Assembly: GCA_900095875.1 (NCBI GenBank)
Contig: LT608311.1
Location: 2,140,774-2,204,773 of the forward strand
Direction: 5' to 3'
DNA from: Caecibacter massiliensis
Lineage (GTDB): Bacteria > Bacillota > Negativicutes > Veillonellales > Megasphaeraceae
Length of the DNA: 64,000 nucleotides
Below the pieces are notes generated by a model. That model did no database searches. It saw only the letters and a list, made by a program, of their open reading frames with translations, and had not been told where the DNA came from. Positions 1-64,000 of the stretch are shown here, piece by piece. Numbering within the stretch: the stretch's first letter is position 1; every line of letters begins with the position of its first letter. Made by a program: the position numbers and the translations under genes.

Positions 1-734
1 AGTATATGTGATGTCGTTTCTTCTGCACCTCCCTGCCAGATATGCTTGTCTGACAGACCGATGGTCAGGTCGGTTCCCTGCCCGGACGTATAGTGCAAAC
101 TTGTGAAATGCTGACTGGTCATCCAATCGCGGCGTTTCTTCAGTTCCAGAAGATGAGCATCCCAGTCCGCCAGCGGATGTTCGCCATCAGCACGGGAAGA
201 CTGGAGAATCTGCTTCCAAAGCATTTCGTAGGCAGCTTCTTCCGATTGTTCCGGATACAGGATACGTGCCCATACGAGGCTGGGAACGGCGGCGACGAGC
301 CAGGTCGTCCTGGATGCCATCATGCCGTCGATGTATTCTTTTAACGCCTTATTCGAGGCTTTTTGCCAGGCGACTAATTTTTGCATGTCTATGCCTTTCA
401 TGAGGTAGGGATTAGCAGAAATAAGGCTAAGAAATGCTGCATTCTGGCGATAATAGCAAAGGCTGAAATCGCGGCGCCAGTCAGGCATAGTTGTAAATTC
501 TGACAGATTTTCATATTCATAACGCAGCCGGGCGGAGTCATCGGACCGCCAATTCATCACGACCTGACGGGCACCCGCTTCATATGCTTCACGGGTGAGG
601 ATGGTGACAAAATCATGGGATTCTACGGGGGCTGAGATAACGAGAATTTGCCCCTGCTGCAGATTTAATCCCTTTTTGAGCAATACCCGGGCATACCCGG
701 GTAGCAGAGAGGAAATAGAAGAATCGAGATGCAT
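1..734 (-). CDS. M29-type aminopeptidase, C-terminus cut by window edge
   Basis: Reading the minus strand from ATG at 734 gives an open frame of about 244 residues that runs off the left edge without a stop. A Shine-Dalgarno AGGAGTGAT lies 6 bases before the ATG. The N-terminus (LLKKGLNLQQGQILVISAPV, then HDFVTILTREAYEAGARQV) is the usual opening of the thermophilic metalloaminopeptidase M29 family (AmpS/PepS/aminopeptidase T), cytosolic dimetal enzymes of about 410 residues that trim N-terminal residues from peptides. The metal ligands are in the missing C-terminal half, so activity cannot be judged. The gene is downstream of and co-oriented with the MATE exporter. The family call rests on overall N-terminal pattern. 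Confidence 0.8.
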   Translation of the reverse strand, partial: MHLDSSISSLLPGYARVLLKKGLNLQQGQILVISAPVESHDFVTILTREAYEAGARQVVMNWRSDDSARLRYEYENLSEFTTMPDWRRDFSLCYYRQNAAFLSLISANPYLMKGIDMQKLVAWQKASNKALKEYIDGMMASRTTWLVAAVPSLVWARILYPEQSEEAAYEMLWKQILQSSRADGEHPLADWDAHLLELKKRRDWMTSQHFTSLHYTSGQGTDLTIGLSDKHIWQGGAEETTSHI

Positions 735-777
735 ATGTATCACTCCTAGTATAAATAATTAACACATTAACTGGTGA

Positions 778-2109
778 TTACAGAGTCCAGGCAGTCCGTT
801 TCCATAGGCGGATATTCAGGGCCAGTGCATTAATGGCAAGACTGATGATCAGACTGTACCAGTACCCGTATGCCCCATATGGGAGGAGATGGGCTGCACC
901 ATATCCCATAGGAAGGCTGATAAGCCAATAGGTAACAAACGCTACGATTGTAATGATGCGAACATCTTTATATCCCCTTAAAATGCCCTGGACAGGAGTC
1001 CCTGCTGCATCGCAGAAGGAAAATATGACAGCGAGTAAGAGAAAATGGCGGATATGTATGAGTGTACTGGCATCCGAGGAGAACAAGGCACTGATAGGAG
1101 TTATAAATGTATAGGTCATGCTGGCTGTAAGACAGACAATGATCAGAGCTAATCCCTGACAGATATGGGCGTACTGGCGGGCAGCCTGTCCATTCCGGGC
1201 ACCCACTTCATATCCGATGACAATCGTCGATGCCAGACTGAGACTCCAGGGAAATACGTAAATCAGAGTCGAATAGCTGATAGCTGCCTGGTTAGCTGCC
1301 AGGAATACCGTACCAAATTCGGCCATCAGCAGGCCGATGATGGAGAACAGGCTGGTCTCACAGAAAATAGCGACAAACATGGGGATGCCGATGCGCAGCT
1401 GCTCAGAGATTGTGTGCCAGTCCGGTTTAGTGAATTGATGCCACAGACCGTATGAGCGGAATGGCTCCAGAAAAGAAAACAATACTAGAAAAACAACCAG
1501 TGTCAGCCAGGCTGCTATGGTAATAGCATATCCCGTTCCAACGCCTCCCATGGGGGCTATGCCGAATCCACCGAATACGAGCAGGCGGAACAATGCCACT
1601 GTGACAGCCATATTGAAGAATAAGATAGCCATAGACACATGGGTCTTGCCATGGGCATCGGTAATGTAACGCAGCGTAGCTACGAGAAACGTGGGAAGTA
1701 TGCCCCAGGCCAGTGCAATTAGGTACTCGCGGGCAATCGTATATACGGCAGGTTCCAGACCCATTATGCCCAGAAACGGATCGAGGCATAGCATCCCTGC
1801 TGCGAGGACGACGGCCGTCGTAATGACAGCGACGTAGAGACTTTGTAAAATGTATCCGGGAATATCTCCTGTTTTCCCAGCGCCCCGGAGCTGGGAAAGA
1901 ATGGGGGAAACGCCAAAAAAGACGCCGCACATACCAGCAAAGACCGGGTACCAGATATTGACTCCGACGGCGACGCCCGCCAGATCGACGGTGCCGGCCT
2001 GACCACTGAAAATACTGGAAAAGACGCCGCTGCCAACTTGGGCCATCTGGGTGAGCAATAGTGGAAAGAAAAGTGTAAGAAAATGCCGTATCTGGTATAT
2101 TTGCGGCAT
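778..2109 (-). CDS. MATE family multidrug/sodium antiporter
   Basis: A 443-residue polytopic membrane protein with the alternating hydrophobic pattern of about 12 helices and the MATE N-terminal signature LTLFFPLLLTQMAQVGSGVF. MATE proteins export cationic drugs or metabolites in exchange for Na+ or H+. The frame is open 24 codons further upstream, but the start at 2109 (MPQIYQIRHF) has a strong AAGGAGGTG 8 bases before it, and the extra codons would lie in the rpsT terminator. It is transcribed after rpsT but separated from it by that terminator. The substrate cannot be told from sequence. Confidence 0.88.
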   Translation of the reverse strand: MPQIYQIRHFLTLFFPLLLTQMAQVGSGVFSSIFSGQAGTVDLAGVAVGVNIWYPVFAGMCGVFFGVSPILSQLRGAGKTGDIPGYILQSLYVAVITTAVVLAAGMLCLDPFLGIMGLEPAVYTIAREYLIALAWGILPTFLVATLRYITDAHGKTHVSMAILFFNMAVTVALFRLLVFGGFGIAPMGGVGTGYAITIAAWLTLVVFLVLFSFLEPFRSYGLWHQFTKPDWHTISEQLRIGIPMFVAIFCETSLFSIIGLLMAEFGTVFLAANQAAISYSTLIYVFPWSLSLASTIVIGYEVGARNGQAARQYAHICQGLALIIVCLTASMTYTFITPISALFSSDASTLIHIRHFLLLAVIFSFCDAAGTPVQGILRGYKDVRIITIVAFVTYWLISLPMGYGAAHLLPYGAYGYWYSLIISLAINALALNIRLWKRTAWTL

Positions 2110-2150
2110 ATATGCAGACACCTCCTTAAAAAAGAATTGATATATAAAAC

Positions 2151-2175
2151 AAGCCCCACGGACCGTGGGGCTTGT
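2151..2175 (-). terminator. Rho-independent terminator of rpsT
   Basis: On the minus strand AAGCCCCACG-GAC-CGTGGGGCTT forms a GC-rich hairpin 12 bases after the rpsT stop codon, followed by TGTTTTAT. It separates rpsT from the MATE gene. Confidence 0.8.
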
Positions 2176-2186
2176 TAGCATTACGA

Positions 2187-2453
2187 TTATTTATCCATTT
2201 CGTTTACTTTAGCAGCCAGACGGGATTTCTTACGGGCTGCAGTATTTTTATGGAGAACGCCTTTCTGTGCAGCGCTGTCGATGACGCTGCTGGCTTTATC
2301 AAATGCTTTTTTTACAGCTTCAGCATCACCTGTGGCAATTGCTTCGGTCGTACGGCGGATAGCAGTATGAACGGAAGATTTGACCTGGGAATTTACGGCG
2401 TGACGGGCTGCATCTTTTTCCATCGATTTGATGTTGGATTTAATCTGCGGCAA
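2187..2453 (-). CDS. rpsT: 30S ribosomal protein S20, UUG start
   Basis: Encodes 88 residues when started at TTG 2453 (PQIKSNIKSMEKDAARHAVN), the normal S20 length. S20 binds 16S rRNA early in 30S assembly; the protein is rich in Lys, Arg and Ala as expected (AARKKSRLAAKV near the C-terminus). The start choice matters: a GTG three codons upstream (2462) overlaps the Shine-Dalgarno AGGAGG itself, whereas the TTG sits 8 bases after it. UUG initiation is also known for Escherichia coli rpsT, where it is linked to autoregulation. Flanked by its own promoter and terminator, so probably monocistronic. Confidence 0.95.
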   Translation of the reverse strand: MPQIKSNIKSMEKDAARHAVNSQVKSSVHTAIRRTTEAIATGDAEAVKKAFDKASSVIDSAAQKGVLHKNTAARKKSRLAAKVNEMDK

Positions 2454-2490
2454 TGGGTTCACCTCCTAATTTACAAGAACACTAGAAGAA

Positions 2491-2519
2491 ATTCTATCAT
2501 AAAACAGAATAAAAATCAA
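2491..2519 (-). promoter_or_regulatory. Sigma-70-type promoter of rpsT
   Basis: Minus strand TTGATT, 17-bp spacer, TAGAAT; ends about 38 bases before the TTG start. Confidence 0.7.
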
Positions 2520-2535
2520 TAGAAACTTTGGGGAA

Positions 2536-3501
2536 TTACGCTTTATGTGCCGATCCCAGCACTTCTGTAATTTTATGAGAAACAAGGTCATAGACGTTCT
2601 GACGGCCATCTTTCAGATACTGGCGCGGGTCAAAGTGATCCGGATGTTGGGCCATATGGAGACGGACACCGGCTGTCAGAGCCAGGCGGATATCGGAGTC
2701 GATGTTGATTTTGCAGACTGCCAGGGAAGCTGCCTTGCGGAGCTGGTCTTCCGGAATACCGATAGCATCAGGGAGATTACCTCCATTTTCGTTAATGATC
2801 TTTACATATTCCGGTACGACAGAGGACGCGCCGTGCAGGACAATCGGAAAATCAGGCAGCCGTTTAGCCACTTCTTCGAGAATATCGAAACGCAGTGTCG
2901 GCGGTACGAGGACGCCCTGTTCGTTACGGGTGCACTGTTCCGGCGTGAACTTATAGGCGCCATGGCTGGTCCCGATAGCGATAGCCAGAGAATCGACACC
3001 AGTGCGGCTTACGAATTCTTCTACTTCTTCCGGACGGGTATAGGAAGCTTCATGGGCGGCTACTTTGACATCATCTTCGATGCCTGCCAGCTGACCCAGT
3101 TCGCCTTCGACGACGACGCCATGGGCATGAGCGTATTCGACGACCTGCTTGGTCAGGGCGATGTTATCTTCGAACGAATGCTTCGATCCGTCAATCATGA
3201 CGGATGTGAACCCGCCATCTATGCAGGATTTGCACGTTTCAAAATCGGCGCCGTGATCTAGATGAAGGGCTACCGTCAGGTCATGGTCTTCAAGAGCTGC
3301 TTCTACGAGATGTTTCAGATAACTCGGCTTGGCGTATTTTCTGGCACCGGCCGAGGCCTGAAGGATGATTGGGGATTGAAGGTCTGCTGCCGCGTCGGTA
3401 ACAGCCTGGACAATTTCCATATTATTGATGTTGAAAGCCCCGATGGCATAATGACCGGCATAGGCTTTTTTGAACATATCTGTAGTTGTAACTAATGGCA
3501 T
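2536..3501 (-). CDS. fba: Class II fructose-1,6-bisphosphate aldolase
   Basis: 321 residues. Cleaves fructose-1,6-bisphosphate to glyceraldehyde-3-phosphate and dihydroxyacetone phosphate in glycolysis, and makes it in gluconeogenesis. Class II features are visible: zinc-binding VALHLDHGADFETCK with the HxDH pair, the VMIDGSKHSFEDN strand, VEGELGQLAGIEDD, the IGTSHGAYKF loop, PIVLHGASSV with a further zinc histidine, and the phosphate-binding KINIDSDIR. The frame extends 60 codons upstream but the start at 3501 (MPLVTTTDMFKKAY) has AAGGAGG 10 bases before it and matches family N-termini. It is single and lies between rpsT and the pseudouridine synthase gene. Confidence 0.95.
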   Translation of the reverse strand: MPLVTTTDMFKKAYAGHYAIGAFNINNMEIVQAVTDAAADLQSPIILQASAGARKYAKPSYLKHLVEAALEDHDLTVALHLDHGADFETCKSCIDGGFTSVMIDGSKHSFEDNIALTKQVVEYAHAHGVVVEGELGQLAGIEDDVKVAAHEASYTRPEEVEEFVSRTGVDSLAIAIGTSHGAYKFTPEQCTRNEQGVLVPPTLRFDILEEVAKRLPDFPIVLHGASSVVPEYVKIINENGGNLPDAIGIPEDQLRKAASLAVCKINIDSDIRLALTAGVRLHMAQHPDHFDPRQYLKDGRQNVYDLVSHKITEVLGSAHKA

Positions 3502-3550
3502 AGGAAAATTCCTCCTTTTAATAAAGGTATACGTGTAGATATGGTGGTCC

Positions 3551-4444
3551 TCAGAGCGGGACCAGATTATGATAATCCCAGCCGGCACAGCAGAACAACT
3601 GTTGCATATCTGCCGGCAACGGGGAATTAACCGTAATGAATGTACCACTGACCGGATGAGTGAACTGAATGCGGAATGCATGCAGTGCCTGCCTTGCTAT
3701 CTTGGTCCGGCTGCCGCCATACAAATCATCGCCGCATAAGGGATGGCCCAGGCTGGCACAATGCACCCGGATCTGGTGGGTGCGCCCTGTATGAAGAGTT
3801 ACTTGAAGCAGGCTGAAGTCATCTGTGACAGCCAGACACTGAATATCGGTATGGGCCGGTTTGCCATCAGCATCGGTACGGCGCAGTATAATGCTGTCCG
3901 GAGCCCGGGAAATGGGCCAGTGTATGGTCAGGCGCCGGGCGGGAAATCTTCCTTCGGCTACGGCCAGATAATACCGGTGATAGTCCAGATGCTGCCGGCT
4001 GAAAGCATACTGTATCTGGGGCTGTTTTGCAATCAGGCACAGTCCGGAGGTATTACGGTCCAGGCGGTGCATCGGATGATAAGAACAATTTTGCCCTGTC
4101 TTTTGATAGTACCAGGCCAGTGCGTTTGCCAGCGTTCCATCATGAGCCCCTGACGTAGGATGCATCAATAATCCCGCAGGCTTGTTGACAGCTATGATAT
4201 AATCATCTTCGTAGGCTATTTCAACGGGAATCGGTTCCGGCTGGAAGGGATTGGATTCCGGAAGCTCTACGCGGATGACGTCGCCTGTAGAAACGAAATC
4301 ACGAGTATCAGCGGCTCTGCCGTTACAGGTACAGATGCCGTTGTGCTTGATTCGCCGCCGCATGGTGGCAGAAACACCGGCATGGCGCAAGGCACCCAGC
4401 AGGGATGTTTTCTTTTCCAGTCTGCCTACGATAACTTCAATCAT
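3551..4444 (-). CDS. RluA-family rRNA/tRNA pseudouridine synthase
   Basis: 297 residues. The catalytic motif HRLDRNTSGLCLI carries the nucleophilic Asp of RluA-family synthases, which isomerise uridine in 23S rRNA or tRNA. The N-terminal part (LLGALRHAGVSATMRRRIKH) is an S4-like RNA-binding segment, then IIAVNKPAGLLMHPT and LHTGRTHQIRVH, both family hallmarks. Start 4444 is chosen for AAGGAGAT 5 bases upstream; 22 more codons are open but lack a ribosome site. Its start is divergent from dnaG. Which nucleotide it modifies cannot be deduced. Confidence 0.9.
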   Translation of the reverse strand: MIEVIVGRLEKKTSLLGALRHAGVSATMRRRIKHNGICTCNGRAADTRDFVSTGDVIRVELPESNPFQPEPIPVEIAYEDDYIIAVNKPAGLLMHPTSGAHDGTLANALAWYYQKTGQNCSYHPMHRLDRNTSGLCLIAKQPQIQYAFSRQHLDYHRYYLAVAEGRFPARRLTIHWPISRAPDSIILRRTDADGKPAHTDIQCLAVTDDFSLLQVTLHTGRTHQIRVHCASLGHPLCGDDLYGGSRTKIARQALHAFRIQFTHPVSGTFITVNSPLPADMQQLFCCAGWDYHNLVPL

Positions 4445-4622
4445 GGCATCTCCTTTATCGGTAAAAGATACATACACATCTATTGTACAAAAGAGAAACC
4501 GGGAAATCAACGTAGGATGTTAACTGCACAGCTATATTGTAACGGAAGAGGCTGATAAAATCAACAGAAAAAATGGGGGATTTTTATCGGTACAAAGAAA
4601 AATTACCGGTAGAAAAAGGATT

Positions 4623-4651
4623 TTGAAGATTTTTATGGAATAGTATATAAT
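4623..4651 (+). promoter_or_regulatory. Candidate promoter of dnaG-rpoD
   Basis: TTGAAG, 17-bp spacer, TATAAT in the 334-bp divergent gap between the pseudouridine synthase gene and dnaG. It leaves a leader of about 120 bases with no riboswitch I recognise. Confidence 0.65.
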
Positions 4652-4778
4652 GTAAGGTCTGTGAGAAATGTCCTGCCGTCATAGGTGATATGCAAAATCT
4701 ATACAGATGCCAGGCAGGAATCAGGCTGTATATCTAGAATGTATTACTACACGAATTCTTTAACAGGTGATGTGGCAT

Positions 4779-6569
4779 ATGCGTTTTACAAATGAATTTA
4801 TAGAACAAGTACGGCAGGCCAATGATATCGTCAGTGTTATTTCCGATTATCTGGTTCTCCAGCGCCGGGGACGCAATTTCTGGGCATGCTGTCCGTTCCA
4901 TAATGAAAAAACGGCTTCGTTCAGTGTCGCTGCTGATAAAGGATTCTATTATTGTTTTGGCTGTCATGCCCACGGAGATGTTTTCAAATTCATCATGATG
5001 AAAGAAAACATCTCTTTTAGTGAAGCCGTGGAACGACTGGCTGAACGGGCGCATATCCCGCTACCGGAAGTCGAAAAATCAGCCGATGACATTGCACGGG
5101 ATACGCATCGGAACCGCCTGTTTGAAATTAATGAACTGGCGGGGAATTTCTTTCATAACTGTCTGGTGAAGACCCACTACGGCGAACCGGGCCTTGCCTA
5201 TTTTCATCGCCGCCACCTGAGCGACGACACGATTTATTCGTTTAAGCTGGGATTTGCCCCGGACAGCTGGAATAAACTGACCGATGCCTTTGAAAAAAAA
5301 GGAGTGACCGGGCCGGAACTCGTCGAAGTCGGACTGGCCAAAGAAAAAAACGGCCGGTACTACGACGCCTTTCGCAACCGTGTCATGTTTCCCATACGGG
5401 ATGGCCGGGGACGCATCGTTGGTTTTGGCGGCCGCGTGCTCGATGACAGCCGGCCCAAATACCTGAATTCCCCGGAAACAATGATTTTCAATAAACGCCG
5501 CCTGCTCTTTGCTATGGACAAAGCCCACAAGGCAATTTATGAACAAGGAAGAGCTATCCTGGTTGAAGGGTATATGGATGTCATATCGGCTCATAACCGG
5601 GGAATCTGCAACGTGGTAGCGTCCCTGGGGACGGCGTTTACCGATGAACAGGCGCGGCTTCTCCAGCGTCAGGCAAAAGAGCTGGTTTTATCGTATGATA
5701 TGGATGGGGCGGGCAGGCAGGCAACGCTGCGTGCCATGGAAATCGTTCGTAATCTGGGGATGCGCATCCGTGTCGTATCTTTGCCGCAGGGCAAGGATCC
5801 TGATGAATATATTAATAGCGCCGGCCCTGACAAATTCCGCGAAGCTGTGGATAATGCGCCCAACGTGCTGGATTACATGCTCATGACGGCACTCCAGCAA
5901 TCGGATGAAACGACCCTTGAAGGCAAAGCTGCCATCACGGCGACACTTCTTCCCGTATTGGCGCAAGTCAGCAACCGCGTCGTCCTGGAAGCCTTTTTAA
6001 AAAAAATGGCAGCCCGCATTCAGATCGATGAAAACGCAATCCGCAGTGAGTTTAACAAATACGTGGCAGCTCATCCGGAAGCAGGACAGCAGCAGGTCAC
6101 TATTTCCCATTCCGTTTCGCAGGAAAATGCTGCAGCCCGGGGCGGTGGCCCCAATGCGGTTTCAGAGGAAAATATCCTGCGTTTTCTCATGGATCATCCC
6201 CAATCCTGTACCCGTATCCGGGAAAAGATCATCCCGGGATTTTTTGCCAATACTGTGCGGCGCCGTATTTATGAAAAAATATTGGCAGTTGCTGATGCAC
6301 AGGGAATGTACACTACGAGTGACATCCAGAATAATCTGACTCCTGAGGAGGCCGAAGAACTTGCAAGAATCATGGTACTGCAAGATGTTCCCGTAGACGA
6401 AGCTGTTTTACTCGATTATGTAAAACGGTTCCGCCTGGCGGAATTGCAGAAAAAGTATAAAGAATACAGCGCCCGGGCAGCCGCCTACGGACAGAGTAAT
6501 GATCCCCGTCTCGTAGATGCGCTGGCGGCGTGTAAACAGATTTTAGAAGAAATGAAACATTGGTCCTGA
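4779..6569 (+). CDS. dnaG: DNA primase
   Basis: 596 residues. Synthesises RNA primers at the replication fork. Zinc-ribbon residues C38, H41, C59 and C62 (CPFHNEKTASF ... CFGCHAHGD) make the CHC2 DNA-binding domain. The RNA polymerase core follows with the TOPRIM acidic residues in ILVEGYMDVISAH and LSYDMDGAGRQA. The C-terminal region is the helicase-interaction domain. Start 4779 (MRFTNEFIEQ) is preferred over ATG 4767 because AGGTG lies 9 bases before it and the upstream ATG overlaps that site. The gene is followed after 26 bp by rpoD, the classical macromolecular-synthesis pair. Confidence 0.97.
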   Translation: MRFTNEFIEQVRQANDIVSVISDYLVLQRRGRNFWACCPFHNEKTASFSVAADKGFYYCFGCHAHGDVFKFIMMKENISFSEAVERLAERAHIPLPEVEKSADDIARDTHRNRLFEINELAGNFFHNCLVKTHYGEPGLAYFHRRHLSDDTIYSFKLGFAPDSWNKLTDAFEKKGVTGPELVEVGLAKEKNGRYYDAFRNRVMFPIRDGRGRIVGFGGRVLDDSRPKYLNSPETMIFNKRRLLFAMDKAHKAIYEQGRAILVEGYMDVISAHNRGICNVVASLGTAFTDEQARLLQRQAKELVLSYDMDGAGRQATLRAMEIVRNLGMRIRVVSLPQGKDPDEYINSAGPDKFREAVDNAPNVLDYMLMTALQQSDETTLEGKAAITATLLPVLAQVSNRVVLEAFLKKMAARIQIDENAIRSEFNKYVAAHPEAGQQQVTISHSVSQENAAARGGGPNAVSEENILRFLMDHPQSCTRIREKIIPGFFANTVRRRIYEKILAVADAQGMYTTSDIQNNLTPEEAEELARIMVLQDVPVDEAVLLDYVKRFRLAELQKKYKEYSARAAAYGQSNDPRLVDALAACKQILEEMKHWS

Positions 6570-6595
6570 CGGAGAAAGAAAGGAGCTAGTACTTT

Positions 6596-7834
6596 ATGGC
6601 AAATATAAAGGATGAAAATAAGGCAGTCAAAAAAAAGACAAAGAAAACGACACGGGGCAGCAAACGTGCGAAAAAAACGGATGCGCCCCGATTGAGTGAA
6701 AAAGAACGGCAGGAACTGACACTGCAGCATATCCAGCAGCTGATTAAGACGGGACAGAAAAAGGGGAGCCTGACCTATACAGAAATCATGAACGTGATGG
6801 AAGAAGATGATCTGACTCCCGATCAGATTGACAAGATGTATGAGGTGTTTGCTGACAAAGGCATCGATATTATCGGTGAAGATGACCAGATGACCATGGA
6901 TGATGATCTCGATGACGATGATACGGAAAAGGTCCCGGAAATCCATATGGACCTGAGCATTCCCGAAGGCATCAATATTGATGATCCGGTCCGCATGTAC
7001 CTCAAAGAAATCGGCCGTGTCCCGCTGTTGTCTGCAGAAGAAGAAATTACCCTGGCCAAGACTATTGAACGGGGCAATTCCCCCGATGCGACGGAAGAAG
7101 AAATCAAAGCGGGAAGCGTTGCCAAGAAAAAACTGACCGATGCCAATCTGCGCCTCGTCGTCAGCATTGCCAAACGTTATGTCGGCCGGGGCATGCTGTT
7201 CCTGGATCTGATACAGGAAGGCAATCTGGGTCTGCTGAAGGCTGTCGATAAATTTGATTATAGTAAAGGCTATAAATTCAGCACTTATGCTACGTGGTGG
7301 ATCCGGCAGGCCATTACCCGTGCTATTGCCGACCAGGCCCGTACTATCCGTATCCCTGTACACATGGTAGAAACAATCAATAAACTGATTCGCATCTCCC
7401 GTCAGCTTCTGCAGGATAAAGGCCGGGAACCACTGCCGGAAGAAATCGCGGAAAAAATGGATATTTCTGTCGAACGGGTACGGGAAATCATGAAGATTGC
7501 CCAGGAACCGGTATCTTTGGAAACACCAATCGGGGAAGAAGAAGATTCTCATCTGGGTGATTTCATCGAAGACCAGGAAGCAGTAGCTCCTGATGATGCA
7601 GCTTCCTTTATTCTGCTGAAAGAACAGATAGAAGACGTCTTCTCCTGTCTGACAGACCGGGAACGGAAAGTACTCTATCTGCGCTTTGGACTGAAAGACG
7701 GCCGTCCCCGTACATTGGAAGAAGTAGGGCAGCATTTTAATGTCACCCGTGAACGTATCCGCCAGATTGAAGGAAAGGCCCTGAGCAAACTCCGGAATTG
7801 GGGTAAGCGGGAAAAAATTAAAGACTTTCTCTGA
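6596..7834 (+). CDS. rpoD: Primary sigma factor RpoD (sigma-70/SigA)
   Basis: 412 residues. Directs RNA polymerase to housekeeping promoters. Region 1.1 (about 45-110) is followed by an acidic linker, region 1.2 ([20 protein letters not shown]), region 2 with the -10 melting segment [18 protein letters not shown], region 3 and region 4 ending in the -35 helix-turn-helix [20 protein letters not shown]. It has the short form of region 1.1/non-conserved region typical of Firmicutes. AAGGAG is 11 bases before ATG. It is co-transcribed with dnaG. The good TTGACA/TATAAT-like promoters across this window fit this factor. Confidence 0.97.
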
Positions 7835-7884
7835 TTGGCAGATAATACGCTGTATACAATTATATGACCCGTCAGATGGGATAG

Positions 7885-7932
7885 AAAAAACCATGGAATT
7901 GTAATCTGATGATTACGTTTCCATGGTTTTTT
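7885..7932. terminator. Bidirectional terminator between rpoD and the helicase gene
   Basis: A long hairpin AAAAAACCATGGA ... TCCATGGTTTTTT with an inner stem GTAATC-TGAT-GATTAC. The A and T tracts on both sides let it serve both convergent genes. Confidence 0.85.
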
Positions 7933-7962
7933 CATGTCTGAATATGCTATGCCAGTCTGTGA

Positions 7963-9519
7963 TTAATCTTTAAAGTAGGGCTTGAAAACAGAACGGGTGG
8001 GTTCTTTGTGTTCTTTTTTACGCGGTTTAAAAACACGGCGGGCCGTATCACCCGTATCTTTTTTACGATTGTCCCGGTTCCCTTTGGAATGAAAATGACG
8101 CTGGCCGTCATGCTGCTTTCCTGAGTGCTGGCTGTGGTCACGGCGACGGTTATTTCCCCGGCCAGATCCCTGCCGGCGGCTGGTCCTGACGCGCAGCGGT
8201 GCTTCTTCCGTGATTTTGACTGGTGTCGTATCCGGTTCTTTAGTCAAAAGTTTGATGGCGGCGGCGACGAGAGCCGTGCTGTCATAATTGCTGAGCAATT
8301 CTTCCGCATTTTCCTTATAGGTTCCATATTCTCCGGATTCGACAGCACCGACCAGATTGCGGATAGCCGTCTGTTGGGCTCCTTCCAGTGCTTCCGATAA
8401 TGTAGGTGCCTTACGGCGCTGGATGCGGCGTTTGATGAGCCGTTCAATCGTACGCAGATGTTCGATTTCTCTGGGGATGACGAACGTCGTTGCTTCGCCG
8501 CTCTGGCCGGCACGACCCGTACGTCCTACGCGATGGACATAGCTTTCCGGATCCTGGGGCAGATCGTAGTTAAATACATGCGTAACACCGCTGATATCAA
8601 GGCCGCGGGCAGCCACGTCGGTAGCGACGAGAATATCAATCGTGCGTTCTCTGAACTGGCGGATGACCGTATCGCGTTTGGCCTGTGTCAGATCGCCGTG
8701 TATGCCTTCTGCCGAGTAACCGCGTTTCTTCAGTGCTTCCGATACTTCATCGACGCGGCGTTTGGTGCGGACGAAGATAATAGCCAGATCCGGTTCTTGT
8801 AAATCGAGGAGGCGGCAGAGAATATCGAATTTCTGACGGTCCGGCACTTCAATGTAGGACTGTTCGATTAAGTCGATGGTTACTTCTTTGGCTTTCATGC
8901 GGATAATCTTGGGATCGTGTAGGAAGTTTTCTGCCAGTTCCTGAATCGGTTTGGGCATAGTCGCCGAAAAGAGCAGTGTCTGCCGCGTTTCCGGTGTCGC
9001 TCCCATGATGAGATTGATATCATCAATAAATCCCATATCCAGCATTTCATCGGCTTCGTCCAGGACAATCGTACTGATATGACTGAGCTGGATAGTGCCT
9101 CTCTTCATATGGTCGATGAGCCGCCCCGGTGTGGCGACGATGATTTGAGGACATTTCCGGAGCCGGCGCAGCTGCCGTTCCATATCCTGACCGCCGTAAA
9201 TCGGCAGTGCCTGAATCGGTGTGAACTGGGCCAGATGATTCATTTCTTCCGCTACCTGCATAGCCAGTTCGCGTGTAGGCGATAAGATGACTGTCTGGAT
9301 TTCTTTGCTGGGTGGGGCTGCCAGGATTTTTTCCAATACGGGGATGCCGTAGGCGGCTGTTTTTCCCGTACCGGTCTGTGCCTGGCCAATCATGTCACGG
9401 CCGGCCATGGCGACAGGTATGGATTCTGCCTGAATCGGGGTTGGTTCTTCAAAACCCATTTCATTCAGGGCACGGATGATGACTTCACTGATATTAAGTT
9501 CTTGAAATTTTTCTAACAT
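7963..9519 (-). CDS. DEAD-box RNA helicase (CshA/DeaD type)
   Basis: 518 residues. ATP-dependent RNA unwinding in ribosome assembly and mRNA decay. Motifs in order: Q motif (FEEPTPIQAESIP), Walker A AQTGTGKT, PTRELAMQ, TPGRLIDH, VLDEADEML, the SAT motif in LFSATMPKP, ATDVAARGLD and HRVGRTGRAG. The last 100 residues are a basic, Arg/Gly/His/Lys-rich tail (GRGNNRRRDHSQHSGKQHD) as in CshA, likely an RNA-binding extension. Start 9519 has AAGGAGGA 5 bases upstream; 12 further upstream codons are ignored. Confidence 0.93.
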   Translation of the reverse strand: MLEKFQELNISEVIIRALNEMGFEEPTPIQAESIPVAMAGRDMIGQAQTGTGKTAAYGIPVLEKILAAPPSKEIQTVILSPTRELAMQVAEEMNHLAQFTPIQALPIYGGQDMERQLRRLRKCPQIIVATPGRLIDHMKRGTIQLSHISTIVLDEADEMLDMGFIDDINLIMGATPETRQTLLFSATMPKPIQELAENFLHDPKIIRMKAKEVTIDLIEQSYIEVPDRQKFDILCRLLDLQEPDLAIIFVRTKRRVDEVSEALKKRGYSAEGIHGDLTQAKRDTVIRQFRERTIDILVATDVAARGLDISGVTHVFNYDLPQDPESYVHRVGRTGRAGQSGEATTFVIPREIEHLRTIERLIKRRIQRRKAPTLSEALEGAQQTAIRNLVGAVESGEYGTYKENAEELLSNYDSTALVAAAIKLLTKEPDTTPVKITEEAPLRVRTSRRQGSGRGNNRRRDHSQHSGKQHDGQRHFHSKGNRDNRKKDTGDTARRVFKPRKKEHKEPTRSVFKPYFKD

Positions 9520-9671
9520 AGTTCCTCCTTTTGTATGAACATCTAATTCTATCATTTTGCTCTCTGAAAAGATAGGGGCTTTTTGTAAATACCCGTGCGT
9601 GGAATGGTTCCTGGGTCCTATAGGCAGCAGAGGTCAAAATGGGGGCAAAGACAACGGGTCCGGTAACCGTA

Positions 9672-9706
9672 TAAAAAATAGCCACCGCACAAATGCGATG
9701 GCTATC
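9672..9706 (-). terminator. Terminator after tRNA-Lys
   Basis: Minus strand ATAGCCATCGCA-TTTG-TGCGGTGGCTAT followed by TTTTT, starting 13 bases after the CCA end of the tRNA. Confidence 0.85.
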
Positions 9707-9717
9707 CGTGTCTTTTA

Positions 9718-9793
9718 TGGTGGACCATCAGGGGATCGAACCCTGGACACCCTGATTAAGAGTCAGGTGCTCTGCCAGCTGAGCTAATGGTCC
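9718..9793 (-). tRNA. tRNA-Lys (anticodon CTT)
   Basis: Folds as a complete cloverleaf on the minus strand: acceptor GGACCAT/ATGGTCC, D-arm GCTCAGCTGGCAGAGC, anticodon arm CCTGA-CTCTTAA-TCAGG with CTT at loop positions 3-5, T-arm with GGTTCGATCCC, discriminator A and an encoded CCA. It has its own promoter upstream and terminator downstream, so it is transcribed alone. Confidence 0.96.
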
Positions 9794-9826
9794 ATGCGAT
9801 GTGTCTTCTTGCTGAGCACATTGATA

Positions 9827-9855
9827 ATATTACACCAGTTGAAGAAAAAATGCAA
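9827..9855 (-). promoter_or_regulatory. Promoter of tRNA-Lys
   Basis: Minus strand TTGCAT, 17-bp spacer, TAATAT, ending 33 bases before the tRNA 5' end. Confidence 0.65.
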
Positions 9856-9896
9856 GTCTTTTTTTTCGATTTATACAGATGCAATGAGATAAAGCC

Positions 9897-9958
9897 GATT
9901 TCATGCCACGATTTCATGCCACACAGGTCTGTATATACAGCTATACGGACCTGTGTGG
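9897..9958. repeat. Tandem 13-mer plus strong hairpin 3' of the EamA permease gene
   Basis: GATTTCATGCCAC occurs twice in tandem (9897-9909, 9910-9922) and runs into a hairpin at 9919-9958, CCACACAGGTC ... GACCTGTGTGG, whose upper part continues as GTATA/TATAC. It lies 24 bases past the permease stop and may end that transcript, but there is no clear T-run. Confidence 0.6.
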
Positions 9959-9982
9959 TATGAAAAATCTGATGAGGACTAT

Positions 9983-10885
9983 CTATTGCTCTTTTCTGTC
10001 CGGATTAAACAGGATACGGCTGGGAATCTGGGCGGCAAAAATCCCGATAGACATGAGGATACATCCTGATAATTCCCGCAGAGTCATCGATTCACCGAGT
10101 ATAAAGAATCCAGCAAGGGCACTGAAAATCATTTCACAGCTGAGAAGAAGTGAAGCTTCTGTAGGTGGCACGTGTTCCTGTCCGACAATCTGCAGGGTAT
10201 AGCCGACACCGCTGGAAAAAATGCCGCAATAGAGGATGGGGATAGCCGATGCGGCAACGGCAGCCAGGGTCAGTGTTTCTCCCGCCAGGGGCATAGAAAG
10301 AAAGTTATAAATGCCACAGAATATGAATTGGCCTAAAGCTAGGTAGACGCCGCGATAATAGCGGACGAAGCGATCGACAATGAGGATATGGAGAGCCCAG
10401 AAGAGGACGCCGGCCAATTCCAGCACGTCGCCGATATTAAGTGGCTGGCCGTCACTGTGGAAGGCCAACAGGTACAGGCCGGCCAGAGCGGTCAGGCATC
10501 CTGCTATATGGGACAGACGCAGGGGATTGCGCAGGAACAGTCCGAGAATCGGGACGACGACGATGTATAAAGCAGTAATGAAGCCGGCTTTGCCCGCTGT
10601 CGTATAAAACATGCCTATCTGCTGCAGTGATGCGCCGGCATACAATACGAACCCGAGGATGGCACAAGCAGCCGGGAGTGACAAGTAGGAAGGAGGCGTG
10701 TCAAAATCCGGTGCCTGTTTACGACTGATCCACCAGACGACGGGCACAATGGAAAGGGCTCCGACCCAGAAGCGAATGCCATTGAAGGCAAAGACACCGA
10801 TCGTATCGGTGCTTACCCGTTGGGCGACAAAGGCACAACCCCAGAAAAACGTGGCGGTTAACAAGAAAAAACGGTCTTTTATCAT
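9983..10885 (-). CDS. EamA/DMT-family drug-metabolite permease
   Basis: 300 residues with ten hydrophobic segments arranged as two EamA repeats, opening with FFLLTATFFWGCAFVAQRVS and containing the second-repeat pattern PPTEASLLLSCEMIFSALAG near residue 240. Such transporters export metabolites or amino acids; the substrate is unknown. AAAGGA lies 10 bases before ATG 10885. An upstream ATG at 10894 is out of frame. The gene stands alone, divergent from pncB. Confidence 0.85.
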   Translation of the reverse strand: MIKDRFFLLTATFFWGCAFVAQRVSTDTIGVFAFNGIRFWVGALSIVPVVWWISRKQAPDFDTPPSYLSLPAACAILGFVLYAGASLQQIGMFYTTAGKAGFITALYIVVVPILGLFLRNPLRLSHIAGCLTALAGLYLLAFHSDGQPLNIGDVLELAGVLFWALHILIVDRFVRYYRGVYLALGQFIFCGIYNFLSMPLAGETLTLAAVAASAIPILYCGIFSSGVGYTLQIVGQEHVPPTEASLLLSCEMIFSALAGFFILGESMTLRELSGCILMSIGIFAAQIPSRILFNPDRKEQ

Positions 10886-11045
10886 GGTTATCCATTCCTT
10901 TTGAAAAATTTACAATATACGTATTATACCATATAGCGGCGTATTTATTTACTATAATTCTGCAAGTAGTTTTGTTCATATACGCCTACTACAATATGAC
11001 ATGACAGGTGTAAATCATCAATGTAAAGAAAATGTCAACGAATCA

Positions 11046-11075
11046 TTGGCATGGGGCTGAAATTTGATGTATAAT
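11046..11075 (+). promoter_or_regulatory. Promoter of pncB
   Basis: TTGGCA, 18-bp spacer, TATAAT; 29 bases before the start codon. Confidence 0.65.
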
Positions 11076-11104
11076 AAGGTCAATATGATTGGGAGGCGAG
11101 AATA

Positions 11105-12556
11105 TTGTATACAAATGCTTTGTTGACTGATCTTTATCAGCTGACAATGATGCAGGGACTGTATTTCGAAGGCAAACACAATCAGGCCTGCGTGTTTGAC
11201 CGGTATTACCGGCATAATCCATTTAATGGGGGTTATACGGTAGTAGCCGGACTGGAACATCTCATTGACTATGTCAAGAATATCCATTTCAGTGATGATG
11301 ATCTGGCTTATTTGAAGAGTACGGGGATTTTCGAAGATACCTTTCTGGATTATCTAAAACGATTCCATTTTACGGGGAGCATTTATGCTATGCCAGAAGG
11401 GACTGTCGCATTTCCGCAGGAAGTATTACTGCGTGTAGAAACGACAAAAGATGAATCCCTTTTACTGGAAACGTGCATGTCTATGATCATGAATCACGAA
11501 AGCCTGATTGCGACCAAGGCCCGCCGTGTCCGCTGTGTTGCTGGTGATGATACCCTGATGGAATTCGGCCTGCGCCGTGCCCAGGGGGCTTCTGCCGGTG
11601 TGTATGGTGCACGGTCTGCCATGATTGGCGGATTCAATGGCACGAGCAATATGCTTTCGGGAGCTAAATTTGGCATGCCTGTCATGGGGACGATGGCCCA
11701 TAGCTGGGTCATGAGTTTTCCGACTGAACTGGAAGCATTCCGCACGTATGCCAAACATTATCCCAACAGTCTTATCCTCCTGGCCGATACGTATAATACA
11801 CTGAAACAAGGGGTTCCCGATGCTATTACGGTATTCCGGGAAATGAAGGAAGCGGGAACACTGCCTTCTTTCTATGGCATCCGTCTGGACAGTGGTGATC
11901 TGGCATACCTTTCTAAAGAAGCGCATAAAATGTTCGCAGCAGCGGGATTCCCTGATGCCGTCATTGCCGCTTCCAATGATCTTGATGAAAACCTGATTGC
12001 CGAACTGAAGCTCCAGGGATGTGCTATCAGCTCCTGGGGAGTAGGGACTAATCTCATTACCGCCAAGGACAGCCCGTCGATGGGTGGCGTGTTTAAGATG
12101 GCTGGCCAATATGAAGGTGACAAGTTCATACCTAAAATCAAGATGAGCGATAATGCTGAAAAAATTTCCAATCCGGGCCGCAAGAATGTACTGCGCATTT
12201 ACGATAAAACGACGGGCAAGATGAAGGCCGATATCATCATTCTCGAAGGAGAAACGATTGATCCGTCCAAAGATCTGCGCCTTTCCAGTGATAAGACGCC
12301 CTGGCGCTCCCGTATCATTCCGGCTGGTTCCTTTACGGTAAGAACGATGTTGCAGCCGGTGTTCGTCAAAGGCGAACTCGTCTATACGCCGCCGACGCTG
12401 AAGGATATCATGGCATATGCAGACCAGGAAATTGATACTTTGTGGCCGGAATACAAGCGACTTGTCAATCCGGAAACCATGTGGGTACAGCGCAGCACGC
12501 GCCTCTCTGAACTGCGTCATCAGATTCTGACAGAAGAAGCTGCTCATTTTCAATAA
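11105..12556 (+). CDS. pncB: Nicotinate phosphoribosyltransferase, TTG start
   Basis: 483 residues. Converts nicotinate and PRPP to nicotinate mononucleotide in NAD salvage. Family signatures: N-terminal ALLTDLYQLTMMQG, RRAQG, the GTMAHSWVMSF segment with the histidine that is phosphorylated in this family, and IRLDSGDL for the phosphoribosyl site. The TTG at 11105 is the only start in register with the family N-terminus and has GGGAGG 9 bases upstream. It is monocistronic between a promoter and a terminator. NAD turnover also appears in the next gene (ADP-ribosyl hydrolase) and the sirtuin at 30.3 kb. Confidence 0.95.
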   Translation: MYTNALLTDLYQLTMMQGLYFEGKHNQACVFDRYYRHNPFNGGYTVVAGLEHLIDYVKNIHFSDDDLAYLKSTGIFEDTFLDYLKRFHFTGSIYAMPEGTVAFPQEVLLRVETTKDESLLLETCMSMIMNHESLIATKARRVRCVAGDDTLMEFGLRRAQGASAGVYGARSAMIGGFNGTSNMLSGAKFGMPVMGTMAHSWVMSFPTELEAFRTYAKHYPNSLILLADTYNTLKQGVPDAITVFREMKEAGTLPSFYGIRLDSGDLAYLSKEAHKMFAAAGFPDAVIAASNDLDENLIAELKLQGCAISSWGVGTNLITAKDSPSMGGVFKMAGQYEGDKFIPKIKMSDNAEKISNPGRKNVLRIYDKTTGKMKADIIILEGETIDPSKDLRLSSDKTPWRSRIIPAGSFTVRTMLQPVFVKGELVYTPPTLKDIMAYADQEIDTLWPEYKRLVNPETMWVQRSTRLSELRHQILTEEAAHFQ

Positions 12557-12571
12557 TTAGAATCTGGTTCA

Positions 12572-12617
12572 AAAGCGTACAAACGGGGATAAAATCTCTC
12601 TTTGTATGCTTTTTTTT
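12572..12617 (+). terminator. Terminator of pncB
   Basis: AAAGCGTACAAA ... TTTGTATGCTTTTTTTT hairpin with an 8-T tract, 15 bases past the stop. Confidence 0.85.
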
Positions 12618-12630
12618 CTCCTATCCCCTG

Positions 12631-12639
12631 TGATATAAT
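12631..12639 (+). promoter_or_regulatory. Extended -10 promoter of the ADP-ribosylglycohydrolase operon
   Basis: TGATATAAT, a TGn-extended perfect -10, with no good -35. It lies 41 bases before the start codon, directly after the pncB terminator. Confidence 0.55.
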
Positions 12640-12680
12640 AAATACGATTCTAATTTCTTTACCGGTGAGGTGATCATCAA

Positions 12681-13502
12681 ATGTGGGGAACAATTATCGG
12701 TGATATAGCCGGTTCTGTTTATGAAATGCCCGTAGATGGGGCTGCTTCCATCAAGACAAAAGACTTCCCGTTCTGGGGAACAGGCTGCCGGTTTACCGAT
12801 GACACGGTGACAACGGTGGCGGTCGGACAGGCACTGATGGAAAGCCGGATGAAAGGACAGGCGGTTACGCCTCTACTCTGTCGGTATCTCCGCTATTGGT
12901 GCCGCCGGTTTCCCGGCGTCGGGTACGGGCCGCGTTTTATCCATTGGTATGAAAGTGATGACATGGGGCCTTATGGAAGCTGGGCCAATGGAGCCGCTAT
13001 GCGCGTCGCTCCGGCAGGATGGCTGGCAGATACTCTGGCAGAAGCACAATATCTGGCAGAACTGTCGGCCGTAGTTACGCATAATACGGAAGAAGCTATC
13101 CAGGGGGCTGTGGCTGTTTCGTCGGCGATTTATCTGGCCCGTGCGGGCATCCGGCGCGATGACATACGTGTGTATCTCCAAGACCACTTTTATCCACTGG
13201 ACCGCAGCCTCAATGAGATACGCCGGGATTATGGGTTTACTTCGCGGACATCCCGGAGCGTACCCGAAGCCATCGAAGCATTTCTCGAAAGCAGCGATTA
13301 TGAAGATGCCGTCCGCAATGCTATTTCCCTCGGGGGAGATACGGATACACAGGCCGCCATAGCCGGCAGTATGGCCGAAGCATATTATGGCATACCGGAA
13401 AGGATGTGCCAGAAAGCGACATCCTATTTGCCAGCAGACATTCATCAACAGGTTGAGCGGCTGTATGCCTATATACATAACAGAAAGAGGGGGCTATCAT
13501 GA
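12681..13502 (+). CDS. ADP-ribosylglycohydrolase (DraG-like)
   Basis: 273 residues. The DraG/ARH fold binds two Mg2+ through FTDDTVTTVAVGQAL near residue 38 and SLGGDTDTQAAIAGSMAEA near 215, both present here, with GDIAGSVYE at the N-terminus. Members remove ADP-ribose from proteins or small molecules. GGTGAGGTGAT precedes ATG. The stop overlaps larE by 4 bp, so the two are translationally coupled. The target of the hydrolase is unknown; no matching ADP-ribosyltransferase is seen in the window. Confidence 0.9.
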   Translation: MWGTIIGDIAGSVYEMPVDGAASIKTKDFPFWGTGCRFTDDTVTTVAVGQALMESRMKGQAVTPLLCRYLRYWCRRFPGVGYGPRFIHWYESDDMGPYGSWANGAAMRVAPAGWLADTLAEAQYLAELSAVVTHNTEEAIQGAVAVSSAIYLARAGIRRDDIRVYLQDHFYPLDRSLNEIRRDYGFTSRTSRSVPEAIEAFLESSDYEDAVRNAISLGGDTDTQAAIAGSMAEAYYGIPERMCQKATSYLPADIHQQVERLYAYIHNRKRGLS

Positions 13503-14332
13503 TAGAACCAGAAATGAAAGAACGATATGAAAAATTACGCGCTATATTAAAAGAAATGGGAAGCGTCGTCATCGGCTTTTCCGGCGGCGTAGACAGTACA
13601 TTTTTGTCCTATACGGCGCACGATGTATTGGGGGACCAGGCCCTCGCTGTAACCGCCGTTTCACCGACGCTGCCGGAAAGCGAAGAACGGGATGCCCGTG
13701 ATATGGCTGCCAGCATTGGTATCCGTCATCTCGTCGTCCATTCGACGGAATTTTCTGATCCGGAGTTTGTAAAAAATCCTAAGAACCGCTGCTATATCTG
13801 CAAGAAAATCCGTTTTACTGCATTGGTAAATCTGGCAAAACAGGAGGGCTTTCACTGGGTTGTTGATGGAGGGAATGTCGATGACCTGGGCGATTTCCGG
13901 CCGGGGATGAAAGCTCTGGAAGAAATGGCTGATGCCGTCCGCAGTCCGATGATAGAAGCGGGAATTACCAAAGCCGATATCCGGGCACTTTCGCAGGAAC
14001 TGGGCCTCAGGACCTGGAATAAACAGAGTGCCGCCTGCCTGGCCAGCCGCATTCCTTATGGTGTGGAACTGACACCGCAGCGCCTTTCCATGATTGATAA
14101 AGCAGAACAATACATTGCGCCCTATATCACAGGGTCGCTGCGCGTCCGCTATCACGGCGATGTAGCACGCATCGAGGTGAGAGAAGATGAAATTCCGGCT
14201 ATCCTGGCTCACCGCAAGGATATCGTACAGGCTTTGCGCCGTTGTGGATTTACCTATGTGTCGCTCGATCTGGGCGGTTACGAAATGGGAAGTCTCAATG
14301 AAGTAATTGAAACAGATGAGGAAGATAAATGA
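13499..14332 (+). CDS. larE: LarE: sacrificial sulfur insertase for the nickel-pincer cofactor
   Basis: 277 residues. An ATP pyrophosphatase of the PP-loop type (VVIGFSGGVDSTFLSYTAHD, residues 20-40) with NPKNRCYICKK and the conserved Cys in SAACLASRIPYG, which donates its own sulfur to pyridinium dithiocarboxylate during synthesis of the lactate racemase cofactor. LarE normally works with LarB and LarC for LarA; none is in this window. Lactate racemisation is a known trait of Megasphaera, so the partners may lie elsewhere. ATGA overlaps at both ends couple it to the hydrolase before and nth after. Confidence 0.92.
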   Translation: MIEPEMKERYEKLRAILKEMGSVVIGFSGGVDSTFLSYTAHDVLGDQALAVTAVSPTLPESEERDARDMAASIGIRHLVVHSTEFSDPEFVKNPKNRCYICKKIRFTALVNLAKQEGFHWVVDGGNVDDLGDFRPGMKALEEMADAVRSPMIEAGITKADIRALSQELGLRTWNKQSAACLASRIPYGVELTPQRLSMIDKAEQYIAPYITGSLRVRYHGDVARIEVREDEIPAILAHRKDIVQALRRCGFTYVSLDLGGYEMGSLNEVIETDEEDK

Positions 14333-14967
14333 AAGTAACGAAACAAATCAAACAGGAAATGCTGCAGCGGTTTCAAGATCAATATGGCATCATGAAACCG
14401 GCTCTCCATTATACGTCGCCCTTTGAACTGATGATAGCCGTCATCCTGTCAGCCCAGTGTACGGATGAACGGGTCAATAAAGTAACAGCAGAAATGTTTC
14501 CTGCATACAATACGCCAGAAAAAATACTGACACTGGGCCTTGAAGGTCTGGAAGAAAAAATCCGTACCTGTGGGTTGTATCACAGCAAGGCAAAAAATAT
14601 TCTGGCTAATTGTGCCATTCTTTGTGAACAATATCATGGAGAGGTACCGCACACATTTGATGAACTGGTCAAACTTCCCGGCGTGGGCCGCAAGACGGCC
14701 AACGTACTGGTAAGCATTTTATACGATACGCCGGCCATCGCCGTTGATACCCATGTATTCCGCGTGGCGAACCGGCTTCAGTTGGCCATTGGCAGTACGC
14801 CCCTTGAAGTGGAAAAAGGGCTTCAGAGGGCCATTCCCAAAGAGTGGTGGAGCCGGGCCCATCACTGGCTTATCTGGCATGGACGCCGTGTCTGCAAGGC
14901 GAGGAAACCACTTTGTGACCAGTGTTTCCTCCAAGATCTGTGCCCGGGAAAGGAACAGGGTAAATAA
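14329..14967 (+). CDS. nth: Endonuclease III
   Basis: 212 residues. Base-excision repair glycosylase/AP lyase for oxidised pyrimidines. The helix-hairpin-helix LPGVGRKTANVLVS (about 112-125) holds the catalytic Lys, the Asp lies in AVDTHVFRVANRL, and the [4Fe-4S] loop CKARKPLCDQCFLQDLC has the canonical C-x6-C-x2-C-x5-C spacing. It overlaps larE by 4 bp and ends the operon or continues into the HD gene 66 bp on. Confidence 0.97.
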   Translation: MKVTKQIKQEMLQRFQDQYGIMKPALHYTSPFELMIAVILSAQCTDERVNKVTAEMFPAYNTPEKILTLGLEGLEEKIRTCGLYHSKAKNILANCAILCEQYHGEVPHTFDELVKLPGVGRKTANVLVSILYDTPAIAVDTHVFRVANRLQLAIGSTPLEVEKGLQRAIPKEWWSRAHHWLIWHGRRVCKARKPLCDQCFLQDLCPGKEQGK

Positions 14968-15033
14968 GATGGACCGGGGACAGGCTATGGACCAGACTTG
15001 TTTCAGACACAGCGATTATGAAGGAGCGGGAAC

Positions 15034-15822
15034 ATGAACATAGACCGCCATCGCGTCATCCAGCGCTTTACAGCATACGTTCAGAAATTTGATCATACCG
15101 ATGCCGGCGTCGTGCTCAAATATGAGCATTCCATGCGGGTGAGCCGGATTATAGAGGATATTGCCCGTGGTATATCGTTGTCTGACGGGGATGTAAATCT
15201 TGCCTGGTGCATAGGGGTGCTCCATGATATCGGGCGGTTTGAACAGCTCCGGGAATATCATACCTTCATTGATTACCGCTCTGTAGACCATGCAAAATAT
15301 GGCGCAAAGTACTTATTCGGCGAAGGCCATATCCGGGATTTCCTGACTGATGCGTCCGAAGACGACGTAATCCGGCTGGCCGTGGGACTGCACAACGTCT
15401 TTCAGCTCCCATGTGAGCTCACACCCCGGCAGAGGCAGTTCTGCCAGCTAATCCGGGATGCCGATAAGATTGACATTTTCCGCGTCTATGCAACGCATCT
15501 GGAGAAACCGGATAATGTCTGGCATACCGATTTGTCCTGGCTGAAAGAGCAGCCCATATCGGATGCTGTCATGGCACAGGCCCGAAGGATGCGGACTATC
15601 CGTACAGAAGACAAAAAGACCCGCATGGATTTTTATGCAGGCGTACTCTGCCTATATTTTGAACTGTCATATGCTGTAAGCCGGGAACTGGTAAAGGAAC
15701 AGGGCTATTATGAAAAACTCCTCCAATTCCATTCCCGCAATCGGCAGACAGAAGCCCGGCTGGATGAAATCCACAGTCTCGTAAAGTGCCTCGGAAATCA
15801 GCAGAATCAGGATGGTCTTTAA
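15034..15822 (+). CDS. HD-domain phosphohydrolase
   Basis: 262 residues. Metal ligands of an HD domain are visible: an N-terminal His in LKYEHSMRVSRI, the HD pair in CIGVLHDIGRFEQLREYHTF and the later Asp in IRDADKIDIFRVYATH. Such proteins hydrolyse nucleotides or phosphate esters; the substrate is not identifiable. GAAGGAG lies 8 bases before ATG. No terminator separates it from nth. Confidence 0.85.
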   Translation: MNIDRHRVIQRFTAYVQKFDHTDAGVVLKYEHSMRVSRIIEDIARGISLSDGDVNLAWCIGVLHDIGRFEQLREYHTFIDYRSVDHAKYGAKYLFGEGHIRDFLTDASEDDVIRLAVGLHNVFQLPCELTPRQRQFCQLIRDADKIDIFRVYATHLEKPDNVWHTDLSWLKEQPISDAVMAQARRMRTIRTEDKKTRMDFYAGVLCLYFELSYAVSRELVKEQGYYEKLLQFHSRNRQTEARLDEIHSLVKCLGNQQNQDGL

Positions 15823-15943
15823 ATAAATTTAAATTTTATTAGCGCATATCCCATTTACGTTATAAGAGGTGTATAATAGAATTCGTAATGATAAAATATT
15901 GGTAATTTTATCAGATAATAAAACTGATATAAGGAAAAGGGAT

Positions 15944-16882
15944 ATGATGAAGCTTTTAGTGACAGGTGGGGCTGGTTTTATTGGCTCCCACGTATTGGAA
16001 AAACTTCATGCTATGGTAGACAGGCAGGTCGTAGTCTTTGACAATTTGACGAGTGGTTCACCCGATAATGTACCGCCGGGTATGGAACTGGTACGGGGAG
16101 ATGTACGGGATACGGATTCCCTTGAAAGTTTGTTTGCCAGCCATGATTTTGATGCAGTTATCCATCTGGCTGCACAGACATTAGTGCCGACTTCCGTTGC
16201 CAATCCCGTGATGGATCTTCAGGTTAATCTGGAAGGAATCCTGCATATTCTGGAATGTTGCCGGACCTACCATGTACATCACGTGCTGTTTTCTTCCAGT
16301 GCTGCTGTGTACGGGGATAATCCGCATGTTCCTCTGGTGGAAACGGAACGGCTTATGCCTTCTTCGCCGTATGGGATTACGAAGATGACGACAGAACAGT
16401 ATCTGCGGGTCTATCATGAGCTGTACGGCCTTGATGCGACGGTCTTCCGCTTTGCCAACGTGTATGGCGAACGTCAGGGAGAAAAAGGAGAGGGCGGCGT
16501 AGTCAGCATTTTCTGCAAGCTCCTGGCGATGGGCAAGGCCATTACGGTATACGGCGACGGCAGGCAGACCCGGGATTTTGTCTATGCCGGGGATATAGCC
16601 GATGCCATCATACAAGCGTTGCCGCTCAAAGGATTTCACACATTCAATGTATCGACGGGAAAAGAAACGAGCATCAATGATTTGATCCGCTGCTTTGAAG
16701 ACGCTATCGGACACTCTGCCGACGTGCACTACACCGAAGCGCGTACGGGAGACATCCTTCGTTCCGTGCTGAGTCATGATGCATTGAAACAGGCATTGGG
16801 CATTGTTCCGGCTATGGAACTTCCCGAAGGGATACAAAAGACGTACGACTGGTATCAGAGCCAGCAATCAGAATGGAAATAG
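15944..16882 (+). CDS. NAD-dependent sugar-nucleotide epimerase (UDP-glucose 4-epimerase-like)
   Basis: 312 residues, extended SDR fold. LLVTGGAGFIGSHVLEKL is the Rossmann NAD site, HLAAQTLVPTSVANP follows, and the catalytic Ser and YxxxK lie in SSSAAVYGDNPHVPLVETE and SSPYGITKMTTEQ. Products of such enzymes feed surface polysaccharide or LPS synthesis. The frame is open 25 codons further upstream but AAGGAAAAGG precedes 15944; ATG 15947 is equally possible. The sugar cannot be assigned: GalE, or another NDP-hexose epimerase. Confidence 0.85.
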   Translation: MMKLLVTGGAGFIGSHVLEKLHAMVDRQVVVFDNLTSGSPDNVPPGMELVRGDVRDTDSLESLFASHDFDAVIHLAAQTLVPTSVANPVMDLQVNLEGILHILECCRTYHVHHVLFSSSAAVYGDNPHVPLVETERLMPSSPYGITKMTTEQYLRVYHELYGLDATVFRFANVYGERQGEKGEGGVVSIFCKLLAMGKAITVYGDGRQTRDFVYAGDIADAIIQALPLKGFHTFNVSTGKETSINDLIRCFEDAIGHSADVHYTEARTGDILRSVLSHDALKQALGIVPAMELPEGIQKTYDWYQSQQSEWK

Positions 16883-16891
16883 AAATGAACG

Positions 16892-16928
16892 ACGGAGGCT
16901 GTTCCCAGAGGATGGCTTCCGTTTTTTT
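16892..16928 (+). terminator. Terminator of the epimerase gene
   Basis: ACGGAGGC ... GCTTCCGT with one G-T pair and a 7-T tract. Confidence 0.8.
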
Positions 16929-17048
16929 GCTTTGATTCTTTGTTTTTTATCTGCTTTGGGATACAATAATATTATGTAGTAGAAGTATACGGCAGCTGCA
17001 TAGGAGAAATGCAGCATGATTCCAGCCGGTATAAAGGAGTGAATGATG

Positions 17049-18002
17049 ATGAACCAACGTGTAGTCGTACTGAATGGTGCCAAGATGAATTATGATGGGA
17101 AACTGGATTTCTCCGTCCTTTCACCCGATACGGTCGTCTATGATGACACTCAGGCGGACGAAATTGTGGAACGGATTGACGGGGCGGCGGCCGTCATCAC
17201 GAAGGAAATGCCCGTTCCGTCTGATATTATACAACGGTTTCCCGACAGCGTGAAACTCATCGTGGAAGCAGGGACGGGCTATAACAATATTGATGTAGAG
17301 GCAGCAAGAGAAAAAGGGATTACCGTATGCAATATCCCGGCCTACAGCACACAGCGCGTGGCCCACACGGCCATTATGCTTCTCCTGAATCTGGCATCGT
17401 CCATGAGAGAGCAGATGGCTATGCTGGCAAAGGGAGACCGGCGCAACTTTACGGAACATCTCATGGTGCCCCATGGAGAAGTCAATGGAAAAATACTGGG
17501 CATTATTGGAGCCGGTCATATTGGCAGGGAAGTCATGAACATAGCCATCGTTCTCGGAATGGAAGTCGTCGTGTATACGCGTACGCCCCGGCCGGATGAA
17601 AATCACATTACCTATACGAATCTGGAAACGGTTCTCCGGACCTGCGACTATCTATCTATTCACTGCCCTCTGACGGACAAGACGCGTCATCTTATCGATA
17701 AGGACGCCATAGCACTGATGAAACCATCAGCCTGCATCATCAATACGGCCCGCGGTGCCATCATTGATGAACCGGCACTCATAGAAGCCCTGCAGGAGCA
17801 TCGTCTGGCGGGGGCAGGACTGGATGTGCAGGAAACGGAGCCACCGGCAGCGGACAGCCCGCTTTATACGATGAACAATGTAATCCTCACACCTCATATG
17901 GGCTGGAAAGGCTTGGAAACGCGGCAGCGGCTGGTTCATATCATAGCCGATGACGTCCGTCATTTCTTCGATGGGAATCCTATCAATGTAGTTAGTCAAT
18001 AA
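17049..18002 (+). CDS. D-2-hydroxyacid dehydrogenase (glycerate/hydroxypyruvate type)
   Basis: 317 residues. NAD-binding GIIGAGHIGREVMNIA at about 150, the catalytic Arg in NTARGAIIDEPAL, the Glu in LDVQETEPP and the His in LTPHMGWKG. The Trp after the His resembles the glycerate-dehydrogenase branch (TPHxAWA) rather than SerA, and there is no ACT domain. Three in-frame ATGs occur (17043, 17046, 17049); the third has the best spacing (9 bases) from AAGGAG. The substrate is inferred only to subfamily level. Confidence 0.88.
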   Translation: MNQRVVVLNGAKMNYDGKLDFSVLSPDTVVYDDTQADEIVERIDGAAAVITKEMPVPSDIIQRFPDSVKLIVEAGTGYNNIDVEAAREKGITVCNIPAYSTQRVAHTAIMLLLNLASSMREQMAMLAKGDRRNFTEHLMVPHGEVNGKILGIIGAGHIGREVMNIAIVLGMEVVVYTRTPRPDENHITYTNLETVLRTCDYLSIHCPLTDKTRHLIDKDAIALMKPSACIINTARGAIIDEPALIEALQEHRLAGAGLDVQETEPPAADSPLYTMNNVILTPHMGWKGLETRQRLVHIIADDVRHFFDGNPINVVSQ

Positions 18003-18045
18003 AATCGTTTCAGACAAGAACGTCGTTCCGGCGTTGAGGTCATAG

Positions 18046-18080
18046 AAAAATGCCTGCTTCTGACAAGACAGAAGCAGGCA
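18046..18080 (-). terminator. Strong minus-strand terminator just 5' of the plus-strand membrane gene
   Basis: Perfect 12-bp stem TGCCTGCTTCTG-TCTTGT-CAGAAGCAGGCA followed on the minus strand by TTTTTC. On the plus strand it has no U-tract and ends 9 bases before the ribosome site of the gene at 18094. The only minus-strand gene that could use it is rnhA, more than 500 bp away across the membrane gene. Confidence 0.7.
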
Positions 18081-18093
18081 GGGAGAACTGGAT

Positions 18094-18588
18094 ATGCAAG
18101 ATCGTTGGAAAGTTTCGGTCCGGCTGGCATCGTTTCTGGCACTGGCGCTGGTATTGCAGAGCATCCGCCTGGTCGTGCCGCTGCCGGGACCGGTAAATAT
18201 GTTTTTTATTGGCAGTCTGCTCAATGCAGTCATGATTCTGTCTATCTGGCAGACTCGTTCGTACCGGGCCTGTATTATCGGTCTGATACTGCCTATGGGG
18301 GCATTTCTGCAGGGACAACTGCCACTGGTTTTCCTGATTCCGGTCATCGGTCTGGGCAATGCCTGCTTCATGGCCTGGGTATGTCGCTTCCGCCGCAGCC
18401 GGGCTGCCCTTTTTGCCGGGCCGCTCGTGAAAGCGGGCATCCTCTATGGAGGTACAAACATCGTCCTCGCCATAGTGGCACTACCGGATGTAGTGGGGCA
18501 GACACTCAGCTTTATGATGAGCTGGCCTCAGATAGTAACGGGTTGTGTGGGAATCGTCCTGGCCGGTATCGTCTGGCGGCGGCTTTAG
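18094..18588 (+). CDS. Small integral membrane protein, possibly ECF transporter S component
   Basis: 164 residues with five or six hydrophobic helices and few charges. The N-terminal RLASFLALALVLQSIRLVVP followed by PGPVNMFFIGSLLNAVMIL is reminiscent of substrate-binding S components of energy-coupling-factor vitamin transporters, which use a shared ATPase module encoded elsewhere. I cannot name the ligand, and a different small-membrane-protein family is possible. GGGAGAAC precedes ATG. The last four bases overlap the convergent rnhA stop. Confidence 0.55.
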   Translation: MQDRWKVSVRLASFLALALVLQSIRLVVPLPGPVNMFFIGSLLNAVMILSIWQTRSYRACIIGLILPMGAFLQGQLPLVFLIPVIGLGNACFMAWVCRFRRSRAALFAGPLVKAGILYGGTNIVLAIVALPDVVGQTLSFMMSWPQIVTGCVGIVLAGIVWRRL

Positions 18589-19274
18589 TATTTCATGGCT
18601 TCTTTTTTTGCCAGCTGGTCGCATCGTTCGTTCAGATCGACACCGGCGTGGCCTTTGACCCAGTGAAACGTTACGTGATGACTGCCATAGAGAGCGTCGA
18701 GAGCCATCCATAGTTCCCGGTTCAGTACGTGAGTCCCATCGGCCTTTTTCCAGCCCCGGCGCTTCCAGGCAGCCAGCCAGCGGGTGATGCCGTTCTTTAA
18801 ATACTGGCTGTCCGTATAGAGAGCGACCCGTGAACCGGCCGGGGCCCACTGCAGGGCTTTGATTGCTGCTGTCAGTTCCATCCGGTTATTGGTCGTAGAA
18901 GGATGACCGCCAGATTGTTCGGAAACGGCCCCTGTGGCAATAGTACGGGCAACCATAGCCCAGCCGCCGGGACCGTCGGGATTTCTCAGGCAGGACCCGT
19001 CGGTATAAATGATGTAGTCCTGATCTGTATCTGCCGGCTGTTCCTGATGCAGTCGGGGCACCTTTTCCCCGTGGAACAGGCGATGACCGGAGGACTGTGC
19101 CGTATGAGAACCGGCGGAATCATCACCAGACAGCCAGCGCATCGCCTCTTCTGCACTGGTAAATCCTTTGAAACGGGCTCCGGCATAGCCGGTTACCTGT
19201 TTCTGGCATTCAGCCCAGGTGGTAAACAGTCCAGTCTGGCGGCCGTTTCGTACGGCATATATTTTTTTTGGCAT
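18585..19274 (-). CDS. rnhA: Ribonuclease HI with N-terminal hybrid-binding domain
   Basis: 229 residues. The first 50 (KKIYAVRNGRQTGLFTTWAE ... GFTSAEEAMRWL) are the HBD/viroplasmin-like domain that binds RNA-DNA hybrids. After a linker of about 40 residues comes the RNase H fold with catalytic acids in YTDGSCLRNPDGPGGWA, NRMELTAAIKAL, YTDSQYLKNGI and the C-terminal ERCDQLAKKEA. It degrades RNA in R-loops and primers. GAGGTG lies 6 bases before ATG. rnhB is at 53.3 kb, so both types are present. No terminator is seen at its 3' end before the facing gene. Confidence 0.95.
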   Translation of the reverse strand: MPKKIYAVRNGRQTGLFTTWAECQKQVTGYAGARFKGFTSAEEAMRWLSGDDSAGSHTAQSSGHRLFHGEKVPRLHQEQPADTDQDYIIYTDGSCLRNPDGPGGWAMVARTIATGAVSEQSGGHPSTTNNRMELTAAIKALQWAPAGSRVALYTDSQYLKNGITRWLAAWKRRGWKKADGTHVLNRELWMALDALYGSHHVTFHWVKGHAGVDLNERCDQLAKKEAMKY

Positions 19275-19366
19275 AGAAACACCTCATTTCAGAATTGTTA
19301 TCGTACTGATTGTATCATGGAATGAACCGATTTAATAGAGAAAACCATAGAAAGGATGTTCGTACT

Positions 19367-19705
19367 ATGAAATACAGGATGTCCCTCATGCGCTTTATTT
19401 TACTAATTTTTGGTTGTTTCTTTGTCCTGTCTGGAGTGCAGGCAGCGACCGTCATCAACAGCGATGGCTATTATAAAGATATCCGCCTTGCAGGAAAAGT
19501 ACGGGTTGTCGATTCTTTTCCCGATATACGGGTACAGGTCGTGCAGAGCTTTCCTGATTTACGCGTTAAAGTTGTCGATTCGTTTCCTGATGACGTTGGC
19601 GAATGGCAGTTTGTAAGTTATGGGGAAGATTTTACTATCCAGTTTGTCGATTCGTTCCCAGATATCCGTATCCGTTTTGTCCATAGTTTTCCCGGAGTAG
19701 AATAA
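19367..19705 (+). CDS. Secreted SFPD-repeat protein
   Basis: 112 residues. A signal peptide (MKYRMSLMRFILLIFGCFF then LSGVQA) is followed by a domain of short beta repeats: VVDSFPDIRV, VVQSFPDLRV, VVDSFPDDVG, then WQFVSYGEDFTI, FVDSFPDIRI and FVHSFPGVE. The alternating hydrophobic pattern suggests a small all-beta knot or solenoid outside the cytoplasmic membrane. It resembles proteins I remember as '7(1) septoil knot' domain proteins, but that name is not verified. AAAGGAT precedes ATG 19367. The acetyltransferase gene starts 13 bp later, so they likely share a transcript. Confidence 0.7.
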   Translation: MKYRMSLMRFILLIFGCFFVLSGVQAATVINSDGYYKDIRLAGKVRVVDSFPDIRVQVVQSFPDLRVKVVDSFPDDVGEWQFVSYGEDFTIQFVDSFPDIRIRFVHSFPGVE

Positions 19706-19717
19706 TGGAGGTATATT

Positions 19718-20359
19718 ATGACAGAAGAAGAAAAAATATTTTCAGGTCATATCTTTAACAACCGTTGTAGTGAACTGGTAGAAATCAAGCGGCGCACCCA
19801 CCGGCTGTGCCGGGAATATAATCGCCTCGATGAGACTGACCCCGCAAGAACGGATATCATGCGTCAGGTCATGGGATCCATCGGCCGGATATTTTATTTT
19901 CAGGGACCGCTCCAGTTTAACTATGGCTGCCATACGTTTATCGGGGAAAATTTTTTTGCTAATTTCAATCTGGTCGTCATGGACGATGCCCGCGTATTCA
20001 TTGGTGATAACGTATGTATCGGCCCCAATGTATCACTTCTGGCAACGAATCATCCCCTTCTTCCACAGGAACGGCTGGGCCTGAGTGAAGAAGGGCGGAT
20101 GACTATGGCCGAATTTGCCGAGGATATCCATATCGGGAATAATGTCTGGATTGCTGCTAACGTGGCCGTCCTGGGCGGTGTCCATATCGGTGACAATGTG
20201 GTCATCGGTGCCGGATCGGTCGTGACAAAGGATATTCCTGACAATTATCTGGCTTTTGGCGTTCCCTGCAAGCCCATCCGGCCCATTACAGTTGACGATT
20301 CCCAGGCCTGGCGCATCCTGCCGGAGGACCGGGAGTTTTTCCGGAACAATCTGAAATAG
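19718..20359 (+). CDS. Sugar O-acetyltransferase (maltose/galactoside type)
   Basis: 213 residues. N-terminal Mac domain (residues 5-60, FSGHIFNNRCSELVEIKRRT) followed by a left-handed beta-helix of hexapeptide repeats; the catalytic His is in LLATNHPLLPQERL. It transfers acetyl from acetyl-CoA to a sugar hydroxyl; exact sugar uncertain. AGGAGGTA-like GGAGGT precedes ATG. It is directly downstream of the secreted SFPD protein. Confidence 0.9.
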   Translation: MTEEEKIFSGHIFNNRCSELVEIKRRTHRLCREYNRLDETDPARTDIMRQVMGSIGRIFYFQGPLQFNYGCHTFIGENFFANFNLVVMDDARVFIGDNVCIGPNVSLLATNHPLLPQERLGLSEEGRMTMAEFAEDIHIGNNVWIAANVAVLGGVHIGDNVVIGAGSVVTKDIPDNYLAFGVPCKPIRPITVDDSQAWRILPEDREFFRNNLK

Positions 20360-20369
20360 GCAGTACCTT

Positions 20370-20398
20370 TTGTGCCTGCCATCGAAATGGTATATAAT
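20370..20398 (+). promoter_or_regulatory. Promoter of the gamma-carbonic anhydrase gene
   Basis: TTGTGC, 17-bp spacer, TATAAT; 41 bases before the start codon. Confidence 0.6.
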
Positions 20399-20439
20399 AG
20401 ATGCGTGTAACATAATGAAATAGTACAGGAGGAATTCGT

Positions 20440-20976
20440 ATGGCATATATTTATCCCTTCCGCGGCCAGTGGCCGGATATTGATCCCGGCGCCTATCTGG
20501 CAGATAATGTAACGGTTGTCGGCAAGGTTACCATAAAAAAAGGAGCAAACCTGTGGCCTGGCGTCGTCGTCCGTGGTGATGATAACGAAATTATCATCGG
20601 TAAAGGCGTCAATATACAGGACAATACGGTGATTCATGTGGATCCCGGCGATCCGCTCGTCCTGGACGATTATTGCATGGTTGGCCACAGGGCCGTCATC
20701 CATTGCAAACATATCGGCAGGGGTACACTGATTGGCATGGGTGCCATTTTACTGGCTAATGCCGATATCGGAGCAGAATGCATCATTGGGGCAGGAACCA
20801 TGATTACGCAGAATAAAGTTATCCAGCCCCGTTCCATGGTGTATGGGACGCCCTTTAAATTCGTCCGGTCTCTGCGGCAGGAGGAAGTCGATGCCGTTCG
20901 TAAAGATATCTTGGAATACGAGGCGCTGGGTCAGGAATACAAGGCCATGCAGAAAACGATGCAGCAGAAAAAATAG
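20440..20976 (+). CDS. Gamma-carbonic anhydrase family protein
   Basis: 178 residues, left-handed beta-helix of hexapeptides. The metal ligands of the Cam family are visible: the His in NTVIHVDPG and the two in VGHRAVIHCKHIG. Proteins of this YrdA-like branch bind zinc but often have weak or no hydratase activity, so function is uncertain. AGGAGG is 8 bases before ATG. The alcohol dehydrogenase begins 12 bp downstream and is probably cotranscribed. Confidence 0.9.
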   Translation: MAYIYPFRGQWPDIDPGAYLADNVTVVGKVTIKKGANLWPGVVVRGDDNEIIIGKGVNIQDNTVIHVDPGDPLVLDDYCMVGHRAVIHCKHIGRGTLIGMGAILLANADIGAECIIGAGTMITQNKVIQPRSMVYGTPFKFVRSLRQEEVDAVRKDILEYEALGQEYKAMQKTMQQKK

Positions 20977-20988
20977 GAGGGATTACTC

Positions 20989-22077
20989 ATGTTTATGTAT
21001 GAAATGCCGACCCGCCTGTATTTTGGCAAAGATTGTCTGAAGGGAGCAGGGAAGAATCTGAAGCAGCTGGGAAAAAAGGCACTGATCGTGACGGGACGCC
21101 ATTCCGCAAAAATCAATGGGTCCCAGAAGGCCGTAACGGATGCGCTGGAATCAGAGGGTGTAGCCTGGGTATTGTTTGACCAGATAGAAAACAATCCTTC
21201 TATCGACACCGTCCGCAAGGCCGCTGACTTTGGCAAATCCCAGCATGTCGATTTCGTTATCGGCATCGGTGGTGGTTCCCCTATGGATGCGGCGAAAGTC
21301 ATAGCCCTTCTGTGTACGAATGACCTGGATGATGCGGCGTTATTTACCGGTCCTTATGTCCGGCCGCTGCCTATCGTGACCGTTCCGACGACATCCGGAA
21401 CGGGTAGTGAAGTGACGAAGGTTGGCGTGCTGACCAATCACCATGCCGGGACGAAACAATCGGTCAATACACCCCTTATTTTCCCCGTACTGTCCTATGC
21501 GGATCCGTCCTTTACAGAAAGCGTCAGTACGACTGTGACTATGGATACGGCCGTTGATGCCCTATCCCATGCCATAGAAGGGTATATGTCGCGGAAATCG
21601 ACTCCCATGAGTGACGTATGGGCAGAAGAAGCGATGCGCTTCCTCGGTCCCCATCTGACTGATCTGGAAGGAAATATCCCTTATGTCGTCCGGGAAGACC
21701 TGATGTACGGCGCGACGACTGCTGGTATGGTCATCGCCCAGACGGGAACGACTCTGGTACACGGCATGGGTTATCAGCTGACTTATTATAAAGGATTGTC
21801 CCATGGCCGGGCGAATGGCCTGTTATTGCCGGGGTATATGCGGCTCATGACAGAAACGATGGAAGATAAGGTGGAAAAAATCTGGGACATCCTGGGATTT
21901 TCCGGCCTGCAGGACTTTGCGGACTGCCTGCACAGTCTCATGCCGGAACGGGTTTCCCTTACGGAAGAGGAAATAGAAGAGTATGTCCGGCTGACGCTGC
22001 CTACGGGAGCAGTTGCGTCCACCCCTTATGAAGTGAATGGTGAAGTCATTGCCCGTCTGTACCGGGAACTGGCCTGA
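20989..22077 (+). CDS. Iron-containing alcohol dehydrogenase
   Basis: 362 residues. Group III NAD(P)-dependent alcohol dehydrogenase: GIGGGSPMDAAKVIALL binds the cofactor, and the metal site uses the Asp and His in MDTAVDALSHAIEGYMS and the histidines in TLVHGMGYQLTY and GLSHGRANG. It probably interconverts a short-chain aldehyde and alcohol during fermentation. GGAGGGA precedes ATG. A strong terminator follows. Confidence 0.9.
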   Translation: MFMYEMPTRLYFGKDCLKGAGKNLKQLGKKALIVTGRHSAKINGSQKAVTDALESEGVAWVLFDQIENNPSIDTVRKAADFGKSQHVDFVIGIGGGSPMDAAKVIALLCTNDLDDAALFTGPYVRPLPIVTVPTTSGTGSEVTKVGVLTNHHAGTKQSVNTPLIFPVLSYADPSFTESVSTTVTMDTAVDALSHAIEGYMSRKSTPMSDVWAEEAMRFLGPHLTDLEGNIPYVVREDLMYGATTAGMVIAQTGTTLVHGMGYQLTYYKGLSHGRANGLLLPGYMRLMTETMEDKVEKIWDILGFSGLQDFADCLHSLMPERVSLTEEEIEEYVRLTLPTGAVASTPYEVNGEVIARLYRELA

Positions 22078-22109
22078 ACCAGACGGGTACCGTGAGTGCC
22101 GTACCGGGT

Positions 22110-22157
22110 AAAAACCGGCTCTGTGTGAAGATAGATAGCTTCACACAGAGCCGGTTT
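22110..22157. terminator. Bidirectional terminator after the alcohol dehydrogenase gene
   Basis: AAAACCGGCTCTGTGTGAAG ... CTTCACACAGAGCCGGTTTT, an almost perfect 20-bp stem with A and T tracts. Confidence 0.88.
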
Positions 22158-22397
22158 TTATGTACATGATAAGCCATAACTAAGAAAATGCAATACAAGC
22201 ATAATATTTTGAAATTATTCGCATAAAGGGATAGACAATTGCGAAAAAAAAGTATATCATACTGAGTATGTGATGGAAATAACATAAAGGAGACCGCTGC
22301 TCTCCCGTATTTCTGGCATGCAAGCAGAAAGGAAAGGAAACTGCATCCGGTATACGGTGCCATCGTTAAATATTTTTGTAAATATTTAAATAAAGAG

Positions 22398-22506
22398 TCT
22401 ACAAAACAGATATTATGTGATATAATGAACATAAAGCGTGAAACACCCGAGTACCTATCATTGATTTCAGCAGCCACCGTCATAACGGGTAGCTGTATGA
22501 TATAAT
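22398..22506 (+). promoter_or_regulatory. Two extended -10 promoters before the acyl-CoA dehydrogenase gene
   Basis: P1: TCTACA, 17 bp, TATAAT at 22421-22426 with TGA before it. P2: TGATATAAT at 22498-22506 with a poor -35. A 7-bp inverted repeat CATAGCC/GGCTATG (22523-22529, 22548-22554) lies between P2 and the ribosome site. The rest of the 500-bp gap (22158-22579) shows no gene. Confidence 0.55.
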
Positions 22507-22579
22507 TAATAGCCCCAAATGGCATAGCCTGTACTATACTATTTCCTGGCTATGACTTTAATCAAAGGAGAGATGTAAA

Positions 22580-23788
22580 ATGGGTTATATTCTTAACAAA
22601 GACCAGATGGACATCGTTAATTTGGCAAAAGACTATGCAGTAAAGAAAGTTATGCCGCTCGTACCGGAACTGGACAACGCTCCGGAACTGACACCGGAAA
22701 CAGAAGCAGGCAAAAAACTTCTCGACCTCTATCAGGGCGCTGTTGACCTTGGTCTGACGACTCTGGAAATTCCGGAAGAATACGGCGGCCTTGGCCAGGA
22801 CTACTACACCGTAGCCGCTGCATACGAAGAATTGTCCAAAGTTGATGCTGGCTTTGCTACAGCAGTAGCCGCTTCTTCCCTCGGCCTGAAACCGATCCTC
22901 CAGCACGGCAATGACGAACAGAAAAAACTCTATGCCGATTTCCTCAACGGCGAAAAGACGTCTGAAAAAGCTCCGGTACCGGGCTTCTGCGCATTCTGCT
23001 TAACTGAACCGGATGCTGGTTCTGATGCTTCCAACAGCAAGACGACAGCTAAAAAAGTTGGTGACGAATATATTATCGACGGCACGAAATGCTTCATCAC
23101 CAACGGCGGCGTTGCTTCCGTTTACACCGTATTCGCTGTAACGGATAAGACGAAGGGCGTAAAAGGCATCTCCGCTTTCATCGTTGAACGTGACCGCGAA
23201 GGCGTTTCCATTGGCGCTGAAGAAAACAAGATGGGCATCCGCCTCTCCAACACGACAGAAGTTATCTTCCAGGACGTTCATATCCCGGCTGATCACCTCG
23301 TAGGCGAAGAAGGCAAAGGCTTCATCTATGCTATGCAGACACTGGACCTCGCCCGTCCTATGATTGGTGCCCTGGCAGTTGGTATTGCTCAGCGCGGTAT
23401 CGACGAAGCTGTTAAATATGCTCAGGTTCGTCAGACATTCGGCAAGCCGATCATCAAACACGAAGCTATCGCTTTCAAACTGGCTGATATGGATATCCAG
23501 ACAGAAGTTGGCCGTTCCTCCATCATCAACTTCCTCAACAAATACTATGACGAAAGAAAGAATGGCCGTTACAACTACTCCCGTGAAGCTGCTATCTGCA
23601 AATGCTTCTGCGGCGATATGTGCGTACAGGTAGCTCTCGATGCTATCCAGATCCTCGGCGGTTTCGGCTACAGCCGTGAATATCCGGTTGAAAAACTCGT
23701 TCGTGATGCTAAAATCATGCAGATCTATGAAGGCACCAACGAAGTACAGAGAATCGTTATCTCCGGCCAGATTACAAAGAAACACTAA
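22580..23788 (+). CDS. Acyl-CoA dehydrogenase
   Basis: 402 residues. FAD-dependent alpha,beta-dehydrogenation of an acyl-CoA. Family signatures: FCLTEPDAGSDASNSKT, CFITNGGVASVYTVFAVT, and the C-terminal catalytic base in [11 protein letters not shown]. It differs from the butyryl-CoA dehydrogenase at 46.9 kb, with a longer insertion near residues 125-135 (TSEKAPVPGFCAF), so substrate chain length may differ. Codon use is strongly biased (GCT, CGT, CTC, few rare codons), as in etfA/etfB, which suggests high expression. AAGGAGAG lies 7 bases before ATG. It is monocistronic and electrons probably go to the EtfAB pair encoded at 48-50 kb. Confidence 0.92.
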   Translation: MGYILNKDQMDIVNLAKDYAVKKVMPLVPELDNAPELTPETEAGKKLLDLYQGAVDLGLTTLEIPEEYGGLGQDYYTVAAAYEELSKVDAGFATAVAASSLGLKPILQHGNDEQKKLYADFLNGEKTSEKAPVPGFCAFCLTEPDAGSDASNSKTTAKKVGDEYIIDGTKCFITNGGVASVYTVFAVTDKTKGVKGISAFIVERDREGVSIGAEENKMGIRLSNTTEVIFQDVHIPADHLVGEEGKGFIYAMQTLDLARPMIGALAVGIAQRGIDEAVKYAQVRQTFGKPIIKHEAIAFKLADMDIQTEVGRSSIINFLNKYYDERKNGRYNYSREAAICKCFCGDMCVQVALDAIQILGGFGYSREYPVEKLVRDAKIMQIYEGTNEVQRIVISGQITKKH

Positions 23789-23804
23789 TTTCACAAGTCG
23801 TACA

Positions 23805-23838
23805 GCGGTCACATGCTTTGGCATGTGGCCGTTTTTTT
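23805..23838 (+). terminator. Terminator of the acyl-CoA dehydrogenase gene
   Basis: CGGTCACATGC-TTTG-GCATGTGGCCG followed by a 7-T tract. Confidence 0.9.
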
Positions 23839-23871
23839 CTGGGAGAACGTTGATGGCTCGAATAAAAGACA

Positions 23872-23901
23872 TTGCTAAGGATAAAACAGAAGTGGTACAA
23901 T
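23872..23901 (+). promoter_or_regulatory. Promoter of the U32 peptidase gene
   Basis: TTGCTA, 18-bp spacer, TACAAT, leaving a leader of about 105 bases. Confidence 0.55.
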
Positions 23902-24014
23902 AAAAGTCACGTATACAAGATAGTTGAGTATATTTCACTTCAGAATATAGAGTTAGTTTGTCCAGGTATCTCTGCAGGATAGCTGGCATACGAAGGAGAA
24001 TATAAGGAGGAATT

Positions 24015-26213
24015 ATGGCAGAGTTACTGGCTCCGGCAGGTTCACTGGATACGGTACGGGCGGCAATCGACGCCGGTGCCGATGCGATTTATCTGGGTGG
24101 GAAAGGGTTTAATGCCCGCAAATTTGCTCACAATCTGAGCGATGAGGAAATGGCTCAGGCCGTTCGGATAGCCCATCTGATGGGCGTTAAGATTTATGTC
24201 ACCGTAAATATTCTCGTGGCAGACACGGAACTATCTGATTTGACGGCCTATCTGAAAAAGCTGGATGATTTGTCTGTCGATGGCATCATCGTGCAGGACC
24301 TGGCTGTGGCGGAGATTGCCCGGCGCGTCGTACCAAAGCTGCCGCTTCACGGGAGCACCCAGATGACCGTATCCGATCTGAATGGCGTGCGTTTCCTGGA
24401 ACGGCTCGGTTTTACCCAGGTCGTACTGGCGCGGGAACTGCCTCTTTCGGAAATCCGCTATATCTGTGCCCATGCTCACGCTGCCATTGAAGTTTTCATT
24501 CACGGCGCATCGTGCATGGCTTATTCCGGACAGTGCCTGATGAGCAGTTTTATCGGCGGCCGCAGCGGGAATCGCGGCGCCTGTGCCCAGCCGTGCCGCC
24601 TGCCGTATCAGCTGTATGACGGCGATGATCTCCTGACCGGAGAAGCGTCTTATATACTGAGCCTGAAAGACCTGAACAGTTCTTCTAAGATATATGAACT
24701 CCTGTCTGCCGGCGTTTCCTCGCTCAAAATTGAAGGGCGCATGAAAGGATGCGGTTACGTGCGTACCGTTGTGGGAGCCTATCGCAGCCTTTTGGATAGC
24801 TGGCATCAGCCTGCGACAGAGCAGAAACACTGTCTTCGTGAAGCGGAAGAACAGCTGAAACAGAGTTTCAACCGCACCTATCAGGCCGATTTTCTGAAGG
24901 ATCATCTGGGCCGGCACACCATCACGGCAGGTATACCGGGAAACCGCGTGCCCAATACGGGAGGCGGAGATCCGGGCCTGACCCGTCATATACCCGTCTA
25001 CGGTCATGTAGATTGCACTGACCAGGGAAATTTGCGCCTGACCCTGTGGGACGAAGACGGCCATACGGCTGAAGCCGTCTCTTCTTTTCAGCCGGAACGG
25101 GCAACACGACGGCCGGCGACGCGTGACTGGGTCAAAGGGCAGCTGGAACGATTGGGTGACACCTGTTTTACTCTGGCAGATGCATCTGTCTGGAATGAAT
25201 CGCACATGATTCCGGCCAGTATCCTGAATGAACTGCGCCGTCAGGCGGCAGACCGGCTAGAAGAGGATATCCTATCCGGTTATGATCGCCCCTCTGCGGG
25301 AAGGGCAGAAACGGATACGACTTTTGTAAGGGCGGCATCTATAGCGGATACGGCACCCTGTATTACCGTGCGTTGTGACTCGCTCGCTCAGGTCGAGGCG
25401 GCACTCAGGGCAGGAGCCGGCCGTATCATATATGGAGGAGAAACGTACGATCATCATTTCGTGACGGCAGAGGAATGGAAACGGGTATCGGCCCTGACCG
25501 CATCGTATGGCCGTGAATTATGGGCCGCGACGCCGCGGGTCCTGTGGCCCCGTCAGGTGGCTGCCGTGCGGACGGAACTCCGCCTGGCAGTAGAAGCGGG
25601 TATATCTGGCATCTATGCTGGCAATATGGGGATATTTCCGTTACTGGAATCAGAAGGCCTGTCCCTTCCCTGCAGTGCCGACTGGTCACTCAATATTTTT
25701 AACAACCAGAGCGCCCAGGCCTACATTCATGTCGGATGTAGTGAACTGACTCTGTCTCCGGAACTGACATTGAGGCAGATTGGACGGATTATCCGGCAGG
25801 TACCCGTTTCCATAGAAGTATTGGCAGAAGGCCGGCTGGAAATGATGATTACCGAATTTTGCCAGGCGGCGGCCTGTCTCAGCAAAGAAGGGAAAGGGCA
25901 TTGCAATGGTGCCTGTAGCGGCCGCCATCTGTCACTGGAAGACCGCCATGGCATGCATTTTCCTGTCGTGACTGACCCGTTTTGCCGCAATCATATCCTC
26001 AATAACCGTGATCTGGACATGGCTCCGTACTATAAGGATCTCCGGGCAGCCCATATCAGCCGGCTGCGTATCGAAGGCCGGGGCCGCAGTGCAGACTGGG
26101 TATCGGTGCAGACAGCCCGATACGTACGATTATGGGAAGGCCGGGAAACAATGCTTCTGGGGAAAGAAGACCAGCATGTCACGCGGGGGCATTTCTTCCA
26201 TGGCATTATATAA
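24015..26213 (+). CDS. U32 family peptidase / RlhA-type RNA hydroxylation protein
   Basis: 732 residues. The N-terminal TIM-barrel part (MAELLAPAGSLDTVRAAIDA, GADAIYLGGKGFNARKFAHN) and the U32 signature with its cysteines (CMAYSGQCLMSSFIGGRSGN then RGACAQPCRLPYQ, about 173-200) are clear. A second barrel-like half ends in another Cys-rich segment (GKGHCNGACSGRH and DPFCRNHIL). This two-part architecture matches U32/DUF3656 proteins, some of which hydroxylate 23S rRNA or tRNA with an iron-sulfur cluster rather than cutting peptides. AAGGAGG precedes ATG. mutS2 starts 49 bp downstream. Confidence 0.88.
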   Translation: MAELLAPAGSLDTVRAAIDAGADAIYLGGKGFNARKFAHNLSDEEMAQAVRIAHLMGVKIYVTVNILVADTELSDLTAYLKKLDDLSVDGIIVQDLAVAEIARRVVPKLPLHGSTQMTVSDLNGVRFLERLGFTQVVLARELPLSEIRYICAHAHAAIEVFIHGASCMAYSGQCLMSSFIGGRSGNRGACAQPCRLPYQLYDGDDLLTGEASYILSLKDLNSSSKIYELLSAGVSSLKIEGRMKGCGYVRTVVGAYRSLLDSWHQPATEQKHCLREAEEQLKQSFNRTYQADFLKDHLGRHTITAGIPGNRVPNTGGGDPGLTRHIPVYGHVDCTDQGNLRLTLWDEDGHTAEAVSSFQPERATRRPATRDWVKGQLERLGDTCFTLADASVWNESHMIPASILNELRRQAADRLEEDILSGYDRPSAGRAETDTTFVRAASIADTAPCITVRCDSLAQVEAALRAGAGRIIYGGETYDHHFVTAEEWKRVSALTASYGRELWAATPRVLWPRQVAAVRTELRLAVEAGISGIYAGNMGIFPLLESEGLSLPCSADWSLNIFNNQSAQAYIHVGCSELTLSPELTLRQIGRIIRQVPVSIEVLAEGRLEMMITEFCQAAACLSKEGKGHCNGACSGRHLSLEDRHGMHFPVVTDPFCRNHILNNRDLDMAPYYKDLRAAHISRLRIEGRGRSADWVSVQTARYVRLWEGRETMLLGKEDQHVTRGHFFHGII

Positions 26214-26262
26214 GAAATAAAGATAGCGATTAGTAAACGAAATAAAAGGAGTTTTACCCTAT

Positions 26263-28629
26263 ATGAATAAACGTAGTATGCGGATTTTGGGATTTTATCA
26301 GGTGCAGAACCAGCTCGTCAGGCTGGCTCCGTCACGTCTTTCCAAGGAAATAGCCCGCCGTCTGCGTCCTGAATCCGATGCAGATGTAGTGGAAGCACGC
26401 CTGGCTGATACGGAAGAAGCCTGGCACTGCTTGCAGCGGGAAGCCTCTGTGCCCTTCGGAGGAATCACCGATATCCGTCCGGCATTGGAAAAGGCAAAGC
26501 GCGATGTGACACTCGACGGGCAGGACTGCATTGATATCTGGCACAATGCCCAGCGGTACGGAGAAATCAGGGTGTATTTTGCGGAAAAAGAAGGCGATTA
26601 TCCACGTCTGTCCGGTCAGGCCTCCCACATCGGCGATTTTTCCCTCATCATTCACAAAATCGCCCAGGTATTCGACCAGAACCACCAGATCCGCGACAAT
26701 GCGTCTGTCGAGCTTTTGCGCCTGAGAACGCGGATTTCTGAATTGGAACGGCAGACGAAACGGTACGTCCACAATGTACTCCAAAATAAAGAATATCAGA
26801 AGTATTTCCAGGATGCCCTGGTAACGGTCCGCAACAACCGCTACGTCATTCCTGTCAAGCAGGAATACCGTCATGCCTTCCCCGGCATTGTCCACGATAC
26901 CTCCGCCAGCGGGGCTACATTGTATATTGAACCCATGGCCATCGTCAACGCCAATAACGACCTGCAGGCGGCCCGTATCGCAGAAACGAGGGAAATCGAA
27001 AAAATTTTCCGCCGCCTGACGGCCCTTATTGCCGGAGATTATGAAAATCTCTACGACAGTACCTATGCCGTAGGAAAACTGGAATTTATCTTTGCCAAGG
27101 CACAGCTGGCTCTTTCTATGAAAGCGACGCGGCCGGTTATTTCCAAAAGGCGGATGGTAAAACTCATCCAGGCCCGTCATCCTCTAATTGATGCGGTCAA
27201 GGTCGTACCCAATACAATTGTCATAGGGGGAGAATACCGCATACTCCTTATTACGGGCTCCAATACGGGCGGCAAGACCGTTTCCATGAAGACCTTGGGC
27301 CTTCTGGCACTCATGCATCAGTCCGGATTGTTCCTGCCCGTCATGGAGGGGTCGGAATTGCCCATATTCCGCGACATTTTTTCCGATATTGGTGACGAAC
27401 AGGATATTTCCCAGAATCTCAGTACCTTTTCCAGCCACATGAAGCAGCTCATTTATATCCTGAAACACTGTGGTCCCGACGATCTGATCCTGGCAGATGA
27501 ACTGGGATCTGGCACGGATCCTGCCGAAGGCAGTGCTATTGCCATCGCCATCCTCAAGAATTTGTACACCAAGGGCTCTTATGTCATGGTGACGACCCAC
27601 TATAATGACTTGAAAAACTTTGCCTATAATACGCCGGGCATCGAAAATGGCCATGTGGAATTCGATGTGAATACACTGAAACCGACGTACAAGCTGCGCA
27701 TTGGTTCGGCAGGCAGTTCCCATGCCTTCAGCATCAGTGAACGGCTGGGCATGCCCAAAGAGATTCTCGACGAAGCAAAAGAACTGCGCAGCAGGGCTCA
27801 GGACGTCGATATGGAAGCCATCCTGACCAAACTAAATGCCCAGTCCAAACGCATGGATGAAGAAGAACAGGAACTAGAGGCGAAACTGGCCAGCGCGCGC
27901 CAGATAGAAGAGGCACTGCGCAGGGAAAAAGAAAAAGTCACTTCCAAGCGGCAGGATATTATCGATTCCAGCCGGCGTCAGGCCGTCGATATGAAACGCA
28001 ATCTGCGGCTGGAGGCAGAAAAAATCATCCGGGAGTTAAAAGCCCAGTCGAAAGAATCGTTGAGTGAAAAGGAACGGATGAAGGCCATCGAACAGGCCCG
28101 CCGCGCCATCCAGCAGATTTCCCTGCCCGAAGCAGAAAAGCCGCACCGCGATCCCATCGACCCGGCCCAGCTCAAAACGGGCCAGCAGGTCTATATCAAT
28201 TCTCTCGACGGGCTGGGAACAGTAGAAAAAATCCACGGCAAGAAGGTGACCGTATCGGTGCGCGGCATGACCGTCCGCGTCAAGATACAGGACATCAGTG
28301 CCCCTTATTTGTCAGAAATTAAGAAAGAAAAGCAGGAAGAGAAACGGGAACAGAGCCGTTCGTCCTTCCGGCCAATCCGGACCGGCCCTGTTGCGACAGA
28401 GCTCAACATTATCGGCAAGACCGGACCCGAAGCCATCCCCGAAATCGAACGGTTCCTCGATCAGGCACTGGCTGCCGGATTCAGTCCGGTCCGCATCATC
28501 CATGGCAAAGGCAGCGGTGCCCTGCGAAGAGCCGTCCACGCCTTCCTGGATGAACAGCCCTTTGTCAGACAGTACAAACTCGACGATGCCCAAAATGGCG
28601 GAGACGGTGTCACCTTAGTATATTTTTAG
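26263..28629 (+). CDS. mutS2: MutS2 / RqcU endonuclease-ATPase
   Basis: 788 residues. MutS-like core and ABC ATPase with Walker A LLITGSNTGGKTVSMKTLG (about 330), Walker B DLILADELGSGTDPAEGSA, a long coiled coil (about 515-620, rich in Glu, Lys and Gln) and a C-terminal Smr nuclease domain (LNIIGKTGPEAIPEIERFLD, then RIIHGKGSGALRRAVHAFL). Unlike MutS1 it lacks the mismatch-recognition domain. The family acts on stalled or collided ribosomes and suppresses recombination. AAGGAG lies upstream of ATG. It probably shares a transcript with the U32 gene. Confidence 0.95.
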   Translation: MNKRSMRILGFYQVQNQLVRLAPSRLSKEIARRLRPESDADVVEARLADTEEAWHCLQREASVPFGGITDIRPALEKAKRDVTLDGQDCIDIWHNAQRYGEIRVYFAEKEGDYPRLSGQASHIGDFSLIIHKIAQVFDQNHQIRDNASVELLRLRTRISELERQTKRYVHNVLQNKEYQKYFQDALVTVRNNRYVIPVKQEYRHAFPGIVHDTSASGATLYIEPMAIVNANNDLQAARIAETREIEKIFRRLTALIAGDYENLYDSTYAVGKLEFIFAKAQLALSMKATRPVISKRRMVKLIQARHPLIDAVKVVPNTIVIGGEYRILLITGSNTGGKTVSMKTLGLLALMHQSGLFLPVMEGSELPIFRDIFSDIGDEQDISQNLSTFSSHMKQLIYILKHCGPDDLILADELGSGTDPAEGSAIAIAILKNLYTKGSYVMVTTHYNDLKNFAYNTPGIENGHVEFDVNTLKPTYKLRIGSAGSSHAFSISERLGMPKEILDEAKELRSRAQDVDMEAILTKLNAQSKRMDEEEQELEAKLASARQIEEALRREKEKVTSKRQDIIDSSRRQAVDMKRNLRLEAEKIIRELKAQSKESLSEKERMKAIEQARRAIQQISLPEAEKPHRDPIDPAQLKTGQQVYINSLDGLGTVEKIHGKKVTVSVRGMTVRVKIQDISAPYLSEIKKEKQEEKREQSRSSFRPIRTGPVATELNIIGKTGPEAIPEIERFLDQALAAGFSPVRIIHGKGSGALRRAVHAFLDEQPFVRQYKLDDAQNGGDGVTLVYF

Positions 28630-28635
28630 CATAGT

Positions 28636-28681
28636 AAAAAGACGCGGAATTACGTTGTAATGACTGTTTCCGTGTCTTTTT
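28636..28681 (+). terminator. Terminator of mutS2
   Basis: AAAAAGACGCGGAA ... TTCCGTGTCTTTTT hairpin 7 bases past the stop. Confidence 0.85.
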
Positions 28682-28822
28682 ACTATTTACAAATATTTAT
28701 ACAGGCGATGAAATATAGTCATGGATTTTGGCGTTGTTATATGATAAAATAGGTCCACAAAGGGATATTTTTTATGTTTTCTCGTAAAATGGGAAAATAT
28801 AGTAAGAAATGGAGGAAAGTAT

Positions 28823-30214
28823 ATGAATTTATTACGTCGTAAATCATTCGACGACTTGCTGGCCCATACGCAGGAGAAAAAGTTGACCAAGGCATTGGGC
28901 GCCTTTGACATCACCCTTATGGGGCTGGGTATCATCATCGGAACGGGGATTTTTGTCCTGACGGGTATTGGAGCGGCCAAATATGCCGGCCCTGGACTCA
29001 TGCTGTCTTTTGTATTCGCGGCCATTACCTGCGCCTTTGTCTGTCTGGCCTATTCCGAACTGGCATCGTTTCTTCCCGTATCGGGGAGCTCGTATACGTA
29101 CGCCTACGCATCGCTGGGTGAAATATTCGGCTGGTGGGTCGGCTGGAGCCTGATTCTGGAATATTCCGTCGGAGCCAGTGCCGTAGCCGGTGGCTGGTCT
29201 GCCTATTTTGTCGGCATCCTTCATTCCTGCGGTATCGACCTGCCCAAGGCACTGACCAGCGTACCCGCTGATGGTGGTATCATCAATCTGCCGGCTGTGC
29301 TCATCGTCCTTTTGGCAACGGCCCTTCTCGTCGTCGGTGTCCGGGAAAGTGCCAGGGTCAATCGGATTCTCGTCTTTGTCAAAATCGGCACGATTTTCCT
29401 GTTCTTATTCCTGGCAGCGCCGCACATTGAGCCGGCCAACTGGCAGCCCTTCCTGCCCTTTGGCATGCAGGGCGTATTTGCCGGCACAGCCGTGCTGTTT
29501 TTTGCCTACCTTGGCTTTGACGCCTTATCTACGGCAGCAGAAGAAACGAAGAATCCGAAACGGGATATGCCAATCGGAATCATTCTGGCCCTGGCCATCT
29601 GCACCATCCTGTACATTGCCGTCTGTGCGGCCATGACCGGCGTCGTACCATATCCGATGCTGGATACGGCGGCTCCTGCTTCGTATGTCCTCGAATACAT
29701 CGGCCTGCACCTGGGGTCGGCTATCGTCGGTACGGGCGCTATCTGTGGCCTTTCCACAGTCGTCCTTGGCATGCTCTTTGCCCAGAGCCGTGCTCTCTAT
29801 TCTATGAGCCGGGACGGCCTCATGCCTATGAGTCTCTACAAAGTGCATCCGAAATTCCATACGCCTTATATCATTCAGATCATCATAGGCATAGTCGTCG
29901 CCTGTATCACGGGATTCACACCCATACACATCGTAGCGGAAACGTGCAGTGCCGGAACGATTTTTGCCTTCCTCTGCTCCTGCGTGGGCATTCTCATCCT
30001 GCGCCGCGTCTATCCCGACAAGCCGCGCGGATTCCGCTGTCCGGCCGTGCACATCATTGCTCCCCTGGGATTTATCTGCTGTGCCTTCATCTTCTCGGAA
30101 TTATCTCCCCATACGCTCCTCCTCTTTGGCGGATGGTCTGTACTGGGACTGCTGATTTACCTCGTATATGGCAACCGTCATAGCGTATTGCAGAAAGAGG
30201 AAGCAGGAAAATAG
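28823..30214 (+). CDS. APC-family amino acid permease (CAT/YfnA-like)
   Basis: 463 residues and about 12 hydrophobic helices. The N-terminal FDITLMGLGIIIGTGIFVLTG is the APC substrate-binding unwound helix 1, and the SFVFAAITCAFVCLAYSELA helix follows. The C-terminal half contains GFDALSTAAEETKNPKRDMP, typical of cationic amino acid transporter-like permeases. It likely imports amino acids with protons; the exact substrate is open. GGAGGAAAG lies 5 bases before ATG. It is monocistronic. Confidence 0.9.
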   Translation: MNLLRRKSFDDLLAHTQEKKLTKALGAFDITLMGLGIIIGTGIFVLTGIGAAKYAGPGLMLSFVFAAITCAFVCLAYSELASFLPVSGSSYTYAYASLGEIFGWWVGWSLILEYSVGASAVAGGWSAYFVGILHSCGIDLPKALTSVPADGGIINLPAVLIVLLATALLVVGVRESARVNRILVFVKIGTIFLFLFLAAPHIEPANWQPFLPFGMQGVFAGTAVLFFAYLGFDALSTAAEETKNPKRDMPIGIILALAICTILYIAVCAAMTGVVPYPMLDTAAPASYVLEYIGLHLGSAIVGTGAICGLSTVVLGMLFAQSRALYSMSRDGLMPMSLYKVHPKFHTPYIIQIIIGIVVACITGFTPIHIVAETCSAGTIFAFLCSCVGILILRRVYPDKPRGFRCPAVHIIAPLGFICCAFIFSELSPHTLLLFGGWSVLGLLIYLVYGNRHSVLQKEEAGK

Positions 30215-30249
30215 GTGTGTTTACATCTACCATTATCGTCTTTATACTA

Positions 30250-30290
30250 AAAAACAGCTGCATTACATTCTGTGTAACGCAGCTGTTTTT
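30250..30290. terminator. Bidirectional terminator between permease and sirtuin genes
   Basis: AAAACAGCTGCATTACA ... TGTAACGCAGCTGTTTTT; A- and T-tracts on both sides serve the convergent genes. Confidence 0.85.
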
Positions 30291-30321
30291 GTCTGTCTGG
30301 TATATCCCGGGCCCGATTGGG

Positions 30322-31050
30322 TCAGAGTTTTATCTTGGAAAAGACTTCGCCAATGGAATCGTGGAGTACCAGGTCGGCCGTATGGTCCATATCGGTGCTT
30401 GATTTGTTGATGAGTACCAGTTTGTGGCCGTGATAGTAACGCACGAGGCCGGCGGCCGGATAGACAACCAGGCTGGTACCGCCGATGATGAGCATATCGG
30501 CATGACTGATGTAGTACAGCGATTGTTCGATGACATCATTGTCGAGGCCTTCTTCGTAAAGAACGACATCGGGCTTGATGGTACCGCCGCAGGCATCGCA
30601 TTTAGGAATACCTGTCGTCTGCCTGATATATTCGGCATCGAAGAATTTATGACAGTGCTGGCAGAAATTGCGGTGGATACTGCCGTGCAGTTCCAGAACA
30701 TTTTTGCTGCCACCTTTCTGATGCAGTCCGTCAATATTCTGGGTAATGACAGCCTTCAGCTTGCCTGCCTGTTCTAGTTCGGCCAGCTTCTTGTGAGCCA
30801 TATTAGGCTGGGCCGAAAGAGACGCATTCAGGATTTTATCCCGGTAGAACCGATAGAACTCGTCTGTATGCTGTTCGTAAAACGTATGGGAGAGCATCGT
30901 TTCAGGGGGATATTTGTAGTGCTGGTTATAGAGTCCGTCTTTACTGCGGAAATCAGGAATGCCGCTTTCCGTAGAAACGCCGGCACCGCCAAAGAATACA
31001 ATATTGTCCGAATCATGGACCATCTGGAGAAACGTATCAATAGCAGACAT
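30322..31050 (-). CDS. cobB: NAD-dependent protein deacylase (sirtuin)
   Basis: 242 residues. Removes acyl groups from lysines using NAD+. Sir2 motifs: FFGGAGVSTESGIPDFRSKD, ITQNIDGLHQKGGS, the catalytic His in ELHGSIHRN, and the structural zinc Cys4 (CQHCHKF ... CDACGG). The TSLVVYPAA strand closes the NAD site. GGAGCGG lies 8 bases before ATG 31050. It is followed on the minus strand by nothing before the terminator; the HD gene lies 45 bp upstream in the same direction. Confidence 0.95.
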   Translation of the reverse strand: MSAIDTFLQMVHDSDNIVFFGGAGVSTESGIPDFRSKDGLYNQHYKYPPETMLSHTFYEQHTDEFYRFYRDKILNASLSAQPNMAHKKLAELEQAGKLKAVITQNIDGLHQKGGSKNVLELHGSIHRNFCQHCHKFFDAEYIRQTTGIPKCDACGGTIKPDVVLYEEGLDNDVIEQSLYYISHADMLIIGGTSLVVYPAAGLVRYYHGHKLVLINKSSTDMDHTADLVLHDSIGEVFSKIKL

Positions 31051-31095
31051 GAGGACCGCTCCTTTCCAAACGCGAAAAACTACTTCTGAACTAAT

Positions 31096-31584
31096 CTATA
31101 TATCAAAATGAGTGTTTAGCAGCGAAATACCTGACCCGGTGCGGAACACCTTATCCCGGAAGGTGCGGATGGCGTCTGCATCCAGCTGATCTTCGTAGGC
31201 GTTGACCAGAAAATCCGCTTCCAAAAGTATCTGATAATCGGGGCCGTCGATGCCCGTATAGGTGTGATGATGGCCGATGAGCCAGCAGACGCGGTCGGTA
31301 AAAGACGAAGAAGAAGAGAAGGGTTCCAACAGCTTGCGGGCGATAGCCGGCCCTTCCAATTCCTGATATTTGCCGGACGAACTGCCATATTTTTCTTCTG
31401 CCGCGTGGATGCCGATATCGTGGAGTACGGCTGCCGTTACCAGGATTTCCTGCGTATCCGGAGCGAGGTGTTCCAGCTGACCAATCAAATCGGCGTAGGC
31501 GTAGACTTTGAGGAAATGCTGGATACGCCGGGGATCGCCATGGTCGTAGGCAACAGCTGCTTCTATTAGTTTGGGAATGTTCAC
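31096..31584 (-). CDS. Small HD-domain hydrolase, GTG start
   Basis: 162 residues. HD ligands: His in RRIQHFLKVYAYAD, HD pair in TAAVLHDIGIHAAEEKYG, His-His in CWLIGHHHTYTG and Asp in LLEADFLVN. The substrate is unknown; this compact type often acts on nucleotides. The only start in frame with a ribosome site is GTG at 31584, 7 bases after AAGGTGG. It probably shares a transcript with the downstream sirtuin gene (45 bp gap). Confidence 0.8.
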   Translation of the reverse strand: MNIPKLIEAAVAYDHGDPRRIQHFLKVYAYADLIGQLEHLAPDTQEILVTAAVLHDIGIHAAEEKYGSSSGKYQELEGPAIARKLLEPFSSSSSFTDRVCWLIGHHHTYTGIDGPDYQILLEADFLVNAYEDQLDADAIRTFRDKVFRTGSGISLLNTHFDI

Positions 31585-31691
31585 ATATATGCCACCTTTC
31601 TCAGAATCTGTCTATCGCTTTTATTATACACTATTTTCGGCTGGATAGGCGGTACAGCCGGCAAAAGGATTGTATTTTTTAGCATCAGAAC

Positions 31692-31738
31692 TAACAGGCC
31701 CGGCAGCAATCTCATGGGAGTTGCCACCGGGCCTGTTG
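31692..31738 (-). terminator. Terminator-like hairpin of the CDF gene
   Basis: AACAGGCCCGG ... CCGGGCCTGTT, a GC-rich stem just beyond the CDF stop. The T-tract on the minus strand is poor, so termination is uncertain. Confidence 0.55.
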
Positions 31739-31742
31739 CCGG

Positions 31743-32921
31743 TCACTGTTTTCCTTCTGGCAGGATGTTTGCCAGGACGACGTGGTACCGTTCGTTATAT
31801 TTTTTGATGGATGCATTGATTTTTTTACGGATGGCGATGATGTTTTCTTCGGAGTATTCTTCCGGCGGGATATGGAGGTCGCAGATGATATTCGGATGGC
31901 GCGCACCGGCAGTGAAGCGGAGATTATCCGTATGATACTGGGGATATTCCGTCTGGATCAACGTGTCGATATCGTGGCGCATGGCCGAAATGATTTTCTC
32001 ATTCGTGCAGAGCGGATCCATGTGAACATTGATATTGATCTGGAATTTCTCTTTCAGAATATCCTCCAGTTCATCGACAGCCGAATGGACTTCTACGATA
32101 TCGGACGTATCAGGCACTTCCACGTGGATGGAAGCATAGGTACGGCCGGGGCCGTAGTCGTGGATTTTCAGGTCATGGACGCCGACGACATAGGGGCAGT
32201 GCAGGGCACAGTCGGTAATTTCCCGTACCAGTTCCGGGTCTGGTGCCTTGCCGAGGAGAATGTTGATGACTTCCTTTGCCAGGCTGCCACCGGAATAGAG
32301 AATGAGCAGTCCGATGAGCGTACCGGCAGCGGCATCGATGGGCAGAGTCGTAAACTGCTGGGCAATGGTGGCCAGCAGGACACCCGTCGTGGCGATGGCG
32401 TCGTTGATGCTGTCGGATGCAGTCGCCTCATTGACACTGGAGTGAATCTGCCTGGCAATATAGCGGTTATACAGGCACATCCATCCTTTGACGGCAATGG
32501 ATGCGACGAGGATGATGACTCCCCACAACGAGAAATCCAATGTTTCCGGTTCAAAGAATTTCGTAACCGATGCTTCACAGAGCTTATACCCGACGATGAG
32601 AATCAGGATGGCAATAGTAAGGGATGCCAGGTATTCAAACCGCCCGTGACCAAAGGGGTGGTCTTCGTCAGGAGGACGATTGCTCAGCTTGGCGCTTATT
32701 ATAGAAATAAAAGACGATCCCATATCGCTCAGGTTGTTGAAGGCATCGGAAATGATGGCGATGCTGCCACTGGTCATGCCGACGAGAAACTTCCCGATGA
32801 ACAGGAAGAGATTGCAGATAATACCCAGGATGCCGCCGACGATGCTGTACTGCTCGCGGACCTTTTTGTCAGTTGTATTGCTGTAATTCTTTACAGTATG
32901 ACGGATGATATATTCAATCAT
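31743..32921 (-). CDS. Cation diffusion facilitator metal exporter
   Basis: 392 residues. Six transmembrane helices with metal ligands in SIAIISDAFNNLSDMGSSFI and the loop DEDHPFGHGRFEYLASL, then a second binding set in SDSINDAIATTGVL. A cytoplasmic dimerisation domain follows (GVHDLKIHDYGPGRTYASIH). The protein is about 90 residues longer than simple CDF exporters; the extra C-terminal part (from about 300) looks like a second alpha/beta domain with PHIICDLHIPPE-like pattern. It exports Zn2+, Fe2+ or Mn2+. ATG 32921 is preferred; no strong ribosome site is seen. Confidence 0.88.
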   Translation of the reverse strand: MIEYIIRHTVKNYSNTTDKKVREQYSIVGGILGIICNLFLFIGKFLVGMTSGSIAIISDAFNNLSDMGSSFISIISAKLSNRPPDEDHPFGHGRFEYLASLTIAILILIVGYKLCEASVTKFFEPETLDFSLWGVIILVASIAVKGWMCLYNRYIARQIHSSVNEATASDSINDAIATTGVLLATIAQQFTTLPIDAAAGTLIGLLILYSGGSLAKEVINILLGKAPDPELVREITDCALHCPYVVGVHDLKIHDYGPGRTYASIHVEVPDTSDIVEVHSAVDELEDILKEKFQININVHMDPLCTNEKIISAMRHDIDTLIQTEYPQYHTDNLRFTAGARHPNIICDLHIPPEEYSEENIIAIRKKINASIKKYNERYHVVLANILPEGKQ

Positions 32922-33111
32922 ACGTATCGCCTCTTTGGTATTCTCAAGATTGGTATCATTGTAGCATGAAAAGAATGGGTTGTGTAGAGATAGATTGAAA
33001 AAGGTGAATTTATGAACCGGAACGGGGCCTGAACATCTGACGGGGTATCTGTATATAACGTACTGAAATTGAAAAATATAAAATATATTGTCCTGTTTTT
33101 GCTATCTCAGT

Positions 33112-33140
33112 TTGACAAATGTTGTAGAATTTTGTAGTAT
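33112..33140 (+). promoter_or_regulatory. Promoter of the gene at 33200
   Basis: A perfect TTGACA, 17-bp spacer, TAGTAT. Confidence 0.7.
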
Positions 33141-33199
33141 AAAAGGGCACAGTGATTGATATGTGTCTGTGAATTTGTACGGTGGAGGGTTCAATCGAT

Positions 33200-33595
33200 A
33201 TGAGTTTACAATATGTAAAAGGCAGTTATATGGATGAAGTCATGTACGGTGACAAGCCTGTATTATTTACGCTGGAAGGTCTCGGTGAAGACCAGAAGGA
33301 AGAAGCCGAACGGTATAGCAAAGAAATATGGGACTGGATTCATCAGCATCATGTCCGTGTATTGGCCCATGCACCGCTCATTGCCAATTTTAAGAATAAG
33401 AAATGGCGGTCCGACGGGGAACCAGAAATTTCCGCTGAAGAAATCCGGGGATATCTGAAACATATCAACTCCGTCTATGTCACCTATCGTGGCGGGTTCG
33501 ACATTTTCTTTGACACGAATGAGCTGTTCCAGGAACGATCCATCGTCGTGCGGGTTGGGAAAAATTTTGTTTTTGAAGGATTCAGTCTTTTATAA
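33200..33595 (+). CDS. Unknown small cytosolic protein
   Basis: 131 residues, acidic, no signal peptide or membrane segment. Predicted alternation: short strands (KPVLFTLEGL), a helix (EDQKEEAERYSKEIWDWIHQ), a strand, a helix (SAEEIRGYLKHI) and a C-terminal sheet (SVYVTYRGGFDIFFDTN, SIVVRVGKNFVFEGF). The general look is that of a DUF2262-like or immunity-type alpha/beta protein, but I do not recognise the family. Start 33200 lies 12 bases after GGTGGAGGG. It has its own promoter and sits just before the SCIFF locus, with a separate promoter between. Confidence 0.7.
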   Translation: MSLQYVKGSYMDEVMYGDKPVLFTLEGLGEDQKEEAERYSKEIWDWIHQHHVRVLAHAPLIANFKNKKWRSDGEPEISAEEIRGYLKHINSVYVTYRGGFDIFFDTNELFQERSIVVRVGKNFVFEGFSLL

Positions 33596-33599
33596 GACA

Positions 33600-33628
33600 T
33601 TGTAGAAAATACGGTTCTATGTTACAAT
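33600..33628 (+). promoter_or_regulatory. Promoter of the SCIFF locus
   Basis: TTGTAG, 17-bp spacer, TACAAT; 33 bases before the peptide gene. Confidence 0.6.
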
Positions 33629-33660
33629 AATACCAGTTATAATTATGAGAGGTGAATATC

Positions 33661-33801
33661 ATGGCAAAACACATCATTACTATTAATACAGAATCTATCC
33701 AGAAGACGGCGCAGCACGCTGGCTGCAGCGAATGCCAGACATCCTGCCAGTCCGCTTGCAAGACATCCTGCACGGTAGGCAATCAGGTCTGCACAAAATA
33801 A
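33661..33801 (+). CDS. scfA: SCIFF ranthipeptide precursor
   Basis: 46 residues, too short for most ORF callers. It has exactly six cysteines (22, 25, 29, 33, 37, 44) in the pattern of the SCIFF family, 'six cysteines in forty-five residues': leader KHIITINTESIQKTAQHAGC and core with CQTSCQSACKTSC. In this family a radical SAM enzyme links cysteine sulfur to a non-alpha carbon of another residue (thioether ranthipeptide). GAGAGGTGAATATC precedes ATG. The maturase starts 65 bp downstream. The biological role of SCIFF peptides is not settled; quorum-like regulation has been proposed in clostridia. Confidence 0.95.
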   Translation: MAKHIITINTESIQKTAQHAGCSECQTSCQSACKTSCTVGNQVCTK

Positions 33802-33820
33802 GGTTGAACACTGAGGGGAC

Positions 33821-33853
33821 ACCCTTTACCGGAAGGTAAAGGGTATTCTTTTT
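33821..33853 (+). terminator. Attenuating hairpin between SCIFF peptide and maturase genes
   Basis: ACCCTTTACC-GGAA-GGTAAAGGGT followed by ATTCTTTTT. An imperfect U-tract suggests partial termination, which would give more peptide mRNA than maturase mRNA. Confidence 0.7.
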
Positions 33854-33866
33854 GTATGGAGGAACT

Positions 33867-35261
33867 ATGTCTGAACAAATTAATCCGATGATCCATAAAT
33901 ATTGCCAGAACGGAACGTACATGCTGCTCGACGTCAATAGCGGCATCATCAATGTCATCGACAAGGTGACTTACGATATCCTCGACATTTATGACGGCAC
34001 GAATAAAAACGCCGTCTATGAAGGACTGGGGACGACGTATTCCCGGAGTGAACTAGATGAATCTCTTTCCGAACTGGATGAACTGATAGAAAAAGAAATG
34101 CTCTTCGCACCCATGTGCGATAATTTTAAAGTCGTGGCTGAGGAAGAACCGGTCATCAAATCGTTGTGCCTCAATATTGCCCACGACTGCAATCTGCGCT
34201 GCAAATACTGTTTTGCATCCCAGGGTGATTATGACACGCATAAACGGGAACTCATGAGCTTCGACGTGGCAAAACGGGCCGTCGATCTGCTTATTAAAAG
34301 CACAGAAGGCAAGCGGCAGCACTGTGAAATCGATTTCTTTGGCGGCGAACCGCTTATGAATTTCGATGTAGTGAAACAGACTATTGAATATATCCGCGAA
34401 CAGGAAAAAATCCACGATAAGGTATTTAAGCTGTCGCTCACGACGAATGGTATGCTCCTGGATCCGGCCAAAGTGAAATACCTGACCGACCAGCATATCA
34501 GTCTTATCCTGAGCCTCGATGGCCGTCCGGAAGTCCACAACCGCATGCGTCCCGATGCAGGCGGTCACGGCTCGTACGATACATGTGCCCGGAATCAGGT
34601 TTATGCAGCCAAACACCGCAATGGCGAAGAATATTACGTGCGCGGTACGTATACCAAATATAATCTGGATTTTACAGAAGATGTCCGGCATATGGCGGAT
34701 CTGGGTTTTGAAGGTCTTTCCATGGAACCTGTCGTAGGCGACGATTTATCCTATGCCATTACGGACGACGATCTTCCCAGGATTTTTGATGAATACGACC
34801 GCCTTACGGATTTTTATCTTCAGCGTTATGATGAAGGTCGTCCGTTCGTTTATTATCATTTTATTATGGATTTGTACCGCGGCCCCTGCATTGCCAAACG
34901 GCTGCGCGGCTGTGGTGCCGGTCACGAATACATGTGTGTCGTCCCCAATGGTGACATCTATCCCTGCCATCAGTTCGTAGGCCAGGACGGTTATGTCATC
35001 GGCAACGTCTACGATGGCGTGACGAATGATACTATTCCGGCCCTGTTTCGCGATATGCATGTCCTCAATAAACCGGAGTGTTGCAAGTGCTGGGCCAAGT
35101 TTTTCTGCAGTGGCGGATGTCATGCCAACAATATCAAATATGGCGGCAACATCCAGACACCGTACGAACTGAGCTGCCGCATCCAGAAGAAGCGCATCGA
35201 ATGCGCCATGTATATCCAGGCGAAACTGGCCATGAAGCGGCAGGAAGCTGCACAGGAGTGA
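33867..35261 (+). CDS. scfB: Radical SAM SCIFF peptide maturase (SPASM)
   Basis: 464 residues. Installs thioether bonds in the SCIFF precursor. An N-terminal RiPP-recognition-like segment (about 1-90, TYMLLDVNSGIINVIDKVTY) precedes the SAM [4Fe-4S] motif CNLRCKYCFASQG (about residue 110), the FFGGEPLMNF strand and the C-terminal SPASM cysteines (CGAGHEYMCVVPNGDIYPCH, CCKCWAKFFCSGGCH), which hold auxiliary clusters. Start 33867 has GGAGG 4-5 bases before it; ATG 33852 lies in the terminator hairpin. The small membrane protein gene follows after 4 bp. Confidence 0.95.
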   Translation: MSEQINPMIHKYCQNGTYMLLDVNSGIINVIDKVTYDILDIYDGTNKNAVYEGLGTTYSRSELDESLSELDELIEKEMLFAPMCDNFKVVAEEEPVIKSLCLNIAHDCNLRCKYCFASQGDYDTHKRELMSFDVAKRAVDLLIKSTEGKRQHCEIDFFGGEPLMNFDVVKQTIEYIREQEKIHDKVFKLSLTTNGMLLDPAKVKYLTDQHISLILSLDGRPEVHNRMRPDAGGHGSYDTCARNQVYAAKHRNGEEYYVRGTYTKYNLDFTEDVRHMADLGFEGLSMEPVVGDDLSYAITDDDLPRIFDEYDRLTDFYLQRYDEGRPFVYYHFIMDLYRGPCIAKRLRGCGAGHEYMCVVPNGDIYPCHQFVGQDGYVIGNVYDGVTNDTIPALFRDMHVLNKPECCKCWAKFFCSGGCHANNIKYGGNIQTPYELSCRIQKKRIECAMYIQAKLAMKRQEAAQE

Positions 35262-35265
35262 TGAT

Positions 35266-35427
35266 ATGGTCCGCAAGATAAACATATTTCTCTGGCTTGT
35301 CGTATTCTTTTATCTGATTTACGCGCTGGTCATGGAAGGGCCGACGGCCAAGATGATCGGTCTGCTGGTGCTGGCAGTTCTTGCCGTCCTGGCTCAGATC
35401 ATCGGATGGCGTCGGAAAAAGAAATAA
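35266..35427 (+). CDS. Tiny two-helix membrane protein next to SCIFF maturase
   Basis: 53 residues: MVRKINIFLWLVVFFYLIYA (helix 1), a short GPTAK turn, a second helix GLLVLAVLAVLAQIIGW and a basic RRKKK tail. The AGGAGTGATGAT ribosome site overlaps the end of scfB, so translation is probably coupled. No family is recognised. The charge pattern predicts both ends in the cytoplasm. It might anchor or help export of the modified peptide, which is inference from position only. Confidence 0.7.
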   Translation: MVRKINIFLWLVVFFYLIYALVMEGPTAKMIGLLVLAVLAVLAQIIGWRRKKK

Positions 35428-35431
35428 GTAG

Positions 35432-35461
35432 ACGGGGCTGTGATGGCAGCTCCGTTTTCTT
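35432..35461 (+). terminator. Terminator of the SCIFF operon
   Basis: ACGGGGCTG-TGATGG-CAGCTCCGT followed by TTTCTT. Confidence 0.7.
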
Positions 35462-35510
35462 GCTGGACATAGTTTTTTTCCAAATTGCATGATAAAATGC
35501 ACCAAAAGAG

Positions 35511-35539
35511 TTGACTTTAATTCCGTATTGGAGTAATCT
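35511..35539 (+). promoter_or_regulatory. Promoter of the suf operon
   Basis: TTGACT, 17-bp spacer, TAATCT; about 75 bases before sufC. No clear IscR-type operator is recognised. Confidence 0.55.
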
Positions 35540-35613
35540 TATGTGTAGCTAAACAGTATACATTACAAATTAGCTCTGACACGGTTCAAGAAGTTTCATA
35601 GGAGTGATACAAC

Positions 35614-36360
35614 ATGAGCGAATTACTGAGAGTAGAAGGATTACACATCGCCGTAGAAGGCAAAGAAATCCTGAAAGGTCTCGATTTAACAATCAATACA
35701 GGAGAAACCCACGTTATCATGGGTTCCAATGGCGCCGGCAAATCGACGCTTTTCAATGCGATTATGGGCAATCCGAAATACGTCGTAACAGCAGGAAAGA
35801 TTTTCTTTGAAGGAAATGATATTACCGATGCCCCCGTCAATGAACGAGCTAAGGCCGGTATTTTTATGGCATTTCAGCAGCCTATCGCTGTACAGGGTAT
35901 TTCTGTTGAAAATTTCATCCGTAATGCCAAGAGCACCGTTTCCGGCCAGCAGCAGCGCATCATGCCGTTCCGTAGAAAACTGCATGCCCAGATGGATCAG
36001 CTGAAAATGGATAAATCCTATGCCGAACGGTATGTCAATGACGGCTTTTCCGGCGGCGAACGGAAGAAGACGGAAATCCTGCAGATGTGCATGCTCGAAC
36101 CCAAGCTGACTATGCTCGATGAAATCGATTCGGGCCTCGACGTCGATGCCGTCCGCATCGTTTCGGAAACGGTATCCCAGTATCATAACGAAAACAATTC
36201 TATCCTGGTCATTACTCATCATAGTGAAATCCTGCAGCATCTCAAACCGGATTTCGTTCACGTCCTCATCAACGGCCGCATTGTCAAGAGTGGCGACGCC
36301 TCGCTCATCCAGACCATTGAAGCCAACGGGTACGAATCATTCAGAGGACAGGCTGAATAG
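35614..36360 (+). CDS. sufC: Fe-S cluster assembly ATPase SufC
   Basis: 248 residues. ABC-type ATPase of the SufBCD scaffold. Walker A IMGSNGAGKSTLFNAI, signature GFSGGERKKTEILQM, Walker B LTMLDEIDSGLDVDAV with the SufC-specific DEIDSGLD, and the switch His in ILVITHHSEIL. ATP use changes SufBD shape during cluster building. AGGAGTGAT precedes ATG. It is first of five genes transcribed as sufCBDSU with gaps of 15 bp or less. Confidence 0.97.
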   Translation: MSELLRVEGLHIAVEGKEILKGLDLTINTGETHVIMGSNGAGKSTLFNAIMGNPKYVVTAGKIFFEGNDITDAPVNERAKAGIFMAFQQPIAVQGISVENFIRNAKSTVSGQQQRIMPFRRKLHAQMDQLKMDKSYAERYVNDGFSGGERKKTEILQMCMLEPKLTMLDEIDSGLDVDAVRIVSETVSQYHNENNSILVITHHSEILQHLKPDFVHVLINGRIVKSGDASLIQTIEANGYESFRGQAE

Positions 36361-36371
36361 GAGGTAGGACT

Positions 36372-37829
36372 ATGGCTGATGAAAAAGAAAAGCTGGTCGA
36401 AGAACGGGAAGAAAAACTGAATGCAGAACGTCAGAAAATCGATACCTTCTCCGATTTCGGCAATATGTATAATTTTAAAAAGGATTTCAACTATTCCTAT
36501 AAGACGGAAGCGGGTCTTACGGAAGATATCGTCCGTGAAATCTCGGAAAAGAAACACGAACCGCAGTGGATGCTCGATTTCCGTCTTAAATCACTCGATA
36601 TTTTTAACCACATGGAATATCCCGACTGGGGTCCGGATATCAGTGAACTCGATATGGACAATATCGTCACTTACGTCCGCCCGAACGCTCAGATGAAAGC
36701 CGACTGGAATGACGTTCCCGACGATATCAAAGATACGTTCGACCGCCTGGGCATCCCCGAAGCGGAGAAGACATCCCTGGCCGGCGTCGGCGCCCAGTAC
36801 GACTCGGAAGTCGTCTACCACAGCATCCAGGACGAACTGGTGCGGCAGGGCGTCGTCTATACGGATTTTGATTCGGCACTGGAAAAGTACGAAGATATCG
36901 TCAAGGCCCATTTCATGAAACTCGTGCCGCCGACGGATCATAAATTCGCTGCCCTCCACGGCGCCGTCTGGTCTGGTGGCTCCTTCGTCTACGTACCGGC
37001 CGGTGTCGATGTGTCCATTCCCCTGCAGAGCTATTTCCGTCTCAATGCACCGGGAGCAGGCCAGTTCGAACACACCATGATCATCGTCGAAAAAGGTGCC
37101 AAAGTCCACTTCATCGAAGGCTGTTCGGCACCGAAATACAACGTGGCCAACCTCCATGCCGGCTGCGTCGAACTCTTCATAGGTGACGATGCTACGCTGA
37201 CCTATTCGACAATCGAAAACTGGTCCAAAAATATGTACAACCTCAATACGAAAAGGGCCATTGTCGGCAAGAACGGGACCATCAACTGGGTCACCGGTTC
37301 CTTTGGATCCCATACGTCCTGTCTCTATCCTATGAGTATCCTCCAGGGAGAAGGGGCACACTGCGAATTCACGGGCGTAACCTTTGCCGGTAAGGGACAA
37401 TATCTCGATACGGGTTCCAAGGTCGTCCACAATGCGCCTCATACGTCGAGCAACATCAATTCCAAATCCATCAGCAAGAGCGGCGGTGTCTGCATTTACC
37501 GAGGCAGCGTCGTCATCAATCCCAAGGCAGAAGGAGCCAAGGCCAACGTCAGCTGTGAATCGCTCATGCTGGATGAACAGTCCCAGTCTGATACGATCCC
37601 GGCTATCGTCGTCAAGAACGACAACATCGACCTGGGCCATGAAGCCTCTATCGGCCGTATTTCCGACGAAGCGATTTTCTATCTCATGAGCCGCGGTCTC
37701 AGCGAAGATGAAGCCCGGGCCATGCTCGTACGGGGATTCGTAGAACCGGTTTCCAAGGCACTGCCATTAGAATATGCCGTTGAAATGAATAACCTGATCA
37801 ACCTCGAACTCAAAGGTTCGTTGAAATAA
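36372..37829 (+). CDS. sufB: Fe-S cluster assembly scaffold SufB
   Basis: 485 residues, usual length. Beta-helix core (about 180-430) with the family strands SIPLQSYFRLNAPGAGQFEH, AKVHFIEGCSAPKYNVANLH and NVSCESLMLDEQSQSDTIP, the last holding the conserved Cys and Glu thought to receive sulfur, and EASIGRISDEAIFYLMSRGL. It forms the cluster-building interface with SufD. Starts 11 bp after sufC with TAGGAGGTAGG. Confidence 0.97.
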   Translation: MADEKEKLVEEREEKLNAERQKIDTFSDFGNMYNFKKDFNYSYKTEAGLTEDIVREISEKKHEPQWMLDFRLKSLDIFNHMEYPDWGPDISELDMDNIVTYVRPNAQMKADWNDVPDDIKDTFDRLGIPEAEKTSLAGVGAQYDSEVVYHSIQDELVRQGVVYTDFDSALEKYEDIVKAHFMKLVPPTDHKFAALHGAVWSGGSFVYVPAGVDVSIPLQSYFRLNAPGAGQFEHTMIIVEKGAKVHFIEGCSAPKYNVANLHAGCVELFIGDDATLTYSTIENWSKNMYNLNTKRAIVGKNGTINWVTGSFGSHTSCLYPMSILQGEGAHCEFTGVTFAGKGQYLDTGSKVVHNAPHTSSNINSKSISKSGGVCIYRGSVVINPKAEGAKANVSCESLMLDEQSQSDTIPAIVVKNDNIDLGHEASIGRISDEAIFYLMSRGLSEDEARAMLVRGFVEPVSKALPLEYAVEMNNLINLELKGSLK

Positions 37830-37844
37830 GGGAGGAGGAGAAGA

Positions 37845-38981
37845 ATGGCAAAAGATAAAGTAGTCGTACAATATAATCAGCTTCCGCGTCCTACCTTCCG
37901 CTGGATGAAAGTCAATCACCTCGATTTAGAACCACTGGCACAGAAATCCGTGCCCTCCTATACACCGGCTGAACGTCATACCGGCGATGCTGCCGTATCC
38001 TTTTATACGGGCCGGCAGGTACCGGATTTGGGGGACTTCCAGGGATCCAATGAAAAAGACCTGAACAAGGCCCTCGATGAAAGCAATACGGGCTGTGCCG
38101 TAACGGTCGGTGCAGGCCAGAAAGGTGCCGTATGGCTTGACTATACGGTCAGTGCTGCCGTCCCGCAGATTACGGGCCAGCTCACCATTCAGGCCGGAGA
38201 TCACAGCGACCTCACCGTATATCTGATTTTTGACGGCGATGCTGCCGGTGGATATGTTAATTTCCTGACCTATGTCAAGACAGGCGAACAGGCTCACGTC
38301 AAAATCAGCAAAGTACAGCTCCACGGCCATCACGTCCGCCACGTGGAACACCGCTATGCCGATGCCGGTAAGGAAAGCACAATCGATTATGTCAGTGCGG
38401 AAATCGGCGCCAAGGCGGCTATCGTCTATTACAAGACTGACCTGATGCACGATGAAAGCAATTTCAACAGCCAGGCCATGTATCTGGGAAATGATGACCA
38501 GATTGTCGATTTTTCCTACTGGGTACCGACAAAAGGCGTCAAGACCAACACGGATATCGTGACGACGGGTGCCCTTCTCGATACGTCGAAGAAATACTTC
38601 CGCGGCACCATTGATTTCCTCCGCGGTGGCAAAAAGGCCGTCGGGTCCGAATCGGATACATGCATCCTTTTGAGCCCCAACGTCCATTCCATTTCAGTTC
38701 CCTTGCTGCTTTGCAAGGAAGACGACGTCGTCGGCAACCATGCATCCAGTGCCGGCCAGATCGATAAGGACAAGCTGTTCTACCTCATGAGCCGCGGCTT
38801 CAATGAAGCAGGAGCCCAGCTGATCATCGTCGAATCCAATATCCGCCCGGTCATCGATAAACTGGGTGATACTGATTTAGAAAATAAAGTTCTGCAGGCT
38901 GTACGGGAAAAGATGCAGTTCTGCTATAAGAAAGGTGATTGCCATGCTAAATGTACGCAAAGATTTCCCCATCTTGACTAA
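37845..38981 (+). CDS. sufD: Fe-S cluster assembly protein SufD
   Basis: 378 residues. SufB paralogue with the same beta-helix and the C-terminal HASSAGQIDKDKLFYLMSRG motif containing the conserved His. The last residues are unusual: DCHAKCTQRFPHLD is read from the same 38 bases that encode the sufS N-terminus in another frame, adding two cysteines to the tail. GGGAGGAGGAG precedes ATG. Confidence 0.95.
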   Translation: MAKDKVVVQYNQLPRPTFRWMKVNHLDLEPLAQKSVPSYTPAERHTGDAAVSFYTGRQVPDLGDFQGSNEKDLNKALDESNTGCAVTVGAGQKGAVWLDYTVSAAVPQITGQLTIQAGDHSDLTVYLIFDGDAAGGYVNFLTYVKTGEQAHVKISKVQLHGHHVRHVEHRYADAGKESTIDYVSAEIGAKAAIVYYKTDLMHDESNFNSQAMYLGNDDQIVDFSYWVPTKGVKTNTDIVTTGALLDTSKKYFRGTIDFLRGGKKAVGSESDTCILLSPNVHSISVPLLLCKEDDVVGNHASSAGQIDKDKLFYLMSRGFNEAGAQLIIVESNIRPVIDKLGDTDLENKVLQAVREKMQFCYKKGDCHAKCTQRFPHLD

Positions 38982-40164
38982 AGTCCACAATGGTCATCAG
39001 ATTGTTTATTTTGACAATGCGGCAACGACGCAGAAGCCCTATCAGGTCATTCATGCCATCGTGGATCTCCTGGAACATCACAATGGCAATCCCCATCGCG
39101 GTGCCCATATCCTGAGCATCGAAGCCGGTGAAGTCTATGATGAAGCCCGCGAAGCCGTACGGCGCTTCATCAATGCCGCATCGAGTGAAGAAGTCGTCTT
39201 CGTGCGCAATACGACGGAAGCCCTGAACCTCATTGCCCGCAGCTACGCCGAACCGAAACTGAAAAAAGGCGATAAAATCGTCATTCCTATTTCGGAACAT
39301 CATTCCAATCTGGTTACCTGGCAGCGCGTCTGCCAGAAGACCGGAGCTGAACTGGTCTATATGTATCTCGACAAGGAAGGCCATTTTACGGAAGAAGACC
39401 TGGCTAAGATCGATGACAAGACGAAAATCGTTTCCTTTGCCGCCGTCAGCAATGTCTTTGGCATGAAACGGCCTGTAAAGGACATCGTGGCCAGAGCTCA
39501 TGCCGTAGGAGCCATTGCCATCGTCGATGGCGCCCAGTCCACGCCTCATATGAAGACGGACGTACAGGACCTGGATTGTGATTTCTTCGTATTCTCCGGC
39601 CACAAGATGTGCGGCTCGGCCAGCACGGGCGTACTCTATGGCAAGAAAGCCATCCTGGAAGGAATGGAACCGTTCCTCCTGGGCGGCGATATGATCGAAT
39701 ACGTTCAGGAACAGTCCACGACGTTCAATGAACTGCCCTTTAAATTCGAAGCCGGCTCCCAGAACGTAGAAGGTGCCGTCGCCCTCCACGCCGCTATCGA
39801 TTATCTGGAAGACATCGGCATGGACAATATCGAATCCCATGAATACGAACTGACGAAACACTGCCTGGAAGGGATGAAGAAGATTCCCCATATCCACATT
39901 ATCGGCAGCACCGATCCGGAAGAAAAGACGGGCGTCATTACCTTTACCATCGACGGTGTCCATCCTCATGATGCGGCTACCATCCTCGACAGCTTCGGCA
40001 TTGCCATCCGTTCGGGCCACCATTGTGCCCAGCCGCTCGGTGCTCATCTCGGCGTAGAAGCGTCCAACCGCGCCAGCTTCTATATCTACAATACCCTCGA
40101 AGAAGTGGATTACTTCCTTGAAAAACTGCCTCTCGTCCGCAAGCAGATGGGCTTCAACGATTAA
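38944..40164 (+). CDS. sufS: Cysteine desulfurase SufS
   Basis: 406 residues. PLP-dependent group II desulfurase giving persulfide sulfur to SufU. PLP Lys in VFSGHKMCGSASTGVLYG, active-site Cys in IRSGHHCAQPLGAH, and the N-terminal YFDNAATTQKPYQVI. ATG 38944 follows AAAGGTGAT and lies inside sufD, 38 bp before its stop. An ATG three codons upstream has no suitable spacing. Confidence 0.97.
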   Translation: MLNVRKDFPILTKVHNGHQIVYFDNAATTQKPYQVIHAIVDLLEHHNGNPHRGAHILSIEAGEVYDEAREAVRRFINAASSEEVVFVRNTTEALNLIARSYAEPKLKKGDKIVIPISEHHSNLVTWQRVCQKTGAELVYMYLDKEGHFTEEDLAKIDDKTKIVSFAAVSNVFGMKRPVKDIVARAHAVGAIAIVDGAQSTPHMKTDVQDLDCDFFVFSGHKMCGSASTGVLYGKKAILEGMEPFLLGGDMIEYVQEQSTTFNELPFKFEAGSQNVEGAVALHAAIDYLEDIGMDNIESHEYELTKHCLEGMKKIPHIHIIGSTDPEEKTGVITFTIDGVHPHDAATILDSFGIAIRSGHHCAQPLGAHLGVEASNRASFYIYNTLEEVDYFLEKLPLVRKQMGFND

Positions 40165-40178
40165 GGAGATAAAAAGTC

Positions 40179-40616
40179 ATGGAAAATATGAATGAATTGT
40201 ATTCCGACATCATCCTGGAACACAACCAGTGTCAGGAAAACAAGCATCCCCTCGATGGTGCCAACCTCAGCGAACACGGCCATAACCCGAGCTGTGGCGA
40301 CGATATTACCCTGCAGGCTGATATTCAGGACGGGGTCATCAAAGATGCCGCCTATACAGGCCATGGCTGTGCCATCAGCCAGGCTTCGGCTGATATCATG
40401 ATTGACCTCATCAAGGGCAAGACCGTCGAAGAAGCGCTGCGCCTGGTCAACCTCTTCCTGGAAATGATCAAGCGGGAAGTGACTGACGATGACAAGCTGG
40501 AAGAACTGGAAGATGCTATTGCCCTCAAGAATATTTCCAACATGCCGGCCCGTGTCAAGTGCGCCGTCCTGGCATGGCATACGCTGAAAGACGCCCTGGA
40601 ACGGGAAGAAAAGTAG
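40179..40616 (+). CDS. sufU: SufU sulfurtransferase
   Basis: 145 residues. Zinc-dependent sulfur acceptor of SufS in Firmicutes, with Cys residues in NPSCGDDITL, TGHGCAISQASADI and ARVKCAVLAWHTL and the insertion between the last two that separates SufU from IscU. AAGGAGAT precedes ATG. It ends the suf operon; a perfect 50-bp palindrome follows. Confidence 0.95.
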   Translation: MENMNELYSDIILEHNQCQENKHPLDGANLSEHGHNPSCGDDITLQADIQDGVIKDAAYTGHGCAISQASADIMIDLIKGKTVEEALRLVNLFLEMIKREVTDDDKLEELEDAIALKNISNMPARVKCAVLAWHTLKDALEREEK

Positions 40617-40626
40617 TGGCTAGCAT

Positions 40627-40661
40627 TTAGCAGTCAGCGGTTGACTGTTAGCAGTGCTGTA
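40627..40661. repeat. Degenerate 7-bp-period repeat, TTAGCAG type
   Basis: Five heptamers in register: TTAGCAG, TCAGCGG, TTGACTG, TTAGCAG, TGCTGTA. Just 3' of sufU. Confidence 0.55.
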
Positions 40662-40666
40662 TATGA

Positions 40667-40716
40667 AAAACAGGCTGTTCCATTAAGCAAATTTGCTTAA
40701 TGGAACAGCCTGTTTT
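40667..40716. terminator. Perfect 50-bp palindromic bidirectional terminator
   Basis: Two 25-base arms, the left one reading AAAACAGGCTGTTCC then ATTAAGCAAA, with no unpaired loop in the palindrome. It lies between convergent sufU and lgt. Confidence 0.8.
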
Positions 40717-40746
40717 GGCATTTACGTGATAAGTCAGACAGCCAGT

Positions 40747-40781
40747 ATCAAACGTCAAACATCAAATATCAAATATCAAAT
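40747..40781. repeat. Tandem heptamer array, RTCAAAY
   Basis: Five exact 7-bp units in register: ATCAAAC, GTCAAAC, then ATCAAAT three times. It ends 5 bases before the lgt stop. Confidence 0.75.
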
Positions 40782-40786
40782 ATCCA

Positions 40787-41581
40787 TCATTTCTGCATGG
40801 CATCTCCAGTGTCCCGGCTTCCTTTCCACTGGAGGATGATGAAGGCGATGAGAGCGATGATAAAGGCGATGACGCTGGTCATCTGGGCTGATTTCAGGCC
40901 CAGTGTCAGGTTGACGTAGTCGCCACGAAGGAATTCCAGGAAGAACCGTTCGATGGCGTAGAGCATGACGTACAGGCAGAATACCTGCCCTTTCTTGTGA
41001 GGAAAGGCGCTGTAAAAGAGGAGGAGGACAAAAATCAGGATATCTCCCTGTCCTTCCCAGACTTCAGCCGGCCAGAGAGGCTGGTTCCCGTATGTATGGT
41101 AGGCCAGAGTCGTATCGGGGTAAACGATGCCAAAATTCCCGCCCGTAGGATGACCGAAGGCGTCGCCGTTCATGAGATTGGCCATGCGGCCGACGGACTG
41201 GCCCAGGATGATGGCCGGTGCCAGGAGATCGGCAAAAGCCCAGGTGTCGATGTGATGATACTTCGTGTAGAGGATACCGGCAATGGCTCCGAATAAGAGG
41301 CCGCCCTGGATGGCCATGCCGCCCTGCCAGACGTAGGGGATTTCCGTGAGATGATTGTGATAATAGGCCCAGTCAAAAAAGAAGACATCCCACAGCCGGC
41401 CGCCGACGATGCCTGACAGGCCGCAGTACATGGTAAAGTCGAAGATATGGACATGCCAGCCGCGTCCGTCCCTCTTCATGATGTAATATCCCGTGATGCC
41501 AGCCGAAATGATTCCCAGCATAAATAACAGACCATAGGCCCGGATTGGGAAGGAACCGATAAAAAATAAGTATTGATGCAT
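40787..41581 (-). CDS. lgt: Prolipoprotein diacylglyceryl transferase
   Basis: 264 residues with seven membrane helices. It attaches diacylglycerol from phosphatidylglycerol to the lipobox Cys of prelipoproteins. The Lgt signature GRMANLMNGDAFGHPTGGNF (about 130) and the N-terminal FPIRAYGLLFMLGI are clear. Start 41581 is preceded by AAGGAG at 11 bases; the 52 further upstream codons are not family-like. Confidence 0.95.
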   Translation of the reverse strand: MHQYLFFIGSFPIRAYGLLFMLGIISAGITGYYIMKRDGRGWHVHIFDFTMYCGLSGIVGGRLWDVFFFDWAYYHNHLTEIPYVWQGGMAIQGGLLFGAIAGILYTKYHHIDTWAFADLLAPAIILGQSVGRMANLMNGDAFGHPTGGNFGIVYPDTTLAYHTYGNQPLWPAEVWEGQGDILIFVLLLFYSAFPHKKGQVFCLYVMLYAIERFFLEFLRGDYVNLTLGLKSAQMTSVIAFIIALIAFIILQWKGSRDTGDAMQK

Positions 41582-41697
41582 AAAAAATGCCGCTCCTTTG
41601 TGATATAATGAAGACTGCTGCAATGAACACAGCTGATTCATTATACAACAGAGGCGGTCATTAGGGAAGCCGTACTCAACGATGAGGAGAACATACC

Positions 41698-43245
41698 ATG
41701 CATAGACATAACATAAAAAAAATCTGCCTTGCCGCATTCCTGACCTGTGCGGCCACTACCGGTGCCTGGGCTGCGCCGAAAGGGGAAAGCCCGGCAGGAA
41801 AAGCAGCCGATCCCGTTTTTACCGTCCCGGTCGTGGAAAATCCCATTTCCAATCAGAATATCAGGGACCTGCAGATTGTAGAAGATGGCCGGCGATGGCT
41901 GGTCAGTGACAAGGCACTGCAGCAATACGGCATCTATCCCAACCGGTCAAAGAAAGGGCAGTACTGGTTCCGCCTTCCCGCTGCTGATGATGGAAGGGAA
42001 TTGTGGAAGGACCGCAATGTGAGCCTGACCCTGCCCGGCGCAGAAAGCAAAGAAGGCCGCAATATCAGCATTTCCCATGTACGCCGCCCCCTGGGCATCA
42101 GCTATGTCCTTGAACCGGATCATATGGAACTGCTCCCGGCAGCGCGGCAGGAACGGTCTGCCCTGGAACTGCGCCAGCGGCCTCTGCCTGAAGGAGAAGT
42201 CATGAAAAAATATGGCCGCGACGCCCTGGGCATGGTGCTGCTTTGGGATCCGGTCATGGATGAAAACGCCCAGGTACCGCCCCTGCGGACGAAGCAGCCC
42301 GTCGTATCCCCCTGTGCCTTCCGTATCACCAAAGACGGCGTCCTCCTCAGGAATCCCGATTTCGATACGCTAATCATGGAATGGAAAGCCAAAGGATACG
42401 CTGTCTGGCCGCTGGTCGATAATAACTTCAATCCCGGCCAGACCCACGACATACTGAGCCGGAAAGAGCTGCGGGAACAGCTTATCAAGGAACTCATCGG
42501 CTATGGCATCCTCTATGAATTTTCCGGGTATAATATTGATTTTGAAAACGTCAACTACGGCGATAAAGACCTGCTTACCCAGTTTGTCGGCGAATTTTCC
42601 GACGCCGCCCGGGCGTATGGCCTGAAAACGTCCATCGATGTGACGCCTCTTTCGGACAGCCCCAACTGGTCCCTCGTGTACGACCGGGCGGGCCTGGGAC
42701 AGAGCGTCGATTACGTCATGCTCATGGCTTATGACCAGGTGGGCCGCACCAGCCCCGTGCCGGGCCCGACGGCCACATACCCGTGGGTGCAGACGGCCAT
42801 ACAGAATACGCTGAAATTCGTTCCTGCCCATAAAGTCGTCCTGGGCATGCCTCTTTACATGCGGATTTGGTATGAAGCAGACGATGGTAAAGACCTTCCC
42901 AAAGACATAGAAAGCTGGCCTGAATCTGTCAAAGCAACCGCCCCCCCGGCAGGTACGGCAAAGGCAAAATCGAAATTATTCGTCCGTACCCTTACTATGG
43001 CTGACAGCCACCGCGTCCGCGAAAAATATGCCTCTTCCATCACCTGGGATGCAGACCTGGGACTGTATTACCTCGATACCCGCCTTCCCAAGGGAAGACT
43101 GCGCATCTGGTTCGAAGATGAAAAGTCTCTCAAAGAAAAAAAAGACCTCATCCACACCTATCAGCTGGCCGGGGCTTCCTTCTGGCGCAAAGGCTTTGAA
43201 CCGGAAAACTTTTGGCACGGATTTGCAAAACATGAATTGACTTGA
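41698..43245 (+). CDS. Secreted GH18-fold glycosidase (YaaH/SleL-like)
   Basis: 515 residues. A signal peptide (KKICLAAFLTCAATTGAWA) is followed by about 200 residues without clear similarity and a GH18 barrel with catalytic DxE in SGYNIDFENVNYGDKD (E283, D281), then YVMLMAYDQVGRTSPVPGP and HKVVLGMPLYMRIW. Spore-formers use such enzymes on peptidoglycan; here it may act on cell-wall GlcNAc linkages in the periplasm. Asp at the first position of the DxxDxDxE motif is replaced (SGYNIDFE), as in YaaH-like members. GAGGAGAAC lies before ATG. Confidence 0.85.
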   Translation: MHRHNIKKICLAAFLTCAATTGAWAAPKGESPAGKAADPVFTVPVVENPISNQNIRDLQIVEDGRRWLVSDKALQQYGIYPNRSKKGQYWFRLPAADDGRELWKDRNVSLTLPGAESKEGRNISISHVRRPLGISYVLEPDHMELLPAARQERSALELRQRPLPEGEVMKKYGRDALGMVLLWDPVMDENAQVPPLRTKQPVVSPCAFRITKDGVLLRNPDFDTLIMEWKAKGYAVWPLVDNNFNPGQTHDILSRKELREQLIKELIGYGILYEFSGYNIDFENVNYGDKDLLTQFVGEFSDAARAYGLKTSIDVTPLSDSPNWSLVYDRAGLGQSVDYVMLMAYDQVGRTSPVPGPTATYPWVQTAIQNTLKFVPAHKVVLGMPLYMRIWYEADDGKDLPKDIESWPESVKATAPPAGTAKAKSKLFVRTLTMADSHRVREKYASSITWDADLGLYYLDTRLPKGRLRIWFEDEKSLKEKKDLIHTYQLAGASFWRKGFEPENFWHGFAKHELT

Positions 43246-43265
43246 CGTTACAACCCCTTTATAAT
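43237..43265 (+). promoter_or_regulatory. Promoter of leuS
   Basis: TTGACT, 17-bp spacer, TATAAT. The -35 overlaps the stop codon of the GH18 gene. The short leader (about 50 bases) holds no T-box. Confidence 0.75.
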
Positions 43266-43319
43266 AGAAAGGTCAACAACCTTACCTTCTATTTTATTTG
43301 CGACGTGGGGGGTCGAAGA

Positions 43320-45806
43320 ATGGAAAAATATATTCCACAAGAAATAGAAAAGAAATGGCAGAAAATCTGGCTGGATAATAAAGTAGATAAATGCCCGGAC
43401 GAAAGTGACAAGCCCAAGTACTACGTACTGGAAATGTTCCCGTATCCGTCGGGCAATCTGCATATGGGCCATGTCCGCAACTACGCTATAGGTGACGTCA
43501 TTGCCCGTTATAGAAGAATGATTGGTTACAACGTCATCCATCCTATGGGATTCGATGCATTCGGCATGCCGGCAGAAAATGCGGCTATCCAGCATAATAT
43601 CCCGCCTGCAAAATGGACCTATGACAACATAGCCAACATGGAACGGCAGCAGAAATCCCTGGGCCTGTCCTACGACTGGGACCGGGAAGTTGCCACCTGC
43701 CATAAAGAATATTATAAATGGACACAGTGGATGTTCGAACTGATGTATAAACGGGGCTTGGCATACCGCAAGGAAGCCAAGGTCAATTGGTGCGAACACT
43801 GCCACACCGTCCTTGCCAACGAACAGGCTGAAGGCGGCGTCTGCTGGCGCTGTGACAACCCGGTCGTCAAGAAAGACCTCAAACAGTGGTTCTTCAAGAT
43901 TACCGATTATGCAGACCGTCTCCTCGACGATCTGGACAAGCTGCCGGGCTGGCCGGAACGGGTCAAGACCATGCAGCGCAACTGGATCGGCCGCAGCGAA
44001 GGGGCCAACTTCTTCTTTGACATCCCGGAAATCGGTGAACGTGTAGAATTGTTCTCGACCCGTGTCGATACGATTTTTGGTGCCAGCTTCGTCGTCCTGG
44101 CTCCGGAACATCCCTTTGTGGAACGGATCATCAAAGGTAAGCCCAATGAAGCCGAACTGCGCGCCTTCATCGAAAAGATGCGCAATCAGAGCGATATTGA
44201 ACGTACGTCCGATGACGCCGAAAAAGTTGGCATGTTCACCGGTGCCTATGCCATCAACCCGCTCAACCAGGCCAAGGTGCCTATCTGGATTGCCAACTAT
44301 GTCCTCGTCGATTATGGTACCGGCGCCGTCATGGGCGTTGCCGGCCACGATCAGCGTGACTTTGAATTCTGCAAGAAATACAATATTCCCATCAAATATG
44401 TCATCCAGGATCCGGAAGGCAAGATCGACTACGAACACGATGACATCACCGAAGCCTACACGGGCGAAGGCTACCTCATCAATTCCGGTGAATTCAACGG
44501 CCTGTCCATTAAAGAAGGGCAGAAAGCCATTACGAAATGGCTCGTCGATCACGACTATGGTCACGCGACGGTCAACTTCCGTCTCCGCGACTGGCTGATT
44601 TCCCGTCAGCGTTACTGGGGTGCTCCGATTCCGGTCGTTTACTGCGAAAAATGCGGCGAACAGCTCGTACCGGAAGACCAGCTCCCGGTCGAACTGCCGG
44701 AAGACGTCAAATTTACGGCGGGCGCTACGTCTCCTCTGGAAACGAGCGAAAAATTCCTCCACACGACCTGCCCGAAATGCGGTGGCCCGGCTATCCGCGA
44801 AACGGACACGATGGATACCTTCCTGTGCTCGTCGTGGTATCATTTGCGCTATACCGATCCGCGCAACACGGAAATGCCTTTCGATCCGAAGAAAGCCAAT
44901 TACTGGATGAATGTCGATCAGTACATCGGTGGCATTGAACACGCCATCCTCCATCTGATCTACGCCCGCTTCTTCATGAAAGTCCTGTACGATGCCGGCT
45001 ATGTTGATAAAGTCGAACCGTACGAACGCCTGCTCACCCAGGGGATGGTACTCCTCGATGGCAGCAAGATGAGTAAATCCAAAGGTAACGTCGTATCGCC
45101 GGAAGAAATTGTGTCGAAATACGGTGCCGATACGGCCCGCCTGTTCATCCTCTTCGCCGCTCCGCCCGAACGGGATCTGCCCTGGTCGGATACGGGCGTA
45201 GAAGGCTCGTACCGCTTCCTGAACCGTGTATGGCGCATCGTCTTCCAGTACATGGATCTGGCGAAAGCCGGCGACGACAGCAGCCGTCCGTACACGGAAG
45301 CAGAAAAAGCACTGCGTCTCGTCGAATACACGTCCATCCGCAAAGTAACGGTCGATGTCAAAGGGGCCGATGGCCACTACGCACTGAATACGGCAGTCAG
45401 CTCCATCATGGAATACGTCAACGCCATGTACAACTACGTGGACAAGAATACGTCCATCCGCAAGGATGTGGCCGTAGAAGTCGTAGAAAATCTGCTCAAG
45501 ATTCTGGCACCGTTTACACCTCATATCACAGCGGAATTGTGGCAGAAAGTCGGCTTTGAAGGCGATGTCCACAAACAGGATTGGCCGAAAGTCGATGAAA
45601 GCGCCCTTCAGGTCGATGAAATCGAACTGCCAATCCAGGTCAACGGCAAAGTACGTGACCGCATCACCGTTCCTGTCGAAATGGGGAAAGACGAACTGAA
45701 GGAACTGGCTCTCGCCCGTCCTCACGTCAAGACCTTTACCGATGGCAAGCAGGTTGTCAAATTCATTGTCGTACCGAAGAAAATCATCAATATCGTCGTA
45801 AAATAA
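43320..45806 (+). CDS. leuS: Leucyl-tRNA synthetase
   Basis: 828 residues, class I. HIGH motif in FPYPSGNLHMGHVRNYAIGD (about 41-60), CP1 editing domain (about 220-420) with TYRTSDDAEK-like and VDYGTGAVMGVAGHDQRDFE segments, KMSKS in LLDGSKMSKSKGNVVSPEE, and the C-terminal anticodon domain and LPIQVNGKVRDR tail. Start 43320 follows a G-run; 26 further codons upstream overlap the promoter and are excluded. Terminator follows 6 bases after stop. Confidence 0.97.
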   Translation: MEKYIPQEIEKKWQKIWLDNKVDKCPDESDKPKYYVLEMFPYPSGNLHMGHVRNYAIGDVIARYRRMIGYNVIHPMGFDAFGMPAENAAIQHNIPPAKWTYDNIANMERQQKSLGLSYDWDREVATCHKEYYKWTQWMFELMYKRGLAYRKEAKVNWCEHCHTVLANEQAEGGVCWRCDNPVVKKDLKQWFFKITDYADRLLDDLDKLPGWPERVKTMQRNWIGRSEGANFFFDIPEIGERVELFSTRVDTIFGASFVVLAPEHPFVERIIKGKPNEAELRAFIEKMRNQSDIERTSDDAEKVGMFTGAYAINPLNQAKVPIWIANYVLVDYGTGAVMGVAGHDQRDFEFCKKYNIPIKYVIQDPEGKIDYEHDDITEAYTGEGYLINSGEFNGLSIKEGQKAITKWLVDHDYGHATVNFRLRDWLISRQRYWGAPIPVVYCEKCGEQLVPEDQLPVELPEDVKFTAGATSPLETSEKFLHTTCPKCGGPAIRETDTMDTFLCSSWYHLRYTDPRNTEMPFDPKKANYWMNVDQYIGGIEHAILHLIYARFFMKVLYDAGYVDKVEPYERLLTQGMVLLDGSKMSKSKGNVVSPEEIVSKYGADTARLFILFAAPPERDLPWSDTGVEGSYRFLNRVWRIVFQYMDLAKAGDDSSRPYTEAEKALRLVEYTSIRKVTVDVKGADGHYALNTAVSSIMEYVNAMYNYVDKNTSIRKDVAVEVVENLLKILAPFTPHITAELWQKVGFEGDVHKQDWPKVDESALQVDEIELPIQVNGKVRDRITVPVEMGKDELKELALARPHVKTFTDGKQVVKFIVVPKKIINIVVK

Positions 45807-45812
45807 TATAGG

Positions 45813-45843
45813 AAAAGGGGTGCCGCCGGGCATCCCTTTTTTT
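45813..45843 (+). terminator. Terminator of leuS
   Basis: AAAAGGGGTGCC-GCC-GGGCATCCC followed by a 7-T tract. Confidence 0.85.
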
Positions 45844-45860
45844 GCAGAAGGAGCCGTGTC

Positions 45861-46472
45861 ATGAAAGATAAACTCACTCCCAACCGGACGGTGCATCACC
45901 TTACGTCCCTGAATAATACGCCCTGTGCTGTCATCCTGCCAATTCTCACCATTGGCGGGGAAGAACACATCCTCTTTGAAGTCCGGAGCAGCAAACTGGC
46001 CTGGCAGCCGCGGGATATCTGTTTTCCCGGTGGCCGTATAGAAAAAAGCGATGCCAGCGCCCTCGATGCGGCCATACGGGAAACGATGGAGGAACTGGGG
46101 GTATGCCGCGGCGATATAGACATATTGGGACCCCTAGATTATATTGAATCCATGGCGGGCGTCACTGTCTGGCCTTTTGCGGCCCGGATTCATACGCAGG
46201 ATTTCACTTTGAGCCGCGGAGAAATAGCGGAAATATTTACGGCCCCCATTTCCTACCTTCGCTCGGTCCGGCCAGAGGAAAAGCATATGGAAATCGCCAC
46301 CCGTCCCGGAGCTGATTTCCCGGAAGACGTCTTGTACAACAGCTTTCGCGGTGACCGCAGCTGGAAGCGGCGCAAAACATATTCCGTTTATATTTATCGG
46401 TATCAGAAGTGGCCCATATGGGGCATTACAGCTCATATCCTGCGACATTTCCTGTCCCTGTACGAGGCATGA
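45861..46472 (+). CDS. CoA pyrophosphatase-like Nudix hydrolase
   Basis: 203 residues. Nudix box GRIEKSDASALDAAIRETMEELGV (residues about 54-77, shown in two parts: GRIEKSDASALDAAI and RETMEELG) with all Glu ligands; the preceding ICFPGG and LEVRSSKL-like context match the CoA-cleaving NudL group, with the UPF0035-type motif only partly visible. It probably hydrolyses CoA or related dinucleotides. GAAGGAG lies before ATG. Placed near bcd and etf genes, which use CoA thioesters. Confidence 0.82.
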   Translation: MKDKLTPNRTVHHLTSLNNTPCAVILPILTIGGEEHILFEVRSSKLAWQPRDICFPGGRIEKSDASALDAAIRETMEELGVCRGDIDILGPLDYIESMAGVTVWPFAARIHTQDFTLSRGEIAEIFTAPISYLRSVRPEEKHMEIATRPGADFPEDVLYNSFRGDRSWKRRKTYSVYIYRYQKWPIWGITAHILRHFLSLYEA

Positions 46473-46721
46473 GAGGAAAGAGAATAAAGGAAGATGATGC
46501 CACATGTATTTGTATCGGCAGGACCACTAGTCTGGTACGGCTATACGTTTTTGTACGGATATACAATATAGCTATATATGGCCTTTAAAAATGTTACTTT
46601 ATAATTCAAACGTGTATTCATAAATCATTTATAAATATTTTGTAAACTATCGTTTGCAATGATAACTATTCAATCATGAAAAAAAGGAATAATTGCATTG
46701 TATAAATAGCGCCTTTTTCTA

Positions 46722-46750
46722 TTGATTAAATACGTGAAAAGTTGTACAAT
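46722..46750 (+). promoter_or_regulatory. Promoter of bcd-etfBA in a 440-bp gap
   Basis: TTGATT, 17-bp spacer, TACAAT, giving a leader of about 155 bases. The gap from 46473 to 46912 is AT-rich and holds no gene or recognised riboswitch. Confidence 0.65.
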
Positions 46751-46912
46751 GCAAGTGTAAGAGCTTGCAGGTCGGATACGTTTGCCTTGTTGCAAGCGAC
46801 GTTCCGTATAGATAGTGTAAAATTTTTGTATTTATGCAGTATCAATGGCAGGAAAGAAGACCTTTTAGTTTTTACGTATACGTAATAGATGTTTAAGGAG
46901 AGTGGGAACAGT

Positions 46913-48064
46913 ATGGATTTTAAATTGAATGATCTGCAGAAAGACATCGTTAAAACCGTCCATGATTATTGTGAAAAGAAAATAAAACCGGATATCGGCG
47001 AACGCGATCACGCAGGTGATTTTGGCGAAGAACATGTAAAAGCTTTGATGCAGGACATGGGTATTGCCGGTATTTACTATCCTGAAGAATACGGTGGAAT
47101 GGGCAATGACGGCGGCGATGTACTGACGTATATCCTCTGCGTGGAAGAAATTGCCAAATATGATGCCGGTATGGCAGCAACCGTTTCCGCTTCCATTTCC
47201 CTCGGCACCAACCCCATCTGGCAGTATGGTACGGAAGAACAGAAGAAAAAATATCTCGAACCGCTCGTAACGGGTGAAAAACTCGGTGCGTTCTGCCTGA
47301 CCGAACCGGGTGCCGGCACCGACGCTGCTATGCAGCAGACGACGGCTGTCAAGGATGGCGATCATTACATCCTCAACGGCAACAAGATTTTCATCACCAA
47401 CGGCGGCAAGGCCGATACGTACATCGTATTTGCCATGACGGATAAATCCAAAGGCACGAAAGGCATTTCCGCCTTTATCGTTGAAAAAGGCTGGGAAGGC
47501 TTCACCTTTGGCAAGAAAGAAGACAAACTGGGCATCCATACGTCCCAGACTATGGAACTCATCTTCCAGGATGTCAAAGTTCCGGCAGAAAACTTGCTCG
47601 GTGAAGAAGGAAAAGGCTTCATCATCGCTATGCAGACCCTCGACGGAGGCCGTATCGGCATCGCTGCCCAGGCTCTCGGCATCGCTGAATCTGCCCTTGA
47701 CGACGCTGTCGCCTATTCGAAAGAACGTGTACAGTTCGGTCGTCCGCTCTGCAAATTCCAGAACGTTTCCTTCAAACTGGCTGATATGAAAATGAAGATC
47801 GAAGCAGCCCGTCTCCTGGTTTACAAAGCAGCCGAAGCCAAACAGGCCGGCGGCCGCTTCTCTCTGGAAGCTGCCATTGCCAAGAGAATGGCTTCCGATA
47901 TCGCTATGGAAGTTACGACAGAAGCTGTCCAGATTTTTGGCGGCTATGGCTACACCGAAGATTACCCCGTTGCCCGTCATATGCGCGACGCCAAGATTAC
48001 GCAGATCTATGAAGGCACCAACGAAGTACAGCTCATGGTTACATCGGGCTTCCTGCTCAAATAA
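46913..48064 (+). CDS. bcd: Butyryl-CoA dehydrogenase
   Basis: 383 residues, the exact length of the M. elsdenii enzyme. Reduces crotonyl-CoA to butyryl-CoA with electrons from EtfAB in butyrate formation. Features: [54 protein letters not shown], and the catalytic Glu in [11 protein letters not shown]. Start 46913 ([10 protein letters not shown]) lies after AAGGAGAG; an upstream ATG 24 bases away overlaps the ribosome site. The etfB gene follows 70 bp later with no terminator between, so an electron-bifurcating Bcd/Etf transcript is likely. Confidence 0.95.
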
Positions 48065-48134
48065 CCTATCCTTGTTTATGAGGCAGCCATTAGCGCTGTT
48101 GACATAAAAATTATTTTTAGGAGGCAACAGAAAT

Positions 48135-48950
48135 ATGGAAATATTGGTATGTGTCAAACAGGTTCCGGACACAGCAGAAGTAAAAATTGATCCCGTAAAA
48201 CATACCGTCATTCGTGCCGGTGTACCGAACATCTTCAATCCGTTCGACCAGAACGCTTTGGAAGCTGCTCTTCAGTTAAAAGATAACCAGGGCGCAAAGG
48301 TAACTTTGCTCTCCATGGGGCCCCCGCAGGCTAAAGACGTTCTCCGTGAAGGTCTGGCTATGGGCGCTGATGAAGCATACCTCCTCACAGACCGCAAAGT
48401 CGGCGGTTCCGATACGCTGGCTACAGGCTATTGCCTGGCTCAGGCTGTTAAAAAAGTAGCTGAACTCAAAGGCATCGAACAGTTCGATATCATCCTTTGC
48501 GGCAAACAGGCTATTGATGGTGATACGGCACAGGTCGGCCCGCAGATCGCCTGCGAACTCGGCATCCCGCAGATTACCTATGCAGCAGCTATCGAAGTAA
48601 ACGAAGAAGCTAAATGCGTAAAAGTAAAACAGCAGAACGAAGAAGGCTACATCATTACGGAAGCTAACTTCCCTGTCCTGATTACGGCTGTTAAAGAATT
48701 GAACGAACCGCGCTTCCCGACCATCCGTGGCACGATGAAAGCAAAACGTCGCGAAATTCCTGAACTCTCCGCTGATGACGTTAAAGCTGACGAAACCAAA
48801 ATCGGCCTGAGCGGCTCCCCGACGAAAGTTCGTAAGATTTTCACACCGCCTCAGAGAACACAGGGCCTCATCATTCCTGTTGAAGATGACAACGACCAGG
48901 CAGCTGTTGATACCTTGATGGAAAAACTGACTGCTCAGAAAATCATTTAA
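48135..48950 (+). CDS. etfB: Electron transfer flavoprotein beta subunit
   Basis: 271 residues. Small Etf subunit carrying the bifurcating FAD in Megasphaera-type Etf. Signature VCVKQVPDT at the N-terminus, MGADEAYLLTDRKVGGSDTL, CGKQAIDGDTAQVGPQIACE, and the later LNEPRFPTIRGTMKAKR. AGGAGG 8-10 bases before ATG. Codon use is highly biased, as in etfA. Confidence 0.96.
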   Translation: MEILVCVKQVPDTAEVKIDPVKHTVIRAGVPNIFNPFDQNALEAALQLKDNQGAKVTLLSMGPPQAKDVLREGLAMGADEAYLLTDRKVGGSDTLATGYCLAQAVKKVAELKGIEQFDIILCGKQAIDGDTAQVGPQIACELGIPQITYAAAIEVNEEAKCVKVKQQNEEGYIITEANFPVLITAVKELNEPRFPTIRGTMKAKRREIPELSADDVKADETKIGLSGSPTKVRKIFTPPQRTQGLIIPVEDDNDQAAVDTLMEKLTAQKII

Positions 48951-48971
48951 TTCTAAGGAGGAAAAGTGAAA

Positions 48972-49979
48972 ATGGATTTAGCAGAATACAAAGGCATTTA
49001 TGTCATTGCTGAACAATTCGAAGGCAAATTGCGCAACGTATCTTTCGAACTGTTGGGTCAGGCCCGCGTTTTGGCTGACACCATCGGTGACGAAGTTGGC
49101 GCTATCTTGATTGGTAAAGATGTAAAACCGCTGGCACAGGAACTGATTGCCCACGGTGCACATAAAGTATATGTATATGACGATCCGAAACTGGAAAACT
49201 ACAACACGACGGCATATGCAAAAGTCATTTGCGATTTCTTCCATGAAGAAAAACCGAATGTATTCCTCGTAGGCGCTACGAACATCGGCCGTGACCTCGG
49301 CCCCCGTATTGCCAACTCCCTCCAGACCGGCCTTACGGCTGACTGCACGGGCCTGGCTGTTGACGACGACGGCAAGACCATCGTTTGGACTCGTCCGGCT
49401 CTCGGCGGCAACATCATGGCTGAAATCATTTGCCCGGACAACCGCCCGCAGATGGGTACCGTTCGCCCGAACGTATTCAAAAAACCGGAAGCTGATCCTA
49501 ATGCCAAAGGTGAAGTTATCGAAAAGACTGCTAACCTCAGCGACGCTGATTTCATGACTAAATTCGTTGAACTCATCAAAATGGGCGGCGAAGGCATCAA
49601 AATCGAAGAAGCTGACGTTATCGTATCCGGCGGCCGTGGCATGAATGGTCCTGAACCGTTCACTGGCATGCTGAAAGACCTCGCTGACGTTCTCGGCGGT
49701 GCTGTAGGCGCTTCCCGTGCTGCTGTTGACGCTGGCTGGATCGATGCTCTCCATCAGGTAGGCCAGACAGGTAAGACGGTAGGTCCGAAAATCTACATTG
49801 CCTGCGGTATTTCCGGCGCTATCCAGCATCTCGCTGGCATGAGTGGTTCTGACTGCGTTATCGCCATCAACAAAGATGAAGATGCTCCTATCTTCAAAGT
49901 TTGCGATTATGGTATCGTAGGCGACGCATTCAAGATCGTTCCGCTCCTGACTGCTGCTATCAAAAAAATCAAAGGCTAA
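48972..49979 (+). CDS. etfA: Electron transfer flavoprotein alpha subunit
   Basis: 335 residues. The C-terminal half binds FAD ([14 protein letters not shown]-like, here [54 protein letters not shown]). Together with EtfB it passes one electron of NADH to ferredoxin and one to Bcd. ATG 48972 is preferred to GTG 48966 because AAGGAGG lies 10 bases before it. The very even use of GCT, GGC, GTT and CTC codons suggests strong expression. Confidence 0.96.
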
Positions 49980-49993
49980 TAGCTGAGATAGGT

Positions 49994-50041
49994 AAAGGAC
50001 TGTAGCATGAAAGCAAAGGCTGTCATGCACAGTCCTTTTTT
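49994..50041 (+). terminator. Terminator of the bcd-etfBA operon
   Basis: AAAGGACTGT ... ACAGTCC followed by TTTTTT, with inner CATG/CATG pairing. Confidence 0.8.
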
Positions 50042-50058
50042 CTGTCTGAGGCAATAAC

Positions 50059-50086
50059 ATCAAACCCCAAACATCAAACTTCAAAC
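50059..50086. repeat. Tandem heptamer array, NTCAAAC
   Basis: Four 7-bp units in register: ATCAAAC, CCCAAAC, ATCAAAC, TTCAAAC. Same type as the array at 40747-40781. Confidence 0.7.
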
Positions 50087-50097
50087 CCTATTCCCCC

Positions 50098-50126
50098 TTG
50101 ACAAGCTGCAAAGGCGGTCGTATAAT
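50098..50126 (+). promoter_or_regulatory. Consensus promoter of the thrS T-box leader
   Basis: Perfect TTGACA, 17-bp spacer, perfect TATAAT. Confidence 0.9.
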
Positions 50127-50132
50127 TTACGC

Positions 50133-50379
50133 ATACCTAGTGATAAGAAAACAGTTTTGACAAGGACATGACTGGTTGTTCGTTTTATACCAGAGAAGGG
50201 TACGGTGGTGAGAGTACCCCATAAGACACGACTTCGTTACCGCCTTGGAACTGGCATCCGGAATAGAGTATGGATGTCCGGTCGCACCGTTACCGCGTTC
50301 GAGTACAGCAGGTATTGTCTGCTGAACTAGGGTGGAACCACGTGAGCAAGCTCTCGTCCCTTGAGGACGGGAGCTTTTG
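50133..50379 (+). promoter_or_regulatory. T-box riboswitch controlling thrS
   Basis: Leader of about 245 bases. The T-box AGGGTGGAACCACG is at 50329-50342 and can pair as antiterminator with tRNA-Thr CCA. The terminator AAGCTCTCGTCC-CTTGA-GGACGGGAGCTT followed by TTGT lies at 50348-50377. The 5' part folds into stem I (CCAG at about 50191 to CTGG at about 50255). ACC triplets that could be the Thr specifier occur in it, but I could not decide which by eye. Uncharged tRNA-Thr should allow read-through into thrS. Confidence 0.93.
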
Positions 50380-50402
50380 TATTACAAAGGAGGATGTTTT
50401 TT

Positions 50403-52310
50403 ATGGCAGAATTAATTTTGAAAGATGGTAGCAAGAAAGTATTTGCCGATGGCATTTCTCTTGCCGAAGCCGTCAAACAGCTTAGCAACAGCCTGGCAAA
50501 AAAAGTATTAGTCGCAAAGGTAAATGGAGAAGTAACAGACCTGCGTGAACCGATTACCGACGGTTCGACTGTTGAATTCCTCACCTTTGACGATCAGGCT
50601 GGCAAAGATACCCTTCGCCATACAGCATCCCATGTCATGGCCCAGGCTATCCAGCATCTCTTCCCGGGCGTAAAATTCGCTATTGGCCCGTCCATTGAAA
50701 ACGGCTTTTACTATGACCTCGATACAGAACACCGCTTCACACAGGAAGATTTCCCGGCAATCGAAGCCGAAATGGCCAAGATCGTCAAAGAAAACTTGCC
50801 TCTTACGAAAGAAGTCGTATCCCGTGAAGATGCGCTGAAACTCTTTAAAGAAGCCGGTCAGGATTATAAAGTAGAACTGATCCAGGACCTGCCGGAAGAC
50901 GCTGAAATTTCCCTCTACCGCCAGGGCGATTTCGTCGATCTCTGTGCCGGCCCCCATACAGCTTCTACGGGCGCTGTTAAAGCCTTCAAGCTGCAGACCG
51001 TTGCCGGTGCCTACTGGCGCGGTGACGAACACAACAAGATGCTCCAGCGTATTTACGGTACGGCTTTTGAAAAGAAATCTGACCTCGATGATTACCTCCA
51101 CATGCTGGAAGAAGCCGAAAAGCGTGATCATCGTAAACTGGGCAAACAGCTCGACTTATTCAGTTTCCACGAAGAAGGCCCGGGCTTCCCGTTCTTCCAC
51201 GCCAAAGGCATGGTCCTTCGCAAGACACTGCTCAAACTCTGGTACGAACTCCACGATGAAGCCGAATACGACGAAATCAGTACGCCGACCATCCTGAGCC
51301 GTCATCTCTGGGAACAGTCTGGTCACTGGGATCATTACCGGGAAAACATGTATTTCACTACTATTGATGATGAACCGTACGCCATCAAACCGATGAACTG
51401 CCCGGGTGGCATCCTCGTCTACAAGAGCAACGTCCACAGCTACCGTGATTTCCCCATGCGGATGGCTGAACTGGGCCTCGTCCATCGTCACGAACTCCAC
51501 GGTGCCCTCCACGGCCTGTTCCGCGTCCGCTGCTTCACGCAGGATGATGCCCACATCTTCATGCTGCCGAGCCAGATGAAACAGGAAATTTCCGGCGTCA
51601 TGGATCTCATTGATAAAGCTTACAAGATTTTTGGCCTCGATTATCACGTAGAACTGTCCACCCGTCCGGAAGATTCCATGGGCTCTGATGAAATCTGGGA
51701 TCTGGCTACGAAGACGCTGCGTGAAGTCATCGAAGAAAAAGGCGTTCCCTTCCAGATTAACGAAGGTGACGGCGCATTCTACGGCCCGAAACTGGACTTC
51801 CATGTCAAAGACTCCATCGGCCGTACCTGGCAGTGCGGTACTATCCAGCTGGATATGCTCATGCCGGAACGATTTGACATGACTTACATCGGCGAAGATG
51901 GCCAGAAACATCGTCCGGTCATGGTTCACCGTACCGTCTTCGGTTCAGTCGAACGTTTCCTGGGCATCCTCATTGAAAACTACAACGGTGCCTTCCCCGT
52001 ATGGCTGGCTCCGGTACAGGTCAAATTACTGCCCATTTCGGACAAACATCTGGCCTATGCCAAGGAACTGCGCAAGAAATTCAAGAAGATGGGTATCCGC
52101 GTAGAAGTAGACGAAAGCAATGAAAAAATTGGCTACAAGATCCGCAAGGCCCAGATGGAAAAAGTTCCCTACATGGCTGTCATCGGCGATAAGGAAATGG
52201 AAAACAATACCCTCTCCATCCGCGACCGCGCCAAAGGTGATATCGGTGCACAGCCGGTAGACGACTTCATTGCCCATGTACAGGAATTAACGGCAACCCG
52301 TAAAGGCTGA
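50403..52310 (+). CDS. thrS: Threonyl-tRNA synthetase
   Basis: 635 residues, class II. N-terminal TGS domain (1-62), the editing domain with HTASHVMAQAIQHLFPGVKF (about 75) and ending near 225, the catalytic core with zinc and ATP motifs (PMNCPGGILVYKSN, RMAELGLVHRHELHGALHG, FRVRCFTQDDAHIF), and the anticodon-binding domain. Start 50403 lies 8 bases after AAGGAGG; 14 upstream codons belong to the T-box terminator. Confidence 0.97.
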   Translation: MAELILKDGSKKVFADGISLAEAVKQLSNSLAKKVLVAKVNGEVTDLREPITDGSTVEFLTFDDQAGKDTLRHTASHVMAQAIQHLFPGVKFAIGPSIENGFYYDLDTEHRFTQEDFPAIEAEMAKIVKENLPLTKEVVSREDALKLFKEAGQDYKVELIQDLPEDAEISLYRQGDFVDLCAGPHTASTGAVKAFKLQTVAGAYWRGDEHNKMLQRIYGTAFEKKSDLDDYLHMLEEAEKRDHRKLGKQLDLFSFHEEGPGFPFFHAKGMVLRKTLLKLWYELHDEAEYDEISTPTILSRHLWEQSGHWDHYRENMYFTTIDDEPYAIKPMNCPGGILVYKSNVHSYRDFPMRMAELGLVHRHELHGALHGLFRVRCFTQDDAHIFMLPSQMKQEISGVMDLIDKAYKIFGLDYHVELSTRPEDSMGSDEIWDLATKTLREVIEEKGVPFQINEGDGAFYGPKLDFHVKDSIGRTWQCGTIQLDMLMPERFDMTYIGEDGQKHRPVMVHRTVFGSVERFLGILIENYNGAFPVWLAPVQVKLLPISDKHLAYAKELRKKFKKMGIRVEVDESNEKIGYKIRKAQMEKVPYMAVIGDKEMENNTLSIRDRAKGDIGAQPVDDFIAHVQELTATRKG

Positions 52311-52334
52311 TCGATACAACGGCATAGAATAGAC

Positions 52335-52370
52335 AAAAACAGGATCCGCTCCACGCGGGTCCTGTTTTTT
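52335..52370 (+). terminator. Terminator of thrS
   Basis: AAAAACAGGATCCGC ... GCGGGTCCTGTTTTTT. Confidence 0.85.
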
Positions 52371-52464
52371 CGATTATCAGGCAGAGCACGGACCATCTTT
52401 GGATAGGTGTTTGACGGTTTTTGCCGAATCCAGTAGAATAGAAGATAGAAAGGTGGTAGTATAT

Positions 52465-53331
52465 ATGATTATCAACTGGTTTCCCGGCCATATGGCCAAG
52501 GCCCGCCGGCTCATCGAAGACAATCTGAAAGTCATCGACGTCGTCATCGAACTGGTCGATGCCCGGATTCCCATGAGCAGTACCAATCCTATGATTGCAA
52601 AGCTCATCGGGCAGAAGCCGTCTCTGGTCGTTCTGAATAAAGCTGATCTGGCCGATCCGGACTGTGTGGCGGAGTGGCTGACTTATTATAAACAGCAGGG
52701 CCGCCTCGTGCTGGCTCTCAACAGCAAAGACAGTCGCAGCGTCAAACAGCTCCTCAGCAAGGTACGCCAGCTGGCCGCTCCCAAGCTGGAACGGTGGAAG
52801 ATGCGGGGGCTCAGGACTCGGTCGGTACGTACCATGATCCTGGGCATTCCTAACGTAGGTAAATCGACACTGATCAATACCCTGGCACACCGGAACGTGG
52901 CCAAAGCGGCCGATAAGCCCGGCGAAACCAAGGGCAAGCAATGGGTCCATCTGGGAGACAAGCTGGAATTGCTCGATACGCCGGGCGTGCTCTGGCCGAA
53001 ACTGGAAAATCAGACCTATGCCTGCCGGCTGGCCGCGACAGGAGCCATTTCCGATACGGTCTTTGACATGGAAACGGTTATCTCCGAACTGATCCGGGAA
53101 CTGGGTCAGTGGTATCCGGAAGAACTAAAAGGCCGGTTCAAGCTCGATAGCCTGGACGAAGCTCCACTTGCCACGGTCGAAGCCATCGGCCGCAAACGGG
53201 GCTGTATCGTATCGGGCGGCACCGTCGATATGGAAAAAACGTACAAGCTCATACTGAAAGAGTTCCGCGAAGGCCGCATTGGTGCCCTGTCCCTCGACCG
53301 GGTAGAAGAACTCAGCGGGGAGGATGCGTAA
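52465..53331 (+). CDS. rbgA: Ribosome biogenesis GTPase YlqF/RbgA
   Basis: 288 residues. A circularly permuted GTPase for late 50S assembly: G4 (LVVLNKADLAD) and G5 precede G1 (ILGIPNVGKSTLINTL) and G3 (LLDTPGVLWPK). The N-terminal NWFPGHMAKARRLIEDN is the family hallmark. AAAGGTGG lies before ATG 52465. The stop shares a base with the rnhB start (TAATG), so they are coupled. Confidence 0.96.
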   Translation: MIINWFPGHMAKARRLIEDNLKVIDVVIELVDARIPMSSTNPMIAKLIGQKPSLVVLNKADLADPDCVAEWLTYYKQQGRLVLALNSKDSRSVKQLLSKVRQLAAPKLERWKMRGLRTRSVRTMILGIPNVGKSTLINTLAHRNVAKAADKPGETKGKQWVHLGDKLELLDTPGVLWPKLENQTYACRLAATGAISDTVFDMETVISELIRELGQWYPEELKGRFKLDSLDEAPLATVEAIGRKRGCIVSGGTVDMEKTYKLILKEFREGRIGALSLDRVEELSGEDA

Positions 53332-54128
53332 TGGAAACGGCAGCCTATAAACTGGCAGAGCTGAAAGCTATGCTGAAAGACGAAAGGACCGACATCCCGG
53401 CCCTACTGCAGGCTATGAAGGAAGACTCCCGCGTGTCCGTACAAAAAGAAGCCGCCGCCTTTATGCGCCGCAAAGTGCGGGAAGAAAAAGAACGGGAACG
53501 GCTGCTTTCTATGTATACCTACGAAACCAGATTTTATAATGAAAACATCTATCACGTGGCCGGCATTGACGAAGCGGGGCGGGGACCCGTCGCAGGACCG
53601 GTTATGATCGCTGCCGTCATCCTGCCTCCCTTCTGGGAATGTCCCGGCCTGAATGACAGCAAAAAAGTACCGCCGGCCAAACGGGAACGGCTCTACGACA
53701 AAATCATGGCCGAAGCCGTCGCCGTCTCGTGCATCGCCAAATCGGAAAAAGAAATCGATGACCTTGATATCTATCACGCGACCCAACAGGGCATGTACGA
53801 TGCCGTCCGGACCCTGTCCGTCCCGGCAGAAGCCGTCCTGGTCGATGCCATGCCTCTGCCGGCCCTTACGGTAACCCATCAGTCCCTGGTCCACGGCGAT
53901 GCCCTCAGCGCGTCTATTGCGGCGGCATCGATCATTGCCAAAGTGACCCGGGACCGGCTCATGGAACAGTACGATAAGACTTACCCGGAATACGGTTTTG
54001 CCGTGCACAAAGGCTATCTGACCAGACTACATAAAGAGGCCATCGAAACCTACGGGCCCTGCCCGATTCACCGGCGTAGTTTTGAACCCATACGGACGAT
54101 GACTCACTTTCACAGAGGAGATGAATGA
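53331..54128 (+). CDS. rnhB: Ribonuclease HII
   Basis: 265 residues. Removes ribonucleotides from DNA. The catalytic acids lie in HVAGIDEAGRGPVAGPVMIA (Asp, Glu at about 81-82), AVLVDAMPL and ASIIAKVTRDRLM with GFAVHKGYLT after it. It carries the 70-residue N-terminal helical extension seen in Firmicute RNase HII. It overlaps rbgA by one base and is followed after one base by the hydroxyacid dehydrogenase gene. Confidence 0.96.
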   Translation: METAAYKLAELKAMLKDERTDIPALLQAMKEDSRVSVQKEAAAFMRRKVREEKERERLLSMYTYETRFYNENIYHVAGIDEAGRGPVAGPVMIAAVILPPFWECPGLNDSKKVPPAKRERLYDKIMAEAVAVSCIAKSEKEIDDLDIYHATQQGMYDAVRTLSVPAEAVLVDAMPLPALTVTHQSLVHGDALSASIAAASIIAKVTRDRLMEQYDKTYPEYGFAVHKGYLTRLHKEAIETYGPCPIHRRSFEPIRTMTHFHRGDE

Positions 54129-54129
54129 T

Positions 54130-55032
54130 ATGAAACGAATCGGATTTATCGGACTGGGCATCATGGGTGTCCCCATGGTCCGCAACCTGTGCAAGGCAGG
54201 GATGGATGTCACAATCATAGACAATGGACACGGCAACCAGAAAGCCATAGCGGAACTAAAACAGCAAGGGGTCCACACGGCACTGACGGGCAGGGAAACG
54301 GCCCGGAATCAGGATGTGGTCATCACCATGCTCCCCAGCGGGCGCATTGTAAAAGATGTCCTCACCGGTCCCGACGGCGTACTGGCCGGCATCCGTCCCG
54401 GTACGGTCCTCATCGACTCCAGCTCGGTGGCTCCAGTCGAATCGCAGGAATTTGCCGCCCTGGCACAAAAAGCCGGCTGTCCCTTCCTCGATGCACCCGT
54501 AAGTGGTGGCGAACCCGGTGCCATAGCCGGCACGCTGGCTTTCATGATCGGCGGCGACGAAACGGTGGCAGAAGGGGTCCGGGACGTCTTTCTGGCCATG
54601 GGCTCATCGGCCGTCGTAACAGGACCTAACGGGGCCGGATCGGTGACGAAACTGTGCAATCAGATCATGTGTTTCATCAATATCGCTGCCGTCTCCGAAG
54701 CCCTGGTGCTGGCCCAGAAAGCCGGTGCAGATCCCAAGAAAGTCTATCAGGCCGTACGGGGCGGACTGGCTGGCAGTGCCATACTGGAACAAAAAGCAGC
54801 CCGTATCTATGGCCGCGATTTTGCTCCCGGAGGATTCCTGGAAAGTCAGATGAAAGATATCAATCACGTCATGGAAACGGCACAGGAACTGGACGTCCCC
54901 CTGCTGCTGGCACCAATCGTACAGCAGATTACCCAGAGCCTCATGCAGGAAGGCCGCGGCCGGGAAGACAACAGCTGCATGGTGACCTTCTATGAAAAAC
55001 TGGCCGGTATAACCGTACAGACAAAAGAATAA
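54130..55032 (+). CDS. Beta-hydroxyacid dehydrogenase (tartronate semialdehyde reductase-like)
   Basis: 300 residues. NAD(P)-binding RIGFIGLGIMGVPMVRNL, substrate motif FLDAPVSGGEPGAIAGTLAF, catalytic Lys in GAGSVTKLCNQIM and cofactor motif near APGGFLESQMKDINHV. This set belongs to 3-hydroxyisobutyrate/2-hydroxy-3-oxopropionate reductases; the tartronate semialdehyde assignment is only likely. Start 54130 has GAGGAG 9 bases before it; ATG 54121 touches that site. Last gene of the operon. Confidence 0.88.
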   Translation: MKRIGFIGLGIMGVPMVRNLCKAGMDVTIIDNGHGNQKAIAELKQQGVHTALTGRETARNQDVVITMLPSGRIVKDVLTGPDGVLAGIRPGTVLIDSSSVAPVESQEFAALAQKAGCPFLDAPVSGGEPGAIAGTLAFMIGGDETVAEGVRDVFLAMGSSAVVTGPNGAGSVTKLCNQIMCFINIAAVSEALVLAQKAGADPKKVYQAVRGGLAGSAILEQKAARIYGRDFAPGGFLESQMKDINHVMETAQELDVPLLLAPIVQQITQSLMQEGRGREDNSCMVTFYEKLAGITVQTKE

Positions 55033-55033
55033 G

Positions 55034-55096
55034 AAAAAGGGACTGGGCATGACAGCATACTTCTGTGAAATATGCGTTCTTATCCAGTCCCTTTTC
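55034..55096. terminator. Bidirectional terminator after the dehydrogenase
   Basis: AAAAAGGGACTGG ... CCAGTCCCTTTTCC with a long inner loop that itself pairs GCATA/TATGC. It serves the convergent kinase-like gene too. Confidence 0.75.
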
Positions 55097-55104
55097 CGTA
55101 ACAC

Positions 55105-55821
55105 TCAGGAAAGCCCCCGTATATACGCTTCAGCCTTGCTGACCGACACGACGTCGATCCAGCCGGTGCGCATCAAATGCCTGCAGATACCGAAAATCAT
55201 GCCATGACCGGCGATGAATTGCCGGAGCCTATTGAGCTGTCCGTTCCAGCCCGGAACAGAGCGATACCCCTCTATAGCTTGATCCAGCAGATTGTTTCCG
55301 GGCCATCCTTCACGGAAATAGCTGTGGATGAATAAAAACAGATCGAGGACGCGGCCATCGACGTGGAAGAATTTCATTTCATTTTCCCAGTCGAGAAAGG
55401 TAATCGAACGGGTAGCGGGATTCCATGCAATATCGCGCAGGGCGGGCCGGCCATGATGCAGTCCGTATGAATGGAGCTGGGCCAGGGCCACTCCTGCCTT
55501 GTGATAGGCTTCGGCCGCGTCCTGCGGATATTCCTTTACGATGCGCTGCAGCGGCCGGCCGCTGGCTTTCATGACGAAATAATCGGGACCCAGGAAGACG
55601 ATGGCCGGCGCCAGAGGAATCCGGCTGTTCACCAGTCCGATTTTATAGACCTCCGTCAGATAGGCCGTGTGCGCGTTCTGCTTGGCAAAGCGGTTGCGCC
55701 CGTTGGACAGGCTGCGCTTGATAAAATACGATGTATCCTGATAGGTAAAAGACAGAACCCTCTTCTTCGGCTGTTCATCCATGGCCATACGGGCAGCTTT
55801 TTCCATTTCCCTGTCATACAT
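55105..55821 (-). CDS. Kinase-like protein of the LPS-core/aminoglycoside kinase fold
   Basis: 238 residues. An N-lobe Lys region (TSYFIKRSLSNGRNRFAKQN), catalytic-loop-like LHHGRPALRDIAWN (HGxxxxxD-N) and metal-binding TFLDWENEMKF are arranged as in small LPS sugar kinases and choline/aminoglycoside kinases. It may phosphorylate a sugar of the outer-membrane lipopolysaccharide, consistent with a Negativicute, but other substrates are possible. GGAGGT lies 6 bases before ATG 55821. Confidence 0.7.
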   Translation of the reverse strand: MYDREMEKAARMAMDEQPKKRVLSFTYQDTSYFIKRSLSNGRNRFAKQNAHTAYLTEVYKIGLVNSRIPLAPAIVFLGPDYFVMKASGRPLQRIVKEYPQDAAEAYHKAGVALAQLHSYGLHHGRPALRDIAWNPATRSITFLDWENEMKFFHVDGRVLDLFLFIHSYFREGWPGNNLLDQAIEGYRSVPGWNGQLNRLRQFIAGHGMIFGICRHLMRTGWIDVVSVSKAEAYIRGLS

Positions 55822-55959
55822 AGTGGTACCTCCATCCCAAAAAAGAGAACTGTATCTATTTTACATGATTTTTATAAAGAAGCAAGGAACCGGTCAGATT
55901 TTTCTATCGATTTCCGGGATAGTGTAACATAGTTCTAAGTGAGACTTGCCAGAAAGAAG

Positions 55960-56009
55960 ACCCTGATAATAATGATAGGTCATTGCACCGATTTCATTAT
56001 TATCAGGGT
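55960..56009. repeat. 16-bp perfect inverted repeat before the CRISPR region
   Basis: ACCCTGATAATAATGA at 55960-55975 and its exact complement at 55994-56009, with an 18-base loop and TTTTC after the right arm. It could be a plus-strand terminator without an evident gene, or a remnant of a mobile element. Confidence 0.6.
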
Positions 56010-56014
56010 TTTCT

Positions 56015-56205
56015 ATGAAAACTATTGTAGCAGAAATCACCCAAGCAATAAAAAATTCAGGTATAGTTATTGAACGGGATATGGCTATGAGACATTTCAG
56101 AAACTGGCAGCAGGGGGCAAATGGCATGAGCACCAGCGGGATGTATATCATGCATACCGCAAGGTGAAAGAACGGCTGCATTTTACCGCACCAAAGGTAA
56201 AGTGA
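56015..56205 (+). pseudogene. Possible frameshifted gene remnant
   Basis: ATG 56015 opens MKTIVAEITQAIKNSGIVIE and then runs into less protein-like sequence (stop after 50 residues). Shifting frame near 56076 gives GYETFQKLAAGGKWHEHQRD then VYHAYRKVKERLHFT and a stop at 56205, which reads like a real C-terminus. A one-base indel would join them into about 63 residues. No family is recognised. Confidence 0.35.
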
Positions 56206-56209
56206 TGAA

Positions 56210-56378
56210 GCGAGTCCCTATATAGCTTCATAAAGGCGTGCATTAAAGGAAAGACTGAAAACTTCTTGACACTAACCTTGTAAATCAAGGCTTTTGACAA
56301 GCGTATAAAATTTTGGTTAAATAAGAGTAACTTGATGCAAGCTTAGATAGAATCAGGATATTCGCACAAAAGAATACT
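56210..56378 (+). promoter_or_regulatory. CRISPR leader with promoter
   Basis: AT-rich stretch before the first repeat. Promoter candidate TTGACA (56294-56299), 17-bp spacer, TTAAAT (56317-56322). An IHF-like core AATCAA-GGCT-TTT at 56283-56295 (one mismatch to WATCAANNNNTTR) lies 83 bases before repeat 1; IHF bends the leader during spacer uptake in type I-F of proteobacteria. Confidence 0.6.
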
Positions 56379-56586
56379 GTTAACTGCCGCACAGGCAGCT
56401 TAGAAAGTGGAGCCGGGCGAACTTACGCAGACCGGGCGGTTAACTGCCGCACAGGCAGCTTAGAAACGGACCACTACACGTGGAAAGGAATCGAATGTGT
56501 TAACTGCCGCACAGGCAGCTTAGAAATTAATATTTTTTTTAATAAAGTCATCATACAAGTTAACTGCCGCACAGGCAGCTTAGAAA
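56379..56586 (+). CRISPR. Type I-F CRISPR array, four repeats and three spacers
   Basis: Four identical 28-bp repeats at 56379, 56439, 56499 and 56559, starting GTTAACTGCCGCACAGG and ending CAGCTTAGAAA, with a constant 60-bp period and 32-bp spacers. The repeat holds the Cas6f hairpin CTGCC-GCACA-GGCAG; cleavage after it gives the 8-nt handle CTTAGAAA, fixing transcription as left to right. Even the last repeat is intact. Spacer 3 (from 56527) is AT-rich with an 8-T run, spacers 1 and 2 are GC-richer. Confidence 0.98.
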
Positions 56587-56740
56587 GTTATCGATGGCAA
56601 TTAATTTTGTGCTATTGCGAACCAAGTTTTGTATGGTAGGGGCGTGCCTGCTATGGTCATGTGGAAATACCCTAGGACGTGTTATCTGGGACAGTTCCTA
56701 TGCACAAGGATACTGGCTGTGTGTGATTTTTATGGCACTT

Positions 56741-56768
56741 TTGAAATGTAATGAACGAATTATTATAC
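56741..56768 (+). promoter_or_regulatory. Possible cas1 promoter
   Basis: TTGAAA, 16-bp spacer, TTATAC, about 20 bases before the cas1 start. Weak; cas1 may also be read from the array transcript. Confidence 0.4.
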
Positions 56769-56788
56769 GAAATGATGAAGGTGATGTC

Positions 56789-57766
56789 ATGACAAAAGCA
56801 GAAATTGAAGCATCGAGTTTAAAAGTTATTCTACATTCCAAAAGGGCCAATATCTATTACCTGGAAAAGTGCCGAGTCATGCAGAAAGATGGGCGCGTGC
56901 TTTATCTGACGGAAGGTAAGCGCGAAAATCAGTACTGGAATATACCGATTGCCAATACGACGGTGCTGCTGTTGGGAACAGGTACATCCATTACGCAGGC
57001 CGCTATGCGGATGTTAGCTATGGCGGGCGTCATGGTCGGGTTTTGTGGCAATGGGGGAACGCCGTTGCTTTCCGGTGTGGAAATCGAATGGCTCAGTCCT
57101 CAGAGCGAATACCGGCCAACGGAATATGTGCAGGGATGGCTGTCCTTTTGGTTCCAGGCAGAGAAGCGGTTAGCGGCAGCGAAAGAGTTCCAATTGAAGC
57201 GATGCCAGTTCATCGAGCGGGTTTGGCAGAAGGACCGGGAATTGCAGAGCTGGGGTTTTTATGCGGATGACGATGAAATCGAATCAGCCATGCATCGATT
57301 CCATCGGGTGATTCGACAATCTGTGAATATCCAACAGCTGCTGGCAGGCGAGGCAGTCTTTACGAAAGCGCTTTATAAATATGCGAGTGGATGTGTCAAT
57401 AGGACGGATTTTGTTCGCCTTCATGATGCCCCTGCTGGTGACAAGGCCAATATCTTCCTGAATCATGGTAATTACTTGGCCTATGGCTTGGCTGCGGTCA
57501 CCCTATGGGTCCTGGGGATACCGCATGGCTTTGCCGTCATGCACGGGAAGACGCGGCGCGGTGCCTTGGTCTTCGATGTTGCAGATCTCGTAAAAGATGC
57601 CATTGTCCTGCCGGGCGCATTCATCTGCGCCGAAGATGATCTTCGAGATCAGGAATTTCGTTCGTATTGCCTGCAGAAATTCACGGAACACAAGGTTCTT
57701 GACTTTTTGTTTGACGAAGTGAAGCGCGTAAGTCAGCTGTGGGGAAAGGAGGGACCTGTATCATGA
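56789..57766 (+). CDS. cas1: CRISPR integrase Cas1 (type I-F)
   Basis: 325 residues. Integrates new spacers together with Cas2. The N-terminal SSLKVILHSKRANIYYLEKC, the central TSITQAAMRMLAMAGVMVGF and the metal-binding residues in the C-terminal helical part (His in FAVMHGKTRRGALVFDVADL with the Asp after it) match Cas1f. The frame is open from 56594 but start 56789 has AAGGTGAT before it and gives normal length. It overlaps cas2-3 by 4 bp. Codons are more AT-rich than in genes left of 55.8 kb. Confidence 0.95.
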   Translation: MTKAEIEASSLKVILHSKRANIYYLEKCRVMQKDGRVLYLTEGKRENQYWNIPIANTTVLLLGTGTSITQAAMRMLAMAGVMVGFCGNGGTPLLSGVEIEWLSPQSEYRPTEYVQGWLSFWFQAEKRLAAAKEFQLKRCQFIERVWQKDRELQSWGFYADDDEIESAMHRFHRVIRQSVNIQQLLAGEAVFTKALYKYASGCVNRTDFVRLHDAPAGDKANIFLNHGNYLAYGLAAVTLWVLGIPHGFAVMHGKTRRGALVFDVADLVKDAIVLPGAFICAEDDLRDQEFRSYCLQKFTEHKVLDFLFDEVKRVSQLWGKEGPVS

Positions 57767-60700
57767 TGGTACTGTTTACTAGCCGCAGTGAAAAGAAAGC
57801 CTTGTTGACGGTTCGCCGTATATTGGATCAATTTGCAGACCGCATCGGCAATGATACGTGGCAGACCATTATGACCCAGGAAGGCGTACAGGAAGTCAGG
57901 ACGCTCTTGCGCCGGAGTGCGACGAAAAGTACGGCAGTGTCTTGTCGATGGATTCGTTCGCGCAATCGCAGCCAGCTTCTCTGGGTAGTAGGGAACCGCG
58001 ATAAATTCAATGAAGATGGAATGGTGCCTGTCAATACAACGCGAAAAAATATCCTGCACAAGGAATGGGAAGGCGGTTGGCCGTATTTGTCTGTGCTCAA
58101 AGCACTGGTATCTGTGGCAGCACTTTTTCACGATTGGGGCAAAGCCTCGGATCACTTCCAGCAAAAACTGCGGTCGTCATCGATGGAGAAAGACCCGTAT
58201 CGTCATGAGTGGGTTTCTTGTCAATTGTTAGCAGCTATAGCAAATATCAGTGGAGACACGCAGAATGAAGATGCCTGGATACGCCTTTTTTTGGAGGGAA
58301 AGCTGAAAAAGACGACCTTGAAGAATGAGATAAAGAAACAGGGCGAACAGGCACATTCATTGCCGAGTATGCCGCCCATCATGCGCATGATTGCTTGGCT
58401 CATCTTGTCTCATCACCGTATGCCCGTGACGCGGAATGATATGGAGTGTAAAATGTGTGCAGAGAAGCCGCCCCTGTCGCTGGAAGGGCTTTTTTCGGCC
58501 GTCAAAGCTGGATGGGGGTATGAAGGCGTCGTTCCAGAAAAGAGAAATCCCTGTTTTTCCTTTTCGAAAGGGTTCTTGCTGGATGATGATGATTGGAATA
58601 AAGCGGTCAAAAAGTGGCTGGCACGGCTGCTTCGGGAAAAAGCACAGTTGCAGCAGCTATGCTCGGAAGCGAACTCAGCTCTGCGTCCACTTCTTTTATA
58701 TGCGCGGGAAGCCTTGATGCTGGCAGATCATTTCGTCTCTTCCCAGAAGTGTCAGACAGATGTACCGGTCGATGAGCAGAAGAAGGTTTTATATGCCAAT
58801 ACGGATGGAGATAAGCTCTGTGATAAACTATCCTCCCATTTGATTCGGGTGGCTGCGCAAGCTGTCAATATCGCGCACCAGTTGCCACTCTTTGCCAGTG
58901 AGATGGATGTGGCTGATACCGTGCGCTTCACACCTGCGAAGGCACCCTATCAGTGGCAGGACAAGGCAGTCCGCAAAATCCAATCGACCAAACAGGATGG
59001 GATGGAACAAGCTTGGTTTATCTTGAATATGGCAAGTACAGGCTGCGGCAAGACCACTGCCAATGCCAAATTGATGCAGGTCTTGTCACCAGATGGCAAG
59101 ACCATGCGATATACGTTAGCCCTGGGGCTGCGCTCGTTGACACTCCAGACGGGGAGTGAATATCGGGAACGTATGCATTTGACAAAAGATGAATTGGCCG
59201 TAATCATTGGGTCTCAGGCCATTGCAGAACTGTATCACCAGAAACAGAAAGTGGATGATGCGGATCCGGGGAAAGAATCATCTCGTTGCGAAATCGGCGG
59301 CTCTGGGGAAGAAGAACTTCTGGAAGACATGATTTCTTTTGAAGATAATTTCACGCATGAGCAGTTGAAGTATCTGGATATTTACCTGGATGGGCGTAAG
59401 AATCCGCAGGCGAAGAAAAATGGTGCTTTCCTGTTCAAACCCATACTGGTTGCAACCATCGATCAGATTATCCGTGCGACAGAGGTGACGCGCGGCGGAA
59501 AAGGCTTGCTGCCCTTCCTTCGTATGATGTCATCGGATCTCGTCATCGATGAAGTCGATGATTTCTCGCCGGAAGATTTGACAGCCGTCGCCCGGCTTGT
59601 CCATTTAGCGGGCATGCTCGGACGCAATGTCATCCTGTCTTCTGCAACGATTCCACCGGACTTGGCACAAGGGCTGTATCAAGCCTACCAGGATGGCCTG
59701 TGCAGCTACAATGCATTCTCGAATCACGCCAAGACGATGAACGCTGTCTGGGTCGATGAATTCCGTTCTGCATCCGCTGTGATACCACTGCAGCAGTCAA
59801 AGCAGTACGGGCTTGCTCATGAGAAATTTGTTGAGCAACGCGTCAAAAATTTACAGATGCAGGTCGTAAAGCGGAAGGCGTTCGTGATTCCTTGCCAGCC
59901 GCAGACAACGAAAGAAACATCATGGCAATTGTATGTTGCAGCAGCTAAGCAAGCCGTCCTGCAACTGCATGACGCTCATCATGTAGTAGATGAGAAGACG
60001 GGCAAGGAAGTATCTTTTGGTCTCATGCGATTTGCGAATATCAATCCATGTGTTAATATGACACTTTCCCTGTTGTCGGCTGATTGGCCGGAGGATACAG
60101 CGGTTTTCATTATGTGTTATCATAGTCGCCAGGTTTTGCTGCTTCGCCATGAGCAGGAAGTGTATCTTGACCATGTCTTGCGCCGCAAGCAAGAACGCGG
60201 CGCAAAGGTGGCATTTCAAGATGTTGTCCTTCGCCGCCATTTGGACCATGGCCAGATGAAGCGGTGTATTTTCTTGGTGGTGGCTACTCCAGTAGAAGAA
60301 ATCGGACGCGACCATGATTTTGATTGGGCTGTCGTAGAACCCTCTTCATATCGCTCGATTATTCAGCTGGCAGGGCGCGTCCATCGTCACCGCCCGTGTC
60401 TGCAAGATGTATCGGTCCCGAATATCGGTGTCATGGAATTTAATTGGAGGGGGATGGTCGATTCTGGAAGGAACGCTGTCTTTTGCAGACCGGGCTTCGA
60501 AAAAAATCCGGATTATTTGTTGGATAGTCATGATATGAACGATCTGATTCCAGCCGATAATTGGAACGATATCGATGCCATTCCCCGTGTACAGATTCCA
60601 AAACCGCTTCGTCCACATGCGAGGCTGATCGATTTGGAGCATCAGAGACTGGCGGACTGGCGTAGTCTCGATGACGAATATCCGGATACAGTGGGTGGTT

Positions 60701-61125
60701 GGCAGCAGGCTGGCTGGTGGATGACGGGTCAACCACAGTATCTGTGCCCGTTCCGTGCAGGGATTCCTGATAGAGACCTGTGCTATCGATACGATGCGAG
60801 CAAGGGAATGCTGGGCTTTTACGAAAGAAACAGCGGCGAATACGTGCCTTGTGGGGATATGTACAATTTGAAACCATATCCCAAGGAGAAACTGGATGCG
60901 CATAGGGAACGCTTTTGGTTGCCACGTGATTATATGGCGTCGCTTCAGAATCAAGTTGCCAGAAAATCGTATTCTGATGAAGAAGAAGGAGAGGGACTGC
61001 AGCGGATATCAGAACGATACGGTCAGCTGGCTCTTCCGGCCTATGCAGATGAATCCGGCAGGACATACTGGTATGATGACCAGCTTGGAGCGTTCCATAC
61101 CTTATTGAATGAAAGAAAGGGATAG
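57763..61125 (+). CDS. cas3: Cas2-Cas3 fusion nuclease-helicase (type I-F)
   Basis: 1120 residues. N-terminal Cas2-like domain (about 1-95) fused to Cas3, the hallmark of type I-F. HD nuclease motif LFHDWGKASDHFQQKL at about 120; helicase Walker A MASTGCGKTTANAKLM at about 422; LVIDEVDDFSPEDL at about 593 (DEVD instead of DEAH); SSATIPPDLA at about 625; motif VI QLAGRVHRHRP at about 870; C-terminal domain to the end. It degrades DNA opened by the Csy complex and helps Cas1 in spacer uptake. GGAGGGACC precedes ATG 57763. The stop codon overlaps the -35 of the small RNA promoter downstream. Confidence 0.97.
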   Translation: MMVLFTSRSEKKALLTVRRILDQFADRIGNDTWQTIMTQEGVQEVRTLLRRSATKSTAVSCRWIRSRNRSQLLWVVGNRDKFNEDGMVPVNTTRKNILHKEWEGGWPYLSVLKALVSVAALFHDWGKASDHFQQKLRSSSMEKDPYRHEWVSCQLLAAIANISGDTQNEDAWIRLFLEGKLKKTTLKNEIKKQGEQAHSLPSMPPIMRMIAWLILSHHRMPVTRNDMECKMCAEKPPLSLEGLFSAVKAGWGYEGVVPEKRNPCFSFSKGFLLDDDDWNKAVKKWLARLLREKAQLQQLCSEANSALRPLLLYAREALMLADHFVSSQKCQTDVPVDEQKKVLYANTDGDKLCDKLSSHLIRVAAQAVNIAHQLPLFASEMDVADTVRFTPAKAPYQWQDKAVRKIQSTKQDGMEQAWFILNMASTGCGKTTANAKLMQVLSPDGKTMRYTLALGLRSLTLQTGSEYRERMHLTKDELAVIIGSQAIAELYHQKQKVDDADPGKESSRCEIGGSGEEELLEDMISFEDNFTHEQLKYLDIYLDGRKNPQAKKNGAFLFKPILVATIDQIIRATEVTRGGKGLLPFLRMMSSDLVIDEVDDFSPEDLTAVARLVHLAGMLGRNVILSSATIPPDLAQGLYQAYQDGLCSYNAFSNHAKTMNAVWVDEFRSASAVIPLQQSKQYGLAHEKFVEQRVKNLQMQVVKRKAFVIPCQPQTTKETSWQLYVAAAKQAVLQLHDAHHVVDEKTGKEVSFGLMRFANINPCVNMTLSLLSADWPEDTAVFIMCYHSRQVLLLRHEQEVYLDHVLRRKQERGAKVAFQDVVLRRHLDHGQMKRCIFLVVATPVEEIGRDHDFDWAVVEPSSYRSIIQLAGRVHRHRPCLQDVSVPNIGVMEFNWRGMVDSGRNAVFCRPGFEKNPDYLLDSHDMNDLIPADNWNDIDAIPRVQIPKPLRPHARLIDLEHQRLADWRSLDDEYPDTVGGWQQAGWWMTGQPQYLCPFRAGIPDRDLCYRYDASKGMLGFYERNSGEYVPCGDMYNLKPYPKEKLDAHRERFWLPRDYMASLQNQVARKSYSDEEEGEGLQRISERYGQLALPAYADESGRTYWYDDQLGAFHTLLNERKG

Positions 61126-61151
61126 TCAGTCGAATCTGTTTCTGCTATAAT
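61123..61151 (+). promoter_or_regulatory. Promoter of the crRNA-like RNA
   Basis: TAGTCA (4 of 6 of the -35 consensus), 17-bp spacer, TGCTATAAT with a perfect extended -10 (TATAAT at 61146-61151). Expected start at about 61158, just before the first degenerate repeat. Confidence 0.65.
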
Positions 61152-61160
61152 GAATTTGAT

Positions 61161-61188
61161 AATATCTGCCGCACAGGCAGCTTAGTAA
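61161..61188 (+). repeat. Degenerate CRISPR repeat 1
   Basis: Matches the array repeat over CTGCCGCACAGGCAGCTTAG exactly (20 bases); the 5' five bases (AATAT for GTTAA) and the handle (CTTAGTAA for CTTAGAAA) differ. Confidence 0.95.
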
Positions 61189-61209
61189 ATATTTAAATCC
61201 TGAGGAAGC

Positions 61210-61237
61210 ATAATCTGCCGTATAGGCAGCTCATATG
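61210..61237 (+). repeat. Degenerate CRISPR repeat 2
   Basis: Hairpin CTGCC-GTATA-GGCAG is intact, with the GTATA loop seen in Pseudomonas I-F repeats; the 3' part (CTCATATG) no longer resembles a handle. It would form the 3' end of the crRNA-like RNA. Confidence 0.9.
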
Positions 61238-61265
61238 ATTTTTCTTTAGGATTGTATTAATAAAT

Positions 61266-61306
61266 CCATATTAAAATCTTGAGGAAATCAAAAAATGTGG
61301 TATAAT
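61266..61306 (+). promoter_or_regulatory. csy operon promoter with embedded PAM and protospacer
   Basis: Promoter TTGAGG (61279-61284), 16-bp spacer, TGGTATAAT with perfect extended -10 (61301-61306). CC at 61266-61267 is the type I-F PAM on the plus strand; the following bases 61268-61286 read ATATTAAAATCTTGAGGAA and match the RNA spacer except at positions 6 and 12. The paired region covers the -35, so binding of a Csy complex would block RNA polymerase. The transcript would start at about 61313, right before AAAGGAGG. Confidence 0.8.
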
Positions 61307-61327
61307 AAAAATAAAGGAGGGATAAAT

Positions 61328-62527
61328 ATGGGATCCATAGCAACTTACATCACCGATAAAGCGGCAAAGAAAGAACAGACCCCGGCAGAGTGGATACAAA
61401 AGAATCTACAGAATTTAGAGCGCTGTAGAACTGTATCACATATTGCTCGCTATACCAATCCGGATGTTGCCATCAGCGTACACGATACGAGTCAGCCTGT
61501 TGGCCAGGGATATTTGACAACAACCGACATGACAGCCGAAGATGATTTGATCGTGAATGGCGGTGCCGCCTATATGGCGTTTGCTTCATTCTTGGTAGGA
61601 AAATTCTCTCAAAAAGAAACGGCAGAAGAGCAAAAAGCAGATCTTGCGGCAAAGACGGCATGGCAATACTTCCGTGAAGATTCACCGTTTATTCGCAAAG
61701 AGATTGAATCTTTGGGGGTTGAGTATGAACCGCTGCGAGAGAAAATCCTTAAAATTCGGCCACAGGAAGTGCCACAGATGACGGATACTCGTTTGCGGCA
61801 AGTGTACTTTCCGACAGGTGAAGATGACTATCATTTGTTGACAGTCATCCCGCCCGTGTCGATGATGTTTTCTTTAACGGAGCAGGTTGAAACTGCATCA
61901 CGCTCACAGGGAAGGTGCCGTGATAAAGAGTCAGAACATTATGGAGAATCATATTTCATATTTCCGGATATCACACGTGCTGCATTTGGGGGATCACAGC
62001 CGCAAAACATGAGTTGTCGGAATACATCCCTTGGAGTAGATATTTTGCCTTCACAACCACCAATACTTAGTGGACGCAAAATAAAGTTGCCGAAGAGAAA
62101 TTTCTTCTCTGATTCGCTTTATTGGCGCAGATTCAGTGACACGTTATCTGATCTCGATGCTCTCTTTCGCGATCAGCGTCACAATCTTGAGACGCGAGAG
62201 CGGCGGGAGGATATTATCCTGGATTTTGTTGAAACTGTTTTGTACGAAGCAAATCGTCTACAGAACCTTCCTGCTGGCTGGAGCAAGGAGACTGAGCTGT
62301 CAGATGAGCAGGCGACTTGGCTGGATGAAGCCTATGGAAGACAGCGGCAAGCCGATACGGATTGGATTTGGCCGGTTTGCTTGGATTTTTCTCGCTGGCT
62401 CGTAAATGCCTACGGGAGGTTCTGTGGCATAGAGAAGCGGAAAGAGATTTCGCTTTCGGATGCAGAGCTGCACTCCTTTGCATCGACGTTGGAGAGCGTC
62501 CTGAAGCAGGAGGTGAGAGAAGGATGA
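61328..62527 (+). CDS. csy1: Csy1 / Cas8f, large subunit of the type I-F Cascade
   Basis: 399 residues. Binds the crRNA 5' handle and recognises the PAM with Csy2. Similarity to known Csy1 is mainly by position and by N-terminal AAKKEQTPAEWIQKNLQN and the ISVHDTSQPVGQGYLTT segment; sequences in this family vary widely. Start 61328 follows AAAGGAGG at 6 bases. ATG at 61295 lies inside the promoter and is excluded. It overlaps csy2 by 4 bp. Confidence 0.9.
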   Translation: MGSIATYITDKAAKKEQTPAEWIQKNLQNLERCRTVSHIARYTNPDVAISVHDTSQPVGQGYLTTTDMTAEDDLIVNGGAAYMAFASFLVGKFSQKETAEEQKADLAAKTAWQYFREDSPFIRKEIESLGVEYEPLREKILKIRPQEVPQMTDTRLRQVYFPTGEDDYHLLTVIPPVSMMFSLTEQVETASRSQGRCRDKESEHYGESYFIFPDITRAAFGGSQPQNMSCRNTSLGVDILPSQPPILSGRKIKLPKRNFFSDSLYWRRFSDTLSDLDALFRDQRHNLETRERREDIILDFVETVLYEANRLQNLPAGWSKETELSDEQATWLDEAYGRQRQADTDWIWPVCLDFSRWLVNAYGRFCGIEKRKEISLSDAELHSFASTLESVLKQEVREG

Positions 62528-63489
62528 ATAGAATTAAAACGTATTTGCTGTTGCGGCAGGTCAAGATTCATAATGCGAATGCATTCAGCAGCCCTCTCAC
62601 GATTGGCTTCCCCGCCATGACAGCGTGGCTAGGTGCCATGCACGCGCTTGAAAGAAAGCTTCGTCAGCATGAAGCGCTGTCAGGCATTCGCTTGAAGAAA
62701 TTGGCTGTCTCCTGTCATGACTTTGATTTGCAGACCTATAAGGGACCAGGTGACTATGTGAACTCAGTGATTATCACTGCGAATCCCTTGCGAAAAAAAG
62801 GTGCTTCCTTTGAGCGGCCACCGTTTATCGAAGAAGCGAGAGTCCATTTGAATGTGTCACTTCTTATCGAAATCGATGGGCTCATGCCGGGCGACTTTCC
62901 GGTTTTTGAGGAGAAGGTTACAGAAGCTTTGGAGAGGATGAAGATTGCCGGCGGAGCTGTCCTTGGTTTTTCGCCGATACAAGACGCTATAAATTTAACT
63001 TCGACGCGCCACTCCAGAATCCTCTTGGTTGATGAAAAAAATGAGGAAGATAACCGTCGTGCCATTCGCAGCCTCATGCCGGGATATGTCCTAATAGAGC
63101 GTCGCCAGTTGTTGCAACAAAGACAGGAAGAACTCAATCATCAAGATACCCTGCAGGCGATGCTGGATTTGCTGGCTCTGCACTATGAATACGATGACGA
63201 ACACGATACATGGAATGTACAGCCGCGCAAGGAAAAAGGCTGGTTGGTGCCGATTGTTACAGGATTTAAAGGGCTGACACCACTTGGCCACGTTGCGAAT
63301 CAGCGCGATGCGAGTACGTTGCATCGCTTTGCAGAACCTGTGCTGACCCTCGGCGAGTTCAAGATGGCACATCGGTTTGATTGTGTGGATGATATGATGT
63401 GGCAGTACCATTATGATGAGGATAAAGGTTTATACGTCTGTGTGAATGAGCAGATGGAATCAGATGAAGAGGCTAAAGGAGAGGATTAA
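62524..63489 (+). CDS. csy2: Csy2 / Cas5f
   Basis: 321 residues. RAMP-fold subunit that pairs with Csy1 at the crRNA 5' end. N-terminal YLLLRQVKIHNANAFSSPLT and IGFPAMTAWLGAMHALERKL are the family's typical motif; SVIITANPLRKKG and ARVHLNVSLLIEIDG follow. Starts at ATG 62524 within the csy1 stop (ATGA); the ribosome site AGGAGGTGAGAG lies upstream in csy1. It ends 2 bases before csy3. Confidence 0.94.
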   Translation: MNRIKTYLLLRQVKIHNANAFSSPLTIGFPAMTAWLGAMHALERKLRQHEALSGIRLKKLAVSCHDFDLQTYKGPGDYVNSVIITANPLRKKGASFERPPFIEEARVHLNVSLLIEIDGLMPGDFPVFEEKVTEALERMKIAGGAVLGFSPIQDAINLTSTRHSRILLVDEKNEEDNRRAIRSLMPGYVLIERRQLLQQRQEELNHQDTLQAMLDLLALHYEYDDEHDTWNVQPRKEKGWLVPIVTGFKGLTPLGHVANQRDASTLHRFAEPVLTLGEFKMAHRFDCVDDMMWQYHYDEDKGLYVCVNEQMESDEEAKGED

Positions 63490-63491
63490 TC

Positions 63492-64000
63492 ATGGCAAAA
63501 TCAAGCACGAAAGGGTTAGCAACCGTATTGTCTTTTGAGAAAAAAATCGTTCTCTCAGATGGTTTGATGTATGGGACAACTTGGGAAAATCGGCAGACAC
63601 AAGCGACTGCCCTGCCGTTGCATGAAAAATCTGTTCGCGGCACGATTTCCAATCGCCTGAAATCGGCAGTTGCCAATGATCCTGCAAAGCTCAATGCAGA
63701 AGTCGAAAAGCCGAATCTGCAGACTGTTGATGCAGCATCGTTGACCATGGAACAGGATACGCTAAAGGTCACTTTTACGATGAAAGTCCTGCCGGGTGCA
63801 GCTGTTCCCGCAGCCTGCAATGTGGAAAACCACAAGGAAGAAATCTTGAAAATGGGGAAGCGCTATGTTGAGCAATATGGATTTGGCGAATTAGCCAAAC
63901 GATATGCTTTGAATCTTGCTAACGGGCGATTTCTTTGGAGAAATCGCGTCGGCGCAGAAGACTTGGAAGTGCAGGTAAAAGCTGGAAATACGCAGTGGCT
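63492..64000 (+). CDS. csy3: Csy3 / Cas7f backbone subunit, cut by window edge
   Basis: About 169 residues visible of an expected 330-350. MAKSSTKGLATVLSFEKKIV and LSDGLMYGTTWENRQTQATA, then EKSVRGTISNRLKSAVANDP, are typical of Csy3, six copies of which coat the spacer part of the crRNA. AAAGGAG lies 11 bases before ATG. csy4 (cas6f), needed to process both the array and the crRNA-like RNA, should follow beyond 64000. Confidence 0.95.
   Translation, partial: MAKSSTKGLATVLSFEKKIVLSDGLMYGTTWENRQTQATALPLHEKSVRGTISNRLKSAVANDPAKLNAEVEKPNLQTVDAASLTMEQDTLKVTFTMKVLPGAAVPAACNVENHKEEILKMGKRYVEQYGFGELAKRYALNLANGRFLWRNRVGAEDLEVQVKAGNTQW

What the first reader, a model, noticed from the sequence alone, without database searches (positions are those of the whole stretch)
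61158..61306. A crRNA-like RNA between cas2-3 and csy1 that appears to guide the Csy complex to its own promoter
Seen directly: an extended -10 promoter, two degenerate repeats with intact Cas6f hairpins, a 21-nt spacer between them, and a partial match of this spacer to 61268-61286. Of the first 19 spacer positions 17 match; the two mismatches are at 6 and 12. Known: in type I complexes every sixth base of the spacer is flipped out and not paired, so all positions that can pair do pair. The protospacer is preceded by CC, the I-F PAM, and covers the -35 box of csy1-csy2-csy3. Known: crRNA-resembling RNAs (CreA/CreR type) with degenerate repeats and limited spacer matches repress promoters without triggering Cas3. 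Inference: this is a feedback loop setting Csy complex levels, and one that would derepress if the complex is titrated, inhibited by an anti-CRISPR, or if Cas6f is lost.
Basis: partly seen in the sequence, partly recalled or inferred. Interest (0 to 1): 0.96.

Follow-up and report, generated by a model that had tools for sequence, protein, structure and literature searches.

The report
CRISPR guide RNA repressing its own effector
Between two CRISPR genes sits a miniature guide RNA whose sequence appears to steer the bacterium's own type I-F CRISPR complex onto the promoter of the genes that make that complex, most likely as a thermostat, and relatives carry different guides that match their own promoters in the same way.

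Summary
At 61161-61237, between cas2-3 and csy1, two degenerate I-F repeats with intact hairpins flank a 21-nt spacer. Its first 19 positions match the CC-flanked site at 61268-61286, over the csy1 -35 box, except at 6 and 12. In the class, 36 of 380 genomes carry cas3f: 14 have such a mini-CRISPR aimed at csy1's promoter, 18 lack it, 1 is partial, 3 are cut off (my count). In all 14 the best site, no PAM asked for, is CC-flanked and upstream of csy1. Mismatches hit positions 6 and 12 in 14 of 28 cells, other positions of 1-14 in 1 of 168. Spacers are 18-21 nt (one 27) against 32 in arrays; published 20-nt I-F guides bind but do not trigger Cas2/3 (PMC7296934). Best explanation: a CreR-type RNA guiding a short Csy complex to repress csy1-csy2-csy3-cas6f. 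CreR is known for I-B, I-E and V-A, and a toxin-repressing CreA for I-F; I met no I-F CreR in the listings I saw. Nothing here measures expression: repression, and its release by titration or anti-CRISPRs, are inferred.

The parts
61123..61151 (+). promoter-like sequence of the mini-CRISPR (TAGTCA, 17 nt, TATAAT, extended -10)
   Evidence: sequence; a consensus match only
61161..61188 (+). degenerate repeat 1: hairpin 61166-61180, 5' handle CTTAGTAA 61181-61188
   Evidence: against the commonest array repeat the hairpin differs at 1 of 15, the handle at 1 of 8
61189..61209 (+). 21-nt spacer
61210..61237 (+). degenerate repeat 2: hairpin 61215-61229, last 8 nt decayed (4 of 8 differ)
61181..61229 (+). 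predicted mature CreR-like RNA, 49 nt (8 handle + 21 spacer + 20 of repeat 2)
   Evidence: inference from the form published for an I-F CreA (8+20+20 nt, PMC10097628)
61266..61267 (+). CC, the I-F PAM
   Evidence: PAM stated in PMC10097628
61268..61286 (+). target: 17 of 19 match to the spacer, mismatches at 6 and 12
61279..61306 (+). csy1 promoter (TTGAGG, 16 nt, extended -10 TATAAT); the -35 lies inside the target
61328..62527 (+). csy1 (cas8f)
   Evidence: TIGR02564 E 1.5e-26 (93.2 bits, below its curated cut-off 169.4)
62530..63489 (+). csy2 (cas5f)
   Evidence: TIGR02565
63492..63998 (+). csy3 (cas7f), runs out of the window; cas6f follows in the genome
57766..61125 (+). cas2-3 (cas3f), upstream neighbour
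   Evidence: TIGR02562
56795..57766 (+). cas1f
   Evidence: TIGR03637
56379..56586 (+). canonical CRISPR array, four 28-nt repeats at 60-nt spacing (32-nt spacers); a longer array lies after cas6f outside the window

Best explanation
A one-spacer mini-CRISPR is transcribed from its own promoter and cut by Cas6f at the two hairpins to a 49-nt crRNA-like RNA. This RNA assembles with Csy1, Csy2, Csy3 and Cas6f into a short Csy complex, by the published length rule about four Csy3 (Cas7f) subunits for a 20-nt spacer. The complex binds the CC-flanked site over the -35 box of the csy1-csy2-csy3-cas6f promoter through base pairs outside every sixth position (1-5, 7-11, 13-17 and 19). It blocks RNA polymerase, while the short R-loop does not trigger Cas2/3, so the chromosome is not cut. 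The effector operon is thus autorepressed by its own product. Repression should ease when array crRNAs or anti-CRISPRs take up or disable the complex, or when Cas6f is lost. Shown here by sequence: the anatomy, the match, its recurrence with other sequences in relatives, and the constraint pattern. Inferred: transcription, processing, binding, repression and release.
For: The own site is best, CC-flanked and upstream of csy1 in 14 of 14 loci, with no PAM asked for. Over the 12 non-sixth positions of 1-14, spacers match their own targets at 11.93 on average and other loci's targets at 6.24; 0 of 100,000 permutations reach the observed total. Mismatches by phase over positions 1-18: 25 of 42 at sixth positions; 0, 0, 1, 5 and 3 of 42 in the other phases. 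L038, L042 and L049 share spacer positions 1-18; their targets differ among themselves there only at 6, 12 and 18. L032 and L033 changed on both sides at six positions (7, 8, 13, 14, 15, 17) and stayed matched. In the 13 loci with an array for comparison, parts kept in the mature RNA are conserved (handle 3 of 104 changed; repeat 2 hairpin 14 of 195) and parts cut away have decayed (repeat 2 tail 56 of 104; 5 nt before hairpin 1, 39 of 65); repeat 1 stems carry two-sided changes in 8 of 13. Spacer lengths are 18-21 nt in 13 loci and 27 in one. Published: 20-nt guides bind, form R-loops and do not trigger Cas2/3 in an I-F1 system (PMC7296934). An I-F CreA of Acinetobacter with a 20-nt spacer and natural mismatches at 6, 11 and 18 represses a promoter through Csy and needs positions 2-5, 7-9 and 13-17 (PMC10097628).
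Against: No RNA or expression data. In three of 14 loci (L022, L029, L033) the all-18 score is 14, which one of 982 background spacers also reaches with a PAM and 20 reach or pass without it. In loci outside the class two ordinary array spacers reach 12 and 13 of 15 (L069, L068), so 12 is not a clean cut-off everywhere. 18 of 36 genomes with cas3f show no such element. The spacers are AT-rich and partly related by descent, so the loci are not 14 independent draws, and the Fisher test is not corrected for that. L047 pairs with the other strand just downstream of the -10 and L029 overlaps the -10, so geometry varies. The fold is not more stable than shuffles. Truncated I-F1 complexes bind more weakly as the spacer shortens. 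Position 10, matched in all 14, was dispensable in the published CreA. Csy1 of the window scores below the curated cut-off.
Confidence: 0.9

Rival explanations
1. It is a CreTA module: the RNA represses a small toxin gene rather than csy1, as in the cas3-csy1 gap of three Acinetobacter strains.
For: Same gene gap, same subtype, same crRNA-like form in PMC10097628; my scan recovers the published LoGeW2-3 element.
Against: In the window the targeted promoter runs straight into csy1: the -10 ends at 61306, AAAGGAGGG follows and the csy1 ATG is at 61328, leaving 21 nt and no room for a toxin gene. The LoGeW2-3 element is encoded on the strand opposite to csy1, with its target on that strand too; the window's runs in the direction of csy1.
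Confidence: 0.05
2. It is a relic: a spacer acquired by accident from the host's own csy1 promoter, whose repeats and match decayed to escape self-targeting.
For: Degenerate repeats and a partial match are what decay after autoimmunity would leave; L044 has a match cut to positions 1-13 and no csy1 found.
Against: Decay would not keep hairpins by two-sided changes, keep the handle while losing the tail, concentrate mismatches at every sixth base, or produce matched two-sided changes between close relatives.
Confidence: 0.04
3. The similarity is a chance or duplication product of AT-rich promoter DNA with no role.
For: Spacers and targets are AT-rich; shuffled mini spacers reach 14 or more of 18 at a CC-flanked site in 15 of 2800 cases.
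Against: In all 14 loci the best site is directly preceded by CC although no PAM was asked for; 0 of 100,000 permutations of spacers among targets reach the observed match.
Confidence: 0.01

Closest known systems
CreR, cas-regulating RNA from modulatory mini-CRISPRs (types I-B, I-E, V-A; seen here only through passages of reviews PMC13131331, PMC12737573 and PMC12948488)
   Same: crRNA-like RNA from a mini-CRISPR, partial match to a cas promoter, no toxin gene, autorepression as the proposed role
   Different: Subtype I-F; in the window the targeted promoter is that of the effector operon (csy1-csy2-csy3-cas6f), with cas1 and cas2-3 upstream of it; the RNA has not been seen experimentally
CreA of the I-F CreTA of Acinetobacter (PMC10097628; sections 6, 8, 9 and passages read)
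   Same: Subtype I-F, same cas3-csy1 gap, two degenerate hairpin repeats, 20-nt spacer, CC PAM, natural mismatches at 6, 11, 18
   Different: Represses a toxin gene that is divergent from creA; no toxin gene here, the target promoter belongs to csy1
tracr-L of type II-A (PMC11417352; abstract and section list seen)
   Same: A Cas effector represses its own cas promoter with a natural guide RNA
   Different: Unrelated effector and RNA; a tracrRNA form, not a mini-CRISPR

Membership tests
CreR | mini-CRISPR: degenerate repeats flanking one spacer, beside cas genes | tested here: met
CreR | limited complementarity of the RNA to a cas promoter with the right PAM | tested here: met
CreR | no toxin gene under the targeted promoter before the cas gene | tested here: met
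   21 nt between the -10 and the csy1 ATG; by sequence only
CreR | RNA is made and processed by Cas6 | not testable with these tools
   hairpins and handle conserved; cas6f present
CreR | autorepression of cas genes, relieved by crRNA competition or anti-CRISPRs | not testable with these tools
   needs a reporter assay
CreR | not a defining chemistry but the known range: subtype I-B, I-E or V-A (PMC13131331) | tested here: not met
   the locus is I-F; this is what would be new
CreTA | toxin gene under the targeted promoter | tested here: not met
   promoter leads directly into csy1
canonical CRISPR array | near-identical repeats, 32-nt spacers | tested here: not met
   21-nt spacer, degenerate repeats

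The most novel reading that the evidence does not exclude
In many type I-F systems of this bacterial class, RNA-guided autorepression acts on the effector operon through its own promoter, apart from cas1 and cas2-3, so the level of the surveillance complex is set by a thermostat that reads free Csy complex, while adaptation and Cas2/3 supply are controlled otherwise. The guides have co-evolved with their promoters for so long that the every-sixth-base blind spot of the Csy complex is written in natural sequence, and a similar element in Psychrobacter and the toxin-repressing ones of Acinetobacter suggest that I-F CreR and CreA interconvert.
Probability: 0.5. Interest if true: 0.72.

Novelty: new member of a known kind. 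Interest (0 to 1): 0.66.

Why it matters
It would extend CreR-type autorepression to subtype I-F, for which many anti-CRISPRs and Csy structures are known (recalled), so titration and anti-CRISPR release could be tested directly. It also offers a natural record of which guide positions the Csy complex reads (1-5, 7-11, 13 on; not 6, 12, 18), and natural guides of a length that binds without cutting, useful for I-F gene repression.

Tried and rejected
Chance, relic and CreTA readings were weighed and rejected as set out under rivals. Guides aimed at cas1 were looked for in the same scan: the mini spacers' best sites were all upstream of csy1, and no other candidate spacer of the 997 scored above 11 of 15 against either region. 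A genome-contig scan with one Cas2-3 sequence found only 2 loci, so the comparative set was built from whole genomes. The phylum-wide draw added no new genome with cas3f (3 of 398, all already held). Protein searches with Cas2-3 hit 29 plasmid and 50 phage records; I fetched 14 loci from them, 13 plasmid and 1 filed as a phage. 13 of the 14 were examined for minis: 12 by scan, one (L075) in its gap only. L076 has no annotation and was not analysed. In that set two ordinary array spacers reached 12 (L069) and 13 (L068) of 15.

Dropped or replaced: L020 is the same locus as L055 and is left out of counts of 14. The tree left out L020, L056, L057 and L058. The repeat tally left out L041, which has no array in the stretch. 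The second cas1-cas3 remnant of the window's own genome (L058) is not counted among the 36. In one search the L044 line used the second hairpin by mistake and is replaced. In one search the promoter search picked the mini-CRISPR promoter for L025 and looked too far downstream for L035; for L025 one search is used, for L035 I read the promoter by eye. The 14/18/1/3 tally is my own count.

Full report
What is there. The window carries a type I-F locus: cas1f, cas2-3, csy1, csy2 and the start of csy3, followed in the genome by the rest of csy3, cas6f and a long array. A short array of four repeats precedes cas1. In the 202-nt gap between cas2-3 (ends 61125) and csy1 (starts 61328) lie two repeat-like sequences with 5-bp hairpins, 49 nt apart instead of 60, so the spacer is 21 nt instead of 32. 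The spacer matches 61268-61286 at 17 of 19 positions, mismatches at 6 and 12, directly after CC. This site covers the -35 box of the promoter that leads into csy1. The mini-CRISPR has its own promoter-like sequence with an extended -10, though such matches are not rare in shuffles.

Is it more than chance. I scanned 38 oriented loci for hairpins followed by a handle-like sequence, giving 997 candidate spacers, array spacers included, and asked for CC-flanked sites upstream of csy1 or cas1. Scored over the 15 non-sixth positions of the first 18, the only entries at 12 or more were the mini-CRISPRs (15 entries for 14 loci, since L020 and L055 are one locus); everything else stopped at 11. Because that score ignores sixth positions, I repeated the ranking for the minis with all 18 positions, no PAM, both strands: the best site was the same CC-flanked site upstream of csy1 in 14 of 14. 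With the PAM, 982 background spacers reached 14 once and 13 four times, while the minis scored 14 (3 loci), 15 (3), 16 (5) and 17 (3); without the PAM, 19 background spacers reached 14 and one 15. Shuffled mini spacers reached 14 or more in 15 of 2800 trials and never 16. Outside the class the background is less clean: among 12 other loci scanned, ordinary array spacers reached 12 and 13 of 15 in L069 and L068.

How widespread. The cas3f family was found in 36 of 380 genomes of the class. By reading the gaps and the scan I count 14 with a mini-CRISPR and a target upstream of csy1 (L022, L025 the window, L029, L031, L032, L033, L035, L038, L041, L042, L046, L047, L049, L055 Mitsuokella multacida), 18 without, and 3 cut by contig ends (L036, L045, L057). 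One more (L044) has the mini-CRISPR and a CC-flanked site that matches at positions 1-13 except 6 and 12 and not after, but its contig ends there and csy1 was not found in that genome, by one search without a positive control. Of the 18 without, 17 have the csy1 match starting within 142 nt of the cas2-3 stop and one (L040) has an array in between. In L022 the element lies after cas2-3 although csy1 is about 10 kb upstream of it, so it would have to act in trans there. On a Cas2-3 tree of 34 rows the trait needs at least 9 changes and is little clustered (53 of 500 shuffles as low), so gains or losses have been frequent.

The constraint pattern. Over the 14 loci, mismatches at positions 6, 12 and 18 number 6, 8 and 11; at the other positions of 1-14 there is 1 mismatch in 168 cells. 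Fisher's test on positions 1-14 gives p 6e-13, not corrected for relatedness; with L042 and L049 removed the counts are 13 of 24 against 1 of 144. The other phases hold 0, 0, 1, 5 and 3 mismatches in 42 cells each, eight of these nine at positions 15-17, where several matches end, and one at 11. L038 and L047 mismatch within 1-18 at exactly 6, 12 and 18, L047 on the opposite strand. Spacers fit their own targets and not one another's (mean 11.93 against 6.24 of 12; 0 of 100,000 permutations). Close relatives L032 and L033 differ on both sides at six positions and remain paired there, while L038, L042 and L049 share one guide over 18 nt and their targets differ among themselves there only at 6, 12 and 18. 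The window and Mitsuokella differ on both sides at position 7 (A/A against G/G) and on the target side only at position 6.

The repeats. In the 13 of 14 loci with an array for comparison, the handle of repeat 1 differs from the array at 3 of 104 positions and the hairpin of repeat 2 at 14 of 195, whereas the tail of repeat 2 differs at 56 of 104 and the 5 nt before hairpin 1 at 39 of 65. What would stay in the mature RNA is conserved and what Cas6f would cut off is not; L022 is an exception, its repeat 2 tail being unchanged. Hairpin 1, needed for the cut but absent from the product, differs at 40 of 195 and carries two-sided stem changes in 8 of 13 loci.

Mechanism. Published I-F1 work (PMC7296934: sections 7 and 8 read, passages of abstract and discussion seen) gives spacer length = 6N - 4 for N Cas7f subunits. 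A 20-nt guide makes a complex that binds its target and forms an R-loop but does not trigger Cas2/3; a guide shortened by 18 nt binds only weakly, and affinity falls as the spacer shortens. The minis are 18 (1), 19 (6), 20 (4), 21 (2) and 27 (1) nt long, most of them near the shortest length that bound clearly in that work. In 12 of 14 the first 20 nt of the target end just before or inside the -35 or cover it (L025, L035 read by eye, the others); in L029 the target overlaps the -10, in L047 it lies just downstream of the -10. Either would be expected to hinder polymerase. An I-F CreA from Acinetobacter, whose 20-nt spacer mismatches at 6, 11 and 18, needs positions 2-5, 7-9 and 13-17, tolerates loss of 10, 12, 19 and 20, and represses about sevenfold; its antitoxic function needs the Csy complex and not Cas3 (PMC10097628: sections 6, 8, 9 and passages read). 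That agrees with the natural constraint seen here except at position 10, which is matched in all 14. My scan, as a positive control, recovered the LoGeW2-3 element named in that paper (15 of 18, mismatches 6, 12, 14). That every sixth base is flipped out by Cas7 is established knowledge recalled, not tested.

What is known. Reviews state that CreR RNAs mediate autorepression in types I-B, I-E and V-A through partial promoter matches and respond to crRNA abundance and anti-CRISPRs (passages of PMC13131331; PMC12737573; PMC12948488). The primary 2023 paper was not held, so I cannot say whether its supplements list I-F examples. Searches for I-F CreR or cas3-csy1 elements and for I-F in this class showed none in the listings I saw; two of those listings were capped (15 of 36, 15 of 318), and the library lacks most subscription papers. 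I therefore file this as a new member of the CreR kind, the first in I-F that I know of, not as a new kind.

Limits. Nothing here measures RNA, binding or expression. Loci share ancestry in part. Outside the class only 13 loci were looked at. Of these Psychrobacter L070 shows a strong candidate (17 of 18, mismatch at 12, opposite strand), and L067 and L075 the Acinetobacter CreA form.

Noticed in passing
window 56795-63998; L055: The window's cas2-3 is far closer to that of Mitsuokella multacida, a genome of another family (78 percent over the best segment), than to those of same-genus genomes (46-50 percent), suggesting horizontal transfer of the I-F locus with its mini-CRISPR.
   Followed up: partly
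L058 (genome contig C2:163000-177000, outside the window): A second, truncated cas1f-cas2-3 remnant, cas3f pieces 82 and 91 percent identical to the window's, lies elsewhere in the same genome.
   Followed up: no
L070:4650-4800: Psychrobacter plasmid pA11BP5: antisense mini-CRISPR in the cas3-csy1 gap, spacer matches a CC-flanked minus-strand site upstream of csy1 at 17 of 18, mismatch at 12; CreR or CreTA not resolved.
   Followed up: partly
L068:14323-14375 and 6470: Acinetobacter indicus plasmid: the last, shortened array spacer before a degenerate terminal repeat matches a CC-flanked minus-strand site just upstream of cas3 at 14 of 18 (mismatches 12, 15, 16, 18); possibly a guide at the array end, possibly chance.
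   Followed up: partly
L067, L075: The Acinetobacter I-F CreA type also shows mismatches at sixth positions within the first 18 (6, 12, 14 in L067; 6, 14, 18 in L075).
   Followed up: partly
L035:7700-7930: About 200 nt with a GC-rich palindromic stretch sit between the targeted promoter and the csy1 match; an insertion or a small RNA gene.
   Followed up: no
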